Shown here piece by piece: positions 1 to 64,000 of a stretch of 64,000 bases of DNA. The position numbers and the translations under genes are program-made. Where the stretch lies: contig JAKSIJ010000002.1 in assembly GCA_024398875.1 (NCBI GenBank), forward strand, positions 1 to 64,000. The letters are read 5' to 3'. The notes below the pieces were generated by a model. That model was given only the letters and a program-made list of their open reading frames with translations. It was not told where the DNA came from and ran no database searches. Source of the stretch: Fibrobacter sp. (lineage in GTDB: Bacteria > Fibrobacterota > Fibrobacteria > Fibrobacterales > Fibrobacteraceae). How positions within the stretch are numbered: the stretch's first letter is position 1; every line of letters starts with the position of its first letter.

Positions 1-2783
1 TGGAACTCAAATGTTTTGCTCAGCTCGTGAACAGTGGTGCTACTAGTATCAAAGGTAGGTTGACTGCGGACATCTGTCTGAACGCCTGCGGCGAAGGCGA
101 AAGCGTGCTCAAGGCAGACGGGACCTTGAATGGAAACGGTTCCAACTTTACGCAGTGGATTCCCATTGGAACGGCAGAAAAACCATATAAAGGGATTTTT
201 GATGGCATGGGTGCCGAAGGGAATGCTCATGTCATCAGTGGATTGTACTTCAACGATGGAAATGTGGAATACGTGGGCCTGTTCAAGTATAATGAAGGGA
301 TGGTCCAGAACGTGGGTGTGGTAGATTCCTATATCAAGGGTGGGACATCTGTCGGCGGCGTGGTCGGATATAATCGTCGCACCGTCAGCAACGTTTACAA
401 CACTGGCGCGGTGAGTGGAAATGTGCTCGTCGGTGGCGTGGTCGGATCAAATGTGGGTGGCATCATCAGCAACGTTTACAACACTGGCGCGGTGAGTGGT
501 GGAGATAATGTTGGCGGCGTGGTCGGGAGAAATGAGGATGGCACCGTCAGCAACGTTTACAACACTGGCGCGGTGAGTGGAAATGTGTTCGTCGGTGGCG
601 TGGTCGGACATAATACGTATGGCACCATCAGCGACGTTTACAACACTGGCGCGGTGAGTGGTGGAGATAATGTTGGCGGCGTGGTCGGGTGTAATGAGGG
701 AAAAGGTGACTTTTCCCTCGTTTACATTTCCTCCGTTTATTACAACACGGATTTTTATACAGGGAATGCTATTGGAAAAAATGGTGGAAGTATTGAAAAT
801 GTTGATGGTATAACGACTGCCGAACTTATCGCAATTGATTTAGGTCCAGAGTGGGTGGCCGGCAATTTAGCTTACGACAAGACAACAGGAAAATTGACCG
901 CCAGTTTCCCCTATCTAGAAAATCCCGCAGATTTCCAATACAAGATAACGGCTTTGGAGTTCAAGGTTGTTGGCAACGTCATTCAGATTGCGAATGCAGA
1001 CGACCTCAAGGATTTTGCAAGGCTGGTAAATGAATTTGGCGTGACGGATGTTGATGCGGAACTGACGGCGGACATCTGCCTGAACGCCTGCGGCGAAGGC
1101 GAAAGAGTGCTCAATGATGACGGCACCTTGAATGTGGCCGATACCAGCAAGTTTATCAAGTGGACCCCCATTGGAACAGACGCTAATCCATATATCGGAA
1201 CGTTCGATGGCCAAGGACACACCGTTAGCGGGCTGTATTTTAATAATGACGAGATGAGCAACGTCGGTTTCTTCGGTGCTGTCGGTAGTGATGGCGAGAC
1301 AAAGGGCGTCGTGAAGAATGTCGGTGTTGTGGACTCGTACTTCGAGGGGAATTTCTTCGTAGGTGGCGTAGTCGGACTTGTCATGGAAAATGCAAGCGTC
1401 AATGCTGTATTCAATACAGGTGCTGTATCGGGGCAAGTCAATGTTGGTGGTGTGGTTGGTGTTAACGGAGGCGGTTTTGTCACTAATGTGTACAACACGG
1501 GTTCCGTGAGTGGTGAAATTGAAGATGTCGGTGGTGTTATTGGGCTTAATGTCGGCGAAGCTCGCAATGTGTATAGTGTCTGCCCTGTTAGTGGAAAATT
1601 TGCTGTTGGCGGCGTGGTTGGCTTGAATGAAGGTGGCAATGTCGCTAATGCCTACTACAATAGTGAAGTCTTTGAAGGTGATTCTATTGGCGGAGGGAAC
1701 GGCACATCTGAAAATGTCGAAGGCAAAAACAGTGCAGACCTTGTTGCTGGTGCAACCCTGAAATTGGATACCACCGTTTGGGTTGTCGGCGCGGTAAGTG
1801 AAAATGCCAAGCAGGATACCCTCTACTACCCATACCTCAAGGTCTTTGGCCCACACGAGTATGTATTGGGCGATGTGAAGAAATACGCCATCACGGTTGC
1901 CGTAAACGATAAAACCATGGGAACTGTGACAGGTGCTGGCGAGTATGAATATGGCGCGGATGTTGAAATCAAAGCTGTAGCGAATGAGGGCTACAAGTTT
2001 ACCGACTGGGAAGACGACGTGAAGGCTTCTGCCGAGCGCACCATTGTTGTGACTGGCAATATTACCTACACGGCCAATTTCGAGGCCATTCCGAGCAGCT
2101 CCAGTGAAGTGGAGAGTAGTTCAAGCGCAGTAGAAAGTAGTTCGTCTGTGGATGAATCCAGTTCCTCTGAAGCTGTTTCCAGTTCCAGCGAAGCGAAGAG
2201 CAGTTCTAGTGAGGCAAAGTCCAGCAGCAGCGACGCAGAAAGTAGCTCTTCTGAGGCCGCCTCCAGTTCTAGTGAGGCAAAATCCAGCAGCAGCGAAGCC
2301 AAGAGCAGTTCTAGTTCTGCAAAGAGTTCCTCAAGTTCCGCGAAGTCTAGTTCTTCTGAAGCGAAGTCTAGCTCCTCCGAGGCGAAGTCTAGTTCTTCTG
2401 AAGCGAAGTCTAGCTCCAGCGATGCAAAATCTAGCTCCAGTGAAGCCAAAAGCAGCTCTAGTTCTGCGAAGAGCTCTTCGAGTTCCGCGAAGTCCAGTTC
2501 CTCCGAGGCGAAATCTAGTTCTAGCGAGGCAAAATCCAGCAGCAGCCAGAAGGAATCCATCATCGCCCAGGCTCAACTGCCGCAGTTCAGCGTCACCGCC
2601 TCCGGAAAGATGGTCTCCATCGCTGGCGCCCGCCCGAACTCCATCGTGAACGTCTTTGACATGCAGGGCAACATGGTGAAGACGGTTGTGGCTACCTCCG
2701 CCAACTTCACCTTCGCGCTCCCCAGCGCCGGCGTGTACATCGTCAAGAACGGCTACACCGCCAAGCGCGTGAACGTCCGCTAG
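1..2783 (+). CDS. GLUG-repeat surface protein with Ser-rich linker and C-terminal sorting-like domain (5' end outside window)
   Basis: Large exported surface protein of unknown ligand, truncated by the left edge. The frame is open from base 3, and the residues before the first in-frame GTG (27) match the segment that opens the second internal module (DLKDFARLVN), so the start lies upstream. Visible order: end of a first module; GLUG-type repeats (VGGVVG...NVYNTGAVSG); a second similar module beginning near base 990 with more GLUG repeats; an InlB-B/Flg_new-like repeat (GYKFTDWEDD) near 1890-2080; about 21 seven-residue SSSSxAK units; and a C-terminal domain of about 75 residues (SIVNVFDMQGNMVKT...GVYIVKNG) resembling Por/type IX secretion C-terminal domains. 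Family knowledge: GLUG motifs occur in secreted adhesin- or protease-like proteins. The C-terminal domain suggests type IX export, which is inference. Confidence 0.8.
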   Translation, partial: ELKCFAQLVNSGATSIKGRLTADICLNACGEGESVLKADGTLNGNGSNFTQWIPIGTAEKPYKGIFDGMGAEGNAHVISGLYFNDGNVEYVGLFKYNEGMVQNVGVVDSYIKGGTSVGGVVGYNRRTVSNVYNTGAVSGNVLVGGVVGSNVGGIISNVYNTGAVSGGDNVGGVVGRNEDGTVSNVYNTGAVSGNVFVGGVVGHNTYGTISDVYNTGAVSGGDNVGGVVGCNEGKGDFSLVYISSVYYNTDFYTGNAIGKNGGSIENVDGITTAELIAIDLGPEWVAGNLAYDKTTGKLTASFPYLENPADFQYKITALEFKVVGNVIQIANADDLKDFARLVNEFGVTDVDAELTADICLNACGEGERVLNDDGTLNVADTSKFIKWTPIGTDANPYIGTFDGQGHTVSGLYFNNDEMSNVGFFGAVGSDGETKGVVKNVGVVDSYFEGNFFVGGVVGLVMENASVNAVFNTGAVSGQVNVGGVVGVNGGGFVTNVYNTGSVSGEIEDVGGVIGLNVGEARNVYSVCPVSGKFAVGGVVGLNEGGNVANAYYNSEVFEGDSIGGGNGTSENVEGKNSADLVAGATLKLDTTVWVVGAVSENAKQDTLYYPYLKVFGPHEYVLGDVKKYAITVAVNDKTMGTVTGAGEYEYGADVEIKAVANEGYKFTDWEDDVKASAERTIVVTGNITYTANFEAIPSSSSEVESSSSAVESSSSVDESSSSEAVSSSSEAKSSSSEAKSSSSDAESSSSEAASSSSEAKSSSSEAKSSSSSAKSSSSSAKSSSSEAKSSSSEAKSSSSEAKSSSSDAKSSSSEAKSSSSSAKSSSSSAKSSSSEAKSSSSEAKSSSSQKESIIAQAQLPQFSVTASGKMVSIAGARPNSIVNVFDMQGNMVKTVVATSANFTFALPSAGVYIVKNGYTAKRVNVR
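346..690 (+). repeat. Four tandem 81-bp GLUG units with 162-bp higher-order period
   Basis: The string ACGTTTACAACACTGGCGCG (with small changes) recurs at about 391, 472, 553 and 634, exactly 81 bp (27 codons) apart. Units 1 and 3 share a GNVxVGGVVG junction, while units 2 and 4 share GGDNVGGVVG, so the block looks like a duplication of a 162-bp pair. The near identity at DNA level indicates recent expansion. Confidence 0.9.
2094..2547 (+). repeat. 21-bp tandem repeat encoding SSSSxAK linker
   Basis: About 21 imperfect copies of a 21-bp unit encode four serines followed by three mixed residues (EAK, SAK, DAK, EVE and others). Serine codons are mixed (AGC, TCC, TCT, AGT), so the amino-acid pattern is kept while the DNA diverges. 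The block separates the folded part of the protein from its C-terminal sorting-like domain. Confidence 0.9.
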
Positions 2784-3349
2784 GCTGCGAACATCGGCGT
2801 GAACGCCGTCCTCGTTCCCTTCAGAACCGGCGCCATGGCGATAGAATCCGGTTTTATAAAAGGGCAAACTATCGAAAAGTCATGGCAATCCAAATGAGTT
2901 GGTTTGCCTCGGAAGACCCCTTATCAAGGTTTCCTGTCCCCAGAAATTTTATGAGGTGGATAGAACTTCCGACGTGCTGTTTTCATGAAATGGTGACGTG
3001 CTAAATGCGTGCTGACATGACGTGCTATGACGGATTCGTCTAGGGCTTATGGAATCTGGGCGCCGCTCAAATTGGATGATGGATATTTCCCCCTTTGAAA
3101 TCGTTGGAAAAATGCTATTTTAGTGCTGCCTTACCGACGATAACGTGCTCTAAAAAAGCACGTCGAATCGGCTAGGAACCGCATAAAAGCTATAAACCGG
3201 CTTGACGGAGACTGTAAAAACAGCACGTTTTTCTGTAGAGTCGTTCTGTAGATGGTTCTGTAGATTTAGTTTGAAAATTAACCCTGTTTTTGACGAAATT
3301 CGTTCAAAAAGGGCGATTTTTGAGTGAAGTCTAGGGTAATGCTTAATTG
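2784..3349. other. 566-bp gene-free region with repeated ACGTGCT and TTCTGTAGA motifs
   Basis: No convincing gene is seen. The 131-aa minus-strand frame at 3150-3545 runs through the tRNA and its terminator and has no family features. ACGTGCT occurs at about 2972, 2996, 3020 and 3143, and as its complement AGCACGT at 3157 and 3222. The 3143/3157 pair forms a perfect 7-bp inverted repeat with a 7-base loop. TTCTGTAGA occurs three times at 3231, 3244 and 3256. The block ends just before the tRNA gene and could hold regulatory sites or the remnant of an integrated element. Confidence 0.6.
2825..2857 (+). terminator. Possible terminator of the GLUG-repeat gene
   Basis: AACCGG (2825-2830) pairs with CCGGTT (2848-2853). 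The enclosed 17 bases contain a second small stem (CGCCATGGCG), and TTTTAT follows. It lies about 40 bases after the stop codon. The stem is short and the loop long, so this is tentative. Confidence 0.35.
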
Positions 3350-3422
3350 GCCTGGTTAGTTCAGATGGATAGAACGAGTCCCTCCTAAGGATTAAACTCG
3401 CGTTCGACTCGCGAACCGGGTA
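3350..3422 (+). tRNA. tRNA-Arg (anticodon CCT)
   Basis: A full cloverleaf can be drawn by hand. The acceptor arms are GCCTGGT and ACCGGGT (7 pairs including two G-U). The D arm is GTTC/GAAC, the anticodon arm AGTCC/GGATT with loop CTCCTAA (CCT at 3384-3386), and the T arm TCGCG/CGCGA with loop TTCGACT. The variable loop has 4 bases and the discriminator is A. No CCA is encoded. It reads AGG codons. Confidence 0.95.
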
Positions 3423-3426
3423 TATA

Positions 3427-3453
3427 AAGGGCTTCCCTTCGGGGAAGCCTTTT
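3427..3453. terminator. UUCG hairpin terminator between tRNA-Arg and nuoN
   Basis: GGCTTCCC (3430-3437), loop TTCG, GGGAAGCC (3442-3449), extended by A-T pairs and followed by TTTT. It sits 5 bases after the tRNA and about 30 bases after the nuoN stop codon on the other strand. Flanking A and T runs let it work in both directions. Confidence 0.85.
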
Positions 3454-3483
3454 ATGCATTTTCGAGCGAGGCCTGCGCGACCC

Positions 3484-4908
3484 TTAGAACGTAAATCCGC
3501 TGAAGATGTTGTTGCTGAGGAAGGGCAGGAATCCGAGAACCACAACAGCGATGCTGAGGAGAATTACCACACTGCGCTGGCGGCGCGTGAGGCGGATGGG
3601 CGTCAGGTGTCCATCCGGTTCATCCACCCAGGCACTCTTGATGAGCTGGATGTAGTAGTAGAGGGCAATCACGTTGTTGAGGACTGCGAATGCCACGATG
3701 GCGTAGTGCCCGGTGGAAGCCCCGCTGAAGAACAGATGGAACTTTCCGAAGAATCCGGCCAGGGGCGGAATGCCTGCCAAGCTGAACATGGAAATTGCAA
3801 GAGCGATGGCGATGGAGGGATTCTGTTTGGAAAGACCTTTCAGGGAGGCGAAAATCTCTTCCCGATGGTGCCCGATGATGGCGAATACGAAGAACGCCAG
3901 ATAGTTGGAAACTGCATACACGAACAGGTAATAGATGATGGCAGTTTCTGCGATGGTGGCAGGGCCGAGGAGGGCAATCATGATGTAGCCCGCTTGAGCG
4001 ATGGAGCTGTATGCCATGAACCGGCGAAGTCTACTCTGCTTTAAGGCTCCCAGGTTCCCCACAAAGAGGGTGGTGCCAGCGAGGAGCGCAATGAGCGGGG
4101 CAATCTGTTCCTGGATGGGAGCGAGAGGGCCAAAGACCAGCACTACCAGGAATGCAATTGCGGTCGCCTTGGAAGACACAGAAAGCACTGCAGTCACGGG
4201 AGTGGGGGCGCCTTCATAAACATCCGGAGCCCAGGTGTAGAAGGGGAACAGGGTGAGCTTGAAACCGATTCCGCAGAAAAGGAACAGCACTGCAATCCAA
4301 AGCAGCGGTGAGGGCCCTGCCGCTACTGCAGACTGGATGTCCGTGAAGTGGAGGGAGCCTGCAAAACCGTAGAGGTAGCTGAAGCCGAAGAGTTCGAAGG
4401 CGGTTGCCACAGAACCCATCAAGATGTATTTGGTGGCGGCTTCGGAACCAATCAAATCTTTCTTGTTCCAGGCGGTCAAGGCGTACATGGGGATGGTTGC
4501 AATTTCAAGCCCGAGGAAGAAGGTCACGAGATCGCAGGCGGAAACCACCACCACGCCGCCAAAGGTGGCGAAGGCGATGGCGCCGATGAATTCTGCAATC
4601 TGGTGGAGCTGAGGCCTACCATCGGCGCTATGCTCGAAGTAATCCTTGGAAAGCCAAATCCCGAGAATGGCGCTCACCATGAGGACTTCGCGCATGAGAA
4701 TGCCAAAGTCATCTACACGCCAGTTGCTGAGGAAGAACACTCCGTTCCCGTTGGCGAGAGGAATGAAATTCAGGAGAATGAAAATGGCGATGCAGCCCAC
4801 GTTGGCGATGCGCCAGGGAATGTTGGATTTGGTGCTGCAGAAGAGACGGCTCCCGATGACGATGAAGGGGAAGATGAGAAGTAGAATGTCTGGAACGATA
4901 TAGTTCAT
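3484..4908 (-). CDS. nuoN: NADH-quinone oxidoreductase-like subunit N
   Basis: Antiporter-like membrane subunit of respiratory complex I, thought to carry one proton path. The 474-aa protein is almost wholly hydrophobic, with the Proton_antipo_M family pattern (FKLTLFPFYTWAPDVYEGAPTP, key Lys and Pro residues of TM7-8) near residues 215-240. Length is normal for NuoN. It is the last gene of the nuo string: the nuoM stop lies 3 bases upstream, and a GGGAGG ribosome site overlaps that stop. The bidirectional hairpin at 3427-3453 ends the operon. Confidence 0.95.
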   Translation of the reverse strand: MNYIVPDILLLIFPFIVIGSRLFCSTKSNIPWRIANVGCIAIFILLNFIPLANGNGVFFLSNWRVDDFGILMREVLMVSAILGIWLSKDYFEHSADGRPQLHQIAEFIGAIAFATFGGVVVVSACDLVTFFLGLEIATIPMYALTAWNKKDLIGSEAATKYILMGSVATAFELFGFSYLYGFAGSLHFTDIQSAVAAGPSPLLWIAVLFLFCGIGFKLTLFPFYTWAPDVYEGAPTPVTAVLSVSSKATAIAFLVVLVFGPLAPIQEQIAPLIALLAGTTLFVGNLGALKQSRLRRFMAYSSIAQAGYIMIALLGPATIAETAIIYYLFVYAVSNYLAFFVFAIIGHHREEIFASLKGLSKQNPSIAIALAISMFSLAGIPPLAGFFGKFHLFFSGASTGHYAIVAFAVLNNVIALYYYIQLIKSAWVDEPDGHLTPIRLTRRQRSVVILLSIAVVVLGFLPFLSNNIFSGFTF

Positions 4909-4911
4909 GAT

Positions 4912-6426
4912 TTACCTCCCAACTCTTGAAATGTTATCGAAAATGGGAGCGATGCTCTGGTCCAAAAATTCAGAAATCCATGTGGGGCATAGACCGATAA
5001 ACAAAAGGCATGCGGCAAGGACAACAATCACGAGTTTTTCGCGGAAGCAACCGTCGGTGAGGCTCTCATATTTTTGCGGGAGCGGCCCGTGAAGCATCCG
5101 GTTTGCGGTTTGTAGAATGTAGACTGCGGTCGTCGTGACGGAAAGTATAGCGAGAATCGTCACGATGCGGGTGAGGGTGGATTCCTGCTGGAAAGCCCCG
5201 ATGAAGATGTTGCTTTCGGCGATGAATCCGGAGAAGCCTGGAAGGCCAAGGCCCGCGAAGCCGGCGAGAACAAAGCCAACGCCGAGGAAGGGTATCTTCC
5301 GCATGATGCCGCCCATCTCGGTGATGTCGCGGGTATGGGTCCGCTCGTAAATCATCCCGATGGTCGCGAAGAAGAGGCCCGTGAGGAAGCCGTGGGAAAT
5401 CATCTGGAGGGAAGCGCCGCGGAGGCCAACTGGCGTGAGGGCGGCGAGTCCGAGGAAGATGAGGCCCAGGTGGCTGATGGAACTGTAGGCGGTGATGTAC
5501 TTGAGGTCTTTGTGCCGGAGGGCGATGAAGGGACCAAGCACCACGTTGAAAATCAGGAGCGCAACGACGTAGGGGAGCCAGATTTTTGCGGCTTCTGGCA
5601 TGAGGAACATGGCCACACGGAGGCAACCGTAGGCGCCCATCTTCATCATCACGCCTGCAGCCAGCATGGAAACTGCGGTAGGTGCCGCAGAGTGACCGTC
5701 AGGACTCCAGAAGTGGAAGGGGAAGAGGCTGCTTGAAACTGCAAATCCCATGAACATGAGCGGGAAAGCCCACATCTGGAAATCCATGGGGAGGACAACC
5801 TTGGAAAGCTCCACAATGCTCCAGCTGTTGATGCCACTTTCGAAATAAAGTCCGAAGAGGGTGGCGAGAATCATAGAGGAGCCAAATGCGAGGGTCAAGG
5901 TAAGTTTTTTACCGCCGTAATCTCTGCGTCCGGAGCCGTAGCAGGCAATCATCAGGTACATGCACAGGGCTTCCATTTCGTAGAACACGAAGAAAAGCAC
6001 CAGGTCCATGCTCATGTAGACGCCGTAAACGCTTGTAGCGAGGAGCTGAATCAGTGCGAAAAAGACCTTCTGATTACCCTTGATATTCCAACTCACCAAT
6101 ACGCCAGCCCATACTATAAAAGAGGTCAGGGCCAAGAGCAAAATGTTCAGGGCGTCGGCGCCGACAATATAGTGGGCGTTGAAAAGGGAAATCCAGGGGA
6201 TGTTGGTAAAGAAGCGGAGGAAGAGGGGGGCTGCGTTTTCATCAACGGGAGTGCCGCTGAGGGCGTAGACGCGGTAAACCAGGAAGCACACCAGGAGCAA
6301 AACGAATGTGGCAGATGTGGCGTGGATGGTTTTGAGAAGCTTTCCGTGATTTGCAGAAATAGGAACACAAACCAGCACCGTGAGGAGCGGGATAATCCAA
6401 ATCAAATTAAAGAGAATTGTATCCAT
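4912..6426 (-). CDS. nuoM: NADH-quinone oxidoreductase-like subunit M
   Basis: Second antiporter-like complex I subunit (504 aa from the ATG at 6426). A GTG two codons earlier (6432) directly abuts the nuoL stop and is a less likely start. Family signs are FYEMEALCMYLMI, with the essential Glu of TM5, and SLFPFHFWSPDGHSAAPTA, with the Lys/His-bearing broken helix region. It lies between nuoL and nuoN with almost no spacing, so translation is probably coupled. Confidence 0.95.
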   Translation of the reverse strand: MDTILFNLIWIIPLLTVLVCVPISANHGKLLKTIHATSATFVLLLVCFLVYRVYALSGTPVDENAAPLFLRFFTNIPWISLFNAHYIVGADALNILLLALTSFIVWAGVLVSWNIKGNQKVFFALIQLLATSVYGVYMSMDLVLFFVFYEMEALCMYLMIACYGSGRRDYGGKKLTLTLAFGSSMILATLFGLYFESGINSWSIVELSKVVLPMDFQMWAFPLMFMGFAVSSSLFPFHFWSPDGHSAAPTAVSMLAAGVMMKMGAYGCLRVAMFLMPEAAKIWLPYVVALLIFNVVLGPFIALRHKDLKYITAYSSISHLGLIFLGLAALTPVGLRGASLQMISHGFLTGLFFATIGMIYERTHTRDITEMGGIMRKIPFLGVGFVLAGFAGLGLPGFSGFIAESNIFIGAFQQESTLTRIVTILAILSVTTTAVYILQTANRMLHGPLPQKYESLTDGCFREKLVIVVLAACLLFIGLCPTWISEFLDQSIAPIFDNISRVGR

Positions 6427-6432
6427 ATGCAC

Positions 6433-8385
6433 CTACAGGGGAAGATTTCCGAGGAATCTCCAGAGGAGAACGCCTACAATTAAAGTACCGAGATAGAAGG
6501 GCAGGTAGCCGCCTTGGGCCACGCGCACCAAATCACCCAACTTGTGGATGAACCAGACGGAGAAATTCACCAGGGTTCCCACGATGTAATCTTCGATGAA
6601 GCGGGCTACGCGGGCGATGCCGCCAATGACGAACTGGCGGACTACGGCGTAATACATCTCGTCGAAGTAGAATTTGTGATATACGGTTTTGTAGATGCCG
6701 CTGCGGTTGGATTCGTCCAGAGCCTTTGCGATGCGTGCCTTGGGGCTTGCGTAGAAGAACCAGGCGAGAGCAAGGGCGATGATGGCGATGACGACGGCTG
6801 CAAACGGAATCCAGGAGGCTTCCGTCAGCTTTACCAACTGCGGTGCGTGAATCTTGCCGGGCACAAAGAATGCGGCAAAGAGGCTCTTGCCAGCGATACC
6901 GCTGAGGAGGGCGGGAACGGCGAGAATCACGATGGGAAGCGTCATGGCGAAATCTTCATGCACATGGCCCGCTTTAACTCCCTCATGCCGAGGCTCTCCA
7001 TGGAAGGCCAGGAAGAACAGGCGGAACATGTAGAAGGTGGTGAGGCCGCTGGTGAGAAGTGCGAGCCCGAAAACCACATAATGATGGCCCTGGAATGCCG
7101 CCAGGATGATTTCGTCCTTGGAGAAAAATCCGGAGAAGGGTGGAATGCCAGAAATGGCGAGGATGGAAATGAGGGTGCACCAGTAGGTCCAAGGCATCTT
7201 TTTCCGGAGACCACCCATGGCATCCAAATCGTTGGTATGCACCTGATGGATGAGGGAACCTGCAATGAGGAAGAGACTGCACTTGAAGAAGGCGTGAGTA
7301 AATATATGGAATGTAGAAGCCGTCCATCCTGTGGTGACAATTGTTTGGCCCACTTGGCAAACGCCCAGGGCAAACATCATGTAGCCCAGCTGCGAAAGAG
7401 TGGAGTAGGCGAGAATCCGCTTGATGTCTTTTTGCGTGCAGGCGATGACCGCTGCAAACACCATGGTAAATGCACCCACAATCATAATCAGGGTGAGAGT
7501 GCTTCCGCAGATGGCAAAGAAGGGGAACAGACGGGCCACCAGGTATACACCGGCCACCACCATAGTGGCACTGTGAATGATGGAAGAAACTGGCGTAGGG
7601 CCTTCCATAGCGTTGGGGAGCCAAATATGCATGGGGAACATGGCGCTCTTGCCCCAGCCGCCGGTGAAAATCAGCACGGAGCCGAGAATGAGGGCGTCAG
7701 CCTTACTTACCACCAAAAGTCCCAAATCAATAGTTTCCGCCTTGAAACTGGAAAGCGTCAAATCATTGAGAGTGGAGAAATCAAAACTCTGGACCACATA
7801 ACTCACCAGCACAATGCCCAGCAAGAAGAAACTGTCAGCAAAGCGGGTGAGGATGAAGGCCTGCTTGCTCGCACTGACGGCACTGGGCTTGTGGTACCAG
7901 AATCCAATCAGGAGGTAGCTGGAAACGCCCACTAGTTCCCAGAAGATGAACATCTGGAAAAGGTTGGTGGCGGCAACGAGCCCGAGCATGGAGAAACTGA
8001 ACAGCGAAAGGAGGGCGAAGAACCTGCCGGTGGCGCGGTCCCCGCGCATGTAGCCCACGCTATAGATGTTTACCATGAAACTGATGAACGTGACCACCAC
8101 GAGCATCATGATGGACAGGGGATCAATCAGGCAACCGATATTGGCAAGGAAGTTCCCGAAGGGGATGAATTCATGCTCGAAGAGGATGGCTTTTTGAGGC
8201 GCAAGTCCGGAGGTGAAATAATGCACCGCGAGAATGATGGCAGAAATTGCTGCGATGCCGTTAGCGGAAATGCCCATGGCGGCTGCAGCCTTGTCGCTCT
8301 TGCGGCACAGGAAAAGACCGTTCACTACAAAAGAGAGCAGTGGCAGAATGAAAATCAGATAGCTGAGAGTGACGTCGTTAATCAT
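6433..8385 (-). CDS. nuoL: NADH-quinone oxidoreductase-like subunit L
   Basis: The largest antiporter-like membrane subunit (650 aa), normally ending in a long lateral helix that clamps NuoM and NuoN. Visible signs: an N-terminal Proton_antipo_N segment, FWELVGVSSYLLIGFWYHKPSA near residue 150, WGKSAMFPMHIWLPNAMEGPTP near 245 with the conserved Lys and broken-helix Pro, and a hydrophobic C-terminal helix. It overlaps the end of nuoK by 8 bases. Confidence 0.95.
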   Translation of the reverse strand: MINDVTLSYLIFILPLLSFVVNGLFLCRKSDKAAAAMGISANGIAAISAIILAVHYFTSGLAPQKAILFEHEFIPFGNFLANIGCLIDPLSIMMLVVVTFISFMVNIYSVGYMRGDRATGRFFALLSLFSFSMLGLVAATNLFQMFIFWELVGVSSYLLIGFWYHKPSAVSASKQAFILTRFADSFFLLGIVLVSYVVQSFDFSTLNDLTLSSFKAETIDLGLLVVSKADALILGSVLIFTGGWGKSAMFPMHIWLPNAMEGPTPVSSIIHSATMVVAGVYLVARLFPFFAICGSTLTLIMIVGAFTMVFAAVIACTQKDIKRILAYSTLSQLGYMMFALGVCQVGQTIVTTGWTASTFHIFTHAFFKCSLFLIAGSLIHQVHTNDLDAMGGLRKKMPWTYWCTLISILAISGIPPFSGFFSKDEIILAAFQGHHYVVFGLALLTSGLTTFYMFRLFFLAFHGEPRHEGVKAGHVHEDFAMTLPIVILAVPALLSGIAGKSLFAAFFVPGKIHAPQLVKLTEASWIPFAAVVIAIIALALAWFFYASPKARIAKALDESNRSGIYKTVYHKFYFDEMYYAVVRQFVIGGIARVARFIEDYIVGTLVNFSVWFIHKLGDLVRVAQGGYLPFYLGTLIVGVLLWRFLGNLPL

Positions 8386-8683
8386 GGAGTTCCCTCAACT
8401 GATCCACATCCAGGCTGTGGTGGCGGCGGTACATGTTCACGATGATGGCAAGAGCGATTGCCATTTCGCAAGCAGTGACTGCAAATACAAAGATACTGAA
8501 GATAGCGCCTGCGGTAGAATCGTGGGCGGTAAAGTAGGCAAAGCTGATAAAGTTGATGTTGGCTGCATTCAGCATGAGCTCAATGGAAATGAGCATGCCC
8601 ACCAAATGCCGGCGGCGAATCAGGCCCCAGACACCAATGCCAAAGAGAATGAAGGCGAGAATGAGACAATTCATTAAATTCAT
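8378..8683 (-). CDS. nuoK: NADH-quinone oxidoreductase-like subunit K
   Basis: Small three-helix complex I subunit, 101 aa, the usual length. IRRRHLVGMLISIELMLNAAN carries the conserved Glu of TM2, and a second Glu lies in TACEMAIALAI. The ATG overlaps the nuoJ stop (ATGA), with a GAGGAGG-type ribosome site inside the Glu-rich end of nuoJ. Confidence 0.95.
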   Translation of the reverse strand: MNLMNCLILAFILFGIGVWGLIRRRHLVGMLISIELMLNAANINFISFAYFTAHDSTAGAIFSIFVFAVTACEMAIALAIIVNMYRRHHSLDVDQLRELHD

Positions 8684-9273
8684 TTCTCTTCCTCCTCTTT
8701 CTTGTAATCATCTGGAATCCAGCGGCGGGCCACGGTGATGGAAACAATCAGCGTCATCAAAAGAAGAATGCTCACCACTTCAAAGGGAATGATGAATCCG
8801 CTCTGGTCGTAACCCAGCAGGCGGAAAGCCATCTGCTGCAATCCCGCATAATTTTCTGGGGATGCAACTGCACCTTCCTTCAAACTTTCAATAGGCAGTA
8901 GGCATTTAATCATCACGACGACGAACGCCACCGCCAAGGCAAATGCCGCAAACAGTCTCGGAATTTTCGCACTGAAGGAATCCTCTCCCAAGTGGCTCGT
9001 GAGAAGGATGGTGAAGACCACAAAAATAACCACGCCGCCGATGTAGACCATCACTTGGGCGAGTGCAGCAAATTCGGCGTTCAAAAGCAGGTAGAGAATA
9101 GCGGTTCCTACAAAGGAGAAGATGAGGAACACGGCACTCTGGAGAATGTTTTTTACCGCAACGGTACAGACGGCGGTCACAATCATCACAAGTGCCACCG
9201 CATAGAATGCAATGTCCATTCCTCCCAAGGGGAATGCAAGCGGCATTTCGGGAATTGATAATCCGGGGAACAT
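8680..9273 (-). CDS. nuoJ: NADH-quinone oxidoreductase-like subunit J
   Basis: Membrane subunit J (197 aa, about five helices). VMVYIGGVVIFVVFTILLTS is the conserved TM3 segment that in studied complexes switches between alpha and pi-bulge forms. The C-terminus is charged (KKEEEEK). Its ATG overlaps the nuoI stop by one base (TGATG), and its stop overlaps the nuoK start. Confidence 0.95.
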   Translation of the reverse strand: MFPGLSIPEMPLAFPLGGMDIAFYAVALVMIVTAVCTVAVKNILQSAVFLIFSFVGTAILYLLLNAEFAALAQVMVYIGGVVIFVVFTILLTSHLGEDSFSAKIPRLFAAFALAVAFVVVMIKCLLPIESLKEGAVASPENYAGLQQMAFRLLGYDQSGFIIPFEVVSILLLMTLIVSITVARRWIPDDYKKEEEEK

Positions 9274-9746
9274 CAGCCTTGTCCCTCCTTTTTATTCAAA
9301 ATCATTTCAAGCGTTGAAGGGTCGGTAGTTGAAACTTCAAATTCCTGACCCATACGGATGGCGCCGAAGGGGCAAGCCTCCACGCAGAGGCCGCACTGGG
9401 TGCAGCTTGCAAAATGGTACACGTAGCGGCCGAGCACTTTCTTGCCGGCAATATTTTTGGTGGGGAGCACGTTGATGCTGGCGTTGGGGCAAGCGCGCTC
9501 GCACATGCCGCAAGCGGTGCAGTGGTTGTTGCCCTCGGCATCTTCAATCATCTCCAAACGCCCGCGGTAGCGCTCGTGCATCTTGAGGGTCTTGCGATTC
9601 TCCGGATACTGCTCCGTCACAATTCGCTTTGGATTGAAGAAGTATTTTAGAGTCACGGAAAGACCGCACAACAGGCTCCAAGGCCCTGTAATGCAGCGCT
9701 TTAAGTAGCGATTCCAGTATTGAAAGAAACTTATTTTTTCTGCCAT
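9273..9746 (-). CDS. nuoI: NADH-quinone oxidoreductase-like subunit I (2x[4Fe-4S])
   Basis: Ferredoxin-like subunit that passes electrons through clusters N6a and N6b to NuoB. Two 4Fe-4S motifs are complete: CTACGMCERACP and CTQCGLCVEACP. An upstream ATG (9779) would overlap nuoH by 29 bases. The ATG at 9746, just after the nuoH stop, gives MAEKISFF and 157 aa, which fits the family better. Confidence 0.94.
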   Translation of the reverse strand: MAEKISFFQYWNRYLKRCITGPWSLLCGLSVTLKYFFNPKRIVTEQYPENRKTLKMHERYRGRLEMIEDAEGNNHCTACGMCERACPNASINVLPTKNIAGKKVLGRYVYHFASCTQCGLCVEACPFGAIRMGQEFEVSTTDPSTLEMILNKKEGQG

Positions 9747-9750
9747 AGCG

Positions 9751-10872
9751 CTACCCAACCAATGCGATATATGCCGCACCTGCCACCAAAAGCAGCAGGT
9801 TTACAGGCAGTAGGAATTTCCATTCAAAGTCCATGAGCTGGTCTACACGGGGGCGCACGAAAGTCCAGCGGACCATCATGTAGCACCAAATCATGAAGTA
9901 CACTTTTGCAAAGAACCAGATAACGCCCGGAACCATGTTCAAGTAGTTGTCGATAAAGGCGACACCGATGCAAGGCGGAAGGAACCCGCCCAAGAAGCAA
10001 GTGGTGGCGAGTGCGGAATTGGTCACGAGGGCGATGTATTCTGCCAGGTAGAACATGGCGAATGGGGTGCCGTTGTATTCCGTATGGTAACCGCCTGTGA
10101 GTTCCTGCTCTGCTTCTGCGATGTCAAAAGGAGCACGGTTCATTTCGGCGGTGGAAGAGATGAAGAAAAGAACGAATGCGATGAGACCGAGGACGGGAAT
10201 TTTGAAAACCCACCAGTCAAAGATGGTACCTTCTTGCCCCATGGTGATGCTCATGAGGTTGGTGGAACCGGAAATCATCACCACGAAGAGGAGAATCATG
10301 GCGAAGGAGATTTCATAGCTAATCATCTGGGCGCCACTGCGGAGGGCTCCCAGGAGAGAATACTTGTTGTTGCTGCTCCAGCCACCGAGCAGAATGCCCA
10401 ACACGCCAAATCCATTGACGGCGATAATCAGCGGAATGCCCATGGAGACGTCTGCGACGACCAAATTGCGACCGAACGGAATGAGTGCGCAAACAATGAA
10501 TGGTCCGATAAGCACGATGAGGGGGGCGAGATAGAACATTAATTTGTCTGCACCACTGGGAGCGTAGACTTCTTTAAAGAGCATTTTCAGAACGTCGGCA
10601 ACGGTTTGGATGGTTCCATGCCAACCCAGGCGCATGGGGCCAAGACGGCACTGCACGTGAGCGCAAACCTTGCGTTCCATGTAGATGAGAATGGGAGCGG
10701 AACCGATGTTTACGAGGCAAACTGCCACGACGCAAATCAAGGCGTTGATGAGAAATGCTACAACACTGTTCAGCGTGTCCGATTGCAGACTTGCAGGCAG
10801 GAATGCCGCCACCTGGGGCACCAATTCGCGAACGAAATCGCCAATGGGGTTTGTTACAGAGGGTACGAACAT
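9751..10872 (-). CDS. nuoH: NADH-quinone oxidoreductase-like subunit H
   Basis: Membrane subunit H (373 aa), which forms much of the quinone chamber with NuoB and NuoD. Conserved signs are CRLGPMRLGWHGTIQTVADV near residue 75, SSTAEMNRAPFDIAEAEQEL near 245 and GGYHTEYNG, with the acidic residues of the quinone-linked loop. It starts 3 bases after nuoD stops. Confidence 0.95.
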   Translation of the reverse strand: MFVPSVTNPIGDFVRELVPQVAAFLPASLQSDTLNSVVAFLINALICVVAVCLVNIGSAPILIYMERKVCAHVQCRLGPMRLGWHGTIQTVADVLKMLFKEVYAPSGADKLMFYLAPLIVLIGPFIVCALIPFGRNLVVADVSMGIPLIIAVNGFGVLGILLGGWSSNNKYSLLGALRSGAQMISYEISFAMILLFVVMISGSTNLMSITMGQEGTIFDWWVFKIPVLGLIAFVLFFISSTAEMNRAPFDIAEAEQELTGGYHTEYNGTPFAMFYLAEYIALVTNSALATTCFLGGFLPPCIGVAFIDNYLNMVPGVIWFFAKVYFMIWCYMMVRWTFVRPRVDQLMDFEWKFLLPVNLLLLVAGAAYIALVG

Positions 10873-10875
10873 AAG

Positions 10876-12012
10876 CTACCTATCAATTTCCGGAATCACA
10901 GGGTCAAGGGTCGCAAGAATGGTCACCAGGTCCGAAATCTTGTAGCCCTGCACCATCTTGTTGAGGGCGGCAATATGCGGGAAGCTGGGGCCGCGGGTAT
11001 GGATGCGGTAAGGCTTGTCGCCGGTAGTTGCTGCAACCACATAAGTGGCGTACAGGCCCTTGGCGGTTTCAATCTCACTGTAGTAACGCCCCACGGGCAG
11101 GCGCACGGGCTTTTCCTTAGCGCGCCAAGGTCCATCCTTCGGGAACTCCTCCACGCACTGCCGCAGGATTTTCATGGATTCATGAATCTCTGCGATGCGT
11201 ACGGTATAGCGGTCATAGCAATCGCCGTTATAAGTCACAGGCACTTCGAAATCAAACTGGTCGTAAATGCTGTAGGGGTTGTTGCGGCGGACGTCGAAGT
11301 TCACTCCGCTCGCACGGAGCACCGGGCCAGAGCAGCCGTAGGCGATTGCGTCTTCCTTACTCAACACGCCAATGCCACGGCTTCTTTCTAGCACCACAAT
11401 GTTTTTGGAGAGGAACCGCTCGTAGTCCTTCATGGTGTCTTCCATGTGGTCCAGGAACGCTTTCACCCGCGGGATAAATGTATCGGGCACGTCGTAGCGG
11501 CTTCCACCCGGGCGGAAGAAGTTTGTCGTCAGGCGAGAGCCCGTCACTTCTTCCAGAATGTCGTGAACCATTTCACGTTCTTTGAAACCATAGAGGAGGC
11601 AGGTCTGCCCGCCCAAATCGCCGCCAAAGCAGGCGAAGAAAACCATGTGGCTTGCAATACGGCCCAGTTCCGAAAGCATCACGCGGATGTATTCCGCCTT
11701 CTCTGGAACACCAATGCCCATCCCCTTTTCAAGAGCGATAACCACACCCAGGTTGTTCTGGATGGCGGTCAGGTAATCCTGACGGTCGGAGAGGGCGATG
11801 TATTGCAGGTAGCTCATGGACTCGGCCTGTTTTTCCATGCCGCGGTGGATGTATCCAAAGTGGGGAACGAGCTCCACAATGGTTTCACCGTCCATGCGGA
11901 GGGCTAGGCGGAGGGCACCATGAGTACTGGGGTGTTGTGGCCCCATGTTGATGAAAAATTCTTCCGTGTTGGTATCGCGCTCGATACGGAATCCTGGAGG
12001 TAATGAACTCAT
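10876..12012 (-). CDS. nuoD: NADH-quinone oxidoreductase-like subunit D (49-kDa type)
   Basis: Quinone-binding peripheral-arm subunit related to [NiFe]-hydrogenase large subunits. N-terminal [15 protein letters not shown] carries the His that contacts quinone; [18 protein letters not shown] and a C-terminal [10 protein letters not shown] follow. Length 378 aa is normal for separate NuoD, in contrast to NuoCD fusions of enteric bacteria. Its ATG overlaps the stop of the B/C fusion by 4 bases. Confidence 0.95.
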
Positions 12013-13268
12013 ACGGGCCTCCGGATCATTTCAGGGTGAGTAAAATCTTTGCGCAGGGGGAAGCCGACAAAATCCTTGTCTAAGAAGATGCGGCGGAGGT
12101 CCGGGTGGCCGATGAAATCGATGCCGAACATGTCGTAGACTTCTCTTTCCTTAAATTCTGCAGCCGGATAGAGGTGACTGATGCTTTCGATTTTTCCGAG
12201 AAGGCTGGTGGGCCGTTCCGATTCATCGATGCTGAAATCCTTTTTGATTTGCACGCAGAGGAAAATCTTGTGCCCCAGTTCAATGCTCCGGAGTTGGGTC
12301 ACCAAGTCGAAGTGGTCGTCGTAATCGATGGCGGTGACATCGATGAGGTAGTCCATCTTGAAGTCGGGATCGTTCTTCAAAAATTCCACAACGGGCAGGT
12401 ACTGCTCGCGCCCCACCATGACTTCCAGCGGCATATCCGCAGGCAGGTTCGCCACCACTTCTTCCAGCGGGTCTTCGCTGTGGGTGTGGTACGTCACGGT
12501 ATCAAACTTGCTCTGCAACTTCTTGAAAATTTCCACCTGCTTCATGCCCACAGGCGCTTTCGCTGCGCGAGGAATTTCGGGAAATTCTTCCTTCTTCACG
12601 CGGACAGGTTTGAAACTGCTCTTGTAGTCGGGATTTTCTTCCTTGAACTTGGCGCGGGCTTCCGCCATCTCCTCGTCCTTCATGCGTTCGAGGGCGGCCC
12701 AAGTGTTGGCCGCTTCGCGGTAGCGGTCCATGGTGCTCACGTCCTTAGGCTCGCCTTCATGCCAAGGGTCTCGGCATGTCTCGTGCAAAATCTTATCCCG
12801 CAACGTCAGGAGGCCGTGGAAAAGTGCCTCGGGCCGCGGCGGACACCCTGGAACAAACACATCAATGGGAATGATGTTCTGGGCACCGCGGACAACGGCA
12901 TAGTTGTCATAGATAAATGGTCCGCCGCTAATGGTGCAGGCACCCATTGCAATGGCATACTTGGGTCCGGGAATCTGTTCCCACAGCATCTGAATTGCAG
13001 GCGCCATCCGTCGGGTGATGGTTCCCGCCAGAATGAACAAGTCCGCCTGTCGCGGAGAGGCGCGGAACACTTCGGAACCAAAACGGGCGATGTCGTAACG
13101 AGCCATTGACGAAGACATCATCTCGATGGCGCAGCAGCTGGTGCCGTAGGTAAGGGGCCAGATGGAATTGGCGCGGGCCCAGTTCACCACGTAATCGATG
13201 GCGTTGACCACATACTTTCCGCCAGGAATGGGGTCCAGAATCTTCGGTGCAAAATTGACTATTCCCAT
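12009..13268 (-). CDS. nuoBC: Fused NADH-quinone oxidoreductase subunits B and C
   Basis: One 419-aa protein joins two complex I subunits that are usually separate. Residues 1-160 are NuoB (20-kDa/PSST), with all cluster N2 ligands visible: [18 protein letters not shown] and [11 protein letters not shown] charged linker of about 80 residues follows, then NuoC (30-kDa) from about residue 240, with [16 protein letters not shown] and [19 protein letters not shown]. The start chosen is the ATG at 13268, preceded by AGGGGG and overlapping nuoA by 10 bases; a more distal ATG at 13289 would add seven residues. No stop or frameshift lies between the two parts. Confidence 0.94.
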
Positions 13269-13639
13269 TTGAGGACCCCCTTCTTCCAAGCGTAGGCCAG
13301 GCCAGAAACAAGAATCGCCATAAATACTACAAGATCAATAATGACAATAGCAGGGGAGAGGGGCGTATTCCCAGACATGATTTCCTTGAAATTCATGAGA
13401 ACCGGGAACAGGAACAAAGCTTCGATATCAAAAACCAGGAACAGAAGAGCGAACAGGTAGTAACCCACCTTGAATTGGATGCGTGCGTTTCCGATGGTCT
13501 CCATGCCGCATTCGTAAGGGGCCATCTTGTTCTTGGTATTCTTGGTGCGGTAGCCGAGCAGCAGGCCAACAACGGTGGCTGCCGCGGCGATGAACGCCCC
13601 CAGGAATAAGAATATGGATAGAATGATATACTCAGACAT
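13259..13639 (-). CDS. nuoA: NADH-quinone oxidoreductase-like subunit A
   Basis: Small membrane subunit (126 aa) with three hydrophobic segments. The conserved [12 protein letters not shown] loop, whose Cys and acidic residues lie near the quinone chamber, and [15 protein letters not shown] are both present. It is the first nuo gene and starts 8 bases after the stop of an unknown gene co-directed with relA, so the nuo string may be read from further upstream. Confidence 0.95.
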
Positions 13640-13647
13640 ATAAAACC

Positions 13648-14238
13648 TTAGTAGAAGTTCTGCAACTCCTGGACGGTACCGAAGAGGGTGTTTCCAATTT
13701 CAAAACGATCTACAATGTGCTTGAACAAATCCTTGAATTCCTTGGCGGTGGTGGCGGACATTTCGTTCAGCTTGTCCTGAATGGAGCTGACGTAACCTTC
13801 GTCGGCGTGTTCCGCTTTCAAATCCTGCATAGTGGTGTTCCACTGCTGGAGCATTTTGTCTGTTTCCAGGCGGGCGATGATGTAGCGTGTGGTGGAAAGA
13901 AGTTCCAGCAAGAAGTGGACGAGGAAAATCTCCTCTTGCAGAATACCCCAGCGCTTGTCTTTGGAGTACAAGGTGGCGGAATCCGCCTTACCATAAAATA
14001 CAGCCGCCTGCGCATATTCCAGGCAAGTCATCAAAAGCCGCTCGTGCTGCTTGATTTCCTTGTTCAGACGTTCGAACCAGGCGTCGTCCATGGCGGCATC
14101 GTCGCTATTGCCGCTGGCGTCCCGCGGAATGATGGCGCGGAAGGCGTAATACACTTCCTCATAGTAGCGGTTCCGCATGCGGCAGTTGAAGGCGCGGTTC
14201 TTCAGCGTGTAGTCGCTGTGATGGAGGGGCGTAATCAT
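13648..14238 (-). CDS. Hypothetical protein between relA and nuoA
   Basis: A 196-aa soluble-looking protein I do not recognise. It is mostly helical in character, with charged heptad-like stretches (WFERLNKEIKQHERLL; LNEMSATTAKEFKDLFKHI), no signal peptide, no clear membrane span and no metal or nucleotide motif. The ATG overlaps the relA stop (ATGA), and the stop lies 8 bases before nuoA. It is thus probably co-translated with relA and co-transcribed with nuo. The position suggests a role linked to one of them, but nothing in the sequence says which. Confidence 0.85.
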   Translation of the reverse strand: MITPLHHSDYTLKNRAFNCRMRNRYYEEVYYAFRAIIPRDASGNSDDAAMDDAWFERLNKEIKQHERLLMTCLEYAQAAVFYGKADSATLYSKDKRWGILQEEIFLVHFLLELLSTTRYIIARLETDKMLQQWNTTMQDLKAEHADEGYVSSIQDKLNEMSATTAKEFKDLFKHIVDRFEIGNTLFGTVQELQNFY

Positions 14239-16382
14239 GCTTTCTTCACCTCCCGCACGCCTTGAATCTGCTCAATCTTTGTCATGATGGAATCCACATG
14301 CTCTGTCCTGAAGGCCTTGAACTCCATGCGAATCCGTCCGGAATATTCTGCGCTCGCCACACTCATGCGGTCGAGAATCATGTTCGAATTTTTCAGTTCC
14401 TGCAAAATGTCGAGGGTGATGTTCTTCCGGTTGTCGGTAAGGATGGTCAGGTGAGTGGTGAAGGGCTTTGTGGTATCTGCGCTCCAGTCCACGGGAATCT
14501 GCTGCTCCACCGGGAAGTTCTTGAGGCAGGAACATCCCACGTTGTGCACCTCGATGCCCTTCTTCGGGAGGAGTACGCCCACAATGGGGTCTCCGGGAAT
14601 AGGCGCGCAACATTCGGCAAAGTGAATCAGGAGACTTGTCTCCTGCCCAATTTCCAGCGGCATGTCGTCTTGCACCACGCTCTTCTTGTCTCTACTGAAG
14701 GTGGGGAAGAACCGGAGGGCCGCTCCAATTTTGGAGGGGTCCGTATCGCCACTGAGGAATTTGCGGATGTCTTGCAGCGGAAGTTCTCCCTGGCCCAGTC
14801 TCTCGTAGAATTCCTCCATGGAGGTGGCGCCAAAGTACCGGAGAACCGCATCGTCCTTCGGCCGCTTCTCCTTCTCAATTTTGGAAAGCCGCAGTTCTCG
14901 GGTCCAGATTTCGCGCCCCAAATCCAACGCCTGCTGGATAATGCTGGTCTTCATCCACTTCCGGAGTTCCTGCTTCGCTTTTGCAGTTGATACCAGTTCC
15001 AGCCATTCGGGGCTGGGCTCCTGGCTCGGGCTCTTCAAAACCTGGATGGTGGCGCCATTGGGTATGGGTTTGTCCAGGCTCACCACCTCACCATTGATTT
15101 TCGCGCCAATGCAGTGGAGGCCCAAATCGGTGTGAACCGCAAAGGCAAAGTCTAGCACAATGGCCCCTTCGGGCAGTTCCACGGAAGCACCCTTGGGTGT
15201 AAATACCGTCATTCCCTCCGGCTTCAAGTCCACCTTCAAAAAGTCCAGGTATTCCTTAGAGTCGCTGATTTCGGACTGCAGCTTTACCATGTGGTCAAGC
15301 CATGCCAGTTCCTCGCCCTCGTGCTGGGTTTCCATCTTGTAGGCCCAGTGGGCGGCGAAGCCCTTCTCCGCCGTCAAATCCATGTCCTTGGTGCGAATCT
15401 GCACTTCCACCATCTTGTTTTCCGGCCCGATGACCGTGGTATGGATGCTCTGGTACAGGTTTGGTTTTGGGGTGGCGATGTAATCCTTGAAGCGGCTCTG
15501 AAGCGGCGTCCACAAGTTGTGTACGTAGCCTAGGGCCAAATAGCATTCGGGAATGGTCTCCACGATAATGCGGATGGCGAAAATATCGAAGATATCTTCA
15601 AAGCCGCAGTCGCGGGCCAGCATCTTGTTGTAGATGCTGTAGATGTTCTTGGTGCGCCCCTGGATGGTGCAGTCAAAATCTTCCAGAGCCATCTTGATTT
15701 GGAGAGGCCCGATGACGGACTGCACGTATTTCTCGCGTTTTTCCTTGTTCTCAATCAAGGCGTCCACAATCTTCTGGTACTCATCAGGGTTCACGTACTT
15801 GAAGCTCAAATCCTCAAGTTCTGTTTTCAGCTTGTAGAGACCAAAGCGGTGGGTGAGGGGCACGTAGATGTCCAAAGTCTCTTGTGCGATGGCGCGGCGT
15901 TTTTCGGGCTTCATGTATCGCATGGTGCGCATGTTGTGGATGCGGTCTGCGATTTTAATCATGATGACCCGGGGGTCTTTCGCCATGGCGATAATCAGCT
16001 TGCGGTAGGTTTCCGCCTTCTGGGCGGTCTTGCTTTCCTTTTGGGCCGCGGTAATCTTTGTGACGGCATCCACCATGAAGGCTGTGTCTTCGCCAAATTT
16101 TTCTGCAATCTCGCTCAGAGTGTGGGGAGTGTCTTCCACCACGTCGTGGAGGAGCCCTGCCAAAACGGTAGGCTGGTCCTGTTTCAAATCGGCGAGAATT
16201 TTTGCAACTTCCAGAGGGTGTTCCGTATAGGGCATGCCGCTCTTGCGGTATTGGCCTTCGTGGGCATCTGCAATAAAGGCAATAGCGTTATGGAGAACCC
16301 CTTCGTCCAGGTCAGGGTTCTTCTTCAAAAGCACCTGTACAATGTGCTCTTGGTTGGTTGTCAATTCACCAGTTTCCATCAT
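14235..16382 (-). CDS. relA/spoT: Bifunctional (p)ppGpp synthetase/hydrolase (RelA/SpoT family)
   Basis: Makes and degrades the stringent-response alarmone (p)ppGpp. Order: HD hydrolase domain (YTEHPLEVA, LLHDVVEDTPHT, residues about 40-150); synthetase domain with GRTKNIYSIYNKM and RFKDYIATPKPNLYQSIHT, whose RFKD form is the one found in bifunctional enzymes rather than the EFDD form of monofunctional RelA; TGS (about 390-450); C-terminal ACT (about 640-715). Length of 715 aa is typical. The longest frame begins with TTG at 16388; ATG at 16382 or 16379 is more likely. There is no clear ribosome site, but a TAAATT box lies just upstream. Confidence 0.94.
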   Translation of the reverse strand: MMETGELTTNQEHIVQVLLKKNPDLDEGVLHNAIAFIADAHEGQYRKSGMPYTEHPLEVAKILADLKQDQPTVLAGLLHDVVEDTPHTLSEIAEKFGEDTAFMVDAVTKITAAQKESKTAQKAETYRKLIIAMAKDPRVIMIKIADRIHNMRTMRYMKPEKRRAIAQETLDIYVPLTHRFGLYKLKTELEDLSFKYVNPDEYQKIVDALIENKEKREKYVQSVIGPLQIKMALEDFDCTIQGRTKNIYSIYNKMLARDCGFEDIFDIFAIRIIVETIPECYLALGYVHNLWTPLQSRFKDYIATPKPNLYQSIHTTVIGPENKMVEVQIRTKDMDLTAEKGFAAHWAYKMETQHEGEELAWLDHMVKLQSEISDSKEYLDFLKVDLKPEGMTVFTPKGASVELPEGAIVLDFAFAVHTDLGLHCIGAKINGEVVSLDKPIPNGATIQVLKSPSQEPSPEWLELVSTAKAKQELRKWMKTSIIQQALDLGREIWTRELRLSKIEKEKRPKDDAVLRYFGATSMEEFYERLGQGELPLQDIRKFLSGDTDPSKIGAALRFFPTFSRDKKSVVQDDMPLEIGQETSLLIHFAECCAPIPGDPIVGVLLPKKGIEVHNVGCSCLKNFPVEQQIPVDWSADTTKPFTTHLTILTDNRKNITLDILQELKNSNMILDRMSVASAEYSGRIRMEFKAFRTEHVDSIMTKIEQIQGVREVKKA

Positions 16383-16573
16383 TCTCAATTTATGTAAATA
16401 TCACGGAGAGAGGGGGGCGATTTTGCGAAAATAAGCGAAAAATAGGGATTTTTGGGGAAAATGATGTTCCAACTTGGAATGAATCTTTTATTAAACTTTT
16501 CTTTACAAAACCCCTTAACGGAAGCGCTCTCTTTTCCTAAATTTGGGTCGCTTTTTTTAAGATGGAGAAATAA

Positions 16574-18469
16574 ATGCCACCCATTCACCCTCGTGAATCC
16601 GTTCAGCACTATTTTCACGATGCGATTTCTATTGTGACTCCCGAGTTTTTCCGCTCCATGAAGCGGGGATATGGCCGCAGGGATTTTACCAAGGATTTGA
16701 TGAGTGGGCTCATTGTGGGCATTTTGGCGCTCCCTCTCGCCATCGCCTTCGCTATCGCTAGCGGTGTTGGGCCGGAACAGGGGCTTTATACCGCCATCAT
16801 CGCGGGCTTTGTCATCTCCCTCCTGGGCGGAAGCCGCTTCCAGATTGGTGGCCCCACGGGCGCCTTCATCGTCATCGTCTACGGAATTGTGAGCCAGTAC
16901 GGCTATGACGGGCTTGCATCTGCAACGCTCCTCGCGGGCATTTTCCTCGTAATTTTCGGGCTCGCCAAGTTCGGGGCCATCATCAAGTTCATTCCGTATC
17001 CCGTTACTGTGGGCTTTACCGCGGGCATTGCCATCATCATCGCCCTCGGGCAGGTGCCCAACTTCCTCGGGCTCACTTTCGCGGGCGCAGATCCTGCCGA
17101 CGCCATCGGGAAAATCAAGCTCTATGCCTCATCTCTTGGCACCGTGAACTTTTTCTCGGTCTTCGTGGGTATTGTGGCTCTGGCTGTTTGCATTTTGTGG
17201 CCAAAGGTCACCACGAAAATTCCGGGCTCCCTGGTGGCCATCATCGTGGCGACGGTCCTCGTGAAGGTTTCGGGCTGGGATGCAGATTACGGCGTGGTGA
17301 CCATCGGCATGAAGAACCACATCCCCTCTGGCTTTCCCATGCCTCATTTGCCAAACATCAGTATCGAGATGATGCAGAAGGTTTTCCAGCCGGCCCTTAC
17401 CATTGCCATGTTGGGCGCCATCGAATCCCTCCTCAGCGCCGTGGTGGCCGATGGCATGACCAGCACCAAGCACCGTTCCAACACGGAACTTTTTGGCCAG
17501 GGTGTGGCGAACATCCTCTCTCCGATTTTTGGCGGAATTCCTGCCACGGGAGCTATTGCCCGCACGGCGACGAACATCCGGAATGGCGCTGTGAGCCCCA
17601 TTAGTGGCCTCGTTCATGCGGTGGTGCTTCTCCTCATCATGCTGGTGCTTGGGAAGTATGCCGAAATGATTCCCATGGCGGCCCTGGCGGCGGTGCTATT
17701 CCAGGTGGCCTTCAATATGTGCGGCTACCGAAGCGTCATCAAGATGTTCAAGGCCCCCAAAAGCGATGTGACGGTGATGCTTGTGGCATTTTTTCTCACG
17801 GTGGTGATTGATTTGACGGTGGCTATCGAAGTGGGCGTACTTCTTGCAGCGGTGCTCTTCATCAAGCGCATGAGCGATGTTTCCGAAATGGAGACGGTGA
17901 CGAACGCTTTGAAGGAAGACGATGAGGAGGCGGCAAAGAACGAGCTCGGTCGCGTAGTGCCCAAGGGAGTGGTGGTTTATGAGTTGGCAGGTTCCCTCTT
18001 CTTTGGGGCGGTGGACAAGTTCAAGGATACCATGAACCGCATTTCCGAAACGCCCAAAATTCTCATTTTGCGCATGCGGAGCGTTTCGAGCATTGATGCT
18101 GCCGGCATTCAGATGGTGGAGGATTTGCTGAATCGCTGCAAGAGCGAAGGCACGCAACTTCTGCTTTCTGGCGTGCATGCCCAGCCTGTGGTGGCCCTCA
18201 CTCGGGCCGGCGTTTTGAAGCAGTTGGGTGAAGAAAACGCCCTCGGAAATATCGATGCGGCTCTGAATCGCGCCCGCGAAATCCTCGGCCTTCCCATCGT
18301 TGATGCCTCTGTAGAAAAAGTGCCTGCGCCTAAGGTTTCTTGGGAGAAGAGCCTGAATAAGCCCTGGATTCCTGAGGAGTCCAACGCCGCAGTGGCCGAG
18401 GGCACGCCGGAGGTCATCACTGAGCGGATGATGGACGAACCCATCAAGAAAATAGAAGAAGAAAAATAA
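16574..18469 (+). CDS. SulP/SLC26-family anion transporter with STAS domain
   Basis: Inner-membrane anion transporter of 631 aa; substrates in this family include sulfate, bicarbonate and dicarboxylates, and the sequence does not decide among them. The N-terminal signature region is DLMSGLIVGILALPLAIAFA...GPEQGLYTAIIAGF, followed by GGSRFQIGGPTGAF and roughly 10-12 hydrophobic segments. A STAS domain runs from about residue 465 to 555 (VVVYELAGSLFFGAV, SVSSIDAAGIQMVEDL). GGAG lies 8 bases before the ATG. It is divergent from relA with a 190-bp spacer. Confidence 0.92.
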   Translation: MPPIHPRESVQHYFHDAISIVTPEFFRSMKRGYGRRDFTKDLMSGLIVGILALPLAIAFAIASGVGPEQGLYTAIIAGFVISLLGGSRFQIGGPTGAFIVIVYGIVSQYGYDGLASATLLAGIFLVIFGLAKFGAIIKFIPYPVTVGFTAGIAIIIALGQVPNFLGLTFAGADPADAIGKIKLYASSLGTVNFFSVFVGIVALAVCILWPKVTTKIPGSLVAIIVATVLVKVSGWDADYGVVTIGMKNHIPSGFPMPHLPNISIEMMQKVFQPALTIAMLGAIESLLSAVVADGMTSTKHRSNTELFGQGVANILSPIFGGIPATGAIARTATNIRNGAVSPISGLVHAVVLLLIMLVLGKYAEMIPMAALAAVLFQVAFNMCGYRSVIKMFKAPKSDVTVMLVAFFLTVVIDLTVAIEVGVLLAAVLFIKRMSDVSEMETVTNALKEDDEEAAKNELGRVVPKGVVVYELAGSLFFGAVDKFKDTMNRISETPKILILRMRSVSSIDAAGIQMVEDLLNRCKSEGTQLLLSGVHAQPVVALTRAGVLKQLGEENALGNIDAALNRAREILGLPIVDASVEKVPAPKVSWEKSLNKPWIPEESNAAVAEGTPEVITERMMDEPIKKIEEEK

Positions 18470-18475
18470 GGACTC

Positions 18476-19363
18476 CTATTTAAATCGTTTGCAAAATCCG
18501 CACTTCTGGCAGAAGGGGTGCCGGAGTTCGTGATTTGCAAAGCCTTCCCGCAGATTCGTGGCGAGGGGGCTTTCTAGTATCTGCTGTAAGGATTGTTCCT
18601 GGATGTTCCCCAGGGTGATTTGCCCGCTGTAATCCAGGCAGCAGGCTACCACGCGGCCATCGTAGAGAATTCCTACGTGTGTGTCTAGGGCGCGACATGT
18701 CCCTTTGATAATGGGTTGGCGAGACGTGGCGCAGTTTGGGGAAATGTGCGTCGTCGTTTCGGGCCACTCGAATCGGGAATCCTGATGGATGTACAGCCTT
18801 CCGCGGACAATGAAACTTTTGTGCCGGCTGCAGAAGTTCCCCAGTTCCAGCCGGGTGCCAAAACGTTTTTCAAGGGCTTCCAGCATGTAGGCGTTCCAAG
18901 TGCTTGAAGAAGCGTCGCCCACATTCCATAGCCGGAGATTGATGTACAATTCCGGGCGTTTTTCCAGTGCACTTTCCGCAAAATTTAGTACGGTTTCCAG
19001 ATGCTTTGCTGCAGTTTCAAAAGGGAGCTCGGCGTAGGCATGCGTGGAGACGTTTATTTGTCGCAGTGCACCGCAATTCAATAACACATCATCAAATTTT
19101 TGGAGAAGAATCCCGTTTGTTGTCAGGTTGAGTTGCAAATTACGGCTTTTTAATTTGTTTGTAAAATCAATGAAATGGGGGTGGAGGAGGGGTTCCCCTA
19201 GCACATGAAAATAGACGGAATCTGCGATGCCCTGAATATCGTTCAGACACTTCTCGAAAACGGATTCGTTCATGAAGTGTCGTGTTTCGCCCAGGGTGGA
19301 ACTGGGACAGAAACTGCAATGAAGGTTGCAGGCATCGGTGATTTCGATGTAGACGCTGTTCAC
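18476..19363 (-). CDS. Radical SAM protein with C-terminal SPASM-like cysteines
   Basis: Radical SAM enzyme of unknown substrate. The CxxxCxxC cluster motif is CNLHCSFC, right at the N-terminus, and GEPLLHP and NLTTNGILL follow. C-terminal cysteines (GTCRAL, VACCLDYSG, FCQKCGFCKRF) suggest one or more auxiliary clusters, as in SPASM proteins. The longer frame starts inside tgt (19432). I prefer the GTG at 19363: a GGAG site overlaps the tgt stop just upstream, giving 295 aa starting MNSVYIEITDACN. It is translationally linked to tgt and converges on the SulP gene with a 6-bp gap. Confidence 0.85.
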   Translation of the reverse strand: MNSVYIEITDACNLHCSFCPSSTLGETRHFMNESVFEKCLNDIQGIADSVYFHVLGEPLLHPHFIDFTNKLKSRNLQLNLTTNGILLQKFDDVLLNCGALRQINVSTHAYAELPFETAAKHLETVLNFAESALEKRPELYINLRLWNVGDASSSTWNAYMLEALEKRFGTRLELGNFCSRHKSFIVRGRLYIHQDSRFEWPETTTHISPNCATSRQPIIKGTCRALDTHVGILYDGRVVACCLDYSGQITLGNIQEQSLQQILESPLATNLREGFANHELRHPFCQKCGFCKRFK

Positions 19364-19364
19364 C

Positions 19365-20501
19365 TTACTCCAAATCCCGCTGGAGAATTTCGCACTTGGC
19401 CTTCGCCCATTCCTCGAATGTGTCGTCGGCAATGTGGGCGCGAGCTTCTTCCATCAGGTGGAGGTAGAAATGCAGATTGTGGATGGTGGCAAGCGTCATG
19501 GCGAGCATTTCTCCGGCATGGTGCAGATGGCGGAGGTAGGCGCGGCTGAAGTTCCGGCAGCAATAGCAATCGCAGTTGGGGTCCACGGGCTTGTCCAATT
19601 CCTCGGCGTGTCGAGCGGCCTTGTAGCGGAGAACGCCTTCGCTGGTAAAGAGCATCCCGTTTCGGGCATTGCGGCTCGGCATCACGCAGTCGCACATGTC
19701 AACGCCGCGGCCAATGAGTTCCAAGAGATTCCAGGGAGTCCCTACACCCATTACGTAGCGGGCGTGGTCTGCAGGCATGTAATCGGTGCAGTAGTCCGCA
19801 ATCTCATACATGGTTTCCGTAGGTTCTCCTACGGAGAGGCCACCCAGCGCATAACCGTCGGGGTCCAATTCCTGGATGCGCTCGATGGCCTGCTTTCGCA
19901 GGTTCTTGTGCATCCCGCCCTGGATAATCCCGAAAAAGTGCTGGTCGTAGCCGTGAATCGGCGGATGTTCCTTTAGCCAGTCCATGGCTTCCTTGGTCCA
20001 TCGCAGCGTGTAATTCAGGCTGTGTTCCGCTTCTTTCGCGGTGCTGGGGAAGGGCGTGCATTCGTCAAAAGCCATGATGATGTCCGCACCGATTTCCCGC
20101 TGGGCGTTCATGACACTTGCCGGGCTAAAAAAGTGCTTGGAACCGTCCAGGTGACTCCGAAATTCAACGCCTTCGGGCTTGATTTTCCGCAAATCCTTCA
20201 AACTCCACACCTGGAATCCACCGCTGTCGGTGAGCACCGGACCATCCCAGCCCATAAATTTGTGGATGCCGCCGGCCTTTGCAATCAAGGGCGTTCCCGG
20301 TCGCAGGTACAAATGGTAGGTGTTGGCGAGAATAATCTGGGCCTTCACCTCGTGAATTTGCGTCGGGGTGAGCCCTTTCACGGAGGCTTCTGTACCCACG
20401 GGCATAAAAATCGGCGTCTGGATATCTCCGTGATCCGTGTGGAGAATCCCGAGCCTTGCCTTGGATTTGCTAGAAGTCTTGAGGAGCTTGAAACTGTTCA
20501 T
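19365..20501 (-). CDS. tgt: Queuine tRNA-ribosyltransferase
   Basis: Exchanges guanine for preQ1 at the wobble base of tRNAs for Asp, Asn, His and Tyr. 378 aa, the normal length. TDSGGFQVWSL holds the general-base Asp; MAFDECTPFPS and YVMGVGTPWNLLELIGRGVDMCDCVMP (with the nucleophile Asp) follow. The zinc site is formed by CDCYCCRNF with a downstream His. The radical SAM gene starts at its stop codon. No other queuosine genes are present here. Confidence 0.95.
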   Translation of the reverse strand: MNSFKLLKTSSKSKARLGILHTDHGDIQTPIFMPVGTEASVKGLTPTQIHEVKAQIILANTYHLYLRPGTPLIAKAGGIHKFMGWDGPVLTDSGGFQVWSLKDLRKIKPEGVEFRSHLDGSKHFFSPASVMNAQREIGADIIMAFDECTPFPSTAKEAEHSLNYTLRWTKEAMDWLKEHPPIHGYDQHFFGIIQGGMHKNLRKQAIERIQELDPDGYALGGLSVGEPTETMYEIADYCTDYMPADHARYVMGVGTPWNLLELIGRGVDMCDCVMPSRNARNGMLFTSEGVLRYKAARHAEELDKPVDPNCDCYCCRNFSRAYLRHLHHAGEMLAMTLATIHNLHFYLHLMEEARAHIADDTFEEWAKAKCEILQRDLE

Positions 20502-20580
20502 CTATCGTAAATTTAGAAATTAATCTTTGAAGTTTTTTGTTTTGTGGTTTGGCTCATATTGTATTTGTTTGTGTGGGTGT

Positions 20581-20609
20581 TTGTTTTTTTATAAAAAATA
20601 AGGTATCTT
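20581..20609 (+). promoter_or_regulatory. Candidate promoter of the 404-aa lipoprotein gene
   Basis: TTGTTT (20581-20586), 17-base spacer, TATCTT (20604-20609), about 19 bases before the start codon. Spacing is ideal but both boxes depart from consensus. Confidence 0.45.
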
Positions 20610-20627
20610 TTGTTAAAAGAGGTGAAT

Positions 20628-21842
20628 ATGAAAAAAGTTTTTTTGTGGACAGGTTGTTTGGTTGCATCCCTAGCGCTGGTTGCTTGTGGTGATAGCAGTG
20701 ACAATTCGGAATCCAACATCGATTTTGACGAAGACCTTTCATCGTCGGAAGAATCGTCGTCTGCTGAAGCGGAGTCTTCAAGTTCTATCGATTTAGGTTT
20801 GCCGGATGGTATTCGCGCAGCCACTTTGGAGGACTTGGAAAAGAATTATGTCATTGAGGTGAATAAGGCTCCCCTTCACATGGCCACGGGTGTTAAGCAA
20901 GGCCTCTTCTCCTTCTGGGTTGTAGGGAATGCTGGCGCTCAGGATACGGGTAAGGCTTTGGTGGTCTCTGATTTCGAGAATGGCTTTATCAATGTAGGCC
21001 CGGACAATATGGCTGTTTCAACAATTAAGGTGGAAAACGATAAGTTTATCTTAAATCAGCTGCAAGCGGGTAAATTAAAATTCCAGTTGCAGTTTGGCGT
21101 GAATGAAGACGACAGCCTTGTCTATGCTGTAGATGGTGGAAAGTTCAAGGTGGCTGAGGTGGAAAAACTGGCTGTGGACAAGTCTGTGGTCACCAACGCT
21201 GAGAATTTGGAAGGCAAGCGAATTGCATGTAAAGAAGGCGATACCACAGTGGTATACAGCTTCTTGAAGGGTCGCTATTTTATGGAACGCGTTGTGGGCT
21301 CTGACACCATTTCTTGGAATGCGGGCTATGCCGATGCTCATCGTGGGACGGTGTTGATGAAAATGCAGTTCCGTTCGGGCGCGGATTATCCGATGTGGTC
21401 TAAAATCATCTCCTCTAAACTTGACTCGGTTACTATTGGACCTGTCGCTAATGAGATAACTCCAAAGGTATATTGCGAATCCTCTGATTTTACAGTTCCA
21501 AAGGCAGTAGAAACCAGTTCCATTGCGGGTGAGTGGACTGCCTTGGATTCCGAGTCTAACATTAATTGGACCTGGAATCTGAAAAATTCCATGGAATATG
21601 AACTTCTTGGCAATAAGGGGGCTAATGAGCAGAAACTTGGTTCTTGGGATGTTTATGGTGATGTTCTGCTAATGTCTGTGAATACGATGTTGGATGCGGA
21701 TACCCGTTGTAAGAACGGATGCCCTGCTGCTATCAAGGGTAATGTGAAAGACCTGAAAAAGGGTTCTAGTTTTACTTACAATCATTCCGATGTAAGCGAT
21801 CCCATGATTCCTACAAAGTGGGAAGTTCCAGAATACGAGTAG
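20628..21842 (+). CDS. Ser-rich lipoprotein, function unknown
   Basis: A 404-aa lipoprotein. The start is the ATG at 20628, with AGAGGTG 6 bases upstream; the longer frame adds only six residues. A lipobox ends in LALVAC (Cys about 20), followed by GDSSDNSE and a Ser/Glu-rich tether (SSSEESSSAEAESSSS). The rest looks globular, with repeated beta-type stretches and four spaced cysteines, and a WTWNLKNS...GSWDVYGDVLLMS part similar in style to lipocalin-like barrels. No family is recognised. It converges on ligA and ends at a strong hairpin. Confidence 0.85.
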   Translation: MKKVFLWTGCLVASLALVACGDSSDNSESNIDFDEDLSSSEESSSAEAESSSSIDLGLPDGIRAATLEDLEKNYVIEVNKAPLHMATGVKQGLFSFWVVGNAGAQDTGKALVVSDFENGFINVGPDNMAVSTIKVENDKFILNQLQAGKLKFQLQFGVNEDDSLVYAVDGGKFKVAEVEKLAVDKSVVTNAENLEGKRIACKEGDTTVVYSFLKGRYFMERVVGSDTISWNAGYADAHRGTVLMKMQFRSGADYPMWSKIISSKLDSVTIGPVANEITPKVYCESSDFTVPKAVETSSIAGEWTALDSESNINWTWNLKNSMEYELLGNKGANEQKLGSWDVYGDVLLMSVNTMLDADTRCKNGCPAAIKGNVKDLKKGSSFTYNHSDVSDPMIPTKWEVPEYE

Positions 21843-21871
21843 TATTTGGAGACCGGCGAAATCCGCGCAGA

Positions 21872-25708
<3,837 letters not shown>

Positions 25709-25720
25709 GGGATAGTGGTT

Positions 25721-26275
25721 ATGTATCTCATCGTTGGACTTGGAAATCCTGGAACGCAGTATTCAAACACGCATCACAATGCAGGCTTTATGGCTGTGGA
25801 AAAACTGGCGGATTCCAGCAAGGAATGGAAGTCGGAGCATAAGGCCCTCACGATGAAGGTGAATATTGCGGGCGAGGAATGCCTGCTTGTGAAGCCCCAG
25901 ACCTTCATGAACCTTTCGGGCGAGGCCGTGCAGGCGCTCATGACTTGGTACAAGGTGAAGGTGGACCACCTGCTGGTTTTCAGCGATGACATCAATTTGG
26001 ATGTGGGCCGCATCCGCTGTCGCGCGAATGGCAGCCACGGCGGTCAGAATGGCCTCCGGAACATCATCGAGAAGGTGGGGGACCAGTTCCCGCGGATTCG
26101 TTTTGGCGTAGGGAAGTGCCCGCCCAAGTTTGAACTCAGCAACTGGGTGCTGGCGAAGTTCTCGCCGGAGGACCGCCCGCTGTTTGAAGATGCCATTGCA
26201 AAAGTCCCTGCCCTAGTGGAATGCTATTTCAAACGTGGCATGGAAGAATGCATGCAGCGCTACAACGGGAAGTAG
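25721..26275 (+). CDS. pth: Peptidyl-tRNA hydrolase
   Basis: Frees tRNA from prematurely released peptidyl-tRNA. 184 aa from the ATG at 25721 (a GTG two codons earlier is less likely), with AAGGGAT upstream. Family signs: MYLIVGLGNPGTQYSNTHHNAGF with the catalytic His, KPQTFMNLSGEAV, DDINLDVGRIRCRANGSHGGQNGL and IRFGVGKCP. It lies 12 bases after the outer-membrane gene. Confidence 0.96.
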   Translation: MYLIVGLGNPGTQYSNTHHNAGFMAVEKLADSSKEWKSEHKALTMKVNIAGEECLLVKPQTFMNLSGEAVQALMTWYKVKVDHLLVFSDDINLDVGRIRCRANGSHGGQNGLRNIIEKVGDQFPRIRFGVGKCPPKFELSNWVLAKFSPEDRPLFEDAIAKVPALVECYFKRGMEECMQRYNGK

Positions 26276-26290
26276 TTTTCCTTTTTGTTT

Positions 26291-26319
26291 TTGACATGGC
26301 GCCCACCTTTTTCTATACT
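26291..26319 (+). promoter_or_regulatory. Consensus sigma-70 promoter of guaB
   Basis: TTGACA (26291-26296), exactly 17 bases, TATACT (26314-26319). AAAGAGG follows as ribosome site, then ATG at 26343. This is the best sigma-70 match noticed in the window and lies in the 67-base gap after pth. Confidence 0.85.
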
Positions 26320-26339
26320 TTCCACGCAAAAAGAGGTAA

Positions 26340-27797
<1,458 letters not shown>

Positions 27798-27848
27798 GAT
27801 GCACTTGGGGCGCAGAAATTGACTGCGTTCAGAACATCAAAAATTTGA

Positions 27849-27877
27849 AAGGCCTGCGAGAAATCGCAGACCTTTTT
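27849..27877 (+). terminator. guaB terminator
   Basis: AAGGCCTGCGA (27849-27859), GAAA loop, TCGCAGACCTT (27864-27874) with one mismatch, then a T run. It lies 51 bases after the guaB stop. Confidence 0.85.
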
Positions 27878-27932
27878 ACTTTGGGCGATGACTGCGCGGC
27901 GATGTTTTTTGCGGGCGATAACCGCGCGGCGA

Positions 27933-28703
27933 TTAGAACGGGAACAGGAGTCCTGCGCCGTAGGGTATCTTGAAGTCGTCGCTGTCCAGGTAGCCGGAGT
28001 TCTTGTTCATGTGGAGGTAGTAACCTCCTTCGCCGGCGTAGAATTCAAAGCCCGCCTCGATGTAGAGGCCCATGTGAGCCATGAAGAGGACTTCGCCACC
28101 GATGCCGACCACCGTTCGCCAGTAGTTGACGGACTCGTCGTAATCCTCGTAGTTTCCGCGGCTGTTGCGGCGCTCGCGCTCGTATTCCCCATGCATCCAG
28201 TCGGCGGTGAGGAAGAAGTAGAAGTAGCGCATTGCCATGGGATAGTATTGGACTGAGGCTCCGATTTGCAGAAGTTCATCGGTGTAGTCCGTGAAGTGGA
28301 CGCCTACGTTCAACTCCTCCTGAAATACGATGTATTCCAGAGAGACGATGCCGCGGCTTGGGGAATGAAGGCCGGCGGTAACCTGATAGCGGTAGATGGG
28401 ATTGTCCCGAGAATACTTGCGACGAGGCTGACTGTCGGAGGACATGTCCTTCTGGCCGTCGTAGAGGACGAGGCCTTCGCCTCTTGACGAGGATGAGGCG
28501 AGGGAGTCTGCGGCTAAGGAATCTGCCAGCGCAGAGTCTGCGAGGGCAGTGTCGCTGGGCGCTTCGTCAAGGGGATTGCGTGCGAAGAAGTCATATTCTG
28601 AGGAAGAGGATTCCTCGGAGGATGAAGATGAAACTTCATCCTGAGCAAAAGCGGCTACGGCACAAAACAGGGCCGCGGCTATAACCTTCGAAAAGCCTTT
28701 CAA
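27933..28703 (-). CDS. Secreted Ser-rich protein, function unknown
   Basis: A 256-aa exported protein that begins with a TTG codon (28703), supported by an AAGGGG site 7 bases before it and a signal peptide right after it (AAALFCAVAAFAQ). An acidic, Ser-rich stretch (SSSSSEESSSSEYDF) and Ala/Asp/Ser repeats follow (ADSALADSLAADSLA). The C-terminal half is strand-rich and aromatic (FYFFLTADWMHGEYE, LFMAHMGLYIEAGFEFYAG) and ends in LLFPF, which suggests a small outer-membrane barrel. It starts 9 bases after gatA, so it is probably co-transcribed with it, though no functional link is evident. Confidence 0.8.
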   Translation of the reverse strand: MKGFSKVIAAALFCAVAAFAQDEVSSSSSEESSSSEYDFFARNPLDEAPSDTALADSALADSLAADSLASSSSRGEGLVLYDGQKDMSSDSQPRRKYSRDNPIYRYQVTAGLHSPSRGIVSLEYIVFQEELNVGVHFTDYTDELLQIGASVQYYPMAMRYFYFFLTADWMHGEYERERRNSRGNYEDYDESVNYWRTVVGIGGEVLFMAHMGLYIEAGFEFYAGEGGYYLHMNKNSGYLDSDDFKIPYGAGLLFPF

Positions 28704-28712
28704 GCCAACCCC

Positions 28713-30131
28713 TTATTTGTTCAGGGCTTCCATTGCAGCGGCAACGGAGAGAAGGTCTGCTTCCTGGAAGGGCTTGCCAATCCACTGAAGTCCAACGGGG
28801 AGACCGCCCGCCTTTCCACAGGGGACGCTCACGCCGGGGAGGCCGGAGAGGTTTAGGCTCACGGTGTAGATGTCGGAGAGGTAAACGGCCATGGGGTCGC
28901 TCTCGTTCATGCCGCATTTGAGCGGAAGGCCTGGCATGGTGGGGCTTGCGATGACGTCGCAGCTTTCGAAGGCCTTGGTGAAGTCGTCGGTGATGAGGCG
29001 GCGGACCTTTTGCGCCTGCACGTAGTAGGCGTCGTAGAAGCCTGCGCTAAGGACGTAACTGCCCAGAAGAATGCGGCGCTGCACTTCCTTGCCGAAGCCT
29101 TCGCTGCGGGACTTTGCGTAGAGGTCGAAGAGTTTGCGGGCGTCCTTGCTGCGGTAGCCGTAGCGCACGCCGTCGTAGCGGCTCAGGTTGGAGCTTGCTT
29201 CGGCGGTGGCGATGATGTAATAGCTGGAGACGGCGAATCTGATGTGGGGGAGGCTCACTTCCTTGAGTGTGGCGCCTTCCGCTTCCATCTTCTTGAGCAT
29301 GCCGTCGATGGCGGCCTTGCATTCCGGGTCCAGGCCTTCACCGAAGTATTCCTTGGGAACGCCGATGACCTTGCCCTTCACGCCTGCATCCAGCTTGGCG
29401 CCAAAGTCTTCCGTGGGACGGGTGCTGGTGGTGTTGTCGTGGGGGTCGATTCCGCAGATGGCGCTGAGGAGCGTGGCGCAGTCGGCGGCGTTAGTGCCGA
29501 AGGGACCAATCTGATCCAGAGAGCTGGCGTAGGCCAGGAGCCCGTAGCGGGACACACGGCCGTAGGTGGGCTTGAGGCCCACAACCCCTGTGCACGCGGC
29601 AGGCTGACGGATGGATCCACCGGTATCGGAGCCCAGTGCGCAGGGCACCGTGCCACTGGCAACGGCTACGGCCGAACCGCCGGAGGAACCGCCCGGCACG
29701 CGGGATTCGTCCAGAGGATTCTTCACCGGGCCAAAGAAAGAGCTTTCGCTGGAAGAACCCATGGCGAATTCGTCCATGTTGGTTTTTCCGACGATGATGG
29801 CACCTGCGGCTTCCAACTTTTCAACAGCGGTAGCGGTGTAGGGTGCCACAAAATTTTCAAGAATCTTGGAAGCCGCCGTAGTGCGGGAACCTTCCAGGCA
29901 CATGTTGTCCTTGATGGCTACGGGAATGCCGTCCAGAGCGCCAAGAGACTTTCCTTCGGCGCGACGTTTGTCGCTTTCCTTCGCCTTGTCCAGAGCCCGT
30001 TCGTTCAGAACAGAAATGTAGGCGTTCAAATTCTTGGTGGCATCAATTTTTTTGAGAGATTCACTAACCAATGCTTCTGCAGAAACCGCGCCACTGGCGA
30101 GCTTTGCCTGTAAATCTTGAATCGAGTCCAT
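28713..30131 (-). CDS. gatA: Aspartyl/glutamyl-tRNA amidotransferase subunit A
   Basis: Amidase subunit that supplies ammonia for converting Glu-tRNA(Gln) and/or Asp-tRNA(Asn). 472 aa from ATG 30131, which overlaps the previous stop (TAATG). The amidase Lys-Ser-Ser triad is present: GIPVAIKDN, GSDTGGSIRQPAA and PGGSSGGSAVAVASG. gatB and gatC are not in the window, so the operon of the classic GatCAB is split here. Confidence 0.94.
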   Translation of the reverse strand: MDSIQDLQAKLASGAVSAEALVSESLKKIDATKNLNAYISVLNERALDKAKESDKRRAEGKSLGALDGIPVAIKDNMCLEGSRTTAASKILENFVAPYTATAVEKLEAAGAIIVGKTNMDEFAMGSSSESSFFGPVKNPLDESRVPGGSSGGSAVAVASGTVPCALGSDTGGSIRQPAACTGVVGLKPTYGRVSRYGLLAYASSLDQIGPFGTNAADCATLLSAICGIDPHDNTTSTRPTEDFGAKLDAGVKGKVIGVPKEYFGEGLDPECKAAIDGMLKKMEAEGATLKEVSLPHIRFAVSSYYIIATAEASSNLSRYDGVRYGYRSKDARKLFDLYAKSRSEGFGKEVQRRILLGSYVLSAGFYDAYYVQAQKVRRLITDDFTKAFESCDVIASPTMPGLPLKCGMNESDPMAVYLSDIYTVSLNLSGLPGVSVPCGKAGGLPVGLQWIGKPFQEADLLSVAAAMEALNK

Positions 30132-30460
30132 TACCGATTTCCTCCGGACCACTTCATAATGTAGATGGAAATAATCATGCCGATGACGCTCACCACGTTA
30201 ATCTTGAGACCGAATCCCAGGGCGAGTTTAATCAGGTACAAATCGAGAATCACAGGTTGCGCCTTGTCGCCGGGGAAGCCGAGATTCAGGTCGAAGGATG
30301 CCACGAAGAAGTTGCGGACGATGTTGTCGTAGCCGCCAGCGTTCATGAGTTCACCCAGTTCTCCGAAGAGAAGGCCCAGAGCTTCGCCAAGCACTCCGCC
30401 GATGATGAGACCGAGCACGATGAAAAGGACGAGACGTCCAAAAGTATTCCGATTTGCCAT
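30131..30460 (-). CDS. Small membrane protein, DUF4321-like
   Basis: A 109-aa protein starting at ATG 30460 (the longer frame to 30619 is spurious). It has an N-terminal hydrophobic helix with Gly-rich packing (LVLFIVLGLIIGGVLGEALG) and a C-terminal hydrophobic helix (VVSVIGMIISIYIM), with a polar middle part of about 40 residues. It resembles the uncharacterised DUF4321 family. No ribosome site is seen; TATATT lies 6 bases before the ATG, suggesting a leaderless transcript. It is joined to gatA by a one-base overlap. Confidence 0.75.
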   Translation of the reverse strand: MANRNTFGRLVLFIVLGLIIGGVLGEALGLLFGELGELMNAGGYDNIVRNFFVASFDLNLGFPGDKAQPVILDLYLIKLALGFGLKINVVSVIGMIISIYIMKWSGGNR

Positions 30461-30508
30461 GCCAAAAATATAGCAAAAGTCCGTCGTCGCCATTTGGAGG
30501 TAAGTGAA

Positions 30509-30578
30509 GTTATGCTGGGGTATGGCATCCACGCAATTCCCCTCCCGCGAGTCATGTTGGGGTATGGCAACGGCATCC
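30509..30578. repeat. Two copies of a GTYATGYTGGGGTATGGCA element upstream of the Rpn gene
   Basis: GTTATGCTGGGGTATGGCAT begins at 30509 and GTCATGTTGGGGTATGGCAA at 30551, each followed by a GCATCC-type end. A related string, GTCATGCTGAGGCAGA, begins at 31597 just after the Rpn gene, so the gene is bracketed by the motif. Confidence 0.6.
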
Positions 30579-30631
30579 AGTGAAAATAAGTCTGCCGCCG
30601 ACCGGGCGATTCCCGGCAAAAGGAAGTTTTA

Positions 30632-31567
30632 ATGCAAAACAACGAAAAACAGGACGAAACATGCGTTTCAAGTAATCTCGAACCATACCTGGCGAAAGAT
30701 GGAGATGCGCACCCATACGCAAGCCTCCTAACGGATTTGACCTTCAAGAAGGCCTTCAACCCGGACGTGGAAACCAGCCGCAAGACCCTTGTGGCCATGC
30801 TGAACGACATTCTAGGCCCACAACTCGTTTCCCCTATAAAATCTGTCCGCACACGGAATGTGGAGCAGAACGCAAGTGGCAGTGGCGTCAGCCGCACCGC
30901 AATTTTTGATTTGCATTGTGAAGACGACAAGGGTGAACTCATCGAAATCGAGGTTCAGATTCGCAAGATGACGAACTTTATGAAGCGGCTGGGTTACTAC
31001 GCAAGCCAGATGGTGTCGGACCAGGGCAATCCCGGAGACTGGAATTTTGAGGTGAAGCCCGCGTTTCTCATTGCGTTCAGCCGATACAAAATTTTTGATG
31101 ACGGAAAGGCCATTCATCGCCTGACGACAACGGATATCGAGACCCACAAGCGTCTCTTGGATAGCTACAACTACACCGTTATCGAGCTCTCCAAGGTTCC
31201 GCCACGGTTGCCTGCCACGGAGGAAGAAAAATGGCTGTTCTTGTTCCGTTATCTGGACCAGCTGAAAACAGTGCCTCCGGAAATTGACAGCGAGAAATTC
31301 GGGGCCTTGCTTTTGAGTTGCAAAATATCTAGATTGAACCGAGAGGAATTTCAGGAGTATCGGAAAGTGTACCACGCTGTTTTTGACCATAACGCCATGA
31401 GGGAAGGATTCTTCGAGGAGTTCGCCGAGGAAATCAACCAGAAGGTGGAAGAGGCTGCTTCGGCAAAGGCCAGGGAAATGGCCAAGGGAATGCTTACTAA
31501 AAAGATTCCTGTTGCTGACATTTGCCAAATTTCAGGTCTTTCCGAAGCAGAAATTCTCGCACTGTAA
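30632..31567 (+). CDS. Rpn-family recombination-promoting nuclease / PD-(D/E)XK transposase-like protein
   Basis: 311-aa protein of the Rpn/PDDEXK_2 family, members of which are annotated as recombination-promoting nucleases or putative transposases. LLTDLTFKKAFN near residue 30 is the family opening. The nuclease core is AIFDLHCEDDKGELIEIEVQ (catalytic Asp, then the E-x-Q type pair) at about 88-110. The C-terminus has a coiled helical end (KVEEAASAKAREMAKGM) and a short helix-turn segment. AAGGAAG precedes the ATG. There are no terminal inverted repeats of a classic IS, but the short repeats around it (30509, 30551, 31597) deserve attention. Confidence 0.85.
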   Translation: MQNNEKQDETCVSSNLEPYLAKDGDAHPYASLLTDLTFKKAFNPDVETSRKTLVAMLNDILGPQLVSPIKSVRTRNVEQNASGSGVSRTAIFDLHCEDDKGELIEIEVQIRKMTNFMKRLGYYASQMVSDQGNPGDWNFEVKPAFLIAFSRYKIFDDGKAIHRLTTTDIETHKRLLDSYNYTVIELSKVPPRLPATEEEKWLFLFRYLDQLKTVPPEIDSEKFGALLLSCKISRLNREEFQEYRKVYHAVFDHNAMREGFFEEFAEEINQKVEEAASAKAREMAKGMLTKKIPVADICQISGLSEAEILAL

Positions 31568-31681
31568 TCGTTTCCCCGCGATTTTTTCTCCCACGTGTCA
31601 TGCTGAGGCAGAACCCCTGCATTTAGTGCAGTGTTCTGCGCGGGGTTTGCGCGGAACATTGCCCTAGGATGAAGGGGGTGG

Positions 31682-32356
31682 CTATGGATTCCAGTTGATG
31701 GGCACGAGGCCTTTGCTTTCGAGGTAGGCGTTTGCCTTGCTGAAATGCTTGCAGCCGAAGAATCCGCGGTAGGCGGAAAGCGGGCTCGGGTGTGGCGCCG
31801 TGAGAATCAGGTGCCCGCGATTGGGTGCCACAAGGACCTGTTTTTTGATGGCGAAACTTCCCCACAGGAGGAACACCAGGTTTTCCCGCGTTTGGGAGAG
31901 CCGCTCGATGATGGTGTCTGTGAACTGCTGCCAGCCGATGCCAGCGTGGCTTGCGGCCATGTGGGCCCGCACCGTGAGGGAAGCGTTCAGCAGCAGTACG
32001 CCCTGCTTCGCCCAGTTTTCCAGGTTCCCGTGAGGGGGCGGAGTGATGCCCAAGTCGTCGTGGAGTTCCTGGAAGATGTTGATGAGGGAGGGGGGCGGTT
32101 CGATGCCCATGGGGACGGAAAAGCAGAGGCCGTGAGCCTGGCCCGGATTGTGGTACGGGTCTTGTCCGATGATGACCGCTTTTACCTCGTTTACGGGGCA
32201 AAAATCCAGAGCCGCAAAAATCTTGGAGCCGGGGGGATACACCGCGTGGCCAGCGGCTTTCTCTTGCAAAAGCTTTTCTTTAATTTGTTTGAAATAAGGC
32301 TGCTCGAACTGATCGCCTAATAGGGAGAGCCAGGATTCTTCAAGTTTTACGGACAT
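31682..32356 (-). CDS. ung: Uracil-DNA glycosylase (family 1)
   Basis: Removes uracil from DNA at the start of base-excision repair. 224 aa. The water-activating motif GQDPYHNPGQAHGLCFSVP, the NASLTVRAH segment, FLLWGSFA, and the Leu-loop HPSPLSAYRGFFG are all intact. It is the last gene of a minus-strand run of DNA- and RNA-related genes, 51 bases after the methyltransferase. Confidence 0.96.
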   Translation of the reverse strand: MSVKLEESWLSLLGDQFEQPYFKQIKEKLLQEKAAGHAVYPPGSKIFAALDFCPVNEVKAVIIGQDPYHNPGQAHGLCFSVPMGIEPPPSLINIFQELHDDLGITPPPHGNLENWAKQGVLLLNASLTVRAHMAASHAGIGWQQFTDTIIERLSQTRENLVFLLWGSFAIKKQVLVAPNRGHLILTAPHPSPLSAYRGFFGCKHFSKANAYLESKGLVPINWNP

Positions 32357-32407
32357 GGTGATAATCTACATAGAAAAATGCGAAGATAGCAGTGAAAAAA
32401 TGTAACG

Positions 32408-33820
32408 TTATACTTTTTTCGCTAGAATTGCAATCTTTTCGCCAGCAGCACGGGTGTAGAAAAGGATTGCTTCATTTTTCCCGCGGGCTTTTAACCGCTT
32501 GATTTCTGCATCGGGGTCCAATTTTACGCCCCGAAGTTTCAGGGTGAGTTTCCCGATGTCGTGTTTTTTCAGCATGGCGCGGACGGCACTGCTGGAAATT
32601 TCGCTGTGGTCTATCACCTCGTAGCTGGTAAATGCGGGGCTGGGGAGGGGCGAGTCGCTTGTGACGTAGGCAATTCCTTCTGAAATCAGGTGGGCGTTGG
32701 GGCTTGCGACCTGGGCCACGCTTCCAAATAGGTGGCTCCGAATCAAAAGGGCTGTGGGTTCGGAAAGAAACTTCGCCAAATCGCCCACAGGGAGGTCGGA
32801 ATCGCTGGTGGCATTCCGGAAACTGCGTTCGCAGCCGGGCAAATCCTTCTCCGCATTCTTGTTGGAACGGGCTTGGATTTCTGTCAGTGTGCCGCACCAT
32901 TCCGCGGCAGTGTCGCTAGCCATTTTGACCAGATTGCCGTTTTTATCCACCATGACGGCGCGAACTTTTCCTGGATTTTTTGCCAGTTCCCCAAACAGCA
33001 CTAGGCATTCGCGGCAATCGGAATGGGAACCGATGTAGATGACTTCGCAATCTGCGGGAATTTCTTCCGTGGGGTAGCCTGGAGGGAGTTTCGCCATTCC
33101 GCCTTTGTAATGCGTTGCAATTTCCAGAACTTCGGCGAAAGTTGGCGTGAGGTTCCGCAAATCCCTCTGGTTTTCGCCATCAACTGCGCGTCGTGCTGGA
33201 TCGATGGTGAAGTAGTCGGCACGATTTTCGCTTCCCGAGGCGGATTTCGCGCTGCAATTGTCGGCAGTTGCTGTGCCTGAGTTGACGGTGCGGGCGTCGG
33301 CCTGCAAAACTTTTCCTGCGTCTGTGTCGCGCATGATTCCGCAGTTGTAGCGGTACATGGCCAAGCGGTTTTCGTCCAAATCCACACCGACGACATTTAG
33401 TTCTGATGGCAAAAAGAAGCTGTCGCCACCCATGCCGCAGCAGAGGTCGTGAACGGTTTTACCCGCTGCCTCGGCGCCACTGGGCCACAAATTGGATTTC
33501 CAACGCCCGATGTCCTGGGCGGTGCTTTGTTCCAGAGCCAGTTTGTCACACAGGAGGAATTTGGCGCAGTCTTTACCCGCGCAATTTTTGCCACTCTCAA
33601 TTTTTCCACCGCGCGGATTTTCGCCATCCGTAGCGGCAAAAAACTTCTCCCGAAATTTCGGTATCAGCTCCATGTAATCCATGATGGCGGCCCGCTCCTC
33701 GTTGCTGTAACCCGCCTTGTTCAGCGCCGTAGACACCTGTAGCGCGTCCATCTTTTTCTGGATAGCCTGCTGTATGAATTCCTGAACGGAAGCGGATGTC
33801 AACAATTCTGCGGAGAACAT
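32408..33820 (-). CDS. Class I SAM-dependent methyltransferase with THUMP-like C-terminus
   Basis: 470-aa protein. A helical N-terminal part is followed by a SAM-binding fold (VHDLCCGMGGDSFFLP, then VVGVDLDENRLAMYRYNC, and a DPARR motif where the NPPY-like motif of other enzymes sits). The C-terminus (SEISSSAVRAMLKKHDIGKLTLKLRGVKLDPDAEIKRLKARG) fits the THUMP-like domain found with such methyltransferases, which suggests an RNA substrate. It starts 3 bases after the UvrA-like gene. The substrate is unknown. Confidence 0.85.
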   Translation of the reverse strand: MFSAELLTSASVQEFIQQAIQKKMDALQVSTALNKAGYSNEERAAIMDYMELIPKFREKFFAATDGENPRGGKIESGKNCAGKDCAKFLLCDKLALEQSTAQDIGRWKSNLWPSGAEAAGKTVHDLCCGMGGDSFFLPSELNVVGVDLDENRLAMYRYNCGIMRDTDAGKVLQADARTVNSGTATADNCSAKSASGSENRADYFTIDPARRAVDGENQRDLRNLTPTFAEVLEIATHYKGGMAKLPPGYPTEEIPADCEVIYIGSHSDCRECLVLFGELAKNPGKVRAVMVDKNGNLVKMASDTAAEWCGTLTEIQARSNKNAEKDLPGCERSFRNATSDSDLPVGDLAKFLSEPTALLIRSHLFGSVAQVASPNAHLISEGIAYVTSDSPLPSPAFTSYEVIDHSEISSSAVRAMLKKHDIGKLTLKLRGVKLDPDAEIKRLKARGKNEAILFYTRAAGEKIAILAKKV

Positions 33821-33823
33821 AAG

Positions 33824-36259
33824 TTATGAGTTGCGGTGCAGTTCCAGCACATAATCTGCGGCATTGACAAAATCTTGAGCGTGCTCAATGGCGATAACGG
33901 TGTGGCCAGCGGTCGTCAAATCGCGGATGAGGTCCAGCAGATGCTGGATGTCTTTTTCGTGAAGTCCGCGGGCGGGTTCATCAAAGAGGAACAACGTATT
34001 GGGCGCTTTTGCCCGAGCGAGGGCGATGGAAAGCCGCAGCCGAGCGCGCTCACCGCCAGAAAGGTGGGCTGTGGTTTGACCCAAGCGCAAATAATCCAGC
34101 CCGGTATCTACCAGGGGCTTTAATTTATCTGTAAAAGGCTTCAAGTTTGTGAAAAGTTTGTAGGCTTTCCCTACTTCCATATCCAAAATATCGGCGATGG
34201 AGAGGGATTTGAACCGCACTTCCAGAACCTCTTCTCGGAATCTGCGGCCTTGGCACACGGGACATTCCGATTCCTCGTATCCGGAGGGGTCGAAGAGGGT
34301 ACCTTCGCCTTTGCAGTTTTCGCAGCGGCCGCCCGGCGTATGGGTGCTGAACTTGGTGGCGTTCCAGCCGCGGACTTTGCTTTCGGGCAGTTTGGCGAAC
34401 AGGTCCCGCAAAAGGTTGCTAAGCCCGATGGCGCTGCACACGGTGCTGCGCTTGGAGCCGTGAAAATCGCCTGTGGTAAGGATTGAGAGGGCGTCGATGC
34501 CCAAGGAGGCAAATTCTCCTTGCTCCGCCCGCTTTGCGATGTTCTCAAACAGCAAGGTGGATTTGCCGCTGCCACTTTGCCCGGTAATGACGCTGAATTT
34601 TTGCAGCGGGAAATTGGCGGAAACTTTTGCCATATCGTAGAGGCAAAAGTCTTGGACCGCGATGAAGTGGGTGTCGTGGCTTTTATTGGCGGCGCGGTTA
34701 TTGCCTGCGGTACGATTATTGCTTGCCGTGAGGTTATTGCTCGCGACGCTTTTTTTGCCCGTGGAGCCTTGTTTCCTCAAATCCGTCAGCTTCTTAATCC
34801 AACATCCCGTTGGCGACTCTGCATTTTCCAAAACTTTTTCCCGAGGCCCTTGGAACAGTATTTCGCCACCTTTTTCTCCGGCTCCAGGCCCCATTTCGAT
34901 GATGTAGTCTGCGCGACGGATGATTTCCGGATGATGCTCAATGAGGACTAGCGTGTTTCCACGGCTCTGAATTTTCTTCAGCACTTTCCAGAGTTTTTCC
35001 ACATCGGAACTGTGGAGCCCGCTGGCAGGCTCGTCCAGGCACACCAAAAGTCCGTTCAAGTAGCCCGTGGAGAGACTGGAAAGTTTGAGGCGTTGCAATT
35101 CGCCACCGCTGAGACTTTGCCCGGAACGTCCCGGCGTCAGGTACCCGATTCCCAGTTCGCAGATGGCGTCGATGCGGTCTAGAAGCGCATTGAAGGTGGG
35201 TGCAAAACGAGTCCCCACTTTATCGTCAAAAATGGAGTGGAGAATTTTTGGCAGTTCCTGGAACGGCGTGCTGAGAATCGTCTTCCAAGAGACCCCGGCG
35301 CGGTTATTGCCCGAGACCACGGCATTCAAGATTTCCGGTTTGAGCCTTAGCCCGCCGCACTTTTCGCAATTGCCTCCCGTTTCGTCCAACCCCGTTCCAT
35401 TGCAACTTGTGCAAGCGCAAATTTTGTTGTAGGGCGAAAAGGACCTTGCCTCCAAATTGGGCACAACTGCGCGGCTTTTTTTCGCGTGTTTCTTGTCGCC
35501 TTCGTTTTTGCAGCGGGGTGCCGTGCTGTAAATCTCGGTAATACCAGCCACATCCAGCGTGACAAGGGAGTGGGTGAGTTTCAGGGTTCCGTCAACGGCT
35601 TCCGCAATGCGGGTCCGGGTGTTTTCCCGCACAATGATGCGGTCCACCACGATGTAGAATTCCTGGGGCTGAATTGCCTTTTCCGTAGGGGTCAAATCTG
35701 CCAAAGAATAGCTCACGCCGTCTGCCATGGCGCGGGTGAAGCCTTGGGCGAGAAACACTGCAGACAGCTTGTCCAAATCATTTTTCCCAGGCTCCATTTT
35801 TGCCAAGAATTGCAGTTTTGTCCCCTCGGGCTTCCCTGCAATGCGGCGGATAATCTCCTCGCGGGCGGTGCTCTCCATGGCTTCTCCGCAAACAGGGCAC
35901 GCGGGCGTTCCGTAAGCTGCAAACAAAGTCTGCAAGCCGTGATCGCATTCCGCGATGCTGAGGGCGTATGCCTTGGAATTAGCTTCCCCGTGGGTAGGGC
36001 CGATGGCAATGCTCGCCGGCAGCCCTTCCGTGCTATTGAGGGGAATGTTCCGCTTGCCGCCCAGCAAGTCTGCGGCAAAGGGCGAAAGCGTCTCCAGATA
36101 GCGCCGCTTGGATTCTCCGTGAAGCGTGTCCAGCACCAGGGTGGATTTTCCACAGCCGGAGGGCCCGCAGACTACGGTAATCTTCCCTAGGGGGAAATCC
36201 GCATCCAGATTTTTCAGGTTATGGAGGCATGCTCCGCGAAGCTTGATGTAATCGGCCAT
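33824..36259 (-). CDS. UvrA-family ABC ATPase (possible UvrA paralogue)
   Basis: 811-aa DNA-repair-type ATPase with two ABC halves, shorter than standard UvrA (about 940). The start is ATG 36259 (MADYIKLRGA). First half: Walker A GPSGCGKST, zinc pair CPVCGEAM, a UvrB-binding-like segment (GFTRAMADGVSYSL), CTSCNGTG...CEKCGGLRL, signature LSGGELQRLKL and DEPASGLH. An interdomain linker carries an odd Asn/Ala/Lys repeat (VASNNLTASNNRTAGNNRAANKS). Second half: GQSGSGKST, CENCKGEG...CPVCQGRRF, LSGGERARLRL and DEPARGLH. The true uvrA may be elsewhere; UvrA-like proteins outside excision repair, including resistance-type ones, are an alternative. Confidence 0.85.
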   Translation of the reverse strand: MADYIKLRGACLHNLKNLDADFPLGKITVVCGPSGCGKSTLVLDTLHGESKRRYLETLSPFAADLLGGKRNIPLNSTEGLPASIAIGPTHGEANSKAYALSIAECDHGLQTLFAAYGTPACPVCGEAMESTAREEIIRRIAGKPEGTKLQFLAKMEPGKNDLDKLSAVFLAQGFTRAMADGVSYSLADLTPTEKAIQPQEFYIVVDRIIVRENTRTRIAEAVDGTLKLTHSLVTLDVAGITEIYSTAPRCKNEGDKKHAKKSRAVVPNLEARSFSPYNKICACTSCNGTGLDETGGNCEKCGGLRLKPEILNAVVSGNNRAGVSWKTILSTPFQELPKILHSIFDDKVGTRFAPTFNALLDRIDAICELGIGYLTPGRSGQSLSGGELQRLKLSSLSTGYLNGLLVCLDEPASGLHSSDVEKLWKVLKKIQSRGNTLVLIEHHPEIIRRADYIIEMGPGAGEKGGEILFQGPREKVLENAESPTGCWIKKLTDLRKQGSTGKKSVASNNLTASNNRTAGNNRAANKSHDTHFIAVQDFCLYDMAKVSANFPLQKFSVITGQSGSGKSTLLFENIAKRAEQGEFASLGIDALSILTTGDFHGSKRSTVCSAIGLSNLLRDLFAKLPESKVRGWNATKFSTHTPGGRCENCKGEGTLFDPSGYEESECPVCQGRRFREEVLEVRFKSLSIADILDMEVGKAYKLFTNLKPFTDKLKPLVDTGLDYLRLGQTTAHLSGGERARLRLSIALARAKAPNTLFLFDEPARGLHEKDIQHLLDLIRDLTTAGHTVIAIEHAQDFVNAADYVLELHRNS

Positions 36260-36263
36260 GGAA

Positions 36264-37229
36264 TTACAAATCGTCGGAAGTTGTGTTCCAGTTCCACACG
36301 CGCTTGCCGGCCTCTGGCCAGTGGCATATTGTCCACACCAGGCTGTTTCCGCAGAGGATGATGGACCAGACGCCAAACACCAGGAACATGACCAGCGGAA
36401 TGAAGGCGAGAGAGCCGTAGAAAATGGACATGCGGGTCACCATGGCGGTCTGGATGAGCATGAGAATCTTCACGTAGATGATGATGGCAAACCAGGCGAT
36501 GAACGTGACGAGAATGGAGGAACCCAGCAAGCGCTTCCTGGAATAGGGCCGGTGTCCCTTGGGCCTAGCAGGCAGGGCGTAAAGCATGAGGAAGATGAGG
36601 AGAAGTACGGCCACCTGGAACACAACGTACCAGAAGGCGGTGATGAGCACTTTCAATAATTCCGGAGAAAAATGCAGGCCATCTACGATAATCATGGAGA
36701 GCGCGTCTTGCACGTGGTTCACAAAGCCAGCGAACATCCCGATGAAACCGGCGCAGATGAGGAGAAAGGGCGTGTAGACCTTGATTTGCCGAATAAGCGT
36801 GCGGGAGGTCTTGTTTTCCCAAACCACGTTGAAGTTGGTCTCCAGACTGCCAAAGGAGAGGATGAAGGTGACGAACAAGCCGAGAGCACCGATGATTCCA
36901 AGCTTTCCGATGGGGATGTGTTCCGCGTTCTGCACGATGGAAATGATGGGGTCCACGGGCCAGTCCAGATTCAGCATGTCCAAAAGAATGGGCAGGTAGT
37001 CGGACATGAAACTTCCGAAGCCCACGGCAATGGTGATGGAGGTGAGCAGAATGAGAAGCGGCACCACGGCGAGGAATGTGGTGTAGGTGAGGGACGCCGC
37101 GCGGGTGAGCCCGTGATAGTACAGGAAGGACTTCCCGGCGATGATGCTGATTTTGATGAAGTCAGGAGAACGGGCTGCGATATTATCGAACAGCCACTCC
37201 CATGAGAAGTTTTTCCACCAATTCGGCAT
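36264..37229 (-). CDS. YihY/UPF0761-family inner-membrane protein
   Basis: 321-aa membrane protein (formerly called ribonuclease BN by mistake in this family). The ATG at 37229 is preferred over an in-frame TTG three codons earlier. There are about six hydrophobic segments. Family signs: RAASLTYTTFLAVVPLLILL near residue 45, LETNFNVVWENKTSR near 150, and a C-terminal AFIPLVMFLVFGVWSIILCG. It ends 4 bases before the UvrA-like gene and appears to head that operon. The function of the family is not settled. Confidence 0.88.
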   Translation of the reverse strand: MPNWWKNFSWEWLFDNIAARSPDFIKISIIAGKSFLYYHGLTRAASLTYTTFLAVVPLLILLTSITIAVGFGSFMSDYLPILLDMLNLDWPVDPIISIVQNAEHIPIGKLGIIGALGLFVTFILSFGSLETNFNVVWENKTSRTLIRQIKVYTPFLLICAGFIGMFAGFVNHVQDALSMIIVDGLHFSPELLKVLITAFWYVVFQVAVLLLIFLMLYALPARPKGHRPYSRKRLLGSSILVTFIAWFAIIIYVKILMLIQTAMVTRMSIFYGSLAFIPLVMFLVFGVWSIILCGNSLVWTICHWPEAGKRVWNWNTTSDDL

Positions 37230-37396
37230 TTTGCCCAAATTTAGAAAAAAAAGTCCCTAGTTTTTTGTTTGGCTTTGCCACACCCTAAAAAACAGTCGCA
37301 AAACGCAACTTATTGAGGTTCAATGGGTTAACAGCGGCCGTCAATTTTTTGCCAGGAATGTACGTAATCGTTCCAATCCATTTCCCATAAAAAACG

Positions 37397-37425
37397 TTCA
37401 AAAATCGGGTTTATAATGCTATCTT
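37397..37425 (+). promoter_or_regulatory. Candidate glyA promoter region
   Basis: TTCAAA (37397-37402), 17 bases, TATCTT (37420-37425). A perfect TATAAT (37412-37417) also lies here but without a good -35 box. AAGGAG follows before ATG 37453. Which box is used cannot be decided by eye. Confidence 0.4.
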
Positions 37426-37452
37426 TGGGGTGTAAAATTTCAAGGAGCGATA

Positions 37453-38736
37453 ATGCTTAAATCAACATTGCAACAGACAGACCCAGAAATCTACAACATC
37501 ATCCAGAAGGAAGCCGAACGCCAGGAATATGGCATCGAACTGATTGCTTCCGAAAACTACACCAGCAAGGCTGTGATGGAAGCTATGGGTTCCGTCCTCA
37601 CCAACAAGTACAGTGAGGGTTACGTGGGCAAGCGTTACTACGGTGGTAACGAAGTCATCGACGAGATGGAAGCCCTCGCCATCGAACGTTGCAAGAAGCT
37701 CTTTGGTTGCGACCATGCCAACGTGCAGCCGCTTTCCGGCTCTCCAGCAAACGCCGCTGTCTATTTCGCCGTCCTCAAGCCGGGTGACAAGGTCCTCGGT
37801 CTCAAGCTCGACCACGGTGGACACCTTTCTCACGGCCATCCGGTGAACTTCTCCGGTATGCTCTACAACTTCGTCCAGTACGAAGTGGATAAGGAAACTG
37901 GCCGCATCGACATGGACAAGGTCCGTGAAATCGCTCTTAAGGAAAAGCCCCGCATGATCCTCGCTGGCTTCTCTGCATACAGCCGCAACCTTGACTGGAA
38001 GAAGTTCAAGGAAATCGCCGACGAAGTTGGCGCTCTCACCATGGCTGACATTTCCCACGTTGCAGGCCTCATTGCAGGTAAGGCAATCGAATCTCCGGTG
38101 CCGTACTTCGACATCGTGACGACCACCACCCACAAGACACTCCGTGGCCCGCGTTCCGCTATCATCATGTGCAAGGACAAGATGATTCAGAAGATGGTGA
38201 AGGGCGAAATGAAGGAAGTTTCCCTCGCCAAGGAAATCGACAAGGGCCTCTTCCCGGGTATGCAGGGTGGTCCGCACGACCATATCAACGCCGGTAAGGC
38301 TGTTGCATTCCTCGAAGCTTTGCAGCCGGAATTCCAGGAATACGCCAAGAACATCATCAAGAATGCTCAGGCTATGGCCGACGAACTCATGAAGCTTGGC
38401 TACAAGATCATCAGCGATGGTACCGACAACCACCTCATGGTGGTGGACATGACCTCCAAGGGTGTTTCCGGCAAGGAAGCCGAAGTGGCCATGGAAAAGG
38501 TGGGCATCAGCTGCAGCCGTTCCACCATTCCTTTCGATACCCGCAAGCCTATGGATCCGTCTGGCGTTCGTCTTGGAACCGCTGCTATCACGACCCGTGG
38601 CTTCAACGAAGACGAATCTCGCCTCGTGGCCCAGATCATTGACCGCGCCGTGCAGAACAAGGACAACGAAGAAGCTCTCAAGGCCATCCGTCAGGAAATC
38701 GTTGACCTCTGCAAGAAGCACCCGCTGTATAAGTAA
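37453..38736 (+). CDS. glyA: Serine hydroxymethyltransferase
   Basis: Interconverts serine and glycine with tetrahydrofolate and PLP, the main source of one-carbon units. 427 aa. EYGIELIASENYTSKAVMEAMGS at the N-terminus, the EGYVGKRYYGG segment, ADISHVAGLIAG, and the PLP Lys in TTTTHKTLRGPR are all canonical. It is a single gene with its own AAGGAG site and a clear terminator. Confidence 0.97.
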   Translation: MLKSTLQQTDPEIYNIIQKEAERQEYGIELIASENYTSKAVMEAMGSVLTNKYSEGYVGKRYYGGNEVIDEMEALAIERCKKLFGCDHANVQPLSGSPANAAVYFAVLKPGDKVLGLKLDHGGHLSHGHPVNFSGMLYNFVQYEVDKETGRIDMDKVREIALKEKPRMILAGFSAYSRNLDWKKFKEIADEVGALTMADISHVAGLIAGKAIESPVPYFDIVTTTTHKTLRGPRSAIIMCKDKMIQKMVKGEMKEVSLAKEIDKGLFPGMQGGPHDHINAGKAVAFLEALQPEFQEYAKNIIKNAQAMADELMKLGYKIISDGTDNHLMVVDMTSKGVSGKEAEVAMEKVGISCSRSTIPFDTRKPMDPSGVRLGTAAITTRGFNEDESRLVAQIIDRAVQNKDNEEALKAIRQEIVDLCKKHPLYK

Positions 38737-38760
38737 TCGTCATTTTTATCATTAAAAACT

Positions 38761-38785
38761 GCCTCGTGAGAACGAGGCTCTTTTT
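38761..38785 (+). terminator. glyA terminator
   Basis: GCCTCGT (38761-38767), GAGA loop, ACGAGGC (38772-38778), then TCTTTTTG. It starts 24 bases after the stop codon. Confidence 0.9.
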
Positions 38786-38827
38786 GTAATTTATAACTCG
38801 TAATTTATAATTCATAATTTATAATTA
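38786..38827. repeat. AT-rich intergenic repeat (TAATTTATAA units)
   Basis: TAATTTATAA occurs three times in 42 bases, with TTCATAA between, just before the DUF5662 gene. A related element with CTCGTAATTCATAA lies at 45292-45350. Confidence 0.6.
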
Positions 38828-38831
38828 GGCT

Positions 38832-39365
38832 ATGTTCCATCCGTTCAAACATTTCTGCACCATCACGCGGCACAGGCACGAGGTGATTCGCCTCTGCTTT
38901 AAGGCGGGTATTGGTTTTCAGGGATTGTTTCACGACTTGTCCAAATACAGCCCTACGGAATTCATTCCGGGTGCCCGCTATTATTCGGGTACGCAATCGC
39001 CCAACAACGGGGAACGAAATGCCATTGGCTACAGTCTTGCTTGGATGCATCACAAGGGACGGAACAAGCATCACTTTGAGTTCTGGTATGATTACGACAT
39101 GGTGACGAAGCAAATCGTCCCTATGCCTATGCCCGACCGCTACATCAAGGAGATGTTCTGCGACCGCGTGGCGGCATCGAAGACGTATAATCGTGGCGCA
39201 TACACCCAGGAGCATCCGCTGCAGTACTTGCTGAAAGGTTCCGCCCGCGAAAAGATGACGGAAGAAACCTATGGCAAACTGCTCTATCTCTTGAAAATGC
39301 TTGCAGAGAAAGGGGAGGCGGAAACTCTCCGGTTTATGCGGGGCTGTAAAAAGCTCCCGCTGTGA
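38832..39365 (+). CDS. DUF5662-family protein
   Basis: 177-aa soluble protein of the uncharacterised DUF5662 family. Conserved His/Asp-rich motifs (TRHRHEV, LFHDLSKYSPTEF, AWMHHKGRNKHHFEFW) look like a metal site related to HD hydrolases, which is inference. No ribosome site is visible; TATAAT followed by TAGGCT directly precedes the ATG. Confidence 0.75.
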   Translation: MFHPFKHFCTITRHRHEVIRLCFKAGIGFQGLFHDLSKYSPTEFIPGARYYSGTQSPNNGERNAIGYSLAWMHHKGRNKHHFEFWYDYDMVTKQIVPMPMPDRYIKEMFCDRVAASKTYNRGAYTQEHPLQYLLKGSAREKMTEETYGKLLYLLKMLAEKGEAETLRFMRGCKKLPL

Positions 39366-39453
39366 GACTGTCCTCGACCCGCTATTACCTCACGACAGAT
39401 TGCCTTGTGACGGATTATTTCGCGGCAGGCTACTTCGCGCTGGACTGCGCCTG

Positions 39454-39867
39454 CTATAGCGCTTCCACGACTTTCACATCGGCTGGGCACCACTGCAAAG
39501 CACTAAGTTCTTCGTAGGTGAGCCACCTAGCCGCCTCGTGTTCCAGCAGGGTTGGCGTGCCTGTCTTAATTGTGCAGCAAAAGCAGTGCATGGTGAGGTG
39601 AAATTTCGGGTAGTCGTGCTCCACCGTGCAGATGAAATCTCCCACATCCACATCAACCGCCAACTCCTCTTTCAACTCTCGGGCGAGGGCTTCCTCGCGG
39701 GTTTCTCCGGCTTCCATTTTCCCGCCAGGGAATTCCCAGAAGCCTTTGAAATCGCCGTAGCCTCTTTGTGTGGCGAAGTATCGGAGACCAACTCCGCATT
39801 CGCAGGGGAGTTCCGCGCCGGCGGTGATTACGCCAGCCACGACTTCAATTTTCTTGAGGGCTGCCAT
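39454..39867 (-). CDS. MutT-like Nudix hydrolase
   Basis: 137-aa Nudix pyrophosphatase. The Nudix box GGKMEAGETREEALARELKEEL is complete (G-x5-E-x7-RELxEE). The N-terminal EFPGGKM and C-terminal EHEAARWLTYEEL fit the MutT/8-oxo-dGTP and 5-methyl-dCTP diphosphatase group. It lies 59 bases after thrC in the same direction; a functional link is not evident. Confidence 0.9.
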   Translation of the reverse strand: MAALKKIEVVAGVITAGAELPCECGVGLRYFATQRGYGDFKGFWEFPGGKMEAGETREEALARELKEELAVDVDVGDFICTVEHDYPKFHLTMHCFCCTIKTGTPTLLEHEAARWLTYEELSALQWCPADVKVVEAL

Positions 39868-39926
39868 TTTACGACGAGTGACGTCCCGCGAAGTTTCTTT
39901 CGCGAGGTTTAATTGCGACGCTGTTG

Positions 39927-41267
39927 TTAACGGCGGCGAGCCACCATCTCTTTCTTCAAGATGTCCATAACGGCGCCGATTTCAGCAGGAGCCTTGAACA
40001 CCGGGTTCGCGAATTGAGAGCAGATGTTCTCCAACTTCTTTTCGTGGTATCCCACCTTGAATTCTGTGAACTTGAGGCCGTGAGCGGTGCTGATGACCAC
40101 GACATTTTCGTCTTTAGCAATTTTCCCTGCGGCGACGAGTTTTTCCAGAGCGCCAAGAGCCACGCCTGTATGCGGGCAGCAGTAGAGACCGATGCGGTCG
40201 CCGCGATGGGCAGCATTTGCAAGTTCCTCTTCCGTGACGCTCACCACCATGCCGTTCGTCTTCTGAATAGCGCGAACAGCCTTCGGGTAACTCACCGGGT
40301 TTCCAATCTGGATGGCGCTGGCGAGAGTCTTCTTTGCCTGCATGGGAACCAGTTTATCAAAACCGCGTTCGTAGGCCTGGAAGAACGGGTTGGCGTTTTC
40401 GGCCTGAGCCACGATGATGCGCGGAATGCGGTCGATGAGGCCCATGGCCTTGCAGTCTTCGAAACCCTTGGCGAGAGCACTCACGTTGCCCAAATTACCG
40501 CCAGGAATAATCACAGTGTCGGGAACGGTCCAGCCCAACTCCTGGCAGATTTCTGGAGAGATGGTCTTCTGGCCTTCCACGCGGAGGCTGTTCATAGAGT
40601 TGGCGAGATAAATGCGGTTGTCCTTCGTGACTTCCTGCACAATCTTCATGCAGCCGTCGAAGTCTGTGTCGAGGGCGAGAACGATGCTTCCGTTACTAAT
40701 GGGTTGGATGAGTTGTGCAACGCTGGTCTTGCCCGCGGGCAGGAATACGATGGACGGAATGCCGGCCTTGGCGCAGTAGGCGGAGAGGGCAGCGGAAGTG
40801 TCGCCTGTAGAGGCGCAGGCCACAGCGTCGATTTCGTGAATTTTCTTCTTGATGATGTGGTTCACCTGGCTCACGAGAACCGTCATGCCCAAATCCTTGA
40901 AACTTCCGGTATGGGAGTTTCCGCAGAGTTTCACCTTGAGGCTCTTGATGCCAAGTTCTTTTGCGAGGGGAGCGGCGTCAAACAGCGGGCTCCAACCTTC
41001 ACGCATGGTCACGATGTCTTCTTCCGGCATGTCTGGGAGTACCATTTCGCGCTTGCTCCAGATGCCGCTCATGTCGGCGGGCTTGAAGCTCATGCGGCGT
41101 TCGGCGAACAGCTTCTTCCATTCCTCGGGGCTCTTTTCGGCCAGGGCCTTGCGGTCGTGTTCCACTTCCAGAAGGCTTCCGTCCACCTTGCTTCTGTAGA
41201 TGACTTCGTCCAGAGAATAGGTGTCGTCGCCGTTGATGTTTCTAAAATGAGCGTTAAACTGAGTCAT
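39927..41267 (-). CDS. thrC: Threonine synthase
   Basis: Converts O-phosphohomoserine to threonine with PLP. 446 aa. PLP Lys in NSHTGSFKDLGMT, ACASTGDTSAALSAYCAKAG, and the phosphate-binding IPGGNLGNVSAL loop are clear. The N-terminal domain is present. AAGGGAT precedes the ATG. The neighbouring hom and thrB genes are absent here. Confidence 0.95.
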   Translation of the reverse strand: MTQFNAHFRNINGDDTYSLDEVIYRSKVDGSLLEVEHDRKALAEKSPEEWKKLFAERRMSFKPADMSGIWSKREMVLPDMPEEDIVTMREGWSPLFDAAPLAKELGIKSLKVKLCGNSHTGSFKDLGMTVLVSQVNHIIKKKIHEIDAVACASTGDTSAALSAYCAKAGIPSIVFLPAGKTSVAQLIQPISNGSIVLALDTDFDGCMKIVQEVTKDNRIYLANSMNSLRVEGQKTISPEICQELGWTVPDTVIIPGGNLGNVSALAKGFEDCKAMGLIDRIPRIIVAQAENANPFFQAYERGFDKLVPMQAKKTLASAIQIGNPVSYPKAVRAIQKTNGMVVSVTEEELANAAHRGDRIGLYCCPHTGVALGALEKLVAAGKIAKDENVVVISTAHGLKFTEFKVGYHEKKLENICSQFANPVFKAPAEIGAVMDILKKEMVARRR

Positions 41268-41372
41268 GGTTATCCCTTGTACGTTTTACGGCGTCAAATG
41301 TAGAAAAGAAACGCCGTATTGTAGGCTTTTGTCTTCATTTGGACTATTCAATCTTTCTATATTGGGCTTTGT

Positions 41373-42776
41373 ATGAGCAAGAAAAGTATTGCGGTTTTAT
41401 TTGTATTGTCGATGCTTCTGGCATCCTGTATTTTTGATTCGGATGAAAGCACGCTTGGGTCCTGGCTTGGGGATCAGGGGCTGCCTAATAGCTATAAAGT
41501 CCAAACTTTGACGGTTGGCGATTTAACGCCCGTTTCCGCGGAAGTATTCCAGGATTCCACTCCTCGGGATGCGAACAGCCGTGCGGTTTTAGGTGCTGTT
41601 TCTGGTTTGAGTCATGATTTGGTCTTTGATTTCATAGTGACGGATACGGTGCTGAACACCTTCTTGCAGACAGCGGACTCCGCCAAGACCTCCATCATTT
41701 TGAACTTGCTGACCCCGTTCTACACCTCAAAATCCTTCCCCCAGGATTCATTCCCCTTTGAAGAAGATTTATCCATCAAGGCTAGTTGGAAAATCACCAA
41801 GGGCGCTAAGAAGTCCAAGGTAGAAGATATGCTGGACCAGGAGGATTCTGTTTGGTATAGCCAGATTGCCTCCTGGAAGTCTCAGAACGAGGCCGATACC
41901 ACTTATTCTCTCAAGATAACGAAAAAGGATACGGTACTTGAAATTCCTCTGCCCTCCGCTTTGACTGCGGATATGAAGAATAGTGGCAAGTATTACCGCA
42001 TACAGTTGCGCCTCTCTGCTCCAGAGGCTTCCCGCATTTACCGCTTCTACGGCACGGCGTCCTACTATCCGCCAGCACTGTATGTCCGTAATATCGGTGA
42101 AAAGGCAAAGCAAACCATGATGATTTGGGTGCAACGTATGGCAAGTGTCTTCTCTAATCGGGAATCCTGCAGCGATTGTCTGGTTCTTCATGGGGGAGTC
42201 TTTGATTCTCTTGTTGTAGAATATCCGTCAAAGCCCATCATGAAGGCGCTCTCGGACTTCTATGGCGACGAATTCCCCTATACCGAGGGCGATGGTGGCG
42301 ATGTACGTCAGGCGGTAATCCTTGCGGAACTCACCTTCCCGCGTGACGACTCTCAGGGCTCTCAGGAGTTAGGTCACCCCATTCAGGTAGTGGTGGGCTC
42401 TTATATCGATAGCGCAAAAACTCAGGATATGCGCGAGATGGAAACGTACAAGCTCAATAAAAAACGGATTGCCTCCAAGGGACATCCCAATATGGTGTTC
42501 TACGACGGAGATTCCCTCACGCTGCAGGTCACGTTCGGCATGCGCGACTTTATCAATAGGGCTAGCGATGGACGTACGTTTAAAACCATGATGCGTCTGG
42601 GCTATCCAGTGCTTCAGGATAAGGATTCCACCTATGCCAATTATGTGACTGCAAAGGGTGATTCCAGCTACACTTTCTTTGGTCATTTTGATTACGCGCG
42701 GTATGATTTCAACACCATCAAGAGTTCTCCTTCCACGTTGAAACTCTGGCTTGCCACAAAGCGGGGGGATGAATAA
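41373..42776 (+). CDS. Lipoprotein of unknown function
   Basis: 467 aa. A type II signal peptide ends in LLASC (Cys about 18) followed by IFDSDES. The rest is Ser/Thr/Asp rich and strand-like with no known domain. One Cys pair (SCSDC) sits near residue 265. TATATT lies 9 bases before the ATG and no good ribosome site is present. Its stop overlaps the next gene (TAATG), so this lipoprotein and the outer-membrane protein behind it are probably one functional pair. Confidence 0.82.
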   Translation: MSKKSIAVLFVLSMLLASCIFDSDESTLGSWLGDQGLPNSYKVQTLTVGDLTPVSAEVFQDSTPRDANSRAVLGAVSGLSHDLVFDFIVTDTVLNTFLQTADSAKTSIILNLLTPFYTSKSFPQDSFPFEEDLSIKASWKITKGAKKSKVEDMLDQEDSVWYSQIASWKSQNEADTTYSLKITKKDTVLEIPLPSALTADMKNSGKYYRIQLRLSAPEASRIYRFYGTASYYPPALYVRNIGEKAKQTMMIWVQRMASVFSNRESCSDCLVLHGGVFDSLVVEYPSKPIMKALSDFYGDEFPYTEGDGGDVRQAVILAELTFPRDDSQGSQELGHPIQVVVGSYIDSAKTQDMREMETYKLNKKRIASKGHPNMVFYDGDSLTLQVTFGMRDFINRASDGRTFKTMMRLGYPVLQDKDSTYANYVTAKGDSSYTFFGHFDYARYDFNTIKSSPSTLKLWLATKRGDE

Positions 42777-44017
42777 TGAAAAAGCTATTTGGAATAATTC
42801 TCTGTTTGTGTGTGTTTGCTTCTGCTTCTATGATTGGCCTGGATGCACTTGGCGAGGAACAGGTTCTGGGTGGTATGGCTGGAGCCGCAGGTCGTGGCTA
42901 TGCGGGTTCCGCAAAGACGGGTGAGGCTGAGGGCTTCACTTTGATGAACCCTGCTCGAATCGCTTTTGACACGAAGGTTGTGTTCAATGTGAACTTTGAA
43001 ATGGAGTGGTTTACTGCTGAAAAAAGTAGTGAGTATTTCACGACCAATAAGATTGCGGTTCCATCCTTCAATTTGACATTCCCCATGGGAAACTTTGGCG
43101 CCTTGGGTGTGAGCCTCTGGCAACGCTATACTTCCACGCTTCGTGAAAGTGTGAAGGATTCAGTCACAAAGACTACGACGGATATCGAGTACCAGGGAAG
43201 CGTTTATGAAATTGTTCCCACATATGCGGTTCGTATTCCCTACCTCCGCAACTTCTCCCTCGGTGCTTCGGCACATTTGGTGATGGGCAATATTTCCCGT
43301 AGTTTGACCATGGGGCCCGATAATAGTGCGGTATCGAAGGAAGATTCCTGGGCAACCAATAATTTGGAACTCTCCGATTACGTGGAAGGTACCTGGGAGG
43401 TGAATCACCATCCGGCATACTACAGCTTTGCTATGCAGTACCGCGGGAAGCAGGTTTCCTACTTCTTCTCTTACACCATGGCTCACACACTGCTGAACGA
43501 GCTGGAATACAATTTCCGCTTCAGCCAACTGGATACTTTGGCCCCGACGGAGTATTCTCGTGAAATCGAGGTGCCTGCCATGCTTGCCACGGGTATCAAT
43601 TACCGCTTGTTCAAACGGCACAACATCATGATGGATTTGTCCTGGCGTGCTTGGGATGAGGATGTGGAGAATATTGGCCGCAGCTATGATATGAGAGCCG
43701 TGACCAAAACGCAGAATGACTTTATGGCGTCTCTTGGTTACCAGTGGGATGGAACAGGATTGTTCTATGATCCATATTGGAAGCGCATCACCTATCGCGC
43801 TGGCGGGTGGTACAAGAACTGGTACATTGAGGACGTGTACGAATTTGGTGGCTCTGTAGGTGTTGGACTTCCCTTGGGTAGAAAGGGAACTACGATTGAC
43901 CTCGCTTTCCAGGGTGGAAAGCGCATGTCGGAATCCAAGGGTAACTGGGAAGAGTCTTTTGTGGGCGTCCGTCTGGGCTTGATGGGCGTGAGCAGCTGGG
44001 GTCAAACCCACAGATAA
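42776..44017 (+). CDS. Predicted outer-membrane protein, FadL/OMPP1-like in style
   Basis: 413 aa with a signal peptide (IILCLCVFASASM). The mature start is Gly/Ala-rich (GGMAGAAGRGYAGSAKTGEAEGFTLMNPARIAF), recalling the N-terminal part of FadL-type barrels, in which early NPA-type motifs are followed by long aromatic strands. The body alternates polar and hydrophobic residues. It overlaps the upstream lipoprotein by one base. The transported or bound molecule is unknown. Confidence 0.75.
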   Translation: MKKLFGIILCLCVFASASMIGLDALGEEQVLGGMAGAAGRGYAGSAKTGEAEGFTLMNPARIAFDTKVVFNVNFEMEWFTAEKSSEYFTTNKIAVPSFNLTFPMGNFGALGVSLWQRYTSTLRESVKDSVTKTTTDIEYQGSVYEIVPTYAVRIPYLRNFSLGASAHLVMGNISRSLTMGPDNSAVSKEDSWATNNLELSDYVEGTWEVNHHPAYYSFAMQYRGKQVSYFFSYTMAHTLLNELEYNFRFSQLDTLAPTEYSREIEVPAMLATGINYRLFKRHNIMMDLSWRAWDEDVENIGRSYDMRAVTKTQNDFMASLGYQWDGTGLFYDPYWKRITYRAGGWYKNWYIEDVYEFGGSVGVGLPLGRKGTTIDLAFQGGKRMSESKGNWEESFVGVRLGLMGVSSWGQTHR

Positions 44018-44038
44018 GTTTTGACGAAGGAGGCTGAA

Positions 44039-45271
44039 ATGGCAGCTAAGAAAGTGAATGCAGTGAAGACCGCAAAAAAAGTGGAAAAGGCTGTAAAGAG
44101 CGCAACAAGTAAGGTTAAGGCCGCCGTGAAAAAGGTGGCTGTAAAGGCCGAGAAGGTTGTGGCTAAGGTGGCCTCGAAGGCCGTTGCCAAACCAGCTTCT
44201 GCAAAGAAGTCTGAAAAGGCAGTTGCAAAGGCAAAACCTGCGGCTCCTAAAAAGTCTGTGAAGGTTGCTCCTAAGGCAAACACAAAGTCTGCTGCACCTA
44301 CGGTGAAGATGACGGCCATTGCAAAGCCTACCGCCAAGGCTGTGGTGAAGCCCGCTGCGAAGACGGATGCTAAGCCCGCTGTAAAGCCAACTGCAAAAGT
44401 TGCGAAGACAAAACCTGCCGCTAAACCCGCTGCTAAGCCAGTAGCCAAATCCGCTGCAAAGCCTGTTGCCAAGTCCGCCGTAAATCCGGCCTCCATGGAA
44501 CAGTCCTTCAACGCAGAGTATCTGGTTCTCATGCAGAAGGACCCCAACTGGATGCAAGCCTTCTGGGAAGTCTCCGAGAAGCGTATCAAGGAAGCCAAGA
44601 AGGGGAAAGGCAAGTTGGTGATTCGCCTGTTTGATATTTCCGGCGACCTCACTATCAAGCGCTCCAAGAAACTTAAGTTCCGCGATGTGGAAGTTCCTGC
44701 CGATGCTCGCAGTTGGTATGTAGAGAATAAGGCTACGGAAAATTGCGTGGCTGTTCTCGGCGTGGCAAATGGAAGCCAGTTCATGCCCATTGTAGAGGGC
44801 GCTCCCGTCCAGACCTTCTCCATGAATGGCGCCACCATCAAGGGCGACGACATCTTCGTCAAAGCTTCTCTCGGCAATGCCGCTATGGGTGGCTTTGGCA
44901 GTTCCGGACTTTCCAGCATGTCTGCCCAGACTTGGCTGGAGTCTCTCTCCAGTTCTTCCGGCTCCATGTTCTCTGGCGCCCTTTCCAGCGCAGCTCTCAA
45001 GAGTAACGCTCTGGAACTTCCGAAGGATTCCGTCAGCTATGGCAAGGATTTCTTCCTGTGGGTAAAGACTCGCCTCATCGTCTATGGCGGCACACGTCCC
45101 GATGCTCATCTGCAGGTCCGTGGCGAACCGTTCCCGCTGAATCCCGATGGCACTTTCAGCTTTGAGGAAGATCTTCCGGACTCCAATAAGATTATTCCTG
45201 TTTTCGCTACCGATAAGGACGGCGATTTCCCCACGACTATTGTTCCCATTGTTGTGAAGCGCACGGAATAA
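44039..45271 (+). CDS. DUF4912 protein with Lys/Ala/Pro-rich N-terminus
   Basis: 410 aa. The start is ATG 44039 with a full AAGGAGG site 5 bases upstream. Residues 1-155 are a histone-H1-like Ala/Lys/Pro repeat region (KPAAKPAAKPVAKSAAKP), strongly basic and probably disordered. From about 160 a DUF4912 domain begins (EYLVLMQKDPNWMQAFWEVSEKRI, LVIRLFDISG), and a Ser/Gly-rich insert and a C-terminal beta part (GTRPDAHLQVRGEPFPLNPDGTFSF) follow. It precedes a GH57 enzyme; DUF4912 genes are often next to GH57 genes. Role unknown, perhaps glycogen-linked. Confidence 0.85.
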   Translation: MAAKKVNAVKTAKKVEKAVKSATSKVKAAVKKVAVKAEKVVAKVASKAVAKPASAKKSEKAVAKAKPAAPKKSVKVAPKANTKSAAPTVKMTAIAKPTAKAVVKPAAKTDAKPAVKPTAKVAKTKPAAKPAAKPVAKSAAKPVAKSAVNPASMEQSFNAEYLVLMQKDPNWMQAFWEVSEKRIKEAKKGKGKLVIRLFDISGDLTIKRSKKLKFRDVEVPADARSWYVENKATENCVAVLGVANGSQFMPIVEGAPVQTFSMNGATIKGDDIFVKASLGNAAMGGFGSSGLSSMSAQTWLESLSSSSGSMFSGALSSAALKSNALELPKDSVSYGKDFFLWVKTRLIVYGGTRPDAHLQVRGEPFPLNPDGTFSFEEDLPDSNKIIPVFATDKDGDFPTTIVPIVVKRTE

Positions 45272-45291
45272 GCCTTCGGCTTAATTATTAA

Positions 45292-45350
45292 TTATGAATT
45301 ATGAGATTGGAGATTACGAATATGTCGCCTTGTCGTCTCGTAATTCATAA
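45292..45350. repeat. Inverted AT-rich repeat between the DUF4912 and GH57 genes
   Basis: TTATGAATTATGAG (45292-45305) and CTCGTAATTCATAA (45337-45350) are inverted copies matching at 13 of 14 positions, with 31 bases between. No T run follows, so it is not a simple terminator. Confidence 0.7.
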
Positions 45351-45370
45351 CTTATAACTCATACTTATCT

Positions 45371-46984
45371 ATGTCTGTTCCTGGTAAGATTTTATTGCTG
45401 CTCCACGCTCATTTGCCTTTTGTGCGTGAGCCTGAGTACGACCGATTCTTGGAAGAGAACTGGTTTTTTGAGGCCATGTCGGAAACCTATCTTCCGCTGA
45501 TTCAGATGCTTCGCCGTTTGGAAGAACGGGGCGTTCCCGGCACTTTGAACCTGAGCGTTTCATCGGCACTCCTCGCCATGTTTGGGGATGAACTGCTCCT
45601 GAAACGTTTTACGGAACATCTCCATCGGCAATTGGAACTTTTGGAAAAAGAGAGAACCACTCTCCAGAATAATGCCGATTTTTTAGAGGTGGTCTACTTT
45701 TATGTTCGTCGCCAAAGGGCTCTTATTGAAACTTGGGAGAATGTTTGCCACTATCAGGTGATTCCCGTATTATCGGAGCTTGAAAAATCAGGAAAATTGA
45801 CGCTTCTCACTTGTGTGGGGACTCATCCATTTTTGCCGGCTTATCAGAGCGATGTGGAATCCATTCGCCTGCAATTGGCGGTGACGGTGAAGGCTTTTGA
45901 AAAGGCCTTCGGCCGTAAGCCTAAGGGTCTCTGGCTTCCGGAATGTGGCTATTTTGAAGGCCTGGATGCATTACTTGCAGAATATGGCTTCCAGTACTTC
46001 TTCCTAGAGACCCATGGCGTGCTTCTCGCGAAGCCCGCGCCCAAATACGGCGTATTTGCGCCAATAAAGACCCCTGCGGGGCTTTATTGCATGGGCCGCG
46101 AGCAGAACAGCTCTATGGAAGTCTGGAGCCGTAAAACCGGCTATCCGGGCCACCCCGAATATCGGGAGTTCTTCAAGGACATCTGCCAGGAGCGCTCTCC
46201 AGAATACCTGGGCCCGTACTTCATGGCAGGCACGACTCCTATCGAGACAGGCCTCAAGTATTATCGCATCACGGGCCGTGAAGAAAAGCAGGTGTATCGC
46301 CCGTGGAATGCGCTCCGTTTGGCGGAAGACCACGCCCGCCTTTTCATCGCCAATCGCGAAAAGACCATTAACGAACTTCTTCCGCACATGGAGGGGAACA
46401 AAGTTTCTGTTCTCTGCCCGTACGATGCTGAACTTTTTGGACATTGGTGGTTTGAAGGCCCTCTGTTCATCGAAAAACTTTTTGAGCGGGCGGCTAGTTC
46501 TAACGTTATTGAAATGGCTTCTTTGGAAGATACTATGCATTCCTCGCCAGATGCGAGTGTCCATGAGCCTATCTTCTCCTCTTGGGGTGAAGGCGGCTTT
46601 AGCGGTGTGTGGGTGAATGACGAAGTGAATTTCGCCTATCCGCTGTTCTTCCGTATGCGGAAGATGATGGAGGAGATGAAGAAGCATATCGCTGTGATGA
46701 ACTCGTCAGCGAAGAAGGCTGTTGCTCTCCAAAAACGCTTCCTTGCACAAATTGCCCGTGAAGTTTTGCTGTTCCAGGCCTCGGACTGGGCTTTCATGGA
46801 ACACAATAAATCTGCTGCCGATTACGCCAAAGCCCGCCAGAACGAACATTATCGCAACGTATGTGCTTTGTATGGGGCGGCCACCTCAGCACTGGCCTTT
46901 GGCAAAAAACATCCCGATACCATTCTTTTGGAAAGATTGGAGAAGAAAAACAATTTGTTCCCCTGGATTGGGGAGATTATTTGA
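45371..46984 (+). CDS. GH57-family glycoside hydrolase / glucan branching enzyme-like (DUF1957 type)
   Basis: 537 aa, cytoplasmic. N-terminal LLLLHAHLPFVREPE is the GH57 opening. The nucleophile Glu is in LWLPECGYFEGLD near residue 195, and the catalytic Asp in CPYDAELFGHWWFEGP near 345. A helical C-terminal domain (QASDWAFMEHNKSAADYAKAR) carries the DUF1957 pattern of 1,4-alpha-glucan branching enzymes. It may act on glycogen or another alpha-glucan together with the DUF4912 protein. Confidence 0.9.
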   Translation: MSVPGKILLLLHAHLPFVREPEYDRFLEENWFFEAMSETYLPLIQMLRRLEERGVPGTLNLSVSSALLAMFGDELLLKRFTEHLHRQLELLEKERTTLQNNADFLEVVYFYVRRQRALIETWENVCHYQVIPVLSELEKSGKLTLLTCVGTHPFLPAYQSDVESIRLQLAVTVKAFEKAFGRKPKGLWLPECGYFEGLDALLAEYGFQYFFLETHGVLLAKPAPKYGVFAPIKTPAGLYCMGREQNSSMEVWSRKTGYPGHPEYREFFKDICQERSPEYLGPYFMAGTTPIETGLKYYRITGREEKQVYRPWNALRLAEDHARLFIANREKTINELLPHMEGNKVSVLCPYDAELFGHWWFEGPLFIEKLFERAASSNVIEMASLEDTMHSSPDASVHEPIFSSWGEGGFSGVWVNDEVNFAYPLFFRMRKMMEEMKKHIAVMNSSAKKAVALQKRFLAQIAREVLLFQASDWAFMEHNKSAADYAKARQNEHYRNVCALYGAATSALAFGKKHPDTILLERLEKKNNLFPWIGEII

Positions 46985-46996
46985 TGAGTGTTGTAC

Positions 46997-48436
46997 ATGG
47001 GTAGTTTAGAGACAGATAGCAAGTTCCTAAAAAAAGCTGTGATTGTGAACGTGGTTGGCACAATCCTCAAGATTTGTGGCCCTCTGCTTACATTTGTGAT
47101 GGCTCGCATTTTTGGGGCGGCGGAATTTGGCATGTTTGTCTCTGCTCAAACATTGCTTTTGACTATTGCTCGCTCTTCTACCTTAGGCCTTGACAAGGGC
47201 CTCTATTGGTACCTTCCGCAGAATAAGCTGAATAATCGTGCTCCCCATGATGGCATTATGGAATCCTTCTGGATTTCCATTGCTATTGCACTCTTCTGCA
47301 CGGCTGTGATATTTGTGGGCTCCTTTACGCCCTACATTTCGAAGGAATTGCCCTGGTATGGAATTTCCCTCATCTTCTTTGCCGGAACCTATGTCTTCAG
47401 CAATTCCTCGGAAGGAAATCGTCGTCCTCAAAATGCTGTATTCATCAATTCCTTCCTGGTGGTGACGCTTGCTCCAGCTACATCCATAGCGCTTTATTTC
47501 CTTCATGTTCCGCATGCGCTTCCGCTAGGCCTTCTTGTAGGGCAAGTGGTGGGCTTCTTTACCCATTTTGTCTTGGTCCGTCGGCAATTCCCAGAAATGC
47601 CGCTTATTCCTGGGAAGCTCGTCTCTAAGAAACTGCTGGTTTATTCGCTTCCCCTAGGGTTGGATGAATTTGTTTCCTCATTCTTGATTCGTTCTAGCCT
47701 TTGGCTGGTCATGCTTTTCCTCGGTCCCGAGAAAGCGGGTGCCTATGGTATCATGGTCACTATCTCGAATGCGCTTCAGACCATCCGGGTGGGCTTCAAC
47801 CCCATTCTTACGCCTGTTGTTGCTGGCATGGAAAGAGGGCGCCTGAAGGCGGACCTCCGACCCGTTTATAGCTATTGCGTTTTCATGGTGACATTGATTC
47901 AACTACTCATCGGGTTCTTTATCGTTCTCTTCCCAGAACAGATTCTGAACATTGCGGGGAAGGACTTCATTGTTCAGCCAGAAACCTTGGGAATACTTCT
48001 TTTGGTTCATTTGGTGGCGGGCTTTGGCGGAATGTCTTATGTTGTTCTGAATGGCCTCGGGAAAAGCCTTTTCTCTATGATTGTGGATATTCTGTCTTTG
48101 ATGGTGGCTCTTGCAACGGGTTATTTCCTCATTCCTGCCTATGGTCTTGTGGGAGCAGCTCTTTCCATGCTGTGCTATAACATCTTTGCCATCGTTCTCA
48201 ACAATGGCTACCTGATTAAGATGGGGTTGTGGCCTTATTCCTCAAAATTGATTTCCCAAGTGGTTTGGATTTTGATACTCATCGCCTTCTATATCATGCT
48301 CAACATGCAAGTGTTTACCTTGACGCTGTTGGAGAAGGTTTTTGTCTATGTAGGGGTTCTTGCAGTTTTAGGAATTTACTGGAAGATTATGAAAAAACGC
48401 ATTGAGGCGGATAGAAACGCTCATGCAAAAAATTAA
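46997..48436 (+). CDS. Polysaccharide flippase (Wzx/MOP superfamily)
   Basis: 479-aa membrane protein with about 12-14 hydrophobic segments, of the oligosaccharide/MATE superfamily that flips lipid-linked glycans. The opening ILKICGPLLTFVMARIFGAAEFG is typical. The ATG at 46997 is preferred over GTG 46988. It overlaps the LicD gene by 14 bases. It heads the surface-glycan gene run. Confidence 0.88.
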   Translation: MGSLETDSKFLKKAVIVNVVGTILKICGPLLTFVMARIFGAAEFGMFVSAQTLLLTIARSSTLGLDKGLYWYLPQNKLNNRAPHDGIMESFWISIAIALFCTAVIFVGSFTPYISKELPWYGISLIFFAGTYVFSNSSEGNRRPQNAVFINSFLVVTLAPATSIALYFLHVPHALPLGLLVGQVVGFFTHFVLVRRQFPEMPLIPGKLVSKKLLVYSLPLGLDEFVSSFLIRSSLWLVMLFLGPEKAGAYGIMVTISNALQTIRVGFNPILTPVVAGMERGRLKADLRPVYSYCVFMVTLIQLLIGFFIVLFPEQILNIAGKDFIVQPETLGILLLVHLVAGFGGMSYVVLNGLGKSLFSMIVDILSLMVALATGYFLIPAYGLVGAALSMLCYNIFAIVLNNGYLIKMGLWPYSSKLISQVVWILILIAFYIMLNMQVFTLTLLEKVFVYVGVLAVLGIYWKIMKKRIEADRNAHAKN

Positions 48437-49268
48437 TGTGGATTTAGAGATGAAAAAGATTGAACAGGATGAATGCCGTGAAATTCAGATGTCTGTTTTG
48501 GATGAGATTTCGCGTATTTGCAAAGAAAACAATCTGAAGTATAGTCTGGCTTACGGAACTATGCTTGGGGCAGTGCGCCACAAAGGCTATATTCCTTGGG
48601 ATGATGATATCGATATCTGGCTTTTCCGCGAGGATTACGATAAACTCCTGAAACTTTTGAAAGATCCGAACGTTCCTAAGAAGGAATGGCTTGGCCTTAT
48701 TGACGATACCAGCAAGGATTTCCATTGTCCTTTTGTAAAGGTACACGACAATCGTACAACTGTGAAAATGGAACGCCATGTAGGTGAAATGGGTTTGTGG
48801 GTGGATATTTTCCCAATGGATGGTATTCCGGAATCTAAAATTCTCGCAAAGGCATACGTGTATTTCATGGGCTTCCTGCGTATTTTCAGCTTGGCCATGA
48901 GTACGGATTTTAAATCCAAAGGTTATGACCGCTGGACTCTTTTCTACAAGCGCTTCTTCTATGCGTTTACTCTTCTTGTAGGCAAAAAACGCTTTTGCCG
49001 TTTTGTGGACTGGATGGCTTGTCGCTTTCCTGCTGCACAGTCGAAGTTTGTGGCGAATCCCTTTTTTGATACCAAAACAGACCGCATATTGGAACGTGAA
49101 AAAATCAGCGAGATGGTCCCGTATCCTTTTGAAAATCGGGAATATCTAGGGGTCAAGAATTACGATTACTATCTGTCGCAATTCTACCGCGATTATATGC
49201 AGCTCCCGCCAGAGGAAAAACGCTATAATCACGGCTTGGATGTCTGGTGGAAGCAGGAAACCAAGTAA
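48423..49268 (+). CDS. LicD-family phosphotransferase
   Basis: 281 aa (ATG 48423; an ATG at 48450 is also possible). LicD enzymes move phosphocholine or similar phospho-alcohols from CDP forms to cell-surface glycans. The family motif is complete: YSLAYGTMLGAVRHKGYIPWDDDIDIW. A nucleotidyltransferase-fold Asp pair lies within it. The cytidylyltransferase 1.2 kb downstream could supply its donor. Confidence 0.9.
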   Translation: MQKINVDLEMKKIEQDECREIQMSVLDEISRICKENNLKYSLAYGTMLGAVRHKGYIPWDDDIDIWLFREDYDKLLKLLKDPNVPKKEWLGLIDDTSKDFHCPFVKVHDNRTTVKMERHVGEMGLWVDIFPMDGIPESKILAKAYVYFMGFLRIFSLAMSTDFKSKGYDRWTLFYKRFFYAFTLLVGKKRFCRFVDWMACRFPAAQSKFVANPFFDTKTDRILEREKISEMVPYPFENREYLGVKNYDYYLSQFYRDYMQLPPEEKRYNHGLDVWWKQETK

Positions 49269-49433
49269 TTTCGGTACAGAAAAGTCATTTGTTCGCTCCA
49301 TGAGATATAATGGGGGGATGAATGGTCATATTGGGTGGATAGAGAGCCTATGCCTTCATTCTGGGCGGGGCTATAAAATCCTATATTTATAAAGAGAATT
49401 TTATGTGGGGTTACCCCTGCAAAAGGAATCGTC

Positions 49434-50465
49434 ATGAATTTTTTGGATAGAAACGAATTTAATTTCAAACCCTCCGCAAAGGTTCTTGATGCTATCAAGA
49501 ATTTTGACCCGGAACAGCTTTGCTTTTATACCCGCATTTATGATGAAGGCAAAAAGAGTATTTTTTCTGTAAAACTCAGTGAAATCTATAACGTGCCTGA
49601 AGAGCAGGTGCTGTTGGGATATGGTGGCGAAGATATCCTGAAAAATGCGGTGCACTACTATTTGATGAAGGGCGACAACAAGACCATCATGATTCCGGAA
49701 TTCTCTTGGTGGTACTACAATCGCATTGCCGGAGAATGCGGAGGCTCCTTTAAGATGTATCCGCTCTATGAAAAAGAGGATACCTTTGCCTACGATGTGG
49801 ACGAAGTCATTAAACTGACTAACGAAAATCATCCGCGGATGCTTCTTCTTGCATCTCCTAATAATCCGACGGGTAATAGCCTTACGCCGGAAGAAATCGG
49901 CCGCATCATGGAGAATATCCCGAACGATACAATGGTGCTGATTGATGAAGCCTACGCCTCCTTCATTACCACAGATACGGCTTATATCGCTCCACTGGTG
50001 AACAAGTATTCAAACCTCATTATCTCCCGTACCCTTTCCAAGTTCTTTGGACTTCCGGGTCTTCGTATGGGCTTTGGCTTTATGGGCAAGGGTCATGAGG
50101 CTTTCCTCAGCTATGCCAACAAATATCTGGGCTATAACCGTTTTAGTGAGGCGGTGGCCATGGCTGCTATTGATAGTGAAGACCACTACCGCAAGGTTGC
50201 CGATGATATGGAATGGGACCGCCAGCTCTTCAAGAAGGAGCTGGGCTCTCTTCCTGGATTCAAAGTTTACAAGAGTGTGGCGAACTTCATTCTCATCAAG
50301 TATCCCACTCGCATTAAGGAAGCTTTGCAGAAGGCTATGGCGGAACAGGATTACAAGATCAAGTTCATGAGCGATAAGGGCCTGGAAGACTGCCTCCGCA
50401 TTACGCTTGGGCGTAAGGAGCAAATTCAGGTTGTTGTTGACACCATCAAGCGTTGCGCTTTATGA
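49434..50465 (+). CDS. HisC/CobD-like PLP-dependent aminotransferase or decarboxylase
   Basis: 343-aa fold-type I PLP enzyme. GGEDILKN near residue 65, ASPNNPTGN at about 142, IDEAYASF near 170, the PLP Lys in RTLSKFFGLPGLRMGFG near 203, and a C-terminal RITLG complete the class I/II pattern. It resembles histidinol-phosphate aminotransferase and CobD (threonine-phosphate decarboxylase). No histidine genes are nearby, and it sits between licD-like and licC-like genes, so production of a phosphorylated amino alcohol is plausible. AAAGGAAT precedes the ATG. Confidence 0.85.
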   Translation: MNFLDRNEFNFKPSAKVLDAIKNFDPEQLCFYTRIYDEGKKSIFSVKLSEIYNVPEEQVLLGYGGEDILKNAVHYYLMKGDNKTIMIPEFSWWYYNRIAGECGGSFKMYPLYEKEDTFAYDVDEVIKLTNENHPRMLLLASPNNPTGNSLTPEEIGRIMENIPNDTMVLIDEAYASFITTDTAYIAPLVNKYSNLIISRTLSKFFGLPGLRMGFGFMGKGHEAFLSYANKYLGYNRFSEAVAMAAIDSEDHYRKVADDMEWDRQLFKKELGSLPGFKVYKSVANFILIKYPTRIKEALQKAMAEQDYKIKFMSDKGLEDCLRITLGRKEQIQVVVDTIKRCAL

Positions 50466-51190
50466 TAGCTGTAATTCTCGCCGCAGGAATGGCTTCCCGC
50501 CTTCGTCCTCTGACCAACAATACGCCGAAGTGCTTGCTGGATGTGAAGGGACGTTCGCTTTTGGAACGTTCGATGGATGCCCTCATTGGAAATGGCATTC
50601 ATGATTTCGTTATTGTGACGGGATACCTGCACCAGATGATTGAGGATTTTGTGGCGAAACGCTATGGAACAACAGTCCAGGTCAAGTTCATCCACAATGC
50701 CGTTTACGATAGCACTAATAACATCTATTCTTTGTGGTTGGCGAGGGAAGCTGTTGATGGTAAGTCCTTCCTGCTTTTGGACAGCGATTTGTTGTACGAC
50801 CCCCAGATTGCAAAGAATGTCCTCGCGGTACCTTCGAAGAACGTGCTCACGTTGATTCGCCATCCCCTTGGTGAAGAGGAGATGAAGGTGGTTGTCGATG
50901 CCGCCGGCGCCATTGTGGAAATCAGTAAAACCTGTTCTCCTACCGCCGCTGCTGGCGAAAGTCTGGGTATTGAAAAAATCGGTGAAGCCTACTCTACGGC
51001 CTTGTATAAGGAATTGGACAAGATGATGAATCAGGAACACTTGGAAAACAAGTTCTATGAGCTTGCCTTTGAGCGCCTGATTTCTCAAGGACATACTTAT
51101 ACGGTCTTGGACGCTACAGATTACTTCTCTTGCGAGCTGGATACCGTTGAAGATTTTGAGAATGCAAAGTCTACGATTCCGCTAGACTAG
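50462..51190 (+). CDS. LicC-like nucleotidyltransferase (probable CTP:phospho-amino-alcohol cytidylyltransferase)
   Basis: 242 aa from ATG 50462, overlapping the previous stop (ATGA). Rossmann-type nucleotidyltransferase: VILAAGMASRLRPLTNNTPKCLL is the LicC/sugar-NTP-transferase opening, and LLDSDLLYD supplies metal-binding Asps. It resembles CTP:phosphocholine and CTP:2-aminoethylphosphonate cytidylyltransferases. Substrate choice cannot be read from the sequence. Confidence 0.87.
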   Translation: MIAVILAAGMASRLRPLTNNTPKCLLDVKGRSLLERSMDALIGNGIHDFVIVTGYLHQMIEDFVAKRYGTTVQVKFIHNAVYDSTNNIYSLWLAREAVDGKSFLLLDSDLLYDPQIAKNVLAVPSKNVLTLIRHPLGEEEMKVVVDAAGAIVEISKTCSPTAAAGESLGIEKIGEAYSTALYKELDKMMNQEHLENKFYELAFERLISQGHTYTVLDATDYFSCELDTVEDFENAKSTIPLD

Positions 51191-51201
51191 GATTGTCGTT
51201 C

Positions 51202-52212
51202 ATGGTGAAGTATCTCTTTGTCCTGACTAGTTCTCCAAAGGATTTCTTTTGCGAACAGACCATTGTGGCTATCGCGTCTCTTCGAGTGCATAATCCACAC
51301 GCCTTTGTGACACTTTTGACGGATGATAAGACTGCTGCTACTCTGACGGGGAATCGTGCCGCGTTGAAGGATGCCGTGGACGAGTTGAAGGTTCTGGATT
51401 TGCCGGAGACACTTTCTCCCATGCTTCGTTCCCGCTACCTCAAGACGGTGATGCGTAACGTCATCGATGGCGATTTTCTCTATATGGATTCTGATATTGC
51501 TATCGTAGGCGATTTGAGCATCCCGGCAGAATGGACGGAAGATATTTACGCGGTCTTGGACTTCCATACCAAGCTCCACAAAGCCATCAATCGCAAAAAG
51601 ATTTTGAATAACGCCAAGATGCTCGGCTTCTCACCTATATTGAACGATGAAATCTTCAATGGGGGAGTGATGTATGCCAAGGATTCTCCTAAGGCTAGGG
51701 AATTCTTTAAGACCTGGCATGAACTTTGGCAGTATTGCGTCACCAAGAACTTCCCTTATGACATGGCAAGCCTTGCAGAAGCCAACTTCAAGTTTGGTTA
51801 CATGACGCAAAAGGCCGGCGGCGAATGGAACTGCCAGATGGCTTATGCCAAGAAGTTCATTCCCAATGGTAAGGTGTTCCATTTCTTTGGCTCTCGCATC
51901 ATCGATACCTGCGGGCGCAAGGTGCCCGAGAGCATGAACATCTTCCTCCCGAAGATTCTGCGGAGGGATTTCTACACGAATCTGAAGAACATCCCTGTAA
52001 TTGTGAATGCGGACAAGAGCATCACGATTAACGCATACTATGATGATGTGATTGCCCATGCCAAAGATGCATTCTTGTATCAGACAAAACATGCGGGAAC
52101 CTTTGGTGCGGACATCATCCGCTCCTATGCTTTTGCAAAGTCCCTTGGCTTTGTCTATAAGAAATTGCCGTTCGTACTTCCGCTGTTATCGCTAATCGGA
52201 AAAATCCTGTAG
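51202..52212 (+). CDS. Glycosyltransferase (GT8-like, DxD type)
   Basis: 336 aa, cytoplasmic face. FVTLLTDD near residue 35 and the metal-binding GDFLYMDSDIAIVGDLS near 92-108 fit GT-A transferases such as family 8. NDEIFNGGVMYAKDS near 148 is an acceptor-side loop typical of this group. It is in the same run as the LicC-like gene (11-base gap). Confidence 0.82.
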   Translation: MVKYLFVLTSSPKDFFCEQTIVAIASLRVHNPHAFVTLLTDDKTAATLTGNRAALKDAVDELKVLDLPETLSPMLRSRYLKTVMRNVIDGDFLYMDSDIAIVGDLSIPAEWTEDIYAVLDFHTKLHKAINRKKILNNAKMLGFSPILNDEIFNGGVMYAKDSPKAREFFKTWHELWQYCVTKNFPYDMASLAEANFKFGYMTQKAGGEWNCQMAYAKKFIPNGKVFHFFGSRIIDTCGRKVPESMNIFLPKILRRDFYTNLKNIPVIVNADKSITINAYYDDVIAHAKDAFLYQTKHAGTFGADIIRSYAFAKSLGFVYKKLPFVLPLLSLIGKIL

Positions 52213-52222
52213 AGGTTGCGCG

Positions 52223-53383
52223 ATGAGTTTGCTTTTCAATCTTACAGCAGTGCAGCCTATTCATAGCGCCAAATTCCATGGGGGAGGCTCCTATGGAGAG
52301 GTGATTTTCTGGGCGATGGTAAAGCGCGGTGAAAAGTTCAGTTGTGTTTACGATAGCCGAAAGTATTTGGACCCGAAAATCATAGATGTCTGCAAGGGAA
52401 AAAATATTCCTCTGTTTGACATAGCCGTGCAGACTCCGCAAGAAATTATCGATGCCAATAAGATTGACACTTTCTATACGCCGCTTTATTCGCTAGAGAA
52501 GAAGTGGAATATCAAGGTAAAGCGGTTTGTACTCACTTGGCACGGCGCCCGTGCTCTTGAAATGCAATACAGTCCTTTGGGAATCTCTTTTGCGAAAAAG
52601 TTCTCCCAGAAGGCGGAGGCTTTGGTCCGTTATCGGGAATCTTGGAAGCGACTTTACTACAAGCCCAAATATCAGGAATTGGCTAGCCGCATTGCTGATG
52701 GTCGGGCGGAAACCATTACTGTAAGTGAACACAGCCGCGCTAGTATTAAAAGCTTTTTCCCGGAACTGATGGATAAGGAAATTCCCGTATTCTACAGCCC
52801 TATGATTGAATACGAACCGGAGGGATTCCTTCCTCCGGAAGTTCAAACAAAGAAGTATTTTCTGCTTACAAGTGGCGCTCGCTGGGAAAAGAACAACTTG
52901 CGTGCCGCCAAGGCTTTCGATGAACTGGTGACTCAGTATGAGACCTGCGGAAAGCCTTTTGATTTCAAGATGATCATTACAGGTGCCGCCAATCCCAAGG
53001 TGTACTTGAAGAACGTTCGCCATAGGGACCGCTTTGTGCTTCTGGGCTATGTGGAAAACAAGGAACTGGAATTCCTGCACAAGAATGCATACGCCTTTGT
53101 TTTCCCGTCGCTAAATGAAGGCTTTGGTTACCCACCGATGCAGAGCATGCGCTATGGCGTTCCTGTTGCCGCTAGCGGAACAACATCTGTTCCTGAAATT
53201 TGCGAAAATGCAGCATTGCTTTTTGACCCGTATTCCGTAAGCGAAATCAAGAATCGCATGATTCAGCTTTTGGATTCAGCAATTTATGAATTGTACGCAG
53301 GCCGTGCAAAGGTTCGCTATGCAGAGGTCAGCAAGCGTCAAAAAGAAGACTTGGGAAAGGCTGTGGAGTTTATCCTGGACTGA
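52223..53383 (+). CDS. Glycosyltransferase family 4
   Basis: 386 aa, GT-B fold. The C-terminal donor site is clear: VFPSLNEGFGYPPMQSMRYGVPVAASGTTSVPEI (the Glu-x7-Glu type region). AGAGG precedes the ATG. The tail of this gene overlaps the tail of the invertase gene by 46 bases in opposite orientation. It is the last plus-strand gene of the glycan run. Confidence 0.9.
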   Translation: MSLLFNLTAVQPIHSAKFHGGGSYGEVIFWAMVKRGEKFSCVYDSRKYLDPKIIDVCKGKNIPLFDIAVQTPQEIIDANKIDTFYTPLYSLEKKWNIKVKRFVLTWHGARALEMQYSPLGISFAKKFSQKAEALVRYRESWKRLYYKPKYQELASRIADGRAETITVSEHSRASIKSFFPELMDKEIPVFYSPMIEYEPEGFLPPEVQTKKYFLLTSGARWEKNNLRAAKAFDELVTQYETCGKPFDFKMIITGAANPKVYLKNVRHRDRFVLLGYVENKELEFLHKNAYAFVFPSLNEGFGYPPMQSMRYGVPVAASGTTSVPEICENAALLFDPYSVSEIKNRMIQLLDSAIYELYAGRAKVRYAEVSKRQKEDLGKAVEFILD

Positions 53384-53979
53384 TTCGTGATTTTTAAAAA
53401 TCTATTAAGGGTCCCACGGTCTACATGGCAATGTTTTGCAATGTTCTTTTTGGGAATTCCGTTCTGAAGCATTTCCGTGATGACCTTAATCTTTGAATAG
53501 AGTTTGCATTTTTCTAAGGGTGTTTTTTTTCCTTTGGGTCTGCCTAGCACGGATCCAAGAGCTTTTTTTCGTGCTAAAGCTTCCTTTGTACGCTGGCTGA
53601 TGAGGTTTCTTTCTATTTCTGCAGAAAGCCCGAAAGCAAATGCAAGAACTTTGCTCTGTATGTCGTTTCCCAATCTGTAATTGTCCTTGATTGACCACAC
53701 ATGACATTCTTTTTGCATACAGATGTTTAGAATGTCCATTATCATAAAAAGATTTCTTCCTAGTCTGGAAATCTCGCTGCAAATAATGACGTCGTTACTC
53801 TGAACCTTTTTTAAAAGATTTCCAAGTTTTCTTTTGTCGTAATCTTTTGTTCCGCTTATTGTTTCCTCTATCCAATGATCGATATGGATATGTTCTCTAA
53901 TGCAAAATTGTGTTATTTCGAAGTGTTGGTTTTCTATTGTCTGCTTGTCACAACTGACACGTATATAACCGTAATACAT
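53338..53979 (-). CDS. Serine recombinase of the Mpi DNA-invertase type
   Basis: 213 aa. The resolvase/invertase catalytic domain opens with YYGYIRVSCDKQTIENQ (nucleophile Ser in IRVS); ICSEISRLGRNLFMIMDIL, IQSKVLAFAFGLSAEIERNL and a C-terminal helix-turn-helix (GIPKKNIAKHCHVDRGTLNRFL) follow. This closely matches the master invertase Mpi of Bacteroides, which inverts promoters of surface-polysaccharide loci. The ATG at 53979 has AGAGG 7 bases upstream, better than the ATG at 53997. The last dozen or so residues are antisense to the glycosyltransferase end, as if the gene was joined there. Confidence 0.9.
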   Translation of the reverse strand: MYYGYIRVSCDKQTIENQHFEITQFCIREHIHIDHWIEETISGTKDYDKRKLGNLLKKVQSNDVIICSEISRLGRNLFMIMDILNICMQKECHVWSIKDNYRLGNDIQSKVLAFAFGLSAEIERNLISQRTKEALARKKALGSVLGRPKGKKTPLEKCKLYSKIKVITEMLQNGIPKKNIAKHCHVDRGTLNRFLKITNQSRINSTAFPKSSF

Positions 53980-53998
53980 AATGAACCTCTTGTTCATT
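53980..53998 (-). promoter_or_regulatory. Hairpin containing the invertase ribosome site
   Basis: AATGAAC, loop AAGAG, GTTCATT directly before the ATG at 53979 on the minus strand: a perfect 7-bp stem whose loop carries the AGAGG ribosome-binding sequence. It could also be a protein operator. Confidence 0.5.
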
Positions 53999-54017
53999 AC
54001 AGAATAAAAATATATAG

Positions 54018-54033
54018 TAAACTAATTAGTTTA
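54018..54033. repeat. Perfect 16-bp palindrome TAAACTAATTAGTTTA
   Basis: Complete 8+8 palindrome that covers the stop codon of the RND gene and lies 20 bases before the invertase start region. It may be a regulator or recombinase site, or part of a terminator. Confidence 0.7.
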
Positions 54034-56595
54034 TTTGTTTTTTAACCAGCTTCCGCAAAGGAACATTGAGAATACTACACTAGTGACCAGGAAAATTCCA
54101 ATGCTAGTGCAGGCTAGGTCTCCAATTCCTTTTAAACCTCGGTGGGTTGTGAATAAAAATCCGACGAACCCCGCAATTGTTGTACATGAACTTGCAATGA
54201 CGTTTCGACCAGTTGTATCCATGAGTTGTCGTAAACTCATATCCTGATTTTCTACGTGAGAGGTGATGAAGTGTATTGTGGAGTCTATTCCAATTCCCAG
54301 TGTCATTGGAATCACGATGACGTTGTAGATGCTGATTTTCCCGAATTCGAAAATATGAGTCAAAATACCGAGTAAACCTAAGGTGATAAGGACTCCCATT
54401 CCAAAGGAAATGCAACCGGCAATAAACAACTTTGGCTTTCGGAAAGAAAGAATCAAGGTTCCGAAGATGACTAGGATTATCAAAAATGCAAGTTTGAAAC
54501 TGTCCTGTTTAACGGATTCTATGACGTCACTGAGAATGAATTGGGATGAAAAGGTTCTTAGGTCTTCTCCATCGAAGTTCCAATGGCCGTATCGGTTCTG
54601 GAAGTTGTGCAATGCATGAGCATCCCAGCTCGGAAAATTTCCATAAATAAATCCGATTTTTCCGTAGCTACCGTCTTTTTCTCGAAGTAAATCAAGAGCC
54701 CATTCAGGAATATCTTCGGCAGTGAAAATATTCTCAATAGAAGATAGCTTTCGAATTTCGACGACATTGATAGAATCGTCTCCTGAGGCTCTGTCAAAGA
54801 CCCTTGCTGAAGCCAGTTCATTGATTTCTTCTATAATCTCGAGTCGTTCTTTTTGGTCTGATTCTGCAGGAACAAATGTTTTCAAAGTTAAGAAACTACG
54901 TAATGTCGTGTCCTTTTCCGTATGCATTCGGACCATCAGTGTATCGTAAAGTTTATCCAACTGTTCTGCTTTGCTGCCCATGACGGCTGCCGGAGTAGAG
55001 GAAGCTCGGTTGTTTGTTCGTGTTACATAGGTTTCAATGTTGTTTTTCTTTTGAGTTTTTTCTGTGGAGACTCGTCTTAGGTTGCGAAGATTATGTTCAA
55101 AATCCACATATTGGGAGAACCAAAGAGATGCTCCTCCTGCAATGAAACCCGCTAAAGCAGCGTATTTGAAGAATTTGAAAATTTGTTTTTCATTCCAGGA
55201 TTTTGGTAGCAAACTGAATTTAGGCGCAGCTGGAATGCCTCCAAGACAGAGTACGAAAACCGGGAGTACAAGAAGAGCTGTGAACATGCTGAATAAAACA
55301 CCAGCAGATGCAACGATGCCAAATTCATAGAATCCCTTGAAATGAGCCGCTAAAAGAGTGAGGAAAGCTGCAATCGTGGTGAAACTTGCCAGTAAAAATG
55401 GCTTTGCCATTTTACGTTGCGCTTCTTTTAATACATCTTCAAGGGATGATTGAGTGTTTAGTAATTTTTGCGCTGTGCCAAGGATGTGTATGGAGTAGTC
55501 TATGCCTATACCTAAAATAATGGATGCGACAAATACGGTAAATGGATTGAATTTGCCGTAAACCAAAGCTGTGCAGGCAAGGGTTGGGATGCATGCGTAT
55601 AAAACAGAACTTGTCAGGAGAATAGGACCTTTCACGCTTCGGAAGAAAAATGATGTCAATGCGAAAATAAGTACTAGGCTTATACCGAAGGAAAAAATAC
55701 TGTCGTTAGCTACATCATCGACTTCCTTTAAACCTTCGTAGGTACCTTGAATGGCGAAACGGGTGGGGACAGGATATTCTTTTGCGTTAAAATACTGGAG
55801 TAAAGAATCGGCTTTTACAAGAATATGGGTTACAAATTCATAATCGGTGGAGGGCTTGATTAGTTTTGCATGAACCACGCCATTGAATTTTATTTTTCCT
55901 GTACTGTCAGGATGAGGGCTGCCGATAAGTCGGCTACGAAGATGCTTTGGAACGTGGGCCTTTTTATCTTCTTCATCCATGTCTCGATCAGTATCGCTGG
56001 TGTCTTTTTTGAAAAAAGAATCAAAAGCGCTAATGGCTTCATCGGGAAGTCCTAGCTCCTGAGGGATGCTTGCATCAAACCATATACGTTCTTTTTTTTC
56101 CACATTGGTATCGTTGATTAGATCAACAACCAGGGGCCCATTTTGACGGCCAATTTCAAGCTGTATATCTTCTAGATTATCTCGGATACGCTCCAGATGC
56201 TTGGTTGGGAGGTAAAGAAGGGCATGATCCTTAAAAAATTGGTTGCTGTTATCAAACTGTGTAGAAACAAAGTCTCCTTGCCAATTTTTATGGATGTAGT
56301 TGTTGATGGAATCCTGTAAGTCGGCGACAAGTTGCACATCGTCGCTTTGTATGGCGACCATGAACCGATCTGTGCTGCCAAATCGATCATAGGATTCTTC
56401 AAGGGCTTTTACGCTGGGCGTCCCTTCTGGAAGAAGATGGGATAAGTCTGCATCCAGCTTTAGGCCTGGTTTGTATAGGATTGGGATGGTACAGAGCAAT
56501 CCTAAAATTAGATAGAAAGCTAATGCTTTAAATCTATGTTTGCTTATAAGAGAAATATACCAATTCGAAAAATTATGTAGGTTTTTTTTCTTCAT
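54031..56595 (-). CDS. RND/MMPL-family transporter (AT-rich copy)
   Basis: 854-aa inner-membrane exporter of unknown cargo. After an N-terminal helix comes a large periplasmic loop (PEGTPSVKALEESYDRFGSTDRF), then a membrane bundle with GIGIDYSIHILGTAQ and GFYEFGIVASAGVLFSM, a second periplasmic loop and a second bundle with LGIGIDSTIHFITSHV and FTTHRGLKGIG. This is the MMPL/HpnN style (two SSD-like halves). The ATG 56595 follows the sulfatase stop by 14 A-rich bases. The protein is closely similar to the product of the gene at 60635. Confidence 0.88.
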   Translation of the reverse strand: MKKKNLHNFSNWYISLISKHRFKALAFYLILGLLCTIPILYKPGLKLDADLSHLLPEGTPSVKALEESYDRFGSTDRFMVAIQSDDVQLVADLQDSINNYIHKNWQGDFVSTQFDNSNQFFKDHALLYLPTKHLERIRDNLEDIQLEIGRQNGPLVVDLINDTNVEKKERIWFDASIPQELGLPDEAISAFDSFFKKDTSDTDRDMDEEDKKAHVPKHLRSRLIGSPHPDSTGKIKFNGVVHAKLIKPSTDYEFVTHILVKADSLLQYFNAKEYPVPTRFAIQGTYEGLKEVDDVANDSIFSFGISLVLIFALTSFFFRSVKGPILLTSSVLYACIPTLACTALVYGKFNPFTVFVASIILGIGIDYSIHILGTAQKLLNTQSSLEDVLKEAQRKMAKPFLLASFTTIAAFLTLLAAHFKGFYEFGIVASAGVLFSMFTALLVLPVFVLCLGGIPAAPKFSLLPKSWNEKQIFKFFKYAALAGFIAGGASLWFSQYVDFEHNLRNLRRVSTEKTQKKNNIETYVTRTNNRASSTPAAVMGSKAEQLDKLYDTLMVRMHTEKDTTLRSFLTLKTFVPAESDQKERLEIIEEINELASARVFDRASGDDSINVVEIRKLSSIENIFTAEDIPEWALDLLREKDGSYGKIGFIYGNFPSWDAHALHNFQNRYGHWNFDGEDLRTFSSQFILSDVIESVKQDSFKLAFLIILVIFGTLILSFRKPKLFIAGCISFGMGVLITLGLLGILTHIFEFGKISIYNVIVIPMTLGIGIDSTIHFITSHVENQDMSLRQLMDTTGRNVIASSCTTIAGFVGFLFTTHRGLKGIGDLACTSIGIFLVTSVVFSMFLCGSWLKNK

Positions 56596-56609
56596 TTTTT
56601 GTTTTTTGT

Positions 56610-58454
56610 TTATGGCATTACTTTGTTTGTGTAGACGACGTATGACCAAGCGTTAGCTACGGCTCGCATTTGCTTTGTGATTTCAAGAATCTTCTCGTCG
56701 CTTTCTGTTGTTGCATTTCCTGTTACAAAGCCATCTGATGGGTCTGATGTATCCCATGTTGGTTGTAAGACAATTTGTCGCGCTATGGCGGAGGTATTTC
56801 CTTGAACAGGGACTAGATAGTAGGCGGTGGAATCCTTGCGCATGGCAAGGCTTCCGTACTTTGAAGAATATATTGCCGGTAAAATCTGGTTGACCAGTGA
56901 ATCTTGCAACAGATTTATTCCCATAAAATGGTTTGAAACATCTAGTCCTATGTAGTCAATGATTGTTTTGGATATGTTCATTTGCGACACAATTCTGCTA
57001 TCTAGACGAGGCTCAATGCCGGGACCACTAAACATGAGTGATATCCAGGAGTAGCCTTCAATACCCAAGCCTAACTTCTCTGAAATTTGTTGCTGGGCTC
57101 CGTTTGGAGCTGCGTGGTCTCCAGTTAAAATGATTAATGTATTTTGAAAATCGGGATCGGATTCTAGTCCGTCCAGAATGATGCCTAAGGCGCTATCCAT
57201 ATACACGGCTGCCCTTGTGTATGCCTTGCCGATGTCATGGGGCGTTTCTCCCATGCTCTCCGGAAGGATAAAGGGGGTGTGCATACTTAAGCTCATCCAA
57301 TGGAAAAACGTAGGCTTATCTTTGGGCCTAGCTTTATATCGTTCTATAAAACGTTTTGCTGACGATACATCGTCAGCGTATTCTGGTTTAAATTCGTAAT
57401 AATCAAACCATTTGCTGTACCAACCTTCTTCATTGTCGAAACGAGGGTCAGCTCCGAGGATAACTTCATTATAGTAACCCGCATTAGAGAGGATTTCTGA
57501 AAAAGATTTCAGTTTTGTATTTGGAAAATCTCTGAGGAGAGTCTTGTTTGGTAGGCTCATAATCCCGGTCATGATTCCTAGGAGTCCTTCCACGGAAGGG
57601 TTGCCAACACTGTATGTATTTGGAAAGTAAAGACTTTTGTGGGAAAGCTTACAAAAATTCGGGAATAGTTGGCAGTTGGTTGGTACCCTCATGTCAAAAG
57701 TCCAACCTCTTAGGGATTCAATGGTGAGAAGGATGATGTTTTTCTTTTCTTTTAGGTCCTTATGCTTAAATTCGTTAATGGATTTTTCTTCGTTGGTGCT
57801 TTCGTGCCAGAAGGGATATTCTGAATCTGGATTTCCTCCTAGGAGAAGAATTCCTTCTCTATAGTCTGCGGGCTTCTTGTCAAATTCAGAAGACTCAAGT
57901 AAGTCGCTGACAAGGGTGTAAACGACGGGTCTGATTCTATCCCAGCGCCTTGGCGAATAGTGATACCACAGGTGTGATGTGCATCCAAGAGCTGTAATAG
58001 AAAATATCAGTATTGCAGAAATGATTTTTTTCGATTTTGGCAGTTTCTTGGAAAAATCAAAATTTGATTTGGTTGCTAGTATGATGAGTAGTAAAACAAA
58101 AATGAAAATTGTACTGAGAGTGAGAAGGAAATGACCCAAACCTCCCAATGCGATTTTGGAAACCAGTTCGGTATCTGAAAAGGCGTATAGATAGGTTTTA
58201 ATAAAGGATAGCGATAGTTTTTGACTCATCCAGCGTTGAAGTTCGTCATCTATTCCGCTTAACATTAAGTAACCAAAAGCTACGATTATGGAACATATTT
58301 TTATGGATGACTTAAATTTTTTTTGACTTAGCACTGATATGGAAAAAAAGAGCGAGGCTATTGCCATTGAAAATCCGATTTCTGCATATAGGGTATGCCA
58401 GATAAATCGATTATAATCAGCGACAAGAGATGTTCCTGTCGGAGTATCAAACAT
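56610..58454 (-). CDS. LtaS-like sulfatase-fold membrane phosphotransferase (AT-rich copy)
   Basis: 614 aa. Four to five N-terminal membrane helices are followed by an alkaline-phosphatase-fold domain: NIILLTIESLRGWTFD (metal Glu), the nucleophile loop VGNPSVEGLLGIMTG (Ser or neighbouring residue), and LIILTGDHAAPNG (metal Asp-His). The family includes lipoteichoic acid synthase and phosphoethanolamine/phosphoglycerol transferases. Base composition is visibly AT-rich compared with genes after 58640. It precedes the RND gene by 14 bases. The exact donor and acceptor are unknown. Confidence 0.85.
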   Translation of the reverse strand: MFDTPTGTSLVADYNRFIWHTLYAEIGFSMAIASLFFSISVLSQKKFKSSIKICSIIVAFGYLMLSGIDDELQRWMSQKLSLSFIKTYLYAFSDTELVSKIALGGLGHFLLTLSTIFIFVLLLIILATKSNFDFSKKLPKSKKIISAILIFSITALGCTSHLWYHYSPRRWDRIRPVVYTLVSDLLESSEFDKKPADYREGILLLGGNPDSEYPFWHESTNEEKSINEFKHKDLKEKKNIILLTIESLRGWTFDMRVPTNCQLFPNFCKLSHKSLYFPNTYSVGNPSVEGLLGIMTGIMSLPNKTLLRDFPNTKLKSFSEILSNAGYYNEVILGADPRFDNEEGWYSKWFDYYEFKPEYADDVSSAKRFIERYKARPKDKPTFFHWMSLSMHTPFILPESMGETPHDIGKAYTRAAVYMDSALGIILDGLESDPDFQNTLIILTGDHAAPNGAQQQISEKLGLGIEGYSWISLMFSGPGIEPRLDSRIVSQMNISKTIIDYIGLDVSNHFMGINLLQDSLVNQILPAIYSSKYGSLAMRKDSTAYYLVPVQGNTSAIARQIVLQPTWDTSDPSDGFVTGNATTESDEKILEITKQMRAVANAWSYVVYTNKVMP

Positions 58455-58492
58455 ATAAAGATTGCAAAGGAGTGCAAATCTACCTAGAGTTA

Positions 58493-58521
58493 GTACTATT
58501 CCAAAAAGAAACCAATAGTAC
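58493..58521. repeat. 8-bp perfect inverted repeat in the divergent spacer
   Basis: GTACTATT (58493-58500) and AATAGTAC (58514-58521) with 13 bases between, located about 40-70 bases upstream of the minus-strand sulfatase start. Confidence 0.65.
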
Positions 58522-58527
58522 GGTGTG

Positions 58528-58554
58528 GTGAATATAAACGACCGTTTATTTCAC
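58528..58554. promoter_or_regulatory. 27-bp interrupted palindrome, candidate shared operator
   Basis: GTGAA-(T)-ATAAACG, AC, CGTTTAT-TTCAC: 12 pairs with a single bulged base, centred in the 189-bp spacer between the divergent sulfatase genes. No T run follows, so a regulator-binding site is more likely than a terminator. Confidence 0.55.
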
Positions 58555-58643
58555 ACATCATATCATGCTTTTTATCGCTTAATTAAAACAGTTACCATGG
58601 AATAGATGCTAGCCGAAATACGCATTATTCTATATTTTAGGTT

Positions 58644-60620
58644 ATGGACACTGATGTAAAAAAACGGTCGAATAAATACGTCTTAAAAAATTCGAACTTT
58701 TTTGTTTGTTTTGCCGTAATCGCACTGGCTTTGCAAGGTGCGATGCTTGTACTTTTTTACTCTTTGCCCGATCCCTTGGGCTTGTCTCTTACAGAAATGT
58801 TTCAGGGAAAGATTATCTGGCAGGTCTTTATGGCGGTTGGCGCCATTCTGGTGCTGACATCTATTTTTGCCTTCCTGAAGAAGCCGAGAATCTGCATTCT
58901 TTTCTTTGCCTTCTACTTCTTTATCGCTATTGCGGATTATGAAGTTTTCCGCTTTTCTCACCAGCGCCTTTCCTATTCTTTTTTGCGGACCTATTTCCAC
59001 TGGTCCAACATTTTTGACAGCACGACGCTTTCTACCCTTGGTGGCGATTTTCTGGGGAGCGTACTGTGGATTTCTTTACTGTTCCTGATTGTGGTGGGGG
59101 CGGTTGTTTTTGTTGTTGCTTCTGTTATCCGCGAAAAAAGAACCAAGAAGCCAATCGCTATTCCTGCAGGCAAGCGGGTGCCGGTGACATTTCTTTCGGT
59201 GGGCCTTGGACTTTCCCTGGTTCCGTTGATTTTGTTCCTTGGCGGTGTCCGCGGTGTAACTGAATTTCCCTTCAAGATAGATTGGCGCTTCACCTTGGGC
59301 AAGCATACCCTTACGGCACCGATTCTGCATATTGCCGCGGTGGAAACTTTTGAATTCGTCCGAGATAACTATTCCATCACCGATGAATTGATGTCGGATT
59401 TGGATTCCTTCCTCCCGTCTGATTTTGCAAGCCTGCGTCGTGACGCCAAGGAATATCCCACCTATAGGAATGGGGCAACTGCAGAATACAAGGCGAAGCA
59501 TCCCTACAATATTGTTTTCATTTTTGGAGAATCCTTCAAGGGTCGCATTTTCAACCAGATGCTTACTGGAGATACGACTTTGGCTCCAAACATCTGGGGA
59601 CTGGCTCACGGCAAGTATTCCGAAAATGGAGGCACCCTGTGGTTCAAGAACGCTTATAGTGGCGGCTACCCGACGGTGCGCGGAACCACTTCCACCTATA
59701 TGGGCTTCCCGTCCCATCCCAATCGAGATGTTCCTAGCTTCTACGCTTCAAACCACTTTAAGGGCTTCCCTGAGTACTTGACGGATTATAAGCGCGCCTA
59801 TGTGACGATTTCTAATCCGATCTTTGACCATACGCTTCCCTTCGTGGAACGATTCTTTGGCGACAACTGGAAGGTTCCCGAAAATATCGCGATTCCTCAT
59901 TCCGACGATAGCCTGGGTGTGGACTTAGCCATTGAGACTCTGGGGGAAATGCCCAAGGATAGTCCGTGGCTGCTGACCTTCAACACCATTGCTACCCACA
60001 TTCCGTTTTTCAGCTATCCTGACGATTATGCTCCTAAGCCCGATGATGCCATGGTCCGCTACCGTACAGCACTTCGCTATACCGACGACCAGCTGGGTCG
60101 TTTCCTGGATGTGCTTTCGAAGCGCGAGGATTTTGAAAGGACAGTCATTGTAATTCTGGGAGACCACGATACTCCCGTGGATTCCATTGATTACAAGGTG
60201 CCGCAACCTCTGGGTGTTGCTACCACCCGAATCTTCATGGGCATATTTGCTGCAGACTCCAACTTGATCAGCGGCTTTAATGTTCGCGAGGATGCTGCAT
60301 CCCAGCTTGATGTGGGTCCTACGATTTTTGATTTGGCTAATATTCGTGAACCCAACCATTTCTGGGGATATGACTTGCTGATGCAGGAACGCCCTGCAGA
60401 TCAACCTACGGTTTTCTTTTCCCAGAATGCATATTATCTGGGATTCCGTGATTCCGTTCTGACGGGCGGTCTGGAAAATGAAGAAATCTACAAGGGGAAG
60501 AATGATTTTTACGAATTGGTAAACGATTCTCTTTCTCTAGACTGGAAGAAAAAGGCTATCGGCGCAAGTAAGGTCTTACGTTCAATTCTTCGTAACGATA
60601 ACATGCAGCCAAAGGAATAA
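58644..60620 (+). CDS. LtaS-like sulfatase-fold membrane phosphotransferase (second copy)
   Basis: 658 aa. Five or so N-terminal membrane helices up to residue 215, then the catalytic domain: NIVFIFGESFKGR (metal Glu), SGGYPTVRGTTSTYMGFP with a Thr at the nucleophile position, and TVIVILGDHDTPVDS (metal Asp-His). Same family as the gene at 56610 but only distantly alike; it differs at the nucleophile loop (TVRG against SVEG). TATATT lies 7 bases before the ATG with no clear ribosome site. It is 14 bases upstream of an RND gene, repeating the order seen on the other strand. Confidence 0.86.
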   Translation: MDTDVKKRSNKYVLKNSNFFVCFAVIALALQGAMLVLFYSLPDPLGLSLTEMFQGKIIWQVFMAVGAILVLTSIFAFLKKPRICILFFAFYFFIAIADYEVFRFSHQRLSYSFLRTYFHWSNIFDSTTLSTLGGDFLGSVLWISLLFLIVVGAVVFVVASVIREKRTKKPIAIPAGKRVPVTFLSVGLGLSLVPLILFLGGVRGVTEFPFKIDWRFTLGKHTLTAPILHIAAVETFEFVRDNYSITDELMSDLDSFLPSDFASLRRDAKEYPTYRNGATAEYKAKHPYNIVFIFGESFKGRIFNQMLTGDTTLAPNIWGLAHGKYSENGGTLWFKNAYSGGYPTVRGTTSTYMGFPSHPNRDVPSFYASNHFKGFPEYLTDYKRAYVTISNPIFDHTLPFVERFFGDNWKVPENIAIPHSDDSLGVDLAIETLGEMPKDSPWLLTFNTIATHIPFFSYPDDYAPKPDDAMVRYRTALRYTDDQLGRFLDVLSKREDFERTVIVILGDHDTPVDSIDYKVPQPLGVATTRIFMGIFAADSNLISGFNVREDAASQLDVGPTIFDLANIREPNHFWGYDLLMQERPADQPTVFFSQNAYYLGFRDSVLTGGLENEEIYKGKNDFYELVNDSLSLDWKKKAIGASKVLRSILRNDNMQPKE

Positions 60621-60634
60621 ATTTTAGGGGTACA

Positions 60635-63262
60635 ATGATGAAAGAAAAGAAACCATTCCAGGAAAAATTTTCCCAGTGGTACATTCCATTGGTCTGCAGG
60701 CATAAGTTCCTGGCTTTAGCCTTCTACTTAATTCTTGCAGCCTTGATGGCATTCCCCATTTTGGTGAAGCCGGGCCTCAAGCTGGATGCGGATCTTTCCC
60801 ATCTTTTGCCGGAAAACACTCCTAGTGTCAAGGCTCTTGAGGAATCTTACCAGCGGTTCGGAAGCACCGACCGCTTCATGATTGCCATTCAGAGCGAAAG
60901 TGCCGAGGTGGTGGCTGCACTCCAGGATTCTATTGCAGATTACATTCATAAAAATTGGGAAGGGGATTTTGTCTCTACCCAGGTGGATAATGACAACCAG
61001 TTCTTTAAGGATAATGCCCTCCTTTACCTACCGGTAAAACATCTGGAGAACATTCGGGATAACCTTGAGGACCTGCAGCTTGAAATTGGCCGTAAAAATG
61101 GCCCTCTGGTTGTGGACCTTCTGGGAGAAGTTTCTGGCGATAGCGCCTCCGCTGAAGGCGAGACTGCGTCTGCTGTGTCCCCCGCAAAAAAAGAACGTGT
61201 CTGGTTTGACCCCAATCTCCCGCGGGAATTGGGCCTCCCTGAAGAAGCGGAAAGCGCCTTCGATTCCTTCATTCGCAAGAACGACAAGGATGTCAAACAG
61301 GATGCCAATTCTGAGGAGTGGAACCCGAAGGCTTATCTCCCGTCTCATTTAAAAAACCGCCTGATGGGAACGCCCCGCCCCGATAGCACAGGAAAGATTC
61401 TCTTCAATGGCGTGGTGAATGCAAAACTCATTAAGCCTTCTACGGACTATGAATTCGTGACACATATTCTGGCCCGTACGGATTCGCTGCTGGCTTATTT
61501 CAGCTCCAAGACTTATGAAGTCCCCACCCGCTTTACGGTGGAGGGCACTTATGAAGGCTTGAAGGAAGTGGATGAAGTCACCAACGACAGTGTATTCTCC
61601 TTCGGCATAAGCCTCGTGCTTATCTTCCTCCTTACCATGTTCTTCTTCCGTAGCGTCAAGGGCCCCATTTTGGTTACCGGATCCGTACTTTATGCCTGTA
61701 TCCCTACGCTAGCCTTTACTGCACTGTTTTATGGCAAGTTGAATCCGTTCACCGTATTTGTAGCGTCCATCATCCTAGGTATTGGTATTGATTACTCCAT
61801 CCATATCTTAGGAAATGCTCAGAAACTCCTCCGCAAGTTCGCCACTTTGGAAGAGGTTTTGGAAGAGACGCAGCGGAAGATGCTGAAACCCTTTATCTTG
61901 GCCAGTTTCACGACGATTGCGGCCTTCTTGACGCTCTTGGTTGCCCATTTCCGCGGCTTCTATGAATTTGGCATCGTGGCTTCTATGGGTGTGCTGTTCA
62001 GTATGCTTACGGCGGTGTTCGTGTTGCCTGTTTTTGTGGCTTGTATGGGCGGTATTCCTGCCGCGCCCGAGGGTAGTTTGCTGCCCAAATCCTGGAGTGA
62101 GGAACGTATTTTCAAAAACTTCAAGCGCATCGCCATCGTGGGCTTTATTCTGGGTGCCTTTGCATTGTTCTTTACCCAGTATGTTGATTTTGAACACGAT
62201 TTGAAGAACCTCCGCCGCGCTTCTACGGCAAAGGTGGTGGCCACCAATAAAATTTCTACCAAGGTGACCCGCGCTACAAACCGCGCCGTGACATCTACGC
62301 CTGCGGCTGTTATGGGTTCCAAGGCCGAACAACTGGACAAGCTTTATGACACCTTGATGGTGCGCCTCAGCCAGGAAAAGGATCCCATGCTGGGAAGTTT
62401 CCTCACTTTGCGGAGTTTTGTTCCTCATCCGGATTCTCAGGCAAAACGTCTGGAAGTCATCGAGGAAATTCGCGATTTGGCAGAAGCCCGCGTGTTTGAC
62501 AGAGCTGAGGGGGAGGATTCCTCCAATGTGGCGCTTCTGCGTAAACTTGCTTCTGTGGAAGAACCCTTTACTGCAGAAGATGTTCCTAGCTGGACTCTGG
62601 ATTTGCTCCGCGAAAAAGATGGCTCCTATGGAAAGATTGGCTTCATCTACGGTGATTTCCCTAGCTGGGATGCGCATGCCCTTCATGATTTCCAGGAACG
62701 GTATGGACATTGGAATTTTGATGGTGAAGAACTTCGCACCTTCTCTTCACAGTTCATCTTGAGCGATGTGATTGAGTCGGTGAAGGCGGATAGCTTCAAT
62801 CTGGCTCTCGTCATCATGATTGTCATCATTCTCACGTTGGTGATTTCCTTCCGCAAGCCTTCTATGTTTGTTGCGGGAACCATTTCTTTCGGTATGGGTG
62901 CGCTACTTACGCTTGGATTGCTTGGCTTCCTCACGGACTTCTTCGAATTTGGGAAGATTAGCATCTATAACGTGATTGTGATTCCCATGACCCTTGGCAT
63001 TGGCATTGATGCCACCATCCACTTCATTACTTCCTGGACTTCAGATAAGGGTTTGTCCTTGCGTCAGCTGTTTGATACTACGGGTCGTAATGTGATGGCA
63101 AGTTCCACTACAACGATTGCAGGCTTCGTAGGATTTCTCTTTACGACTCATCGCGGCTTGCAGGGCATCGGTCATTTAGCTTGCATCGGTATTGGAATGT
63201 TCCTCATCACCAGCGTCGTCTTCTCCATGTATTTGTGTGGCGCTTGGCTGAAGAGAAAATAG
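60635..63262 (+). CDS. RND/MMPL-family transporter (second copy)
   Basis: 875 aa, same architecture as the gene at 54031. By eye most stretches match closely, for example SSTPAAVMGSKAEQLDKLYD against TSTPAAVMGSKAEQLDKLYD and the identical LREKDGSYGKIGFIYG. The main length difference is an Ala/Ser/Glu-rich insert (SGDSASAEGETASAVS) before KKERVWFD. AGGGGT lies 3 bases before the ATG. It probably exports a lipid or polymer precursor handled by the neighbouring phosphotransferase. Confidence 0.88.
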   Translation: MMKEKKPFQEKFSQWYIPLVCRHKFLALAFYLILAALMAFPILVKPGLKLDADLSHLLPENTPSVKALEESYQRFGSTDRFMIAIQSESAEVVAALQDSIADYIHKNWEGDFVSTQVDNDNQFFKDNALLYLPVKHLENIRDNLEDLQLEIGRKNGPLVVDLLGEVSGDSASAEGETASAVSPAKKERVWFDPNLPRELGLPEEAESAFDSFIRKNDKDVKQDANSEEWNPKAYLPSHLKNRLMGTPRPDSTGKILFNGVVNAKLIKPSTDYEFVTHILARTDSLLAYFSSKTYEVPTRFTVEGTYEGLKEVDEVTNDSVFSFGISLVLIFLLTMFFFRSVKGPILVTGSVLYACIPTLAFTALFYGKLNPFTVFVASIILGIGIDYSIHILGNAQKLLRKFATLEEVLEETQRKMLKPFILASFTTIAAFLTLLVAHFRGFYEFGIVASMGVLFSMLTAVFVLPVFVACMGGIPAAPEGSLLPKSWSEERIFKNFKRIAIVGFILGAFALFFTQYVDFEHDLKNLRRASTAKVVATNKISTKVTRATNRAVTSTPAAVMGSKAEQLDKLYDTLMVRLSQEKDPMLGSFLTLRSFVPHPDSQAKRLEVIEEIRDLAEARVFDRAEGEDSSNVALLRKLASVEEPFTAEDVPSWTLDLLREKDGSYGKIGFIYGDFPSWDAHALHDFQERYGHWNFDGEELRTFSSQFILSDVIESVKADSFNLALVIMIVIILTLVISFRKPSMFVAGTISFGMGALLTLGLLGFLTDFFEFGKISIYNVIVIPMTLGIGIDATIHFITSWTSDKGLSLRQLFDTTGRNVMASSTTTIAGFVGFLFTTHRGLQGIGHLACIGIGMFLITSVVFSMYLCGAWLKRK

Positions 63263-63290
63263 AATCGACGGCAGCTGATTGCTTCGCGTT

Positions 63291-64000
63291 CTAGAATCCC
63301 CGCTCCAGCGAATAGTCCGCTAGGCGAATGAGGGAATCCATCAGGTCTTTTAGCCGCTTGCCATCTTGGGGGCGGCTTTCTTGTAAATCTTCATTCTGGT
63401 GGGTGTCGCCCTCGGCGAAGAGTCCTTGAATATCGCCCCCTTCGTCGGGATGTCTGGTAATGAGCCGCAGACATTCATAACCGATGGCTGTATAGCCGTT
63501 ATAGGCTCCCAAAGAAAGTCCTTCACCATGACCTCTCAGCAGGTTATGGCCCATGAACATGTTGGGAACGGCAAGTCCTGCCAATTCCAGAATAGTGGGT
63601 GCCACGTCGATTTGGGCTGCTGTTGCGGTGTCCAATTGTGCCTCGATTCCTTCTCCGTGAATCAGGAAGGGAATCCAGGTGGCGTTGGAGAAGGCGCCGC
63701 CGTTCATGGTAGAAACGCCGTTTTCACCCAGAGGGAATCCGTGGTCTGCCATGATGATGACGTAGGTATTCTGGAACCAGTCTTTGCTTTCCACAGAGCG
63801 CATGAAATGGGCCAATTGGCGGTCGGCGTAATTCATGGTGACTTTGACGCGTTCTGTAAGCGGGAGATTTTTCTCCTCATCGGTCATCCCTGCCGCAAAA
63901 TTGAAGGGATAGTGGTTGGAACGGGTCATCAAGGTGACTAGGAAGGGCTTGTCTTGGGTGGCTAGGGTGTCATTCACATAGGTGATGGCGTGGTCGAAGA
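63291..64000 (-). CDS. Third sulfatase-fold enzyme, LtaS-like, 5' end outside window
   Basis: C-terminal part (about 236 aa visible) of an alkaline-phosphatase-fold enzyme: FLVTLMTRSNHYPF, then YVIIMADHGFPLGENG (metal Asp-His), and DVAPTILELAGLAVPNMFMGHNLL. The frame is open to the right edge (FDHAITYVND before the first GTG), so the N-terminal membrane part lies outside. It converges on the second RND gene with a 28-base gap. Confidence 0.85.
   Translation of the reverse strand, partial: FDHAITYVNDTLATQDKPFLVTLMTRSNHYPFNFAAGMTDEEKNLPLTERVKVTMNYADRQLAHFMRSVESKDWFQNTYVIIMADHGFPLGENGVSTMNGGAFSNATWIPFLIHGEGIEAQLDTATAAQIDVAPTILELAGLAVPNMFMGHNLLRGHGEGLSLGAYNGYTAIGYECLRLITRHPDEGGDIQGLFAEGDTHQNEDLQESRPQDGKRLKDLMDSLIRLADYSLERGF

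Follow-up and report, generated by a model that had tools for sequence, protein, structure and literature searches.

Locus organization

The window, a 64,000-nt stretch of DNA from the gut bacterium Fibrobacter, carries three consecutive forward-strand genes set among surface-glycan genes. The first (48423..49268) encodes a LicD-family phosphotransferase of 281 aa that matches the Pfam LicD model at 141 bits (7.5e-41), has the catalytic motif GTMLGAVRHKGYIPWDDDID in keeping with the DDDxD motif of the family, and is the single PF04991 match in the genome. After a gap of 165 nt follows the gene for a PLP enzyme of 343 aa, designated P0001 (49434..50465; Aminotran_1_2, 3.1e-42), which belongs to a distinct HisC-related clade. 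An ATGA overlap joins this gene to the next, which encodes a LicC/PntC-like cytidylyltransferase of 242 aa, designated P0003 (50462..51190). The position and strand of all three genes are as described in the first-pass annotation, which also placed them between a flippase and two glycosyltransferases. A Polysacc_synt/MatE-like flippase gene does lie upstream (46988..48436, forward strand), overlapping the LicD gene by 14 nt, and the forward-strand gene at 52223..53383 encodes a GT4 glycosyltransferase by Pfam (Glycos_transf_1, 4.8e-18). The intervening gene (51202..52212, forward strand) is a putative glycosyltransferase, its GT8 similarity being sub-threshold (E = 0.0058); of the two, the GT4 protein alone passes Pfam. 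A promoter scan returned sites no commoner than by chance, and a search for an invertible promoter beside an Mpi-type recombinase found none that was convincing.

The PLP enzyme forms a clade of its own

Judged by its sequence, P0001 is neither the HisC nor the CobD of this genome. It scores 214 bits against the hisC model (TIGR01141, cut-off 276.55) and 117.7 bits against the CobD model (TIGR01140, cut-off 290.55). The concern that it might be the only HisC in the genome has fallen away, since two other genes exceed the HisC cut-off at 330 and 321 bits. True CobD genes were sought in relatives, and none passed the cut-off among 61 genomes. In our tree P0001 sits in its own deep clade, outside the clade of CobD and SMUL_1544, and because the branch of this clade is very long (2.51), reasoning from either HisC or CobD is unsafe. 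The sequence match is closer to HisC (8e-47) than to CobD (8e-17), and residues of the HisC type are present, namely a Tyr at the position of HisC Y187 and an RIT-x-G motif. The N-terminal arm that holds Tyr20 in HisC (E. coli numbering, as for Arg322) is absent from 25 of the 28 clade members and is without the Tyr in the other 3, while in the alignment a Lys (Lys310) replaces HisC Arg322 in 28/28. Together, the loss of the arm and the change from Arg to Lys set the substrate site apart from those of HisC and CobD alike.

A structure comparison with HisC and CobD had also been proposed. In the predicted structure (mean pLDDT 80) HisC is the best match, with CobD and SMUL_1544 close behind, an ordering from which the reaction is not decidable. 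Tyr or Phe at HisC Y187 was tried as a marker of transaminases or decarboxylases, respectively; it held for most sequences and failed in one annotated CobD (L212), which has the Tyr and adjoins a cobyric acid synthase gene, and we therefore use it as weak evidence only. To our knowledge, no biochemistry or glycan chemistry has been reported for this PLP family.

The cytidylyltransferase has an invariant acidic pair

Compared with solved structures, P0003 is closest to LicC (1jyk, 2.3e-18), followed by PntC (6pd1, 6.5e-16). Residues D107 and E200 are invariant in 88/88 cytidylyltransferases and align with D105/D192 of LicC and with E104/E196 of PntC, which the PntC paper puts at the substrate amine (PMC6697681). 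The inositol-type enzyme 4jd0 is without the acidic pair, having Cys and Tyr in these columns. At position 107 the window's enzyme has the smaller Asp, whereas PntC and the fused CobD-type proteins described below have Glu; the pair is accordingly Asp/Glu in the window and Glu/Glu in the fused decarboxylase-type enzymes, as in PntC.

The pair is conserved and the end enzyme is exchangeable

A CDP-amino-alcohol module would be recognized by a constant cytidylyltransferase and by CDP-alcohol-using transferases as neighbours, and loci of the PLP family have both. A cytidylyltransferase gene lies within 3.5 kb of the PLP gene in 95/107 loci, and either LicD or a CDP-alcohol phosphotransferase is present in 96/107, with both kinds in only 2. 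LicD is the transferase in Fibrobacter and some Bacteroidota, and CDP-alcohol phosphotransferase takes its place in most others. The PLP enzyme, cytidylyltransferase and LicD occur together in 13/13 Fibrobacter loci, which along with the wider conservation of the pair argues that the grouping is not due to chance. In distant Bacteroidota the triad of PLP enzyme, CDP-alcohol phosphotransferase and cytidylyltransferase is kept, and in L151-L153 it adjoins serine palmitoyltransferase, the L151 copy exceeding the NCBIfam cut-off. Relatives of the pair in Prevotella-type bacteria mostly adjoin lipid-making enzymes.

The Fibrobacter PLP enzyme is nested inside Prevotellaceae in the tree. Fibrobacter probably obtained the PLP gene from Prevotellaceae, and the pair with the cytidylyltransferase seems to have been acquired from Prevotella-type bacteria. 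At LicD loci, other Fibrobacter carry an unrelated fused protein, with a LicC-type cytidylyltransferase and a CobD-type PLP half that groups with SMUL_1544 and CobD (support 100/99). We also considered the PLP family as a replacement for phosphatidylserine decarboxylase. This was ruled out, as the decarboxylase is present in all 49 genomes checked, carriers and non-carriers alike, so the PLP family is not needed for phosphatidylethanolamine supply.

A proposed module for CDP-activated amino-alcohols

We hypothesize a two-step module made up of the PLP enzyme and the cytidylyltransferase, with LicD or a CDP-alcohol phosphotransferase as its end enzyme, and consider it likely from sequence and gene context. 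We infer all of its reactions. Starting from a central metabolite, the PLP enzyme would produce a small amino-alcohol in phosphorylated form; the cytidylyltransferase would combine this with CTP to give a CDP-amino-alcohol, and LicD would transfer the phospho-amino-alcohol from the activated form to the glycan that the neighbouring genes make and export. This order of making, activating and transferring is well supported by context, though unproven. In most Bacteroidota carriers the same module would feed a CDP-alcohol phosphotransferase and supply the head group of a lipid, in some species perhaps of a ceramide. As Prevotella-type relatives are mostly found beside such lipid genes, the module looks like an undescribed way to decorate both glycans and membrane lipids. 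The first-pass annotation had proposed a self-contained pathway from phosphoserine through phosphoethanolamine and CDP activation to a glycan. The sequence of PLP enzyme, CDP activation and LicD is supported, with phosphoserine decarboxylation as one possible first step; "self-contained" fits the three genes of the window, but LicD is an exchangeable end step, with CDP-alcohol phosphotransferase in most Bacteroidota relatives.

For the amino-alcohol itself, we lean narrowly and tentatively toward serinol phosphate, formed by transamination of dihydroxyacetone phosphate as by Cj1437. The lean toward a transaminase comes from an enzyme that is nearer HisC than CobD and outside the CobD clade, from the Tyr at Y187 and the RIT-x-G motif, and from the smaller Asp107. 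A literature search brought up neither CDP-serinol nor any lipid with serinol phosphate, and nothing relevant outside Campylobacter.

Decarboxylation of L-phosphoserine to phosphoethanolamine, which would reach the glycan through CDP-ethanolamine and LicD, is a special case of the same module and a possible but doubtful one. Cj1436, encoded in a capsule locus, catalyses this step (PMC11800397), and the fused protein of other Fibrobacter LicD loci has its PLP half with CobD and SMUL_1544, a decarboxylase by PDB title. Ethanolamine would fit the sphingolipid clusters better, where distant family members adjoin serine palmitoyltransferase, because the lipids known from Bacteroidota include ceramide phosphoethanolamine (PMC10191378). 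However, P0001 has HisC-type residues and lies outside the decarboxylase clade, P0003 has Asp/Glu in place of Glu/Glu, and the presence of phosphatidylserine decarboxylase in all 49 genomes checked also counts against this route. A literature search on phosphoserine decarboxylase with LicD gave nothing relevant beyond Campylobacter. Another product, such as aminopropanol phosphate, is improbable.

It is very unlikely that the cytidylyltransferase makes CDP-inositol, as proposed for the "alternative inositol lipid cluster" of Bacteroides and Prevotella, with the PLP gene as a bystander; neighbour types are alike in Prevotellaceae, but this cytidylyltransferase is constantly accompanied by the PLP gene and 4jd0 is without the acidic pair. 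HisC is the closest characterized sequence and fold match, yet a spare histidinol-phosphate aminotransferase lying incidentally beside the cytidylyltransferase is scarcely credible for a protein below the hisC cut-off, in its own clade, with a conserved partner, a missing arm and an altered Arg322. Least credible is the PntC-type route offered earlier as an alternative, in which transamination of phosphonoacetaldehyde leads on to CMP-aminoethylphosphonate as the activated form: P0003 is PntC-like as well as LicC-like and shares Glu196, but the route is disfavoured by the genome (99% complete), where no PEP mutase exceeds the cut-off and the sole sub-cut-off match reads as PanB, and the partner fused to PntC is a class V aminotransferase (6pd1; PMC6697681), here class I/II.

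Returning to the module, we see an even chance that serinol phosphate or ethanolamine phosphate, made by an undescribed PLP family and activated with CDP, feeds LicD glycan decoration or phospho- and sphingolipid head groups in Bacteroidota and, by transfer, in Fibrobacter. If so, small groups activated with CDP would have a third source besides choline in the Lic logic and phosphonate in the Pnt logic, and the module would be a testable candidate for amino-alcohol head-group synthesis in some Bacteroidota, including beside serine palmitoyltransferase. Some Prevotella clusters similar to those for inositol lipids may then have to be read differently, and a surface-chemistry module would be passing from one phylum to another in the gut of herbivores.

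Comparison with known systems

The LicD-PLP-cytidylyltransferase system looks like a variant of Lic/Pnt logic with a so far undescribed PLP family. It shares a LicC-like cytidylyltransferase and a LicD transferase with the Lic pathway, where LicC has Asp105 and Asp192 and adjoins choline supply genes; here there is a PLP enzyme, no choline kinase or transporter gene among the neighbours, and Glu200 in place of Asp192. As in the Pnt pathway, a cytidylyltransferase is paired with a PLP enzyme and has the Glu of PntC Glu196, but the PLP class differs, Asp107 stands in place of Glu104, and the genome is without a PEP mutase over the cut-off. SMUL_1544 (6oux), which we take to be a serine phosphate decarboxylase, and CobD, with L-threonine-O-3-phosphate as substrate (PDB title), are O-phospho amino acid decarboxylases of the same fold as P0001; P0001 falls outside their clade and the fused proteins of other Fibrobacter fall inside. 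The alternative inositol lipid cluster of Bacteroides and Prevotella (Heaver et al. 2022, PMC9246714) comprises an NTP transferase, a CDP-alcohol phosphotransferase and an LPG synthase-like protein, types of neighbour also seen in Prevotellaceae carriers, which differ in their constant PLP gene and in the acidic pair at the amine-binding positions. In the capsule locus of Campylobacter jejuni, Cj1436 converts Ser-P to ethanolamine-P and Cj1437 converts dihydroxyacetone-P to (S)-serinol-P (PMC11800397). Compared by description only, these too are PLP enzymes encoded in a surface-glycan locus and producing phospho-amino-alcohols; theirs are attached to glucuronate through an amide bond by an ATP-dependent enzyme, whereas here we propose CDP activation and transfer by LicD.

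A conserved gene pair with an exchangeable end enzyme

The first-pass annotation had described LicD, PLP enzyme and cytidylyltransferase genes in succession between a flippase and two glycosyltransferases, and this order was confirmed. All genes are on the + strand: flippase (46988-48436), LicD (48423-49268), PLP enzyme (49434-50465), LicC-like cytidylyltransferase (50462-51190), and then two glycosyltransferases, one putative (51202-52212) and one of family GT4 (52223-53383). The annotation's coordinates and gene assignments were correct, except that the glycosyltransferase at 51202-52212 has weak support. The LicD and flippase genes overlap by 14 nt. An ATGA common to the PLP and cytidylyltransferase genes suggests that these two are translationally coupled. 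Immediately downstream of the glycan genes lies an Mpi-family serine recombinase (53338-53997, -; 320 bits, cut-off 272), also found at this place in L041, L044 and L045. Mpi-family recombinases flip capsule promoters in Bacteroides; a search near the window's recombinase found no convincing invertible promoter. A 22-nt inverted repeat (45285-45357), imperfect and with its arms 29 nt apart, lies just ahead of a GH57 gene (45371) and is probably an intergenic hairpin.

We compared 107 PLP loci, among them those of more distant relatives taken from whole genomes, with identities as low as about 41%. A cytidylyltransferase lay within 3.5 kb of the PLP gene in 95, and 96 carried LicD or a CDP-alcohol phosphotransferase (both in 2), families that use CDP-alcohols. 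LicD was present in 13/13 Fibrobacter loci and 16 Bacteroidota loci, one of which (L147) also has a Kdo/WaaP-type lipopolysaccharide kinase; most other Bacteroidota loci had the phosphotransferase. In three loci (L151-L153), PLP, phosphotransferase and cytidylyltransferase genes form a triad in one strand run with two GNAT proteins and serine palmitoyltransferase, which in L151 exceeds its NCBIfam cut-off. This arrangement suggests a sphingolipid head group at these three loci. The module is of broader interest because it seems to extend to lipids in Bacteroidota.

Besides serine palmitoyltransferase and the two GNAT proteins, the surrounding cluster (L151:2969-14001, L152, L153), a candidate sphingolipid head-group locus, contains CDP-alcohol phosphotransferases and nucleotidyltransferases, two of each, as well as an LPG synthase-like protein. 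The triad-type phosphotransferase has the full GxxxDxxxD motif (21/21); GxxxDxxxG replaces it in the Prevotellaceae type (L109:4663-5652 and 46 similar genes; 47/47).

Identity and origin of the PLP enzyme

The PLP enzyme is not the genome's HisC: the HisC model, whose cut-off is 276.55 bits, gave it a score of 214, while two other genes reached 330 and 321. With the CobD model it scored 118 (cut-off 290.55). In a tree with HisC, CobD, SMUL_1544 and fused proteins, it formed its own long-branched clade (support 100/100). The catalytic Lys, Asp, Asn and Arg335 are conserved in all 28 members, and in all of them Lys occupies the position of HisC Arg322; the HisC N-terminal arm bearing Tyr20 is gone in 25, and the other 3 lack the Tyr. 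An AlphaFold model (mean pLDDT 80) best matched HisC, but CobD and SMUL_1544 followed so closely that fold leaves the reaction undecided.

The protein occurs in 11 of 37 Fibrobacter genomes examined; the others gave only HisC-like matches near 28% identity. A genome-collection scan recovered the protein at 92-100% identity in Fibrobacter (identical in L039, a horse-faeces MAG) and at 81-90% in many Prevotellaceae as well as other Bacteroidales. Since the Fibrobacter sequences form a single group nested in Prevotellaceae (support 87, not strong), one transfer from Prevotellaceae is the simplest reading. The nearest Bacteroidota copies (L051-L054, L056, L057; 88-90%) have no related cytidylyltransferase within the fetched stretch, and a conserved downstream gene run there looks like Rnf/Nqr-type electron transport.

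The putative activated compound

PntC Glu104 and Glu196 sit at the substrate amine, and LicC Asp105 and Asp192 occupy equivalent places (PMC6697681). The cytidylyltransferase family studied here has Asp107 and Glu200 there (88/88 sequences); the inositol-type enzyme 4jd0 has neither acidic residue. Machine alignment shifts LicC by one residue at the first site, so the Asp107 equivalence rests on PMC6697681 and the DxD motif. The CYTIDYLYLTRANSFERASE of this family would be expected to accept an amine-bearing substrate, and the Asp107/Glu200 pair is the best molecular evidence that an amino-alcohol phosphate may be the activated compound.

A capsule locus of Campylobacter jejuni offers a precedent for each candidate reaction: Cj1436 forms ethanolamine phosphate by decarboxylating phosphoserine, and Cj1437 converts dihydroxyacetone phosphate into (S)-serinol phosphate by transamination (PMC11800397). 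We lean narrowly, at close to even chances, towards a transaminase giving serinol phosphate, as the PLP enzyme is nearer HisC than CobD, has HisC-type residues, and is paired with a cytidylyltransferase whose pocket bears Asp rather than Glu. Slightly less likely is phosphoserine decarboxylation to ethanolamine phosphate, as first proposed within a pathway whose outline appears right; it is favored by the association of PLP relatives with sphingolipid genes, by ceramide phosphoethanolamine being a known Bacteroidota lipid, and by an analogous protein in other Fibrobacter (L121-L126). This 604-608 aa protein, near LicD and flippase genes in several loci, fuses a cytidylyltransferase with a CobD-like PLP domain, which clusters in the tree with SMUL_1544 and CobD, and its cytidylyltransferase half has Glu/Glu, as in PntC. 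Fibrobacter would then have arrived at this logic independently on two occasions; the phosphoserine reading suits the fused protein better than the window's own PLP gene.

The PntC-type aminoethylphosphonate alternative is disfavoured, as no PEP mutase was found in the genome (99.3% complete). Replacement of phosphatidylserine decarboxylase by the PLP family was rejected because 49/49 genomes have that decarboxylase. CDP-inositol as product is unlikely: the Prevotella neighbourhood truly resembles the alternative inositol lipid cluster (PMC9246714), but here the cytidylyltransferase has the PLP gene as its constant companion.
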